From a virus: 24,583 bases of DNA. The stretch lies in the IMG/VR virus record IMGVR_UViG_3300014497_000223, positions 1 through 24,583 of that record; one strand, written 5' to 3'. The notes below the pieces were generated by a model. It worked only from the letters and a program-made list of their open reading frames with translations, did no database searches and was not told the origin of the DNA. The position numbers and the translations under genes were made by a program. Of the stretch, positions 1 to 24,583 are shown one piece after another (the first letter of the stretch is position 1; each line of letters opens with the position of its first letter).

Positions 1-1
1 C

Positions 2-910
2 CACTGGCAGCACGCCTTCGAGCTGCACGCCACCGGCACCGACCTGCCGCAGCAGGACGGTGTGATCAACCTCGTCGCGCGCGGCGCCGAGCTGCCCGGC
101 GCCGCGCGGCTGCTGGTGTTCGACGACATCTCCGAGATCGTCTCGGCCCAGCGCGCGCAGGCCTGGGGCGAGGTGGCACGGCGCCTGGCGCACGAGATCA
201 AGAATCCGCTCACGCCGATCCAGCTTTCCGCCGAGCGGCTCGAGATGAAGCTCTCGGGCAAGGTGGCGGCGCCCGAGCAGGCGATCCTGGTGAAGTCGGT
301 GAAGACCATCGTCGACCAGGTCGATGCGATGAAGCGGCTGGTGAACGAATTCCGCGACTACGCGCGGCTGCCCGCGGCCGACCTGAAGCCGGTCGATCTC
401 AATGCGCTGCTGGCCGACGTGCTGCAGCTCTATCACGCCGAGAACCTGCCGATCGCGCTGCGCTCCGAGCTCGACGTGCGCTGCCCGCCGATTCGCGGCG
501 ACGAGCAGCAGATCCGCCAGGTCATTCACAACCTGCTGCAGAACGCGCAAGACGCCGCCGAGGCCGCGGCCAGCAGCACGGGCAGGGCGGGCGAGGTCGT
601 CATTCGCACACGGTTGGGCGATTCGGGCCAGCGCGTGCGCCTCACGGTGCAGGACAGCGGCCCGGGCTTTGCAGAAAATATTCTGAAGCGCGCCTTCGAA
701 CCCTACGTCACGACGAAAACAAAAGGTACCGGTTTGGGGCTCGCGGTGGTCAAGAAGATCGCGGATGAGCACGGCGCGCGCATCGAGCTTTCCAACCGCG
801 TTGTCGACGGGGCTGTGGCAGGGGCGCAAGTCTCGCTATCATTCGCGCTGGCAGGCGAGCCGCGGGCAGCGGTCGCTCACACCGAAGACTCGAAGTCTTC
901 CACCGCCTGA
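2..910 (+). CDS. ntrY: NtrY-like sensor histidine kinase, 3' part
   Basis: The frame is open from the window edge, so the 5' part (sensor, HAMP, most of PAS) is missing and 302 residues are visible. A GTG at 62 is internal and not the start. The visible part has the end of a PAS-like domain, the H-box LAHEIKNPLTPIQLSAERL with phospho-acceptor His at visible residue 64, the N-box (HNLLQNAQDA, Asn ~181), the G1 box DSGPGF (~218) and the G2 box GTGLGL (~242). These are the elements of a HisKA/HATPase_c kinase, and the H-box wording is that of NtrY. It would autophosphorylate and pass phosphate to the regulator encoded 79 bases downstream. NtrY kinases are usually membrane proteins linked to nitrogen or redox control; the ligand here cannot be told. 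Family call is strong, exact orthology is inferred. Confidence 0.9.
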   Translation, partial: HWQHAFELHATGTDLPQQDGVINLVARGAELPGAARLLVFDDISEIVSAQRAQAWGEVARRLAHEIKNPLTPIQLSAERLEMKLSGKVAAPEQAILVKSVKTIVDQVDAMKRLVNEFRDYARLPAADLKPVDLNALLADVLQLYHAENLPIALRSELDVRCPPIRGDEQQIRQVIHNLLQNAQDAAEAAASSTGRAGEVVIRTRLGDSGQRVRLTVQDSGPGFAENILKRAFEPYVTTKTKGTGLGLAVVKKIADEHGARIELSNRVVDGAVAGAQVSLSFALAGEPRAAVAHTEDSKSSTA

Positions 911-989
911 GCGCCAACGAAATCCAGCGCGAGGGCGCTGGACAGGCCAGCGGACAAACACATACCAGCGCACACAACAAGCAGCACTC

Positions 990-1691
990 ATGGCAAACAT
1001 TCTCGTGGTCGATGACGAGCTGGGCATCCGGGACCTGCTCTTCGAAATTCTCAATGACGAAGGCCACAACGTGGAACTCGCGGAGAACGCAGCCGAGGCG
1101 CGCGCCGCACGCCAACGCGCGCGGCCCGATCTCGTCCTGCTCGACATCTGGATGCCCGACACCGACGGCGTCACGCTGCTCAAGGAGTGGTCCACAGCCG
1201 GCCTCCTGAGCATGCCGGTCATCATGATGAGCGGCCACGCCACCATCGACACCGCGGTCGACGCAACGCGCATCGGCGCCTTCGCCTTTCTCGAAAAGCC
1301 GATCACGCTGCAGAAGCTGCTCAAGGCCGTGGAGCAGGGGCTCGCACGCGAGAGCGCACGGCGCGCCGCTGCAGGCGTGGTGCCCGCGCCGGTCGGCGGC
1401 CATCAGGCAGCAGCGATCACCACGACGGGCGACAGCATGCTGATGGCATCGCTGGCCTCGGTGCCGGTTCCGGATGCAGGTCCGCAATCGACCCAGAGCT
1501 TCGACCTTGATCGCCCGCTGCGCGATGCGCGCGACGGATTCGAGAAGGCGTACTTCGAATTTCACCTGGCGATGGAGAACGGCTCGATGACCCGCGTCGC
1601 CGAGAAAACCGGCCTGGAGCGCACCCATCTTTATCGCAAGCTCAAACAACTTGGTGTCGATCTTTCAAGAGGGCGCAGAAGCGCTGTATAA
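990..1691 (+). CDS. NtrX-like response regulator without AAA+ domain
   Basis: The 233-residue protein has a receiver domain at ~1-115, with acidic pocket D8/D9, phospho-acceptor D52 in LLDIWMPD, the Ser of MMSGHA and Lys103 in LEKP. An Ala/Pro-rich linker (~118-185) follows, then a C-terminal Fis-type helix-turn-helix (~193-230, ending ERTHLYRKLKQLGVDL) like that of NtrX. The sigma-54 AAA+ domain (GAFTGA, Walker motifs) expected in full NtrX is absent. The start at 990 begins the receiver exactly (MANILVVDDE); an upstream in-frame start at 765 would overlap the kinase gene and add no recognisable domain. No clear Shine-Dalgarno is seen. It is the likely partner of the upstream kinase. Without AAA+ it should act as a DNA-binding activator or repressor with sigma-70 rather than remodelling sigma-54 polymerase. 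Confidence 0.88.
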   Translation: MANILVVDDELGIRDLLFEILNDEGHNVELAENAAEARAARQRARPDLVLLDIWMPDTDGVTLLKEWSTAGLLSMPVIMMSGHATIDTAVDATRIGAFAFLEKPITLQKLLKAVEQGLARESARRAAAGVVPAPVGGHQAAAITTTGDSMLMASLASVPVPDAGPQSTQSFDLDRPLRDARDGFEKAYFEFHLAMENGSMTRVAEKTGLERTHLYRKLKQLGVDLSRGRRSAV

Positions 1692-1692
1692 T
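1664..1692 (+). promoter_or_regulatory. promoter for tRNA-Phe
   Basis: A perfect TATAAT at 1687-1692 lies 17 bases downstream of a weak -35 (TTCAAG, 1664-1669). Transcription would start near 1699, about 10 bases before the mature tRNA. The -10 box contains the TAA stop codon of the response regulator gene, so the promoter is embedded in that gene's end. Confidence 0.6.
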
Positions 1693-1709
1693 CTAGGGCT
1701 GCACACAAA

Positions 1710-1785
1710 GGCCCGGTAGCTCAGTTGGTAGAGCAGCGGATTGAAAATCCGCGTGTCGGTGGTTCGATTCCGCCCCAGGCCACCA
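1710..1785 (+). tRNA. tRNA-Phe (GAA)
   Basis: The 76-nt cloverleaf folds with a D-arm, anticodon stem GCGGA/TCCGC with loop TTGAAAA (anticodon GAA), T-stem GGTGG/CCGCC with loop TTCGATT, and an encoded CCA end. The acceptor stem GGCCCGG/CCAGGCC contains a C5-A68 mismatch. The gene is the integration target: prophage sequence starts at its 3' end and the integrase is about 1 kb away. The mismatch may come from the phage-supplied 3' half. Confidence 0.95.
1750..1785 (+). other. probable attL core in the 3' half of tRNA-Phe
   Basis: Phage integrases often recombine within the anticodon-to-3' end part of a tRNA gene and restore it. Host genes end at the tRNA and phage genes begin right after it, with an integrase reading toward it. 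The exact core cannot be fixed because the matching attR is outside the window. Confidence 0.55.
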
Positions 1786-1793
1786 TATCCCGT

Positions 1794-1833
1794 AAGGCGC
1801 TACAGCTATCAAAGTTGTAGCGCCTTTCTCGTT
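1794..1833 (+). terminator. Rho-independent terminator after tRNA-Phe
   Basis: An 11-bp perfect stem (AAGGCGCTACA at 1794-1804 with 1816-1826) is extended by a G-T and a C-G pair around a 7-base loop and followed by a T-rich tail. It sits 8 bases after the tRNA CCA. It would end the tRNA transcript and, as it lies beyond the attachment core, is carried by the prophage. Confidence 0.8.
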
Positions 1834-2087
1834 TTATTCCCGTGGTGGGAACTCACGTTAGTTTCATGGCGCTTCGTCGGTGGTACTGAAGCGCAACCGA
1901 TCTATCCGCTACTAGCAGTGTTTTTCGCGTCTGTGAAACTCCGGAGACCTTCGCTTTTGTTAGTAGTGCCAACATTCGGCAGTAGCCCGGTAGTACCGGG
2001 GGTTGTCTTTTATGGTAGTGACGAAGCCGTCAATTACTGTGAGAATCTTGTTGTAGAGGTTCGAATTCCGAATACTCTGGAGAAACA
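1834..2087. other. AT-richer gap without a convincing gene
   Basis: No convincing reading frame is present; the only long frame starts inside the tRNA. The stretch is visibly less GC-rich than its surroundings. It holds the palindrome CCCGGTAGTACCGGG at 1986-2000 and, at its end, a good ribosome-binding site (CTGGAG, ~2078-2083) for the next gene. Integrase arm-binding sites could lie here, since it is between the attachment core and the first phage gene. Confidence 0.4.
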
Positions 2088-2324
2088 ATGGAACTCGTAG
2101 ATTTGAAATCCTCAAGGCGCAAGGCATTTGCGGCGGGGGTTTTGCGCGGCCTCGCGTCTCCGCTGATGGTCTATTCCAGTTTCAGTCTCCCGGCTTCCGC
2201 AGTCCCCGTGGTGCAACATGTGCCTAACCCAGCGAAGGGCACTGACGGATTGCGCGGCGACTGGCGACGCGTCGGCCAACATCTGAAAGACTCTTTCGAG
2301 GCCGAAGCTCGTAAGCATGGCTAA
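2088..2324 (+). CDS. small protein of unknown function upstream of DUF2335
   Basis: This 78-residue protein is not one I recognise. It has a basic N-terminus, a short hydrophobic patch (SPLMVYSSFSLPASAVPVV, ~24-42) too weak for a confident membrane segment, and a charged C-terminus containing GDWRRVGQHLKDSF. The ATG at 2088 follows a GGAGA ribosome-binding site. The stop overlaps the next start by 8 bases, so the two genes are probably translationally coupled and form one cassette. The position between the attachment site and the integrase is a common place for lysogenic-conversion cargo. A membrane-associated partner of the DUF2335 protein is possible but not shown. Confidence 0.6.
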   Translation: MELVDLKSSRRKAFAAGVLRGLASPLMVYSSFSLPASAVPVVQHVPNPAKGTDGLRGDWRRVGQHLKDSFEAEARKHG

Positions 2325-2775
2325 GCCGCCTTCGAGGCGCGCAGGTGCAGTTACGCCTCAACCGAGAGTGCTCACGCAGCGAACCGAAGTTCGCACGCAT
2401 AGCGGCCCAATTCCAGCTCCCGAAGATCTAGCGCGCTACGATGAATTGCTGCCAGGAGCGGCTGAGCGGATTTTGGCTATGGCTGAAATGGAGCAGCGCC
2501 ATCGCACCTCGATGGAGCAGGCTACCCTCATTTCCGATCAGCGGCACCGGAAAGACGTGCTTGATGCCCAGGGCGCCAACGCGCGCGGCATCTTTCGGAG
2601 TGATCTACTGGGGCAGACACTTGGAGGTGCGATTGCGCTCAGCTGCGTGGGAGGGGCTATCTACACCGCAGTCACAGGCTCGCCTTGGTACGTGGTGGCG
2701 ATCTTCCTAGGTTTGCCGGTCGCTTCGATCATCAAAGCTGTGCGCTCGATCGACAAGGCGAAGTCAAAAAGCTAG
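2317..2775 (+). CDS. DUF2335 family membrane protein
   Basis: The 152-residue protein carries the DUF2335 signature: HSGPIPAPEDLARYDELLPG at ~28-47, followed by AAERILAMAEMEQRHR and a charged helical stretch, then two hydrophobic segments (~96-118 and ~123-142) and a short Lys-rich tail. Family members are small predicted inner-membrane proteins of unknown function, frequent in prophages and other mobile DNA. The gene overlaps the upstream small gene by 8 bases and its stop overlaps the convergent integrase stop by 4 bases. It is a cargo gene of the prophage; a role in lysogen fitness or phage exclusion is speculation. Confidence 0.8.
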   Translation: MAKPPSRRAGAVTPQPRVLTQRTEVRTHSGPIPAPEDLARYDELLPGAAERILAMAEMEQRHRTSMEQATLISDQRHRKDVLDAQGANARGIFRSDLLGQTLGGAIALSCVGGAIYTAVTGSPWYVVAIFLGLPVASIIKAVRSIDKAKSKS

Positions 2776-3812
2776 CCTAGGCTCTTTCGCGTGGACACGC
2801 GAGAGCGGTCGTAGATTTTTGCCGTAGTCTTCGCATCAGCATGCAGTTCGGGCAGTCCACCGTACTGCGCCTTGTGCTGCGTTGTGTAGTAGGCCCGCAA
2901 ATCATGGAAGGTGAAGCGGCGCGGGATGATCTTGTCCGCGACCGCCTTCGACATCGCACGTTGCCAAGTTGAAGCGAAGCCGTCGTCGGTGTATGGATTG
3001 CCGTCGCGCGTGGTGAAGACGTGCAAGCACTCCTCGGGCCGTGGCAGTGCGCGCAGTCGCCGAATCAGATCCTCCATGCCTGCCGTGATCGACACGCTCT
3101 CAACGCGCGTTGCCCCGCCGTGTTGCTTCGCGCGCATCAATCGAATCGTGTTCGCCTCGCTGTCGATCTGAGGCAGCGTGAGGTGCAGGAACTCGATGCG
3201 ACGTGAGCCGACCATCGCGGCAAACTCGGCCATCAAGCCGATGACCTGGCGCTGCGGGCCCTGTGTGTTCAGCCATGCCAGGAACGCCGCGAACGTCTCG
3301 GGCTCGGGCGCTTCTGTACGTGGCCGTTCGAGGTTGCGCTTCACTTGCTTGCACGGGTTCACGTCGATGTCTCCGCGCTCGACGGCAACCGTCATCAGGT
3401 TGGCCAGCAGCGCGACCTCGCGGTTTGCGCGCACCGGTGCCTCGGCCCGCTCGACACGTAGGTACCGCGCGATGTCCGCAGGTCGGATCAGCCGCGCCGA
3501 AACCTTGCCCATCACCTCGAGCAGCTTCACGCTGTACTCGGTGTAATCGCTCTTCGTGCGCTCGCCTAGCCTCTTCCATTGCGGCATCGTCTGATAGGTG
3601 CGCCAGAGCTCTTCGATCGTGCCGGCGTCGCCGCTCGTGCCGTTCAGGTCGAGCACCTTTTGAATTGCTGCGCGCTTGTCCTGGCCGAGACTGATCGGCT
3701 TCCCTCCGACCGGGTGATACCGGTACGTCACCTTGTCGCTGCTGGCGTGTGGACGCGCCTCCATCCGGGGCAGCAGGCCGAAGCCTGATGCCCTCTCTCT
3801 TTTTCTTCCCAT
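2772..3812 (-). CDS. int: tyrosine recombinase integrase
   Basis: This 346-residue phage integrase has an N-terminal arm-binding region, a core-binding SAM-like domain (~60-155) and a catalytic domain. Catalytic residues are visible: Arg204 in GSRRIEFLHL, Lys229 in MRAKQHGG, His303/Arg306 in HDLRAYY, His324 in ELHADAKTT and the nucleophile Tyr334 in KIYDRS. It should integrate and excise the prophage at tRNA-Phe. The ATG at 3812 is preferred: it overlaps the stop of the upstream gene (TGATG) and has GGAG at proper spacing; a GTG three bases earlier is possible. The gene is the last of a leftward run and ends about 1 kb from the tRNA. Confidence 0.95.
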   Translation of the reverse strand: MGRKRERASGFGLLPRMEARPHASSDKVTYRYHPVGGKPISLGQDKRAAIQKVLDLNGTSGDAGTIEELWRTYQTMPQWKRLGERTKSDYTEYSVKLLEVMGKVSARLIRPADIARYLRVERAEAPVRANREVALLANLMTVAVERGDIDVNPCKQVKRNLERPRTEAPEPETFAAFLAWLNTQGPQRQVIGLMAEFAAMVGSRRIEFLHLTLPQIDSEANTIRLMRAKQHGGATRVESVSITAGMEDLIRRLRALPRPEECLHVFTTRDGNPYTDDGFASTWQRAMSKAVADKIIPRRFTFHDLRAYYTTQHKAQYGGLPELHADAKTTAKIYDRSRVSTRKSLG

Positions 3813-4045
3813 CACTTGCTCCAGTTGAATCCAGCGGGCGACGTGTAGCTGCCTGTGGCATTGAGCCGCTCTTCAACCAGGCGGCGGCCGACCAGCGGAA
3901 GGCCGTCAGGGCGCCGTGGCAGTTCCTTCACGCCGAGAAACGCGCACAGGTGTCGTGCCTGCGCGTGGCGCTGCGTGAGCGGGAAACACATCTCGTCGAC
4001 CTCTTCAGCAGAGAGGAATGGCGTGGTGAGTAGGGCTTCGATCAA
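3812..4045 (-). CDS. DUF4224-like small protein, possible excisionase
   Basis: The 77-residue protein begins with TTG (4045), overlapping the upstream TGA and preceded by GGGGGAAC. It contains FLSAEEVDEMC, then RHLCAFLGVKELPRRPDGLP and a short basic end, resembling DUF4224, in which FLT/S-x-EEL, a helix and an RxDGRP-like turn are typical. Such proteins are commonly encoded next to phage integrases, and a directionality-factor (Xis) role fits position and size. It is coupled to int by TGATG. The open frame extends upstream to 4315, but that part is a shadow of the next genes. Family match is moderate; function is inferred from context. Confidence 0.7.
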   Translation of the reverse strand: MIEALLTTPFLSAEEVDEMCFPLTQRHAQARHLCAFLGVKELPRRPDGLPLVGRRLVEERLNATGSYTSPAGFNWSK

Positions 4046-4275
4046 AGTTCCCCCTTCTGCGAAAGCGCGTGCGCCAGGTGCCGCGCGTAGGTGCTGACGG
4101 CTCGCCAGTAAGCCGCCATCGGGCCCTTCCGTTTGAGCCACGATTTCTCGGCCTCGGTGTTGGCCTGGTCGCGCAATTCGCGCATGACGGCCTCGATGCG
4201 TCGGCGATCCTCGACCGGTAGGGCGAGTAGCGCCTTCCCCGCGGGCAACTTCAGCAGCGGGTTCTCGTAGCCCAT
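4042..4275 (-). CDS. small phage protein, unknown
   Basis: This 77-residue mostly helical, charged protein (start MGYENPLLKLPAGKALLALP) contains DRRRIEAVMRELRDQANTEA and a basic C-terminal half (WLKRKGPMAAYW). I do not recognise the family. The ATG at 4275 overlaps the upstream stop (TGATG) after GAGGAAG; a GTG three bases earlier is possible. Its stop overlaps the TTG start of the DUF4224 gene. It is part of the coupled leftward accessory operon ending in int. Confidence 0.7.
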   Translation of the reverse strand: MGYENPLLKLPAGKALLALPVEDRRRIEAVMRELRDQANTEAEKSWLKRKGPMAAYWRAVSTYARHLAHALSQKGEL

Positions 4276-5234
4276 CACGCTTCCTCCTTGCTCGAAATCC
4301 CCCCAGAGCCAGCAATGGGCTGGGGCATCACCACGTAGTCGAAGCCGTCTTCATCCTGCGGGTCTGGAATGAGTTCTACCTTGATGTTCGACAGACGCAC
4401 CGCGCGCTGAATTTCGAGGACATCGCCGATCTGCAGCATCCCGTCGGACCACTCGCGTTCGATGACCTCGTGGATGCTGTCGGCCGAGCGCTCGGGATCG
4501 GCGTCGTTCCAGAACATGTTTGCCTGCTCTGGGCCCTCTGCACTGGGGGCGGCTGGTGCTCCGTTATGCGATGCGAGGTCGTCTATCGGCACAAGACGGC
4601 ATGCCACGACGCGAGGTGTTGGTTCAAGGATCGACTGCTTCGCGGCGTACTCCGCGTTCTCGCGCAGCGATGCGATGGCCGTGCGCCTGCGCCCTTGCAT
4701 CACGATGTAGATCGGTCCGCCGAGCGTGTCCGGCGCCTCCTGCTCGCGCGCAGCGGTGGCAGTACTGGGTGCGGCGAGGTGGGCGCGATAGAACGCCACC
4801 GCCTTCACGATCAATTCACAGTCGGCCAGCTTGCGTCGGATGCTGAAGTGGCCTTCTGGCGTGGTTTCGCGATACTCATCGTCTCCCAGAATCTCGGCGT
4901 CGTATGGCAGCCCCTGGCAGTCGGGCGCGGCAACGAAGCAATCCAATATTTCGCCGTCACGTTCGCGTTTGCGCACGAACCACAGGCCCGGCGTGCTGTC
5001 ATCTGGCGTTGCCCCTTGCCCGTCTCCGGGTGCTGCATTGGGCTGCGTGGCTGCGAGGGCGGCACCAGCGCGCAGCGCTACGACCTCGGCCTGCATTGCT
5101 CGTAGCGCCGCCTTGTCGTCTTCGTTCAGGGGCTCGTGGTGCCCGAGTATTTCGTCCAAGTGCGCCGGGGTCGGTGCGTCGGCTTGCCGCCTGTGCGTGT
5201 CGTACCAGACCGAGGGGCCGATTTCCTTGTTCAT
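4275..5234 (-). CDS. phage hypothetical protein, 319 aa
   Basis: The protein is acidic and Ala-rich and I do not recognise a family. Visible parts are an N-terminal helical region (~15-60) with AALRAMQAEVVALRAG, a low-complexity linker (~62-85), a beta-rich section with LWFVRKRERDGEILDCFVAA and ILGDDEYRETTPEGHFSIRR (~86-140), and a further beta-like section with PIYIVMQGRRRTAIASLREN (~180-200). The open frame runs upstream to 5654, but the ATG at 5234 is chosen because it lies 2 bases after the stop of the preceding gene; an in-frame ATG at 5249 is the alternative. The upstream extension is the shadow of other genes. Part of the leftward run toward int. Confidence 0.7.
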   Translation of the reverse strand: MNKEIGPSVWYDTHRRQADAPTPAHLDEILGHHEPLNEDDKAALRAMQAEVVALRAGAALAATQPNAAPGDGQGATPDDSTPGLWFVRKRERDGEILDCFVAAPDCQGLPYDAEILGDDEYRETTPEGHFSIRRKLADCELIVKAVAFYRAHLAAPSTATAAREQEAPDTLGGPIYIVMQGRRRTAIASLRENAEYAAKQSILEPTPRVVACRLVPIDDLASHNGAPAAPSAEGPEQANMFWNDADPERSADSIHEVIEREWSDGMLQIGDVLEIQRAVRLSNIKVELIPDPQDEDGFDYVVMPQPIAGSGGISSKEEA

Positions 5235-5236
5235 GT

Positions 5237-5461
5237 TCAGTCCGTCCATTTGATGCAGCCCGCGCTCGAGCAGCGACCGGTCATGCGGCCGTCGATCGCG
5301 CTGGCTGTGTAGTTGAAGAGGCCACCGCAACGGATGCATTCCATGGAGGCCTTCACGGTCTCGGCGGGGCGCAGCGTTGCGGGGTTGAAGTGGCGACGGA
5401 AGATTTCCGTCTTGGCGCGCGCTACCGCGCAGGAGAAGGCGCCGAAGCCGGGCGTGGTCAT
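5237..5461 (-). CDS. small Cys-containing (zinc-ribbon-like) protein
   Basis: The 74-residue protein starts at an ATG that would overlap the stop (ATGA) of an unshifted ASCH gene. It carries CIRCGG and, 23 residues later, CSSAGC, an arrangement that could bind one zinc ion, within a C-terminal half ending IKWTD. As sequenced, the upstream ASCH frame reads into this same frame, so the two would be fused; the separate-gene reading is preferred because the overlap and start are typical of this operon. Function unknown. Confidence 0.6.
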   Translation of the reverse strand: MTTPGFGAFSCAVARAKTEIFRRHFNPATLRPAETVKASMECIRCGGLFNYTASAIDGRMTGRCSSAGCIKWTD

Positions 5462-5830
5462 GGCGTGACGTCGATCTCGAACACTTCGACCGGCTCGGGC
5501 CCCGAAGTGCTCGTGGGTGATGGTGGAGAGCCGGTAGCCCTTGAAGGGACGCTCGATGCGGCGTGAGGTGTCCGCCGCGGGCGGGTAGCCCATGGTGAGC
5601 ACCACACTGTCGTAGTGCCTGCCCACCAAGCGCTTTGCCCAGTACGGCGTGCACAGCCGGTATTCGGCGAGCTTCTTGCCGTCGCGGATCTGCTCGAAGT
5701 ACTCGCGCTTCAGCGAGAGGTGCAGCGTGCGAACCGTACCGCCTTGAGCCGATTTCTGCACATCATCGGCCACGGGCGACACCTCGTGCACGCGGAGCGG
5801 CGTGGTGCTGACCACTTCAGGCGGCGCCAT
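5237..5830 (-). CDS. ASCH-domain protein, open as sequenced but probably frameshifted
   Basis: The start at 5830 (ATG after GAGGTG) gives a protein whose residues ~37-105 match an ASCH domain: TLHLSLKREYFEQIRDGKK, AEYRLCTPYW, then VVLTMGYPP and KGYRLSTITHEHFG. ASCH domains bind RNA or nucleotides. At 5497-5503 the coding strand has GGGGCCC. With one G fewer, the frame would continue FGPEPVEVFEIDVTP and stop at 5458, a natural end for this family, overlapping the ATG of the next gene. As written, the frame instead runs on into the Cys-containing small gene, giving 197 residues. Either a real single-base insertion or a sequence error is likely. The true ASCH gene is probably 5458-5830. Confidence 0.65.
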   Translation of the reverse strand: MAPPEVVSTTPLRVHEVSPVADDVQKSAQGGTVRTLHLSLKREYFEQIRDGKKLAEYRLCTPYWAKRLVGRHYDSVVLTMGYPPAADTSRRIERPFKGYRLSTITHEHFGARAGRSVRDRRHAMTTPGFGAFSCAVARAKTEIFRRHFNPATLRPAETVKASMECIRCGGLFNYTASAIDGRMTGRCSSAGCIKWTD

Positions 5831-5876
5831 AGGGCACCTCGCGCATACTTTGATTCCACGCTTGGAAGGAGCAGTG

Positions 5877-6473
5877 ATGAAAAAAGAGTTTGGGATATCG
5901 ATCGAAAGGGACTTCAAGCCCTTTCCCGTTCTTTGGCATGCATCCGCCTGCCTGCGCGACATTCGGGAAGAGGGCGGGACAGGTAGTTACTGGGCAGGGT
6001 TGGGCGCGCTCGTCACTTTGGCATTTGCGATTGAGGGCTTTTGCCAAACAGAAGGTCCACAGGTGTTCGGGAGTGACTGGCTGAGTGGAAAAAAAATTGA
6101 GCGAGAACCTGTTTATGAAAAGTTCAAGCTGATCGGAAAGGCAGTGGGGGCGAACGTGAACTACGGAGCCTTGCCATGGAGTGACGTTCGACGAGTTCTC
6201 AGGGCCCGCGATTCGCTGGCGCATCCACGACCGGCGAAAAGACAGGGGGCGGCCAGGTTGGTCATCGCTCCAGATGAACATCCAATCGATGCGGCAGCCC
6301 ACCTCGTTATGGAACCTTGGGAGCATCTCCTTGAGCTCAAGGCGGCGGAGAAAATCGCCAGCAGCGTTGACAGCGCGATCAAGCAGATTTGGTCCAGGAT
6401 GGGGCGCAAGCCTTGGGACCTTCACATGCATGGAACCACGAGCTACGTCATGTCCACTGTGAGGAGCGAATAG
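5877..6473 (+). CDS. HEPN-like protein with RX4H motif
   Basis: This 198-residue, largely helical protein contains RARDSLAHPRP at ~109-119. R111-x4-H116 is the RX4-6H catalytic pattern of HEPN RNases, embedded in a helix as in that superfamily. Upstream helices (GTGSYWAGLGALVTLAFAIE, ~34-53) fit a HEPN bundle, and the C-terminus has a long charged helix. The ATG at 5877 follows AAGGAG; a GTG three bases earlier and an upstream ATG at 5802 are less likely. It is divergent from the ASCH gene and lies in an island oriented against the leftward operons, with lower GC than its neighbours. A role in defence or as a toxin is inferred. No obvious MNT antitoxin is adjacent, so a non-enzymatic HEPN-like protein remains possible. 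Confidence 0.6.
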   Translation: MKKEFGISIERDFKPFPVLWHASACLRDIREEGGTGSYWAGLGALVTLAFAIEGFCQTEGPQVFGSDWLSGKKIEREPVYEKFKLIGKAVGANVNYGALPWSDVRRVLRARDSLAHPRPAKRQGAARLVIAPDEHPIDAAAHLVMEPWEHLLELKAAEKIASSVDSAIKQIWSRMGRKPWDLHMHGTTSYVMSTVRSE

Positions 6474-6545
6474 AGGCGGCCTGCGCACGGCGCGCACGTG
6501 CTCGGAGGAGGTGTCGAGGAGGTTCAAAATACCTTCCTTTGAATC

Positions 6546-6767
6546 GTGAAGTGGGAAGCCGTGACGCAAGAAGAATTCGAGTACCGCGGCAGGCGTGTCT
6601 CAGTCGAGGTCGTCCTAGCGGATGGAAAGTACGGCTGGGTATTTCGGATTGCCGACGAGAAGCCTGTGAGACTCAGCCGGTCGCCGGCCAGTACTACTGG
6701 ACAAGCCTTCGAGGAAGCAATCTCCGCCGCGAAAAGCGTGCTCGACTTGCGCGAGGCAGTGGCCTGA
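6546..6767 (+). CDS. small hypothetical protein, 73 aa
   Basis: It begins with GTG at 6546, the first usable start after an in-frame TGA at 6540-6542, with no clear ribosome-binding site. The protein has a beta-like first half (FEYRGRRVSVEVVLADGKYG, WVFRIADEKP) and a C-terminal helix (GQAFEEAISAAKSVLDLREA). I do not recognise it. The stop is 2 bases before the next ATG, so the two small genes are probably co-translated. Confidence 0.55.
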   Translation: MKWEAVTQEEFEYRGRRVSVEVVLADGKYGWVFRIADEKPVRLSRSPASTTGQAFEEAISAAKSVLDLREAVA

Positions 6768-6769
6768 CG

Positions 6770-7012
6770 ATGCCGACTAAACCCACACGCACAGCCACGC
6801 AGTTGCGGCAGATGCTGATACAGCGCATCGAAGCCTTGCCCGGCCTTCGAGGGCAGCAGACGGATGTGCATCGCGGAGGCGTGATCGGCATGCCGGCCGA
6901 GGAGGGCGGCCCGAACTGGACGGTGCGAGTGGTTTCCGACCGCGGCACGCACCGGTCCGACATCGCCCAGATCATTCGGACGCTGCAGATGCAGTTCGAC
7001 TTGGAGGATTGA
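6770..7012 (+). CDS. small hypothetical protein, 80 aa
   Basis: The ATG at 6770 is 2 bases after the preceding stop. The N-terminus is basic (MPTKPTRTATQLRQMLIQR), the middle is Gly-rich with GGPNWTVRVV, and the end is helical (DIAQIIRTLQMQFDLED). No family recognised. The longer in-frame extension upstream to 6389 overlaps other genes and looks non-coding. It pairs with the upstream 73-residue gene in the plus-strand island. Confidence 0.6.
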   Translation: MPTKPTRTATQLRQMLIQRIEALPGLRGQQTDVHRGGVIGMPAEEGGPNWTVRVVSDRGTHRSDIAQIIRTLQMQFDLED

Positions 7013-7051
7013 GGGCGGTGATACTCCAGCCATCAAATGATGGAGGTGGCG

Positions 7052-7720
7052 ATGAAGAGAGACGACATGTTCGATGGGGCGAGTGCGGTCGGCGCGCTCG
7101 CATTGGTGGTCTTGCTCGCATCGCTTGCTTTGATCGCGGCTGGGGGTTGGACCTGGTTCGCCAGATTCTTGGAATCGGCTGCTCCGGCTTGGGTGCAGGC
7201 TGTCGGGTCCGTGGTTGCAATCCTTGCCGCCGTCTGGATTGGTAAGCGGCAAGCCGAAACGGCGATTCAGCTTCAGCGCGACTTGTCGGTGTCGGAAGCC
7301 AGAAGAAAGCTTGAGGTGCTCGCAGGACTTGTGGATGCCGCTGCGCCGGCCATAAAGGAGGAGCGTGACGATGCGAGCCGGAACACAAATGCATGGGCGA
7401 AACTGTTTGATGACGCCGAATACAAGGAGTATGTCGACGCGGCTGCAGCCCTTTCGATCAACGATCTGCCCAGCTACGCGCTCGTCAAGACCTTGAAAGA
7501 GATTCGGTATCGACTCTTTTGTTGCTGGGACAACCTGAGGGACATATCTAGTAGTCCGGCCAACAAGGCTCACGTTGATGAGATGGTCGGATTTCTGGAC
7601 TTCAACCTTGAGGCATTGCGCGAAGCCCGCAAGACAATCGCTTACGAAGCTAAGTCGCTCGGGATCGAGCTTCCGCATGAGCCTTTGGAGTTCGGTGCTC
7701 ACGCGGCGGCCCTCCCGTAG
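7052..7720 (+). CDS. membrane-anchored protein, Abi-like architecture
   Basis: The 222-residue protein has two N-terminal membrane segments, ~14-33 (ALALVVLLASLALIAAGG) and ~46-63 (WVQAVGSVVAILAAVWIG). A basic stop-transfer (KRQAE) and a long helical cytoplasmic domain follow, with a Cys pair (LFCCWDNL). The ATG at 7052 has GGAGG five bases upstream; earlier ATGs at 7037 and 7040 are worse placed. The W-x-QAxGS-x3-I membrane helix followed by a soluble helical domain is seen in many uncharacterised phage and bacterial proteins, including putative abortive-infection proteins, but I cannot assign one. Its end overlaps the convergent methyltransferase end by 22 bases. Confidence 0.65.
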   Translation: MKRDDMFDGASAVGALALVVLLASLALIAAGGWTWFARFLESAAPAWVQAVGSVVAILAAVWIGKRQAETAIQLQRDLSVSEARRKLEVLAGLVDAAAPAIKEERDDASRNTNAWAKLFDDAEYKEYVDAAAALSINDLPSYALVKTLKEIRYRLFCCWDNLRDISSSPANKAHVDEMVGFLDFNLEALREARKTIAYEAKSLGIELPHEPLEFGAHAAALP

Positions 7721-10116
7721 ATCTGCGACTCGTGCGCAAAGTTGGCCCGCACGAGCGCCTCGGCCTGCGCCGGCGCCACGCTGTTGCCGCACATTCGCAC
7801 CTGAGCCGTCGCGCTGAGCTTGATGCGCGGCACCGCCAGCGGGTCAGCAGCCTGCACGCCGCCGGCGAAGAGCAGCGCCGGATCCGGAATCTCGTGGATC
7901 ACGTAGTCGGCCGGGAAGCTCTGCGCGAGGAACAGCTCGGGGGCCTTCAGCATCCGCAGCGTGATATCGACCAGCACCCACCATTGCCCCTCGTGGAGCA
8001 TCAGCACCAGGTCGGCCGGCTCCGGGAATTGCTCGGGTAGGTGCTCGTGCAGCAGGGCGGCGCAGCGCCGCGCCCGTTCGCGCAGCTCAGGCGCCAGGCA
8101 GTTGGCCGGCACTTGCTCGATCTCCACGAGTCCGATGCGGTCCTTGGTCGGCAGCGTATGCATGGGCTCGCGGAGCGAGACGCCATCGCGCTCGTTGCCG
8201 TAGTACTTCACGCAGTAGGCGGTGATCAGGCGCTGATTCGCGCCCTTCGACGTGATGGTCGAGAGCGGGTCATCGGCCGGGCGGCCGGTGTTGTCCTCGT
8301 TGAATCCGCCGTAGGCCTGCTCGATGCACGCCGACACCAGAGCCTGCTCGCCGCGATGCGCGCCGGTGACTGTGCGAAGCGGCTCGGCAACGTCATTGCC
8401 GGCGCGCTCGCCGTGGTGCGTCAGGTGCGTGAGGTGGACGGCAGCGACCGCGCTGGTGGCACCGCTGGCCGTCACCGTGTTGAGCGGTTGCTCGACGCTG
8501 CGCACGCCGTGGCTGAAGCGCTTGCTGCCATCCTTGCCTTCGCCGTGGCCCGCATCGACCAGGTGCGCGGCCACGATGCCCAGCGGGACGCTGCCGCCCG
8601 GGCGCTTGATGAAACTGTTCGCCGTGACGGTATGGAGCGGCTCCTGGATGTCGTGTCCCACGCTGTTGGAGCGAAACTTCGTGATGAACGCGCCTTCGAC
8701 CACCGCATGCTTCACGCCGCCGGCCACGACCGTGCCGAGCGGGCGCGTGATGTCGAGCGCGCGTGGCTCCTGCCCGGCGCGCTCGCCGTAGCCGATGGTC
8801 ACCAGGTTGGCGCTGGCCAGCGCGTGGTGCGTGCCGCCCGCAGAGATGGTCGACAGCGGCTGCTCGATGTCGTCGCCCTGCAGGTGGCTTTCTTCGGTGC
8901 CGCGCAACGGCGCGAGCGTAGGCGCCACTACCGAGAAGTGCCCGCCCTTGACCTGCGCGCAGATGGTGCGCAGCGGCTCGTCGGCTGCCATCGTGCGTTG
9001 GTTGCTGGCGTTCGCGTGCTCGTTGACGAATGGAGCCAGCACCGGCCCGACCGCGGCGAACCCGTTCGACGACGTGACGGTGCGCAGCGGTTGATCGGCG
9101 CCCCATGCGTTCGGGCCGCGCCCGGTGGTCTGTCCGTTCGCCGTGTTGGCGACGAATGGGGCCACAACCGGCTGCGCGAGTGCACGGTGGTTTTCCGTCG
9201 TCAGCGTGCCCAGCGGCTGGTCGACCGCGGTGGGTTTGCCTGAATACGTTGGGCCGCCCGCGCCCACGATGAAGGGCTTCGGGCTGGCCAGGACGTGGCG
9301 CCACAGGCCCTTCGCCACGCGGCGCATGGTGTTGGCCGCCAACGGGCGTTCCCTGCCGAACACGCTGCGCGCGGGCAGGTTGAAGTCGATGCACTCGGCA
9401 GCTGAGCGCCAAGGCAGCAGCTTGCCGGCCAGCACCTCGCGGCTCGTTGGATCGCCGTGCGTAGCCTCGGGCCAGACGATTGGCAGTCCGTCGCGGCGGG
9501 CAACGAGGAACAGGCGCTTGCGGATGGTCGGTGCGCCTTGGTCGCAAGCGCGCAGCTCGCGCCACTCGACTTTGTAGCCGTGGCCGCGCAACTGGCGCAC
9601 GAAGCTCTCGAAGGTCTTGCCCTTCTTGGCTGGATCGGGAATCCACGACACCTTCTCCACGCGCTCGCCGAAGTCGTTGATGTACGACGCATCGACTGCC
9701 TTCAACGGGCCCCATGTCTGGAATTCTTCGACGTTCTCCAACATCAGCACGCGCGGCTTGGTCAGCGCCACCCAGCGCATGCCCACCCATGCCAGGCCGC
9801 GGATGTGCTTCGCCACGGGCGTACCGCCCTTGGCCTTGGAAAAGTGCTTGCAGTCGGGCGAGAGCCAGACCAGCGCTACCGGCTGGTTGTGGGTGACCTT
9901 GATGGGGTCCACTTCCCACACGCTCTCGAGCAGATGTCGCGTGAGCGGGTGGTTGATCGCGTGCATCGCCAGTGCCTCGGGATCGTGGTTGATGGCAATG
10001 TCCACCGGGCGACCGAAGGCAGCTTCGAGGCCGGTGGACGTGCCACCGCCGCCAGCGAAGTTGTCGATGATGAGCTCGTGCGGGAAGAGCTCCATGGTGA
10101 AGTCGTCGCGCTTCAT
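7699..10116 (-). CDS. phage C5-cytosine DNA methyltransferase with internal repeats
   Basis: The 805-residue enzyme transfers methyl from SAM to C5 of cytosine. Motif I is DNFAGGGGTSTGLEAA (~18-33). Motif IV is SPDCKHFSK with catalytic Cys89 (PDC instead of the usual PPC). Motif VI is LENVEEF (127-129) and motif VIII is QGAPTIRKRLFLVA (~193-206). Motif X is MCGNSVAPA (~775-783). The ~360 residues between motifs VIII and X (297-662), where the target-recognition region lies, hold ten degenerate repeats centred on D-x-PL-x-T-V/I-T. Typical single-domain C5 enzymes are 300-450 residues. The start overlaps the upstream stop (ATGA). It is the last gene of the leftward early operon. Likely role: protecting phage DNA from host restriction. 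Confidence 0.92.
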   Translation of the reverse strand: MKRDDFTMELFPHELIIDNFAGGGGTSTGLEAAFGRPVDIAINHDPEALAMHAINHPLTRHLLESVWEVDPIKVTHNQPVALVWLSPDCKHFSKAKGGTPVAKHIRGLAWVGMRWVALTKPRVLMLENVEEFQTWGPLKAVDASYINDFGERVEKVSWIPDPAKKGKTFESFVRQLRGHGYKVEWRELRACDQGAPTIRKRLFLVARRDGLPIVWPEATHGDPTSREVLAGKLLPWRSAAECIDFNLPARSVFGRERPLAANTMRRVAKGLWRHVLASPKPFIVGAGGPTYSGKPTAVDQPLGTLTTENHRALAQPVVAPFVANTANGQTTGRGPNAWGADQPLRTVTSSNGFAAVGPVLAPFVNEHANASNQRTMAADEPLRTICAQVKGGHFSVVAPTLAPLRGTEESHLQGDDIEQPLSTISAGGTHHALASANLVTIGYGERAGQEPRALDITRPLGTVVAGGVKHAVVEGAFITKFRSNSVGHDIQEPLHTVTANSFIKRPGGSVPLGIVAAHLVDAGHGEGKDGSKRFSHGVRSVEQPLNTVTASGATSAVAAVHLTHLTHHGERAGNDVAEPLRTVTGAHRGEQALVSACIEQAYGGFNEDNTGRPADDPLSTITSKGANQRLITAYCVKYYGNERDGVSLREPMHTLPTKDRIGLVEIEQVPANCLAPELRERARRCAALLHEHLPEQFPEPADLVLMLHEGQWWVLVDITLRMLKAPELFLAQSFPADYVIHEIPDPALLFAGGVQAADPLAVPRIKLSATAQVRMCGNSVAPAQAEALVRANFAHESQIYGRAAA
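8122..9228 (-). repeat. ten degenerate coding repeats in the methyltransferase
   Basis: Within residues ~297-662 a unit ending D/E-x-PL-x-T-V/I-T recurs with its PL (or PM) at residues 301, 343, 381, 420, 459, 493, 544, 579, 617 and 651, i.e. every 34-51 residues. Units diverge in between but often share APFV, YGE/HGERAG and a following A-rich strand. Confidence 0.85.
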
Positions 10117-10586
10117 GCGGCGGTTTCCTCGCGCGAAGCGCTTTCGACATGGGCGACAACGCCAGAGCGGTAGTGCAGGCGGCTACCCATGCGGCTCGGC
10201 AGGGAAAACGCATCCATCGCGCCAGGGCGGCCGTCGTAGGGGCGCAACTCGGCACCGGTGTAGTAGCCGGTCGTGGTCAGGTGCGCGGTGCGCGGCGAAG
10301 CGACAGCTGCTGCGCCATTGCCAACGGCCATGCGCACCCGAAAGCTCGCGTCGAAGGCGTTGAGCTGCTCACGGCCGGTCGTGCTGATGGTGTACAGCGT
10401 GGTCCGCGTGCGATCGTGGCGGCGGGCGGCCTGACGCATTACCAGGCCGGCGGCGTGCAGTTCGTTGAGTTGGTCCGGCACCGCGCGGCCGCAGGCCTTC
10501 GCAATGGTCGAGCGTTCGCAGAGATCGGCCTGGGCGACTGTGCGCAGCACGGATGCCAGTTCATCGGTGAGGACGGGCGGCATCAT
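10113..10586 (-). CDS. winged-helix-like phage protein
   Basis: The 157-residue protein has an N-terminal region (~6-70) that reads like a winged helix: LASVLRTVAQADLCERSTIA, a second helix PDQLNELHAAGL, then a wing-like VMRQAARRHDRTRTTLYTIS. The C-terminal half (~85-157) is low-complexity and basic. It may be a DNA-binding regulator or a methyltransferase-associated factor. The ATG at 10586 lies 2 bases after the dNMP kinase stop, and its stop overlaps the methyltransferase start. Family call is tentative. Confidence 0.6.
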   Translation of the reverse strand: MMPPVLTDELASVLRTVAQADLCERSTIAKACGRAVPDQLNELHAAGLVMRQAARRHDRTRTTLYTISTTGREQLNAFDASFRVRMAVGNGAAAVASPRTAHLTTTGYYTGAELRPYDGRPGAMDAFSLPSRMGSRLHYRSGVVAHVESASREETAA

Positions 10587-10588
10587 GG

Positions 10589-11284
10589 TCAGGCGCCTAC
10601 GGTCAGATTGACGCGAGACCGGTCGAGGTCAAGATCGCGCGCCACGAACTCGGCCAGCACGAGCCCTTGCAGATGGCGCACGTCGTGGATGTTCGCGATG
10701 ACCGCGTCAGGCTTGAAGCGAGCGCCATCGGTCGCGCTGACGTGCGCACCCTCGGCCTGTCCTTCGCAGCCGGGGCGAGTGACTTGCCACAGCACACCCC
10801 CCGCCGCACGCACCATGTCGGCTTCGTTGTCGAAGCGCACATCGGTGATGGCGAAACGCGTCTCGCCGGCGCGCTGGTGCGACACCATGCGCGAGAGCAT
10901 CGCGCGGGTCCAGTAGCGGTCGTGTTGCGCGCGGCGGTACTCAGTGCCCCACCATTGCAAGATCTGCCGCGGAGTGCGCGGCGCATCCAGCCATTCGTCG
11001 CTGAGCGGCGCGCGGTGGTCCGGCGCTGCCGCGCTGAGAGAAAACACCACGGACGCCAGGAACGGCTGTGGCGCGAGGCGCATGCGCAGCGCGACGTTCG
11101 GTCGGCTCTTGGCGCCCGGGTCAGCCAGGTCGCACACCGGCACGCCGAAGCCCTCGGAGACTTCCGCGCGCAGCGCGTCGGCGAATGCCATTTTCCGGAA
11201 GCGCGCATGCGCTACGAGCAGGTCGGCCACGGTGTCTTTGCCTGCGCCGGCCCAGCCGGAGAGTCCAACGATATGGACCTTCAT
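10589..11284 (-). CDS. deoxynucleoside monophosphate kinase
   Basis: The 231-residue protein has a P-loop GWAGAGKDT (residues ~10-18), followed by FADALRAEV, then PRQILQWWGTEYRR (~105-118) and the strand-helix ITDVRFDNEADMVRAAGG (~146-163). These are hallmarks of T4 gene 1-like dNMP kinases found in many phages. The enzyme phosphorylates dNMPs (in T4, dTMP, dGMP and hydroxymethyl-dCMP) for DNA synthesis in the cytoplasm. The start overlaps the preceding stop (ATGA). Its place beside a DNA methyltransferase fits a phage DNA-metabolism block. Confidence 0.85.
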   Translation of the reverse strand: MKVHIVGLSGWAGAGKDTVADLLVAHARFRKMAFADALRAEVSEGFGVPVCDLADPGAKSRPNVALRMRLAPQPFLASVVFSLSAAAPDHRAPLSDEWLDAPRTPRQILQWWGTEYRRAQHDRYWTRAMLSRMVSHQRAGETRFAITDVRFDNEADMVRAAGGVLWQVTRPGCEGQAEGAHVSATDGARFKPDAVIANIHDVRHLQGLVLAEFVARDLDLDRSRVNLTVGA

Positions 11285-11520
11285 GCCGGCACCTTCGATG
11301 CGCGCAGTACTTCGGCGCAGCGCTTGTAGCCGCGGGCTTCGCAGAAGGCCAGCACCGTGCGGGACATGGTCATCGGCGTGTCAGCGTCGATCCAGCCGTT
11401 CGCGATGCACTCACGCAGCATGTCGGGGTCGTCCTGGCGGATGGCCATGTCGCACATCGCGCCGGAGTAGCCGAACATGCCGTAATTCGTCTTCGGGTTC
11501 TGGGTGGGTAGAAAGCTCAT
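11281..11520 (-). CDS. small protein with ankyrin-like helices
   Basis: The 79-residue protein has MCDMAIRQDDPDMLRECIAN and TVLAFCEARGYKRCAEVLRA. These helix pairs resemble one to two degenerate ankyrin units, but the repeat is too short to be sure. Stop and next start overlap (ATGA). There is only a weak GGAC upstream of the ATG. Function unknown. Confidence 0.6.
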   Translation of the reverse strand: MSFLPTQNPKTNYGMFGYSGAMCDMAIRQDDPDMLRECIANGWIDADTPMTMSRTVLAFCEARGYKRCAEVLRASKVPA

Positions 11521-11535
11521 GGCTGTCCAGTCGGT

Positions 11536-11919
11536 TTAGTGAAGGTGGCCCGCGGTGCGCGAGGAATTGGCGCGCGCGGGGGAGGCGCTGGCGGCGCCGT
11601 CGGCGCGCTCGGCGTGGGGTGGCTCGGGCCAGCGGGGCGGCGCGAGTTCGCAGCGCGTGACGTAGCCGCGCAGCTCGTTGTTGGCGGCGTGCAGGCGGTC
11701 CAGCTCCAGGCGCAGGCAGTCGCCGGCGCGCAGGTTCGGGTTCGCTGCCATGAAGCGCTCGGCCTCGGGCCCGCGCCAGATCGCGCAGAACAGGCTCACG
11801 CCGCGCGCGCTGGTGCGCTCGCCGAGCGAGAGAATCCAAGACGGCGCGGCGTCAGCCGAGGGCGACTGGCGCGCGGTGGTGGGCCGCCCGCGCAGGAAGA
11901 ACACGCCGTTGGACCTCAC
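11536..11919 (-). CDS. phage hypothetical protein, 127 aa
   Basis: It starts at a GTG overlapping the upstream stop (GTGA). The N-terminal half has ILSLGERTSARGVSLFCAIW and AERFMAANPNLRAGDCLRLE, a helical segment ELDRLHAANNELRGYV follows, and the last ~35 residues are Ala/Pro/Arg-rich. No family recognised. The start type and overlap match the other genes of this operon. Confidence 0.6.
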   Translation of the reverse strand: MRSNGVFFLRGRPTTARQSPSADAAPSWILSLGERTSARGVSLFCAIWRGPEAERFMAANPNLRAGDCLRLELDRLHAANNELRGYVTRCELAPPRWPEPPHAERADGAASASPARANSSRTAGHLH

Positions 11920-12089
11920 AGCCGTGCTCCTGCCTTCAGTTCGCGGCGCACGCGGCGGAAGGTCTTGCGAATGTCGGTGGCAACGCTCTCGGAGTACTTG
12001 AAGCGCGGGTCGTCGAGGCCGCCGACCGGGCCACTGGGCACGACAGTGCGCGGGCGCCGTGGGCGCGTGGGTTGCACGATGACGATCAT
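11916..12089 (-). CDS. tiny basic protein, 57 aa
   Basis: The ATG at 12089 overlaps the stop of the preceding gene (ATGA) and is preferred to the in-frame ATG at 12101. It has a hydrophobic start (MIVIVQPTRP), a basic-proline stretch and a charged helix (VATDIRKTFRRVRRELKAG). It is very basic overall and could bind nucleic acid. Its stop overlaps the next GTG start. Unknown function. Confidence 0.55.
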   Translation of the reverse strand: MIVIVQPTRPRRPRTVVPSGPVGGLDDPRFKYSESVATDIRKTFRRVRRELKAGARL

Positions 12090-12208
12090 GGTGTGCACCA
12101 TCCGTAGATGAGCATGGCCGCGCCGATGGCGGCCATGATTGCGGGCGTCGCGAGCATCGCGGCGGTCTTGATCGGGCCCGGGGCGGGCTGCACGGGTGAC
12201 GTCCTCAT
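12086..12208 (-). CDS. 40-residue single-span membrane protein
   Basis: The ATG at 12208 overlaps the upstream TGA (ATGA) and the stop overlaps the next ATG. Residues ~15-36 form one hydrophobic helix (AAMLATPAIMAAIGAAMLIY) after a Pro-rich N-terminus. It is probably a small inner-membrane phage protein of unknown role. It would be missed by size cut-offs. Confidence 0.5.
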   Translation of the reverse strand: MRTSPVQPAPGPIKTAAMLATPAIMAAIGAAMLIYGWCTP

Positions 12209-12477
12209 GACGGTGTGCTCCCGGCGGCCTTGGCGGCCTTCCAGAATTCGGCGAGCGCGTCGAGGCTGATGCGCGCGCAGAAATCGTCGCCTTCGCGCCA
12301 GATGCCGACGGCACCGCCGTCGTCGCCGAAGTCGAAGGCCAGCACGTGAAAAATGTCGGGCCCGAAGTCGAAGCCGAGCAGCCGAATTGCACTGTCCAGC
12401 GTGCTCTGCGGCAGCTTCACCGGCCGCATTGGAATGTTGAGCGGCACCAGCGCAGTCGGGACGCGTGGCGCGCTCAC
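12205..12477 (-). CDS. phage hypothetical protein, 90 aa
   Basis: The GTG at 12477 overlaps the preceding stop (GTGA). The protein is acidic in its second half, with IRLLGFDFGPDIFHVLAFDF and GAVGIWREGDDFCARISLDA, suggesting a small beta-sheet fold followed by a helix. No family recognised. The longer frame upstream to 12624 is a shadow of neighbours. Part of the leftward early operon. Confidence 0.6.
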   Translation of the reverse strand: MSAPRVPTALVPLNIPMRPVKLPQSTLDSAIRLLGFDFGPDIFHVLAFDFGDDGGAVGIWREGDDFCARISLDALAEFWKAAKAAGSTPS

Positions 12478-12617
12478 GATGCTTGCTCCAGCACGAGTTC
12501 GTCGCCGGCGAGAAACTCGGCAAGGGCCTGCTGCGCCTGTTCTTCGTCGTCGAATAACTTCACCTCGCACGCTTCGAGGAACAGGTCGGTGTCGAGCACC
12601 AGCAGCTGCGCATTCAT
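12474..12617 (-). CDS. tiny acidic protein, 47 aa
   Basis: It starts at the ATG at 12617, which overlaps the upstream TGA. The protein is strongly acidic and helical (VLDTDLFLEACEVKLFDDEE, QAQQALAEFLAGDELVLEQA). Small acidic phage early proteins sometimes mimic DNA or bind host enzymes, but nothing specific is visible. Unknown function. Confidence 0.5.
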   Translation of the reverse strand: MNAQLLVLDTDLFLEACEVKLFDDEEQAQQALAEFLAGDELVLEQAS

Positions 12618-12817
12618 GCGGCACCTCGGTCGTGCTCGAGTTGCCAGTCGCCGCGCGGGCCCTCGCCGCGCACGATGCCCGTGCGGCGGCTGTAGACCAC
12701 GCTGTAGCCGATGCGGCGCTCTTGCAGCGTGCGCGTGGCGCGCAGCATGCCGGCGGCGGCGCGGCGCGTGATGTCGCGCGTGCCGCTGGGCGTGCTGAGG
12801 CGGAGCGCGGGCTTCAC
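12614..12817 (-). CDS. small basic protein, 67 aa
   Basis: The GTG at 12817 overlaps the preceding stop (GTGA). The sequence is Arg-rich with RDITRRAAAGMLRATRTLQE, then IGYSVVYSRRTGIVRGEGPR and WQLEHD. No family recognised. Gene order and coupling support it as real. Confidence 0.55.
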   Translation of the reverse strand: MKPALRLSTPSGTRDITRRAAAGMLRATRTLQERRIGYSVVYSRRTGIVRGEGPRGDWQLEHDRGAA

Positions 12818-13173
12818 AGACCCACCTCCACCAGCGTGCCGAAGTCGTCGACGATGCCCCACATCGTGCGCACCCAGCGCCGCCCCTCGGCATCGCGCCG
12901 GCCTTCGGTGCCGTACCACTGCGGCATGCTGGTGTTGGGATGCTTGGTCCAGGCGACGCTCGTGCTGGCGTCGGCGGAATACGCAACGAAACGGTGGTCT
13001 CTGCTGAACCGCGAATCGTGTTCCAGCTTGGCCTGCGGCAGCAGGACGATAGAGCCGGGCGTAGGCGCCGCGGCATCAGCCGCGTCCTGCACGAGCTGGT
13101 GCAGCAGCTGCGCTGCCGTTTCCGACATGGGCGCCAGCACCACGCTGCGCGCCTTCTTGCTCGGGGCCTTCAT
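12814..13173 (-). CDS. phage hypothetical protein, 119 aa
   Basis: It starts at an ATG 9 bases after the preceding stop. It has a basic N-terminus (MKAPSKKARSVVLAPMSETA), a helix (QLLHQLVQDAADAA), then a beta-rich part with RFVAYSADASTSVAWTK and WVRTMWGIVDDFGTLVEVGL. Unknown family. Its stop overlaps the next GTG. Confidence 0.6.
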   Translation of the reverse strand: MKAPSKKARSVVLAPMSETAAQLLHQLVQDAADAAAPTPGSIVLLPQAKLEHDSRFSRDHRFVAYSADASTSVAWTKHPNTSMPQWYGTEGRRDAEGRRWVRTMWGIVDDFGTLVEVGL

Positions 13174-13182
13174 GGCTCGGCC

Positions 13183-13410
13183 TCAGGCGGCGTGTTCGAT
13201 GCGCTCGACGTCGGAGACCGGGCAGCCGGTGACGTGGTGCGCGCTGACGAAGGCGGCCTCGGCGTTCTCGGCTTTCAGCTGCACGAAGGGCTGGGCACCG
13301 GTATCCGAGGGAGCCAAGTGGCCGAGGCCGTCCTTGGGGGTGAAGAAGCAGCGGTAGCTGCGATTGCTCTGCGGCTTTGTAGCCACACTTTTCGACGCAT
13401 TGGTGCGCAT
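13183..13410 (-). CDS. first gene of the leftward early operon, 75 aa
   Basis: The ATG at 13410 has a strong GGAGTGA ribosome-binding site and lies about 37 bases from the predicted start of the PL transcript, so it is the lead gene. The protein has a basic N-terminus (MRTNASKSVATKPQSNRSYR), then CFFTPKDGLGHLAP and AFVSAHHVTGCPVSDVERIE. No family recognised. In lambda this position holds N, but this protein shows no arginine-rich antiterminator motif beyond a modestly basic start. Confidence 0.6.
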   Translation of the reverse strand: MRTNASKSVATKPQSNRSYRCFFTPKDGLGHLAPSDTGAQPFVQLKAENAEAAFVSAHHVTGCPVSDVERIEHAA

Positions 13411-13453
13411 TGCTCACTCCATAAAAGCACCACGGGGCGCGGCGCTTGGAGTT

Positions 13454-13482
13454 ATTGAACCACGGTTCAATAGGTAATGCAA
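13454..13482 (-). promoter_or_regulatory. PL early promoter
   Basis: Read leftward: -35 TTGCAT (13477-13482), a 17-base spacer, and -10 TTCAAT (13454-13459). Predicted start near 13447. The -10 and spacer are covered by the strongest operator palindrome. The same -10 and spacing recur at PR. Confidence 0.6.
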
Positions 13483-13527
13483 CTACAGTTCAATATAGCA
13501 AAGCGAAAAAATGATCTGTAGTTCAGA
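13454..13527. promoter_or_regulatory. OL operator cluster, three sites
   Basis: Site 1 (13454-13471) is ATTGAACCACGGTTCAAT, with 8-bp arms. Site 2 (13477-13494) matches 14 of 18 bases and site 3 (13510-13527) about 10 of 18. Start-to-start spacings are 23 and 33 bases. They are likely bound by the CI-like and Cro-like proteins. Confidence 0.65.
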
Positions 13528-13533
13528 GGGGCG

Positions 13534-13566
13534 AAAAAAAACCGCCCTCGTTGGGGCGGCTCTTTT
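13534..13566 (-). terminator. terminator of the repressor operon
   Basis: The stem is CCGCCC (13542-13547) with GGGCGG (13554-13559) and a 6-base loop. Read leftward it is followed by eight Ts (13541-13534). It ends the repressor and membrane-protein transcript before OL. A T-run of four on the plus side could make it weakly bidirectional. Confidence 0.85.
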
Positions 13567-13592
13567 GTCGTCCGGCGCCTGGCCGAATGCGA

Positions 13593-13895
13593 TCAGACTG
13601 AGTCTTCGCGTGCCGGGCTGTTACTGCGTCGTTGCGCCTCGATGAGCCGCTCGACCGTCCGCTCGAGCGACTGCAATTGCTCTATGACGCGGTCGTTTTC
13701 CTTCTTTCGCTTCGCTTCGCTCGCCACGATCTGAACGCAGCGGCTGAAGACGTAGGGAAGGACCGCCCAACCCAGTGCCATGCCTGCAATCGCTGCCTGC
13801 TGCGGTGCCGAGACCGTGGGGCCATATCCAGAGCCCAGCATGAACATACCCGCCACTGTGGCGAGAAGCGTAACGCAGTAAAGCAGTTGACTCAT
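13593..13895 (-). CDS. small membrane protein co-transcribed with the repressor
   Basis: The 100-residue protein has two hydrophobic segments, ~5-22 (LYCVTLLATVAGMFMLGS) and ~33-52 (QAAIAGMALGWAVLPYVFSR). A basic segment (SEAKRKKENDR) and a C-terminal coiled coil (VIEQLQSLERTVERLIEAQR) follow. The ATG at 13895 follows AGGAG and lies 16 bases after the repressor stop, so both share the lysogenic transcript, which ends at the terminator just beyond. Proteins expressed from the prophage-maintenance transcript often act in superinfection exclusion or lysogenic conversion; that role here is inferred. Confidence 0.7.
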   Translation of the reverse strand: MSQLLYCVTLLATVAGMFMLGSGYGPTVSAPQQAAIAGMALGWAVLPYVFSRCVQIVASEAKRKKENDRVIEQLQSLERTVERLIEAQRRSNSPAREDSV

Positions 13896-13911
13896 TCAAG
13901 GGCTCCTGAGG

Positions 13912-14592
13912 CTACCAATGGTTCTTTATTTTCCGCCTGGGGACGGGGTGCGCGACATAGTAGACCCACGCCACTTCGTCGAAGTGGAAGTGCAGCACGG
14001 CGGTGCTGTTGTAGCTGCCAAACCGGTAGGCGCCGCGCGTGGAAAGCAAGCGCTTGATCATCGTCTGTCCACCCACAAGCCTCACGAGGACGTCGTCCTC
14101 CAATTCCGGCTCCGTCCCGGGCTCCACCAATGCAAAGTTGCCCGGCGTGTACACGGGAATCATGCTTTCTTCCGAGATCTCGACGAGAAACGCGTGCGGG
14201 TCCGTACTCGCGACCAAGCCATATTGATCGGTGACTCCTACGGGGTAATCTCCATCAGTCCAAACACGTTCGGGTAGACCGCCGGCGCCTTTTCCGACAA
14301 CCCAGATGCGCTTCGTGCGAGTCGGGTCGACTTCGATGGAGCCTTCAGGCATAGGTGGCACGTCGCCGTCGTCCCCACTGAGCATTTCGCCCTTGCCTGT
14401 GGCGAGCCAGCTGCTGTTTATCCGCAGATACGCCGCGATCTTGTCGCAGTTCGTCGCCTCCATCTCCTTCGTCTCGCCACGCACGATCTTGCGGATGCCC
14501 TGATACGACATCCCGACTGCGGCAGCAAGTTGGGAAATGGTGATGGCGCGCTTCTTCATTGCGCTGTCTAAGCGCTCGCCCAGTTCAACCAT
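13912..14592 (-). CDS. CI-like repressor with S24 peptidase domain
   Basis: The 226-residue protein has an N-terminal helix-turn-helix (~16-40, ITISQLAAAVGMSYQGIRKI) and a C-terminal LexA/CI-type S24 domain with catalytic Ser143 (EESMIPVY) and Lys180 (GQTMIKRLL). A likely self-cleavage site is Ala103-Gly104 in GKGAGGLPE; cleavage-to-Ser and Ser-to-Lys distances (39 and 37) resemble lambda CI. It should keep the prophage silent and be inactivated through RecA during the SOS response. The ATG at 14592 is chosen because the helix-turn-helix starts soon after. Translation beyond it upstream overlaps cro and the operators. Candidate PRM boxes lie at 14626-14654. Confidence 0.9.
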   Translation of the reverse strand: MVELGERLDSAMKKRAITISQLAAAVGMSYQGIRKIVRGETKEMEATNCDKIAAYLRINSSWLATGKGEMLSGDDGDVPPMPEGSIEVDPTRTKRIWVVGKGAGGLPERVWTDGDYPVGVTDQYGLVASTDPHAFLVEISEESMIPVYTPGNFALVEPGTEPELEDDVLVRLVGGQTMIKRLLSTRGAYRFGSYNSTAVLHFHFDEVAWVYYVAHPVPRRKIKNHW

Positions 14593-14625
14593 GGTTGCAT
14601 GGTCGCAGATCGGAAGTGAACTGCG

Positions 14626-14654
14626 GTTGTAAACTGACTTGAACTGTGGTTCAA
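14626..14654 (-). promoter_or_regulatory. PRM, repressor maintenance promoter candidate
   Basis: Read leftward: -35 TTGAAC (14649-14654), a 17-base spacer and -10 TACAAC (14626-14631). Predicted start near 14619, about 27 bases before the repressor ATG. It overlaps PR back to back, and two of the operators. Confidence 0.45.
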
Positions 14655-14655
14655 T
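14627..14655 (+). promoter_or_regulatory. PR early promoter
   Basis: -35 TTGTAA (14627-14632), a 17-base spacer and -10 TTCAAT (14650-14655). Transcription would start at about 14661-14663, at or next to the cro ATG. Confidence 0.55.
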
Positions 14656-14662
14656 TCCCTGC

Positions 14663-14872
14663 ATGCGCAAGTCAAAAGCCATTGAACTGCTGGGAGGAAC
14701 AACTGCTTCCGCCGCCGAAGCGGTGGGCGTCACCTATCAGGCGGTGGACAAATGGCCTGAGGAATTGCCCCCACGGATCTCGGACCGTGTGCTCGCGGTC
14801 CTGGCCCGTAGGCACCTCCCGGCCTCGTTGATCGGCGAGCTTGAGACCGTCGGCCAAAGGGCAGACGTCTGA
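14663..14872 (+). CDS. Cro-like repressor (P22 Cro type)
   Basis: The 69-residue protein is a small helix-turn-helix of the P22-Cro kind: KAIELLGGTTASAAEAVGVT, YQAVDKWPEELPPR, then RVLAVLARRH. It would bind the OR/OL palindromes and favour the lytic path. The ATG at 14663 has no ribosome-binding site and coincides with the predicted PR start, so the message is probably leaderless. An in-frame start at 14639 lies upstream of the predicted transcript and within the operator, so it is not used here. Confidence 0.8.
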   Translation: MRKSKAIELLGGTTASAAEAVGVTYQAVDKWPEELPPRISDRVLAVLARRHLPASLIGELETVGQRADV

Positions 14873-14913
14873 TCGATGTCCACCGGCCGCGGGTGCCAGC
14901 CCCTCAAGACGCT

Positions 14914-15180
14914 TCACGACGCCCATGTGGCGGGCGCTCGAAGCATGCCGACCGGCGAACCCAACACGCGCCTGCACAAATCGTCGAGCGCTGCGGTCCC
15001 TCGTGGAGCGTCGACGCCGCTGGCGCGCGCGCTCAACGCGCATACCTGGAGCCATGCGCCGACGCTTTCCCTGCTGAGCTCGGGCTCGACCTCCAGCAGC
15101 AATACCAGCTGCTGGAGGAATTGCTCGATCGCGTCGATCCGCTCGGTCGTCGTTGGGGGCGCTGCTTCCGTGGTTTCCAT
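14914..15180 (-). CDS. small minus-strand protein between cro and cII-like gene
   Basis: The 88-residue protein has sensible codon use and an amphipathic helix (ERIDAIEQFLQQLVLLLEVE) followed by ESVGAWLQVCALSARAS and ALDDLCRRVLGSPVG. It lies opposite to the rightward early transcript. Alternative starts are at 15195 and 15216; none has a good ribosome-binding site. Plus-strand frames here are Arg/Ser-rich and look like shadows. No family recognised. Confidence 0.45.
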   Translation of the reverse strand: METTEAAPPTTTERIDAIEQFLQQLVLLLEVEPELSRESVGAWLQVCALSARASGVDAPRGTAALDDLCRRVLGSPVGMLRAPATWAS

Positions 15181-15206
15181 GGCTATTTCTTTCATTCGAG
15201 GATTGC

Positions 15207-15743
15207 ATGAGAGCAACTGTCTCAGTTCCTGATCACCTCGCCTATGGTGGCGACGACCCCGCGCCCAACAGGGTGCGTGGACAGGACGTGGCCGATGCGG
15301 CCTACAACACAGCGCACGGATACCCCGGCGGCATTGGCGCCTTAGCCCTGCGCATGGGCGTCAATAAGAGCACGCTGACCAACAAGGTCAATCAGCAGAA
15401 CACCACGCATCACCTGAGCCTGCGTGAGGCGGTGGCGATGCAAGACTTGAGCGGCAACTACGCCGTCCTTTACGCAATGGCCGAGGCCTTGGGCCACACC
15501 TGCACGCGTGCAACGCCCGATCAATCGCTCGGGAATCCCATCGACGCGTTCATGCGTATGCAGGTCGCGGTGGCCGAGTTCAGTAGTTCGGTGGCAGATG
15601 CAGTGCGCAACGGCCCGGGCGCCGTCACCAGCAACCAGGTGCGGCGTGCCGACTACAACGCGCAGGAACTCATCGCATCCGTCGGGCACGTGCTCGCGAT
15701 GATGCGCGGCCACATGCGTTCGGCGCCGGAGTCGATGGCATGA
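15207..15743 (+). CDS. CII-like phage regulator (Phage_CP76 family)
   Basis: The 178-residue protein has DVADAAYNTAHGYPGGIGAL (~27-46), then ALRMGVNKSTLTNKVN (helix-turn-helix, ~46-61), HLSLREAVAMQDLSGNYAVL and YAMAEALGH. This matches the CP76/CII-type regulators of betaproteobacterial and gamma phages. The ATG at 15207 follows GAGGA. The C-terminal part (~115-178) is helical. It likely controls the lysis-lysogeny choice or early transcription. Its stop overlaps the next ATG (ATGA). Confidence 0.82.
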   Translation: MRATVSVPDHLAYGGDDPAPNRVRGQDVADAAYNTAHGYPGGIGALALRMGVNKSTLTNKVNQQNTTHHLSLREAVAMQDLSGNYAVLYAMAEALGHTCTRATPDQSLGNPIDAFMRMQVAVAEFSSSVADAVRNGPGAVTSNQVRRADYNAQELIASVGHVLAMMRGHMRSAPESMA

Positions 15744-15922
15744 GCGACCCCACCCCCCCATGCGAGCAATTCGCGCGCGTCGGACAGCGCGTTTTGTCAG
15801 TAACTACAGGGCACCTTTTTGGTGATATTTGTAACCGAAACGGGGGGTCCTCCCTGGCCCTAGGCCAAGAGGGTAATTCGAACCCCTCGCGGTGTGTAGT
15901 CAGCGGAGTGCGAACTTACTGA
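15740..15922 (+). CDS. possible 60-residue leader protein before the primase
   Basis: The frame starts at an ATGA overlap with the CII-like gene and its stop overlaps the primase ATG as TGATG, which favours real translation and coupling. The protein is not family-like: MSDPTPPCEQFARVGQRVLS then a Gly/Ser/Asn-rich stretch. Part of the same DNA (15841-15890) is a set of short palindromes. It could be a translated leader rather than a functional protein. Confidence 0.4.
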   Translation: MSDPTPPCEQFARVGQRVLSVTTGHLFGDICNRNGGSSLALGQEGNSNPSRCVVSGVRTY

Positions 15923-18345
15923 TGGCCTCGAATTACGACGACGTGCTGGGCCAGCTGCAGGCCGCGGGCCTGATCGTGGACAGCCTGGACATCGGCCGGC
16001 TGCGCCGCTGCCGTGTGGTCGATGACCGCGAGCGCCGTGGCTGGTACCTGCTGCACGAGATCCGCATGGACAACGGCGAGGACCTCATCGTCGGGAGCTA
16101 CGGCGTGTGGCGCGGCGCGGACAATAACGCGACGAAGGTGGAGCTGCGCAAGACCGAACTCAGCGCCGAGCAGCGCGACAGCCTGCGCAAGCGGCTCGCC
16201 GACGACAAGCGCCGCGCCGAGCAAGCGCGCCAGGCCGATGCCGATCGCGCGGCGGCCCGAGCCACCTCCGCCTGGCGCAAGTGCTCCGAGCAAGGTGACA
16301 GCGGCTACCTCCAGCGCAAGGGGGTGGGGGCGCATGGTGTGCGCTTCAGCCCGCAGGGCGCCATGGTCGTGCCGATGCTGGACACGGCGGGCCGTGTTCA
16401 CGGCCTGCAGATCATCCGGGACCGCAAGAAGCAGGGCGTGCGCCTCGAGAAGGAGTTCTGGCCCGCGGGCCTCGTGAAGAAGGGGCACTTCCACCTGCTG
16501 GGCATGGGCGGGCCGATCATGCTCGTAGCTGAGGGCTACGCGACGGCCGCCAGCCTGCACGAAGCTACGGGCCTGCCGGTCGCTGTCGCGTTCGATGCCG
16601 GCAACCTGCAGCCAGTCGCGGCCGAGCTGCGCAAGCGCTACAAGCTGGCGAAGCTGCTCATCTGCGCCGACGACGACAACACGCAGAAGTGCCAGCAGCC
16701 CGAGTGCAAGCGGCGCGTGTGGGTTGCCGACGGCCCGATCTGCCCGCACTGCGGCCAGCCGCACAAGGCGACGAACGCCGGCGTGTCCGCGGCCAGCCTC
16801 ACCGCCATGGCCGTCGGCGGCGGGTGGATGGTGCCAGGCTGGGCCGACCCTGAAACACGCCGCACCGACTGGCTGGAAAAGGGCGCGAAGCTCAACGACT
16901 TCAACGACCTGCACCTGGCCGAGGGCCTGCACGCCGTGCGTGCGCAGGTGGAGTCCCGCATCTCGGGATTGGGCTGGCGCGCGCAGGGCGCGGCGCGTGC
17001 CCCACACAGCAAGGGGAGTGGGGCCGACGGCAAGCCTGCGGCCGCGCCGCTGCGCCCCATCGATTCGCTCGACGAGCTGCTCGAGCGCTTCGCGCTGGTC
17101 TATGGCCAGGGCGGCGTCACCTTCGACCACCAGGAGCACATGCTCGTGGCGCTCAGCGACATGCGCGATGCGTGCCTGAGCCGGGAGACGCACCGCGCGT
17201 GGGCCGAGCATCCCGAGAAGCAGATCGTGCGTGTCACCGAGGTCGGCTTCGATCCAGCGTGCACCGACACCACCATCCACTGCAACCTCTGGGCAGGCTG
17301 GCCCACGGAGGCGAAGGCGGGGAAGTGCGAGTACCTGCTCGACCTGCTGCGCCACATGTGCGCCGGCGACAGCCGCCCGGATGCGCTGTACGAGTGGGTG
17401 CTGCGATGGATCGCCTACCCGATCCAGCACCCGGGCGCGAAGATGAAAACGACGCTCGTGTTGCACGGGCCGCAGGGCACCGGCAAGAACATGTTCTTCG
17501 AAGCGCTAATGGCGATCTACGGGCGCTACGGCCGCGTCATCGACCAAAGTGCGATCGAAGACAAGTTCAACGACTGGGCCAGTCGCAAGCTGTTCCTCAT
17601 CGCTGACGAAGTGGTGGCGCGGTCCGACCTCTACCACGTCAAGAACAAGCTCAAGGCCTTCATCACCGGGGACTGGATCCGCATCAACCCGAAGAATTTC
17701 TCGGCATACGACGAACGCAACCACGTCAACCTGGTGTTCCTGAGCAACGAGACGATGCCGGTGGTGCTCGAGCAGGACGACCGGCGGCACGCCGTCATCT
17801 GGACGCCCGAGAAACTGAGCCGCGAGTTCTACCGCGACCTGCTCGTGGAGCTGGAGAACGGCGGCGCTGCAGCGCTGCACGACTACCTGCTGCACGTCGA
17901 CCTCGGCGACTTCACCGAAGGCACGCTGCCACCGATGACCGAGGCAAAGCGCGAGCTGATCGACCTCAGCATGGACAGCCCGAGCCGCTTCTTCAAGGCC
18001 TTCGAGTCGGGCGAGATCGACGGCTTCCCGGCCAGGAACGCGCCGAAGCTGCTGAGCCCGATGCTGCCCCTGGACCTCTACGCCCTGTACGGGGCCTGGT
18101 GTCATCGCGTGGGCCTCAAGGCGCTGCATCAACCACGGTTCGCGAGCGAGCTGATGCGCAAGCACGGCGCCAAGACCCTTTCGAAGCGCTACGACCTCGG
18201 CGTGGGCGTGAAGGGCCCGTCCGGGGTCACGTTCCTGCCCGGTGGTGCCGAGTGCCCGGTCGGCGAACACGAGCCGACGTGGATCGGCGACAGGGCGCGC
18301 GCCTTCAAGGACTCGCTCAAGGTATTCCGCGAAGGGGGGCATTGA
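15922..18345 (+). CDS. phage primase-helicase (TOPRIM plus SF3-like ATPase)
   Basis: The 807-residue replication protein has an N-terminal region with a charged coiled stretch (~75-112), a TOPRIM-like domain (~195-255) with Glu204 in MLVAEGYATAASL and the acidic CADDD at ~248-252, and a zinc-ribbon-like insert (C257, C262, C274, C277). The C-terminal helicase/ATPase domain (DUF5906-like) has Walker A GPQGTGKN (516-523) and Walker B LFLIADE (557-563), followed by VFLSNE. It should synthesise primers and unwind DNA at the phage origin. It starts at the ATG within TGATG, coupled to the small upstream frame. The iteron array lies directly downstream. Confidence 0.9.
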   Translation: MASNYDDVLGQLQAAGLIVDSLDIGRLRRCRVVDDRERRGWYLLHEIRMDNGEDLIVGSYGVWRGADNNATKVELRKTELSAEQRDSLRKRLADDKRRAEQARQADADRAAARATSAWRKCSEQGDSGYLQRKGVGAHGVRFSPQGAMVVPMLDTAGRVHGLQIIRDRKKQGVRLEKEFWPAGLVKKGHFHLLGMGGPIMLVAEGYATAASLHEATGLPVAVAFDAGNLQPVAAELRKRYKLAKLLICADDDNTQKCQQPECKRRVWVADGPICPHCGQPHKATNAGVSAASLTAMAVGGGWMVPGWADPETRRTDWLEKGAKLNDFNDLHLAEGLHAVRAQVESRISGLGWRAQGAARAPHSKGSGADGKPAAAPLRPIDSLDELLERFALVYGQGGVTFDHQEHMLVALSDMRDACLSRETHRAWAEHPEKQIVRVTEVGFDPACTDTTIHCNLWAGWPTEAKAGKCEYLLDLLRHMCAGDSRPDALYEWVLRWIAYPIQHPGAKMKTTLVLHGPQGTGKNMFFEALMAIYGRYGRVIDQSAIEDKFNDWASRKLFLIADEVVARSDLYHVKNKLKAFITGDWIRINPKNFSAYDERNHVNLVFLSNETMPVVLEQDDRRHAVIWTPEKLSREFYRDLLVELENGGAAALHDYLLHVDLGDFTEGTLPPMTEAKRELIDLSMDSPSRFFKAFESGEIDGFPARNAPKLLSPMLPLDLYALYGAWCHRVGLKALHQPRFASELMRKHGAKTLSKRYDLGVGVKGPSGVTFLPGGAECPVGEHEPTWIGDRARAFKDSLKVFREGGH

Positions 18346-18371
18346 TGTCGCAGGGGTCGTTCGTCCAGTTC

Positions 18372-18620
18372 TGTGAGGCATGTGAGCTATCTGTGAGCCA
18401 TGGTGTGAGGCAAGAAAACCCAATGAAATCAACGCTTGTGAGGTATGTGAGGCATCCCGGCCTCACTCGCCCATGTGTGCGCATGCACAGGTGCGTGCGC
18501 ACACCCGCATGCACGTGCACCCGCCTGCATGCCTCACATACCTCACATACCCCACACGCCAATGCCGACAGGCACTTACGTGCGCACCCATGCCCCACAC
18601 CACCCCTCACACGCCTCACA
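18372..18620. repeat. mirrored iteron array, candidate replication origin
   Basis: Direct 9-mers TGTGAG(G/C)(C/T)A start at 18372, 18381, 18392, 18404, 18437 and 18446. Inverted copies (TGCCTCACA type) start at 18530, 18539, 18548, 18591, 18603 and 18612; the last four are less exact. The copies at 18438-18455 and 18529-18546 form a perfect 18-bp inverted repeat. Between them, ~18472-18524 is mostly alternating purine-pyrimidine. It lies directly after the primase-helicase gene. Confidence 0.75.
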
Positions 18621-18632
18621 AAAAAGGATGAG

Positions 18633-18884
18633 ATGGACGGAGAAGTGATTTCGAAGGTGATCCGCTGCACAGCGGCGAACGCGGCTGCGTTCGAGGCCAT
18701 GGTCAATGGCTGGCCGGAGCTGAAGGCGTTGGTGCGCCGCCTGCGCGCTGACGACCTGTTCCCGGGCCTGCGCGGGATGCAGGTGACGCTGACCGGCAGC
18801 CCTGCATGGGTCGGGAAGGGGTTGGCCGCAATCGCAACGGATAGGGCCGGCGATGCAGTCGTGGGGAGGCAGCATGCAGATTGA
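18633..18884 (+). CDS. small phage protein, 83 aa
   Basis: The ATG at 18633 follows AAGGATGAG. The protein has ISKVIRCTAANAAAFEAMVN, then PELKALVRRLRADDLFPGLR and QVTLTGSPAWVGKGLAAIAT; it is mixed helical/beta, family unknown. The same frame is open back to an ATG at 18345 (TGATG with the primase stop, good ribosome-binding site), which would give 179 residues, but the added part is encoded by the iterons and is unlike a folded protein. Its end overlaps the next gene by 11 bases. Confidence 0.55.
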   Translation: MDGEVISKVIRCTAANAAAFEAMVNGWPELKALVRRLRADDLFPGLRGMQVTLTGSPAWVGKGLAAIATDRAGDAVVGRQHAD

Positions 18885-19686
18885 CCTCAAGCTGGACGGC
18901 ATTGGCGCGGTGCGCAAGACCCTCGCGCGGCTGAGCGGTCCGCAGGCACGGGCTGCGTTCGCTGCCGCGCTCAACGACACGGCGTTTCAGGTGCGCCGCG
19001 TGATGCGCAGCGAGATCCAGAACACCTTCGACCGCCCGACGCCCTATGTCGTGAACAGTGTCTACGTTCGCCAAGCCACCGCGGAGCGCCTCGAAGTCGG
19101 CATCGAGCCGACCTACTTCGGTGGGAAGGGCATCGACCCGCAGCAGATCCTCCGCGCCCAGTCCTTCGGCGGCACGCGGCGCGACAAGCGCAGCGAGGTC
19201 GCGCTGCGCCGCGTGGGCATACTGCCCGCGGGGTACCAGACGGCAATCCCACGCGTGCCTTTTCCTGGCAGCGACGACGGCCGCGGCAACCTGCGCGCCG
19301 CCTTCATCGTGCAGCTCATCAGCTACTTCCAGGCGTTCGGGGAGCAGGGCTACAGGGCGAACGCCACGGTGCGGCGAAAGAAGGCCATCCAGCGCGGGAA
19401 AGAGCAGGCAGGGCCGTTGCTGCCCGGCCGCAAGCGCACCACCAACGGCCGTCGCTACCTCGTTGCATACGGCCGCCTGCGGAGCGGCCCGACTCGGCAC
19501 CTGGCGCCTGGCATCTGGGCCGCCAGTGGCACCGATGGCGTGCGCATGCAGCCGGTCCTGATGTTCGTTCGGGCGGGCGTATACCGCGCGCGATTGAGCA
19601 TGGATGCCGTGGCATCGAGGGCCAACCTCGACGAGTACCTCGCGCGCCGTCTGCGCTTTCGCATCCGCCAAATCGCAGGGGAGTGA
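18874..19686 (+). CDS. tail-like structural protein (GpZ-type, tentative)
   Basis: The 270-residue basic protein starts at the ATG at 18874 after GGGGAGG. Its N-terminal half resembles phage minor tail proteins of the lambda Z kind: an amphipathic start, ARLSGPQARAAFAAALNDTA and QVRRVMRSEIQ. The C-terminal half is Arg-rich (RRKKAIQRGKEQAGPLLPGR) and ends RLRFRIRQIAGE. Its position before the small terminase is unusual for a tail gene. The call rests on general character, not a clear signature. Confidence 0.5.
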   Translation: MQIDLKLDGIGAVRKTLARLSGPQARAAFAAALNDTAFQVRRVMRSEIQNTFDRPTPYVVNSVYVRQATAERLEVGIEPTYFGGKGIDPQQILRAQSFGGTRRDKRSEVALRRVGILPAGYQTAIPRVPFPGSDDGRGNLRAAFIVQLISYFQAFGEQGYRANATVRRKKAIQRGKEQAGPLLPGRKRTTNGRRYLVAYGRLRSGPTRHLAPGIWAASGTDGVRMQPVLMFVRAGVYRARLSMDAVASRANLDEYLARRLRFRIRQIAGE

Positions 19687-19688
19687 CC

Positions 19689-20285
19689 ATGGCCGACACC
19701 AACCTGATGACGATCGCCGAATTTTCCGCGCACCTCGGGTACGGGCGCACCTATGGCTACCAGTTGCAGAAAGAGGGCCGGCTCGTGATGGCCGAGGACG
19801 GCAAGCACGTCTTGGTGGCCGAGAGCATTGCTCGTGTGCGCGTCACCGAAGACCCCAGCAAGCAGGGCGTGGCTCAGCGTCACGCAGCGGCGCGGCTTCA
19901 GAAAGCCAGTCCTCCCGAGTCCGGCGTGGCTGCACCCGATATGCCGGCCGACGATGACCCCGACGCTGGCCCAGTTGGCGGCCCCGTGCCGCCCGGTTTC
20001 GACTTCCAGGTCGCGAAGGCGAAGCGCGAACACTTCGCCGCACTGGAAGCCGAGGTGTCGTACCGGGCTCGCGCGAAGGAACTGCTAGAGGCCTCGGAGG
20101 TGCGGGCAGCGGTGAGCGAGGTGATGACGGTGCTGCGCACCACCATCGAGGGGATGTCCCATCGGCTCGCGCCGGCGCTCACCGCGGCTGTAAAGGAAAG
20201 CGAAGTGCGGGCGATGTTGGATGCCGAGATCCGCTATGCCTTGGACACCGCATCGGCGAGTCTGGCGAAGTTGGGGAGGGTCTGA
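19689..20285 (+). CDS. terminase small subunit (Nu1-like)
   Basis: The 198-residue protein has an N-terminal winged-helix-type DNA-binding start (MTIAEFSAHLGYGRTYGYQL, ~7-26), a linker rich in Pro/Asp (~68-100), and a C-terminal helical region (~105-198) that would bind the large subunit. The ATG at 19689 has GGGGAG upstream; a GTG overlapping the previous stop (19683) is possible. It lies directly before the large terminase, with TGATG overlap. It recognises the packaging site (cos) and recruits the motor. Confidence 0.8.
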   Translation: MADTNLMTIAEFSAHLGYGRTYGYQLQKEGRLVMAEDGKHVLVAESIARVRVTEDPSKQGVAQRHAAARLQKASPPESGVAAPDMPADDDPDAGPVGGPVPPGFDFQVAKAKREHFAALEAEVSYRARAKELLEASEVRAAVSEVMTVLRTTIEGMSHRLAPALTAAVKESEVRAMLDAEIRYALDTASASLAKLGRV

Positions 20286-22246
20286 TGTCGGCGCAATGCC
20301 TTGAACTCTTCGAAGTAGCTGCCCGAGCGATCGCGCCGCGGCGCCCGATGACAGTGTCGCAGTGGGCGGATACGCATCGCATCCTCAGCAGCAAGGCCAG
20401 CGCGATGCCCGGACGCTGGGTGACCGCGCGCAACCCGATGCTGGCCGAGCCCATGGACTGCATGAGCGCCACCAGCCTCGTGCGCGAGATGGTCGCGATC
20501 CTGCCGATCCAGTTCGGCAAAAGCGAGATCGAGACCAACATCATCGGCTACACGATGTGCGAGGACCCGGGCCCGATCATGGTCGTGTTGCCGGGCGAGG
20601 TTTCGATGAACAAGTTCATCAACCAGAAGCTGAACCCGCTGCTCGAAGAGACCCCCGAATGCGAGAAGGCGCTGACGTCCACGGTTTCGCGAAATTCGAG
20701 CAACACCCGCGGGTTCAAGGACTTCGCCGGCGGCCAGCTCTACATGGAGCACACCGGCAATGCCAAACGTCTGAAGTCGACCAGCGCCCGGCTCGTGCTC
20801 GTCGATGAATACGACAGCGTCGCATCAAGCCTACCGAGCGGCGATGACCCCGACGCGATGCTCGACGGTCGGAACAGCGCGTTCCCCTCGACCTCGAAAC
20901 GAGCTTCGGTGGGCACGCCCGAAATCAAGGGTCTTTCGCGCCTCGAAGCGAAGTACGAGAAGTCGGACCAGCGGCTGTATCACGTGCCGTGCCCGCATTG
21001 CGAACACATGCACCCGCTGACCTGGGAAGGGTTTCACTGGGCAGTGGGCTCGGACGGCAAGGTGACACGCGCCTGGTGCGTATGCCCCGAGTGCGGCGCG
21101 GAAATCGAGGAGCATCACAAGGACCGGATGGTGGACCAAGGCTGCTGGGTTGCAGCACATCCTGAGCGCAGCATTCGCGGGTACCGGGCGAGCTTTCTCT
21201 ACTACCGCTTCGCGCTGGGCCCGCGCTGGGCGGAGATGGCCCAGGTCTGGGTTGACGCGCAGGGAGACATCGCGGCCATCAAGACCTTCATCAATGATCG
21301 CCGTGCTGAAGCATGGGAAGACCCGGCCATGCGTTCGGTACGTCACAACGCGATCGCCGAGCGGGCCGAGCAGTACCTCATGCGTTCGGCGCCCGCGGGC
21401 GTGATGGTCATCACTGCGGGCGTCGACACACAAGACAACCGCCTGGCCGTCCAGATCGTCGGCTGGGGCCGCGGCATGGCGTTCTGGGTCATCGACTACA
21501 TCGAACTGATGGGTGACCCTGCCGATGATGCCGTGTGGGTCAGCCTCACCGAGCTGCTCAATCAGCCGATCACTCATGAGTGCGGTGCGACCTTGCGCGT
21601 CGAGGCCGTGGCCATCGACATGGGCGGCCACCGGACGGAAGCTGTCAAACACTACGCGCGCCAGAAGCTCACCAAGCGGCCCATGGCGATCTACGGCGCG
21701 AAGCACAACAACGCGCCCGTGCTGGGCAAGGGCAAGCTCGCCGACATCGACTGGCGCGGACGCCTCGACAAGCGGGGTGTCATGACGTATCAGGTCGGAA
21801 CGGTCGGGATCAAGCATTGGCTCTTCGGCCGCCTTTCGACGGACGGGGGGCGTGCGGCGGAGCAACGCCTGACCCATTTCAGCGCAGAGCTCGAGCCAGG
21901 CTACTTCGCTGGCCTCGTGAGCGAAACCTACGACCCGAGGAAGAACCGGTTCGAGAAGAAGCGCGGGGCGCGTAACGAGCCGCTCGACACCTGGGTCTAC
22001 GCCTATGCGGCCACCCACCACCAAGAGCTACGGCTGCACCGCTGGACCGGCGCCGACTGGCAGCGAGCGGCCGAGCGCATCCAAGCGCGCGCCGGCACAA
22101 CAGACCGCCCAGGCGCGGCGGTCGCGCACGTCAATTCGAAACTGGCGCCGGCGCCAGCGCCGCCATCTGCCGCAGCGCCACGCCCGCGGCCGGCTGCGCG
22201 AGCGCCGGCGTCCCTTGCCTCTGATGATTGGAGTTCCCGCCTGTGA
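20285..22246 (+). CDS. terminase large subunit (GpA family)
   Basis: The 653-residue packaging motor has an N-terminal ATPase with a Walker A-like loop LPIQFGKSE (~73-81) and Walker B LVLVDEYD (Asp174/Glu175), a zinc motif (CPHC at 236-239, CVCPEC at 265-270), and a C-terminal nuclease with acidic residues Asp381 (AGVDTQDNR) and Asp445 (AIDMGGHRT). These match the lambda GpA family, so the phage probably packages from cos sites. The last ~45 residues are Ala/Pro-rich low complexity. The start overlaps the small subunit stop (TGATG). Confidence 0.95.
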   Translation: MSAQCLELFEVAARAIAPRRPMTVSQWADTHRILSSKASAMPGRWVTARNPMLAEPMDCMSATSLVREMVAILPIQFGKSEIETNIIGYTMCEDPGPIMVVLPGEVSMNKFINQKLNPLLEETPECEKALTSTVSRNSSNTRGFKDFAGGQLYMEHTGNAKRLKSTSARLVLVDEYDSVASSLPSGDDPDAMLDGRNSAFPSTSKRASVGTPEIKGLSRLEAKYEKSDQRLYHVPCPHCEHMHPLTWEGFHWAVGSDGKVTRAWCVCPECGAEIEEHHKDRMVDQGCWVAAHPERSIRGYRASFLYYRFALGPRWAEMAQVWVDAQGDIAAIKTFINDRRAEAWEDPAMRSVRHNAIAERAEQYLMRSAPAGVMVITAGVDTQDNRLAVQIVGWGRGMAFWVIDYIELMGDPADDAVWVSLTELLNQPITHECGATLRVEAVAIDMGGHRTEAVKHYARQKLTKRPMAIYGAKHNNAPVLGKGKLADIDWRGRLDKRGVMTYQVGTVGIKHWLFGRLSTDGGRAAEQRLTHFSAELEPGYFAGLVSETYDPRKNRFEKKRGARNEPLDTWVYAYAATHHQELRLHRWTGADWQRAAERIQARAGTTDRPGAAVAHVNSKLAPAPAPPSAAAPRPRPAARAPASLASDDWSSRL

Positions 22247-22617
22247 TCGAACTACCCTTTGTGATGACCCCCGGCCAGAGCGAAGACGCGGCCGTCCAGC
22301 TCGAGCACGACATCATCGGCATCGTGCGCGAGGAGATCGGCATGCATGAGCAGATGGCCACCGTGTTCGCGCAGGCACTCGTGCGAGGACTGCGCCGTCG
22401 GTTGGGTGGCGAGAACCTCTACATTCCGGCGCCCGACCGCACCGAGCGAGACGCGGCCATCCGGCGCGACTTCACCGGAACCAACTGCGACGAGCTCATG
22501 CGCAGGCACGGTCTGAGCCGGACGCGAATCTATGAAATCGTCAGCCAGAAGGCGCCACGCGCCGGCGGTGCAAAAAATCCGGATTCGCCCCTAAAAACCG
22601 GACAGGCAAACGGATAG
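22243..22617 (+). CDS. Mor-family transcription activator-like protein
   Basis: The 124-residue protein has an N-terminal helical region (~15-50, EHDIIGIVREEIGMHEQMAT), then ENLYIPAPDRTERDAAIRRD (~60-80) and the helix-turn-helix FTGTNCDELMRRHGLSRTRI followed by YEIV. This is the Mor/C family pattern of Mu-like activators. The GTG at 22243 overlaps the terminase stop (GTGA) with GGAG upstream. Mor proteins activate middle or late phage promoters. Finding one inside a lambda-type packaging module is unusual. Its last codons lie in the first copy of a 37-bp repeat. Confidence 0.75.
   Translation: MIELPFVMTPGQSEDAAVQLEHDIIGIVREEIGMHEQMATVFAQALVRGLRRRLGGENLYIPAPDRTERDAAIRRDFTGTNCDELMRRHGLSRTRIYEIVSQKAPRAGGAKNPDSPLKTGQANG
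22571..22607 (+). repeat. 37-bp direct repeat, copy 1
   Basis: Matches 24459-24495 at about 31 of 37 positions. The left 12 bases (CAAAAAATCCGG) and the right block CTAAAAACCGGAC are the best conserved. It lies within the end of the Mor-like gene. A 5-bp stem TCCGG/CCGGA can form. Confidence 0.75.
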
Positions 22618-22627
22618 CTTTACGACC

Positions 22628-22861
22628 ATGACCACCGCCACCGACATGCTCGCCAGCTACATGGCCGCCGAGTCCGCGATCCTCACGGGCAAGACCATTC
22701 AGTTCAATGGACGAACGCTTACAAATGAAAACCTGAGCGAGATCCGCAAGGGACGTCAGGAATGGGAGCGGCGCGTTGCCGTCGAACAAGGCCGCGCCCG
22801 TTCTGGGCTCGGCTATTCCGTCGCCACCTTCGGCGATCACCCTGGCTGCGGGCGGGACTGA
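22628..22861 (+). CDS. gpW-like head-tail joining protein
   Basis: The 77-residue protein has MLASYMAAESAILTGKTIQF, NGRTLTNENLSEIRKGRQEW and RRVAVEQG, matching the small gpW family in size and pattern (a leading helix, a short hairpin around the gene-specific loop, a second helix). gpW fits at the head-portal vertex and is needed before tail attachment. It lies between the terminase and the portal as in lambda. Start ATG at 22628, 10 bases after the Mor-like gene; 3 bases separate it from the portal ATG. Confidence 0.85.
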   Translation: MTTATDMLASYMAAESAILTGKTIQFNGRTLTNENLSEIRKGRQEWERRVAVEQGRARSGLGYSVATFGDHPGCGRD

Positions 22862-22864
22862 CCC

Positions 22865-24439
22865 ATGGACAACGAACCGGTCGCAGAACTTAACCTTCTT
22901 GATCGCCTGATTGGCGCGGTCAGTCCGCGCGCCGGCGTCCGTCGCGCCGAGGCCCGACGAGTCCTCGCGCACTACGAAGCCGCGAAGCCGACCAAGCAGC
23001 GCGCGCGTCGCAACGACAACAGCAGCCCGAACAACCTGGTCAGCGGCGGCGCGGCGCAAATCCGCGCGCACATCCGCTACCTCGAACGAAACCACGACCT
23101 GACGCGCGGTGCGTTGCGCACGCTGGTGAACAACACGGTCGGCCCCTTCGGTATCGGCATCGAGCCGCAGCCGAGACGCATGGATGGCACCATTCACGAA
23201 GAATACGCCAGCGCCTTGCGGGAAGCACATCGAGACTGGCAGCGCCGGCCCGAGGTGACCGGAAAATACCGCTGGCCCCTAGCGCAGCGGATGACCGCTT
23301 ACACCTGGCTGCGTGACGGCGAAACTTTCGCCCAGGAGCTCAAGGGTCCAGTCGTGGCGCTCAATCACGGCACGCGCGTGCCGTACTCGCTGGAGCTTCT
23401 CGAGCCCGACTTCGTGCCTCTCGACTACGACGACCCGAGCCGAAATATCCGGCAGGGCATCCAGCGCAACGCCTGGGGCGAGGCAACCGGCTATTGGGTC
23501 TACAAGGGCGACCCGCGCGAGGCGATGACGGTGAACGACATCGGCAGCCTCAAGTTCATCCCGGCGAGCAACATGATGCACGTCGCCACCTTCGACCGCT
23601 TGCACCAGCAGCGCGGCGTCTCGGAGTTCGCCAGCGTCATCACACGCGGCGAGGATCTGAAGGACTACGAAGAGAGCGAGCGCATCGCCGCCAAGGTGGC
23701 TGCGTCGCTCACCGCCTATGTGAAGCGCCTCGATCCTGCTGGCTTCGACGCGACGGCACTGCCTGTCGATGAAGAGGGCAATGCCATCCCGCGCGACCTG
23801 CGCATGCAGCCGGGGATGATCATCGATTCGCTGGTGGCCGGCGAAGAGATCGGCATGGTGGACAGCAAACGCCCGAACCCGAACCTGATCGGCTGGCGTG
23901 CGGGACAGCTGCGCGCGTTTGCTGCCGGCATCGGCGCGAGCTACTCGAGCGTGAGCCGCGACTACGACGGCACGTACAGCGCCCAGCGCCAAGAATTGGT
24001 CGAGCAGTGGATCCACTACGCCGTGCTGTCCGACGAATTCGTCTCGATGTTCGTCCAGCCATCGTGGGAGTCGTTCGTGCAGATCGCCAACCTGAGCGGG
24101 GTCGTGCCGATTCCTTCGGATGTGAAGCCTGGCACCGAGGATGACGCGCTGTTTGTCGGTCAGAGCATGCCGTGGATCGATCCGATGAAAGAGGCGATGG
24201 CCTGGGAAAAGCTCGTGCAGGCCGGCTTCGCGAGCGAGGTCGAAGTGATCCGCAAGCGCGGCGGCAATCCGCGCGACGTGGTGGAGCAGGTCGATTCGTT
24301 CCGTAAGGACGCGGCCCGGCGCGCGCTGCAGTTCAGCAGCAACTACGCGACGACGAAAGGCGATGCGCCGGCACCTGCGCCCGCACCGGCACCGGACGAC
24401 GAAGAAGGCCGAACGCGCAGCTCGCGCGCGTCGAGCTGA
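22865..24439 (+). CDS. phage portal protein (lambda GpB family)
   Basis: The 524-residue protein matches the lambda family portals: an N-terminal helical region, IRAHIRYLERNHDLTRGALR then LVNNTVGPFGIGIEPQP (~70-107), YTWLRDGETFAQ, RVPYSLELLEPDF, IPASNMMHVATFDRLHQQRG and YSSVSRDYDGTYSAQRQELV. It forms the ring at the head vertex through which DNA is packaged. The C-terminal ~30 residues are Ala/Pro-repeat and charged (APAPAPAPDDEEGRTRSS). Start ATG at 22865 directly after gpW. Confidence 0.95.
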   Translation: MDNEPVAELNLLDRLIGAVSPRAGVRRAEARRVLAHYEAAKPTKQRARRNDNSSPNNLVSGGAAQIRAHIRYLERNHDLTRGALRTLVNNTVGPFGIGIEPQPRRMDGTIHEEYASALREAHRDWQRRPEVTGKYRWPLAQRMTAYTWLRDGETFAQELKGPVVALNHGTRVPYSLELLEPDFVPLDYDDPSRNIRQGIQRNAWGEATGYWVYKGDPREAMTVNDIGSLKFIPASNMMHVATFDRLHQQRGVSEFASVITRGEDLKDYEESERIAAKVAASLTAYVKRLDPAGFDATALPVDEEGNAIPRDLRMQPGMIIDSLVAGEEIGMVDSKRPNPNLIGWRAGQLRAFAAGIGASYSSVSRDYDGTYSAQRQELVEQWIHYAVLSDEFVSMFVQPSWESFVQIANLSGVVPIPSDVKPGTEDDALFVGQSMPWIDPMKEAMAWEKLVQAGFASEVEVIRKRGGNPRDVVEQVDSFRKDAARRALQFSSNYATTKGDAPAPAPAPAPDDEEGRTRSSRASS

Positions 24440-24458
24440 CGTGAGTCATCGACTGCTT

Positions 24459-24495
24459 CAAATAATCCGGTTTCTTCTCTAAAAACCGGACTGGC
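24459..24495 (+). repeat. 37-bp direct repeat, copy 2, forming a hairpin
   Basis: The second copy, 1888 bp after the first. It can pair TCCGGTTT (24466-24473) with AAACCGGA and is followed by CTGGCTTTTTG. It could act as an intercistronic hairpin or weak terminator after the portal gene. Confidence 0.65.
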
Positions 24496-24508
24496 TTTTT
24501 GGGACATT

Positions 24509-24530
24509 GGTTGCTCACAGATGAGCAACC
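24509..24530 (+). promoter_or_regulatory. hairpin at the start of the prohead protease gene
   Basis: GGTTGCTCA (24509-24517) pairs perfectly with TGAGCAACC (24522-24530) around a 4-base loop (CAGA). It contains a possible ATG at 24521 and ends 2 bases before the ATG at 24533. There is no T-tract after it, so it is not a usual terminator. Confidence 0.65.
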
Positions 24531-24532
24531 AC

Positions 24533-24583
24533 ATGGCCAAAACTTCTACCTGGTACGCAGTCCGCCGCCGCACAGCAGTCGCC
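24533..24583 (+). CDS. start of ClpP-like prohead protease, 3' truncated
   Basis: Only the first 17 codons are visible (MAKTSTWYAVRRRTAVA), or 21 if the in-frame ATG at 24521 is used. The TWYAVR start and the position after the portal are those of S14/S49-type head-maturation proteases of lambda-like phages, which process the prohead scaffold. The call depends mostly on gene order. No clear ribosome-binding site is visible, only GAGCAA in the 3' arm of the hairpin. Confidence 0.55.
   Translation, partial: MAKTSTWYAVRRRTAVA

Follow-up and report, generated by a model that had tools for sequence, protein, structure and literature searches.

The question raised by this locus is what twelve short repeats, arranged in two mirrored halves directly behind a primase-helicase gene, do for the phage that carries them, and which protein reads them. 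The window, i.e. the whole stretch of DNA that was analysed (24583 bases), is a prophage fragment that encodes a terminase, a portal protein, a repressor and an integrase. Genes for a CII-like activator, a Cro-like protein and a CI-like repressor are located upstream of the primase, while downstream of the array a conserved hypothetical gene of 83 aa (18633–18884, + strand, ATG at 18633) is followed by genes for a minor tail protein, the small and large terminase subunits, a Mor-like protein and the portal protein. A tRNA-Phe gene (1710–1785) lying ~1 kb ahead of the integrase gene (2772–3815), with sensor-kinase and response-regulator-like genes on its left, is likely the phage attachment site.

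The array and its core

The six direct and six inverted 9-mers of TGTGAGGCA type that had been claimed in the first-pass annotation were confirmed between positions 18372 and 18620 of the window, each copy with 0–2 mismatches. On the + strand a group of four, R1 (TGTGAGGCA, 18372–18380), R2 (TGTGAGCTA, two mismatches, 18381–18389), R3 (TGTGAGCCA, 18392–18400) and R4 (TGTGAGGCA, 18404–18412), is followed by a left spacer (18413–18436) and an inner pair, R5 (TGTGAGGTA, 18437–18445) and R6 (TGTGAGGCA, 18446–18454). Behind a core of 75 bp (18455–18529), the presumed opening region, the inverted copies on the - strand begin with an inner triplet, r1 (TGTGAGGCA, 18530–18538), r2 (TGTGAGGTA, 18539–18547) and r3 (TGTGGGGTA, two mismatches, 18548–18556), and continue after a right spacer containing CACTTACG (18557–18590) with r4 (TGTGGGGCA, 18591–18599), r5 (TGTGAGGGG, two mismatches, 18603–18611) and r6 (TGTGAGGCG, 18612–18620). 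The inverted repeat described earlier as exact over 18 bp is indeed exact but one base longer, pairing 18437–18455 with 18529–18547 over 19 bp, and lies within a 25-nt repeat of 92%. Among the 13 matches with at most one mismatch to TGTGAGGCA in the whole 24.6-kb window, nine fall inside these 250 bp, and the mirrored-array score is 34, whereas 100 dinucleotide-preserving shuffles did not exceed 16 (mean 8.8). No second 9-mer cluster was found within the 24.6-kb window, which may not cover the whole phage genome. In the surroundings of the array the GC skew is flat and uninformative, and an Rfam search of the array gave only a sub-threshold chance match, MIR1437.

The core had been described as about 50 bases of alternating purines and pyrimidines; its length proved to be 75 bp and the alternation is real, 74% of the steps alternating against 49% in shuffled sequence, with a longest run of 18. 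Over 120 cores from relatives the mean is 0.69 against 0.50 when shuffled, and in 95 of them the alternation is above the 95th percentile of the same phages' coding DNA. The sequence of these 120 cores varies while the alternation is kept, and the GC content is 69% in the window and on average 61% over the set. Alternation, a conserved feature of the core, is the kind of tract expected of a Z-DNA element, as had been noted in the first-pass annotation; the core may form Z-DNA, or its many pyrimidine-purine steps could just make it easy to open or to bend.

The spacers of related arrays contain exact IHF consensus sites, 22 of 105 in the left and 14 of 105 in the right spacer where 0.1 would be expected in each, counts that are inflated by shared ancestry. 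No IHF consensus was found in the core of any of the 105 arrays. In the cases listed the sites of the two spacers are oppositely oriented and thus mirrored, and both spacers carry such sites, in opposite directions, in L005, L008, L010, L014, L020, L042 and others. The window's own spacers hold no IHF match within one mismatch, the right one being a degenerate form of the consensus seen in relatives.

Layout and repeat unit in relatives

To look for repeats beside homologous primases, as had been proposed in the first-pass annotation, 151 non-redundant loci were collected by six scans with the window primase and four diverged relatives, together with Stenotrophomonas phage S1. A mirrored array was present behind the primase stop in 133 of them. 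Of the remaining 18, five break off no more than 190 bases from the primase stop; among the other 13, the array of L057 is located 642 bp further on, and L109, L221, L224 and L226 proved to be misread primase ends with the inner palindrome at or near the true end. Since a gene lies in between in L057, where the array uses the unit TGTGCAGGG, the array does not have to adjoin the primase gene directly. The Bordetella BPP-1 primase, which belongs to another family and makes a useful negative control, has no array behind its gene (score 11, no better than shuffles). No close primase homologue was found on plasmids, which would have offered a test case free of terminase, and blastn of the array against phage records gave no match, as expected if the array sequence turns over. 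In close relatives the 83-aa protein (IRCT...WPEL..LV) is encoded directly behind the array. It has no Pfam or PHROG match, and its gene is not regarded as part of the putative origin because other clades have a different gene at this place.

In the canonical order four direct copies and, past a spacer, two more precede the core, which is followed by three inverted copies and, past a second spacer, another three, with starts at 0, 9, 20–21 and 32–33 followed by steps of +32 and +9, a core of 64–98 bp and then steps of 9, 9, ~43, 12 and 9. Among 105 deduplicated arrays six copies are found in the left half of 78 and in the right half of 63, the commonest pair of copy numbers being 6+6 (49/105). 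The outer spacings cluster at ~20–22, 31–34, 41–45, 54–55 and 64–68 bp with few cases between (preferred values ~20, 32, 43 and 66–68 on the left and 21, 31, 43, 55 and 65 on the right), and these steps of ~11 bp, roughly one helical turn, suggest that the sites must keep to the same face of the helix.

In L045, L046, L050, L067 and their kin one iteron per half is flipped (+++-++|---+--), at mirrored positions, as if the halves are kept symmetric. The distant relatives pAN, H4907, Mcat9 and PS3 keep the inner palindrome while the outer groups vary; the outer right copies of pAN and H4907 are direct, oriented like those of the left half. Strict mirroring is therefore not required, and the inner pair, core and triplet look like the essential unit.

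While the layout is conserved the 9-mer differs between phages, yet it is common to all copies within one phage. The unit types comprise TGTGAGGCA, TGTGCGGYA, TGTGCGCYA, TGTGGGGTA, TGTGCCGGG, TGTGCAGGG, TGTGCGGGG and TGTCGRSCA, and further types include ATTACGCTT and CGCTACGGG. The simplest cause of such concerted change would be a trans-acting reader with a shifting preference. In L034 (6380–6720) two copies at the left end are of TGTGCCG type and the others TGAGACGGG, residue 754 of the primase still being Arg; this array seems to be caught in transition, or it could be an assembly chimera.

Primase residues that follow the repeat unit

The proposed initiator, a protein of 807 aa encoded directly upstream of the array (15922–18345, + strand), was analysed with Pfam, PHROGs, AF2 and Foldseek. 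It combines a Toprim_3 primase and a DUF5906/VapE-type SF3 helicase with a predicted C-terminal winged-helix-like domain, matches the PHROG 'DNA primase' and gave an AF2 model with a mean pLDDT of 85. Its best Foldseek matches are the NrS-1 primase-helicase, the SaPI5 primase-helicase and pox D5/E5, with 7ola, 7om0 and 7pds matched at 1e-7 to 1e-9 and NrS-1 6k9c being the closest solved helicase region (Foldseek 1.9e-17; profile E 9e-23). The C-terminal profile matches 7ola weakly (E 0.046), and the isolated C-terminal domain gave weak fold matches (best VIA Z 5.3, to RFX; Foldseek E 0.12), so that the term winged helix rests on the predicted topology.

When the distance between units was compared with the local primase distance after removal of the overall primase distance (partial Mantel), a single dominant peak appeared at residues 741–775 (0.465). 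Together with the AF2 secondary structure, in which a predicted recognition helix (737–748) is followed by the two strands of a wing hairpin (751–758 and 763–771), this points to residues 737–775 (18130–18246, + strand) as the putative iteron-reading segment. In a second set the correlation was 0.40 for primase 737–775 against 0.10 for the terminase small-subunit HTH, and the latter fell to -0.03 given the primase domain.

Within this segment residue 754, in the first predicted wing strand and encoded in the window by TCG (Ser, 18181–18183, + strand), predicts base 5 of the unit in all 103 comparable loci, ~30 loci with units of uncertain register having been excluded. Arg754 occurs with C at base 5 in 92 of 92 loci, and another residue with A or G in 11 of 11, these being Ser or Pro (TGTGAGGCA), Ile (TGTGAAGGG), Gln (TGTGGGGTA) and Tyr/His (TGTCG). 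The pattern was first seen in the first set of loci; later scans brought no new non-C type, and all TGTGC loci added after that set carry Arg754. On a tree of residues 1–640 base 5 switches five times, each switch forced by well-supported branches, and residue 754 accompanies it in all five independent pairs; a sign test on these alone yields p = 0.0625. What gives the link its weight is that 754 is the one error-free column of ~800 and lies inside the predicted DNA-binding region; every other column of the primase makes at least six errors against base 5. The window is itself one of these switches when compared with L002, L003 and L083 (TGTGC units, Arg754), the primase bodies being 84–88% identical and residues 736–775 only 65–68%. 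Between the primases of L026 and L036 identity is 98% in the body but only 73% over residues 736–775, and their iterons, TGTGCCGGG and TGTGCAGGG, differ at base 6, which looks like the exchange of a cassette made up of the C-terminal domain and the origin.

A candidate replication origin and its alternatives

Judged from the comparison of sequences, the array is very probably the DNA replication origin of the prophage. This function had been suggested earlier from the position just after the primase-helicase gene, and it gains comparative support because the unit sequence covaries with the predicted C-terminal DNA-binding region of the primase. The joint change of repeats and residue 754 points to the primase-helicase as the protein that reads the 9-mers. 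The protein made from the upstream gene would bind them through its putative C-terminal winged-helix domain (residues ~737–775), residue 754 reading base 5 of the unit, and the six sites flanking the core on either side would most likely gather six subunits each. Two SF3 rings may then assemble head to head around the core, the alternating and easily distorted sequence would open between them, and the rings would move apart, with primers for both forks made by the Toprim domain. While the array, its conserved layout, the concerted change of the unit and its covariation with the C-terminal domain of the primase are observed, binding to DNA, function as an origin, a hexamer on each half, opening of the core and bidirectional replication are what we infer here, and the explanation as a whole, an origin bound by the C-terminal domain at six sites per half with two rings and replication both ways, is considered highly probable. 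Loading of two helicases would fit both the modal 6+6 copies and the reported binding of SaPI Rep as two hexamers (PMC7581432).

The presence of terminase genes within ~0.9–4.7 kb of the array in 97 of the 108 loci with enough sequence brings to mind a packaging (cos) site, with cosB-like repeats read by the terminase small subunit encoded just downstream; in lambda-type phages cos is a dyad-symmetric site upstream of the gene for that subunit. However, the unit tracks the C-terminal domain of the primase and not the terminase HTH, and array and terminase come apart in some phages: in Halomonas phage H4907 the array stays beside the primase with the terminase ~2.9 kb away behind lysis genes, Mcat9 resembles H4907, and pAN has no terminase before the end of its record. 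In addition, the record of Stenotrophomonas phage S1, whose start may be a cos end, opens 39 bp upstream of the primase, and the array lies ~2.4 kb inside it. The cos site, rejected on the covariation and on phages with array and terminase apart, is accordingly given very little probability. The same low standing is given to the repeats being operators for the control of late or early transcription by the primase or by some other phage protein, without any origin; an intergenic position between early and late genes would suit this, whereas twelve sites in a fixed layout, an opening-prone core and a coupled primase-helicase are the architecture of an origin.

A further alternative is that structure matters and not the 9-mer sequence, the inverted repeat acting as a stem-loop, cruciform or RNA hairpin. 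A single strand does fold far better than shuffles (z -6.5), and for pRN1 a stem-loop downstream of the replication gene has been proposed at the origin (PMC4234260). A stem would not explain why one unit is common to all copies, even direct ones with no need to pair, why spacings shift by helical-turn steps or why the unit follows a DNA-binding domain, and in pAN and H4907 the orientation of the outer right copies makes a mirrored stem impossible; this reading is thought very unlikely, if slightly less so than the two before it. Least likely of all is that the array frame is translated and the repeats encode a Cys-rich protein. As had been noted in the first-pass annotation, the region is an open frame joined to both neighbours, extending from 18345 to 18884 in the frame of the 83-aa gene, and 87% of arrays, against 47% of shuffles, have one or more forward frames open. 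The frame is, however, not conserved and probably not coding: which frame is open varies among relatives, spacers shift by 1–2 bases (the array spans of the window and L003 differ by 2 bp), and a stop-free repeated unit keeps frames open by itself. Coding repeats were rejected because the frame is not conserved. Phage S1 is annotated with an ORF across the array, gp2 (EU849489, 2454–2804; L102), which is probably not a real gene.

The mirrored layout had been set against ordinary one-way iterons in the first-pass annotation, but precedents for it are known. In the SaPI origin oppositely oriented sets of iterons surround an AT-rich region, and by analogy this origin is the closest documented case. 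The iterons of SaPI Rep lie directly downstream of its gene and are recognised through the C-terminal domain, the protein apparently binding as two hexamers (PMC7581432). The window protein shares an SF3 helicase related to SaPI Rep/D5 (Foldseek; Pfam DUF5906, VapE) and the location of the array directly downstream of the helicase gene (133/151 loci). It differs in belonging to a proteobacterial temperate-phage family with a Toprim instead of an AEP primase, in 9-mers with a fixed 4+2/3+3 layout and IHF-type sites in some clades, and in a GC-containing alternating core (69% GC in the window) where SaPI has an AT-rich middle; nor is the window a helper-induced satellite island, having terminase, portal, repressor and integrase genes of its own. 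In P4 alpha a single protein comprises a Toprim primase, an SF3 helicase and a C-terminal winged helix that binds the origin (PMC4234260). The same three parts, with the winged helix taken from predicted topology, and an iteron origin are proposed here, whereas the window differs from P4 ori1/crr in the mirrored 6+6 layout and shows no second 9-mer cluster within its 24.6 kb, which may fall short of the whole phage genome; the P4 origin-binding domain is absent among the fold matches listed for the C-terminal domain.

NrS-1, the closest in its helicase region (6k9c), has an AEP-type prim-pol, and to our knowledge no iteron origin has been described for it. SV40 T antigen and papillomavirus E1 are SF3 initiators that act at inverted sites as double hexamers and replicate bidirectionally, but with an N-terminal origin-binding domain and fewer sites than here; GAGGC, common to SV40 and the window unit, is taken as coincidence because relatives use other bases. 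In the geminivirus Rep system the iterons vary together with those residues of the initiator that set its specificity, much as unit and residue 754 do here, although that protein is an unrelated rolling-circle HUH initiator and not a winged helix. No description of the present family was found in the literature searched; the origin is of a known general kind, and the variant and the phage family appear undescribed there.

What the array would offer is a candidate origin and reader for a large proteobacterial prophage family without a described origin in that literature, and more than 100 versions of one initiator-origin pair that occur in nature, some with almost the same protein but different sites. 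Three questions become testable with it: how SF3 helicases select their sites, whether the double hexamer is set by six sites per side, and how whole arrays switch in concert. An even chance is given to a broader reading in which a widespread prophage origin has exactly six sites per half, selected through the turnover of every base of the site, and iterons and wing co-evolve as lock and key with a specificity code of Arg754 for C5, Gln for G5 and Ser/Pro/Ile for A5. If true, no other natural system would be as clear for asking how double SF3 hexamers are counted onto DNA and how replicons change their origin specificity.

Elsewhere in the window, a C5-cytosine DNA methyltransferase of 805 aa is encoded at 7699–10116 (- strand). 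Between its conserved parts lies a long stretch rich in segments that resemble one another (PL.T..), and PHROG 116 matches across residues 13–799 while PHROG 23072 matches in four stretches.
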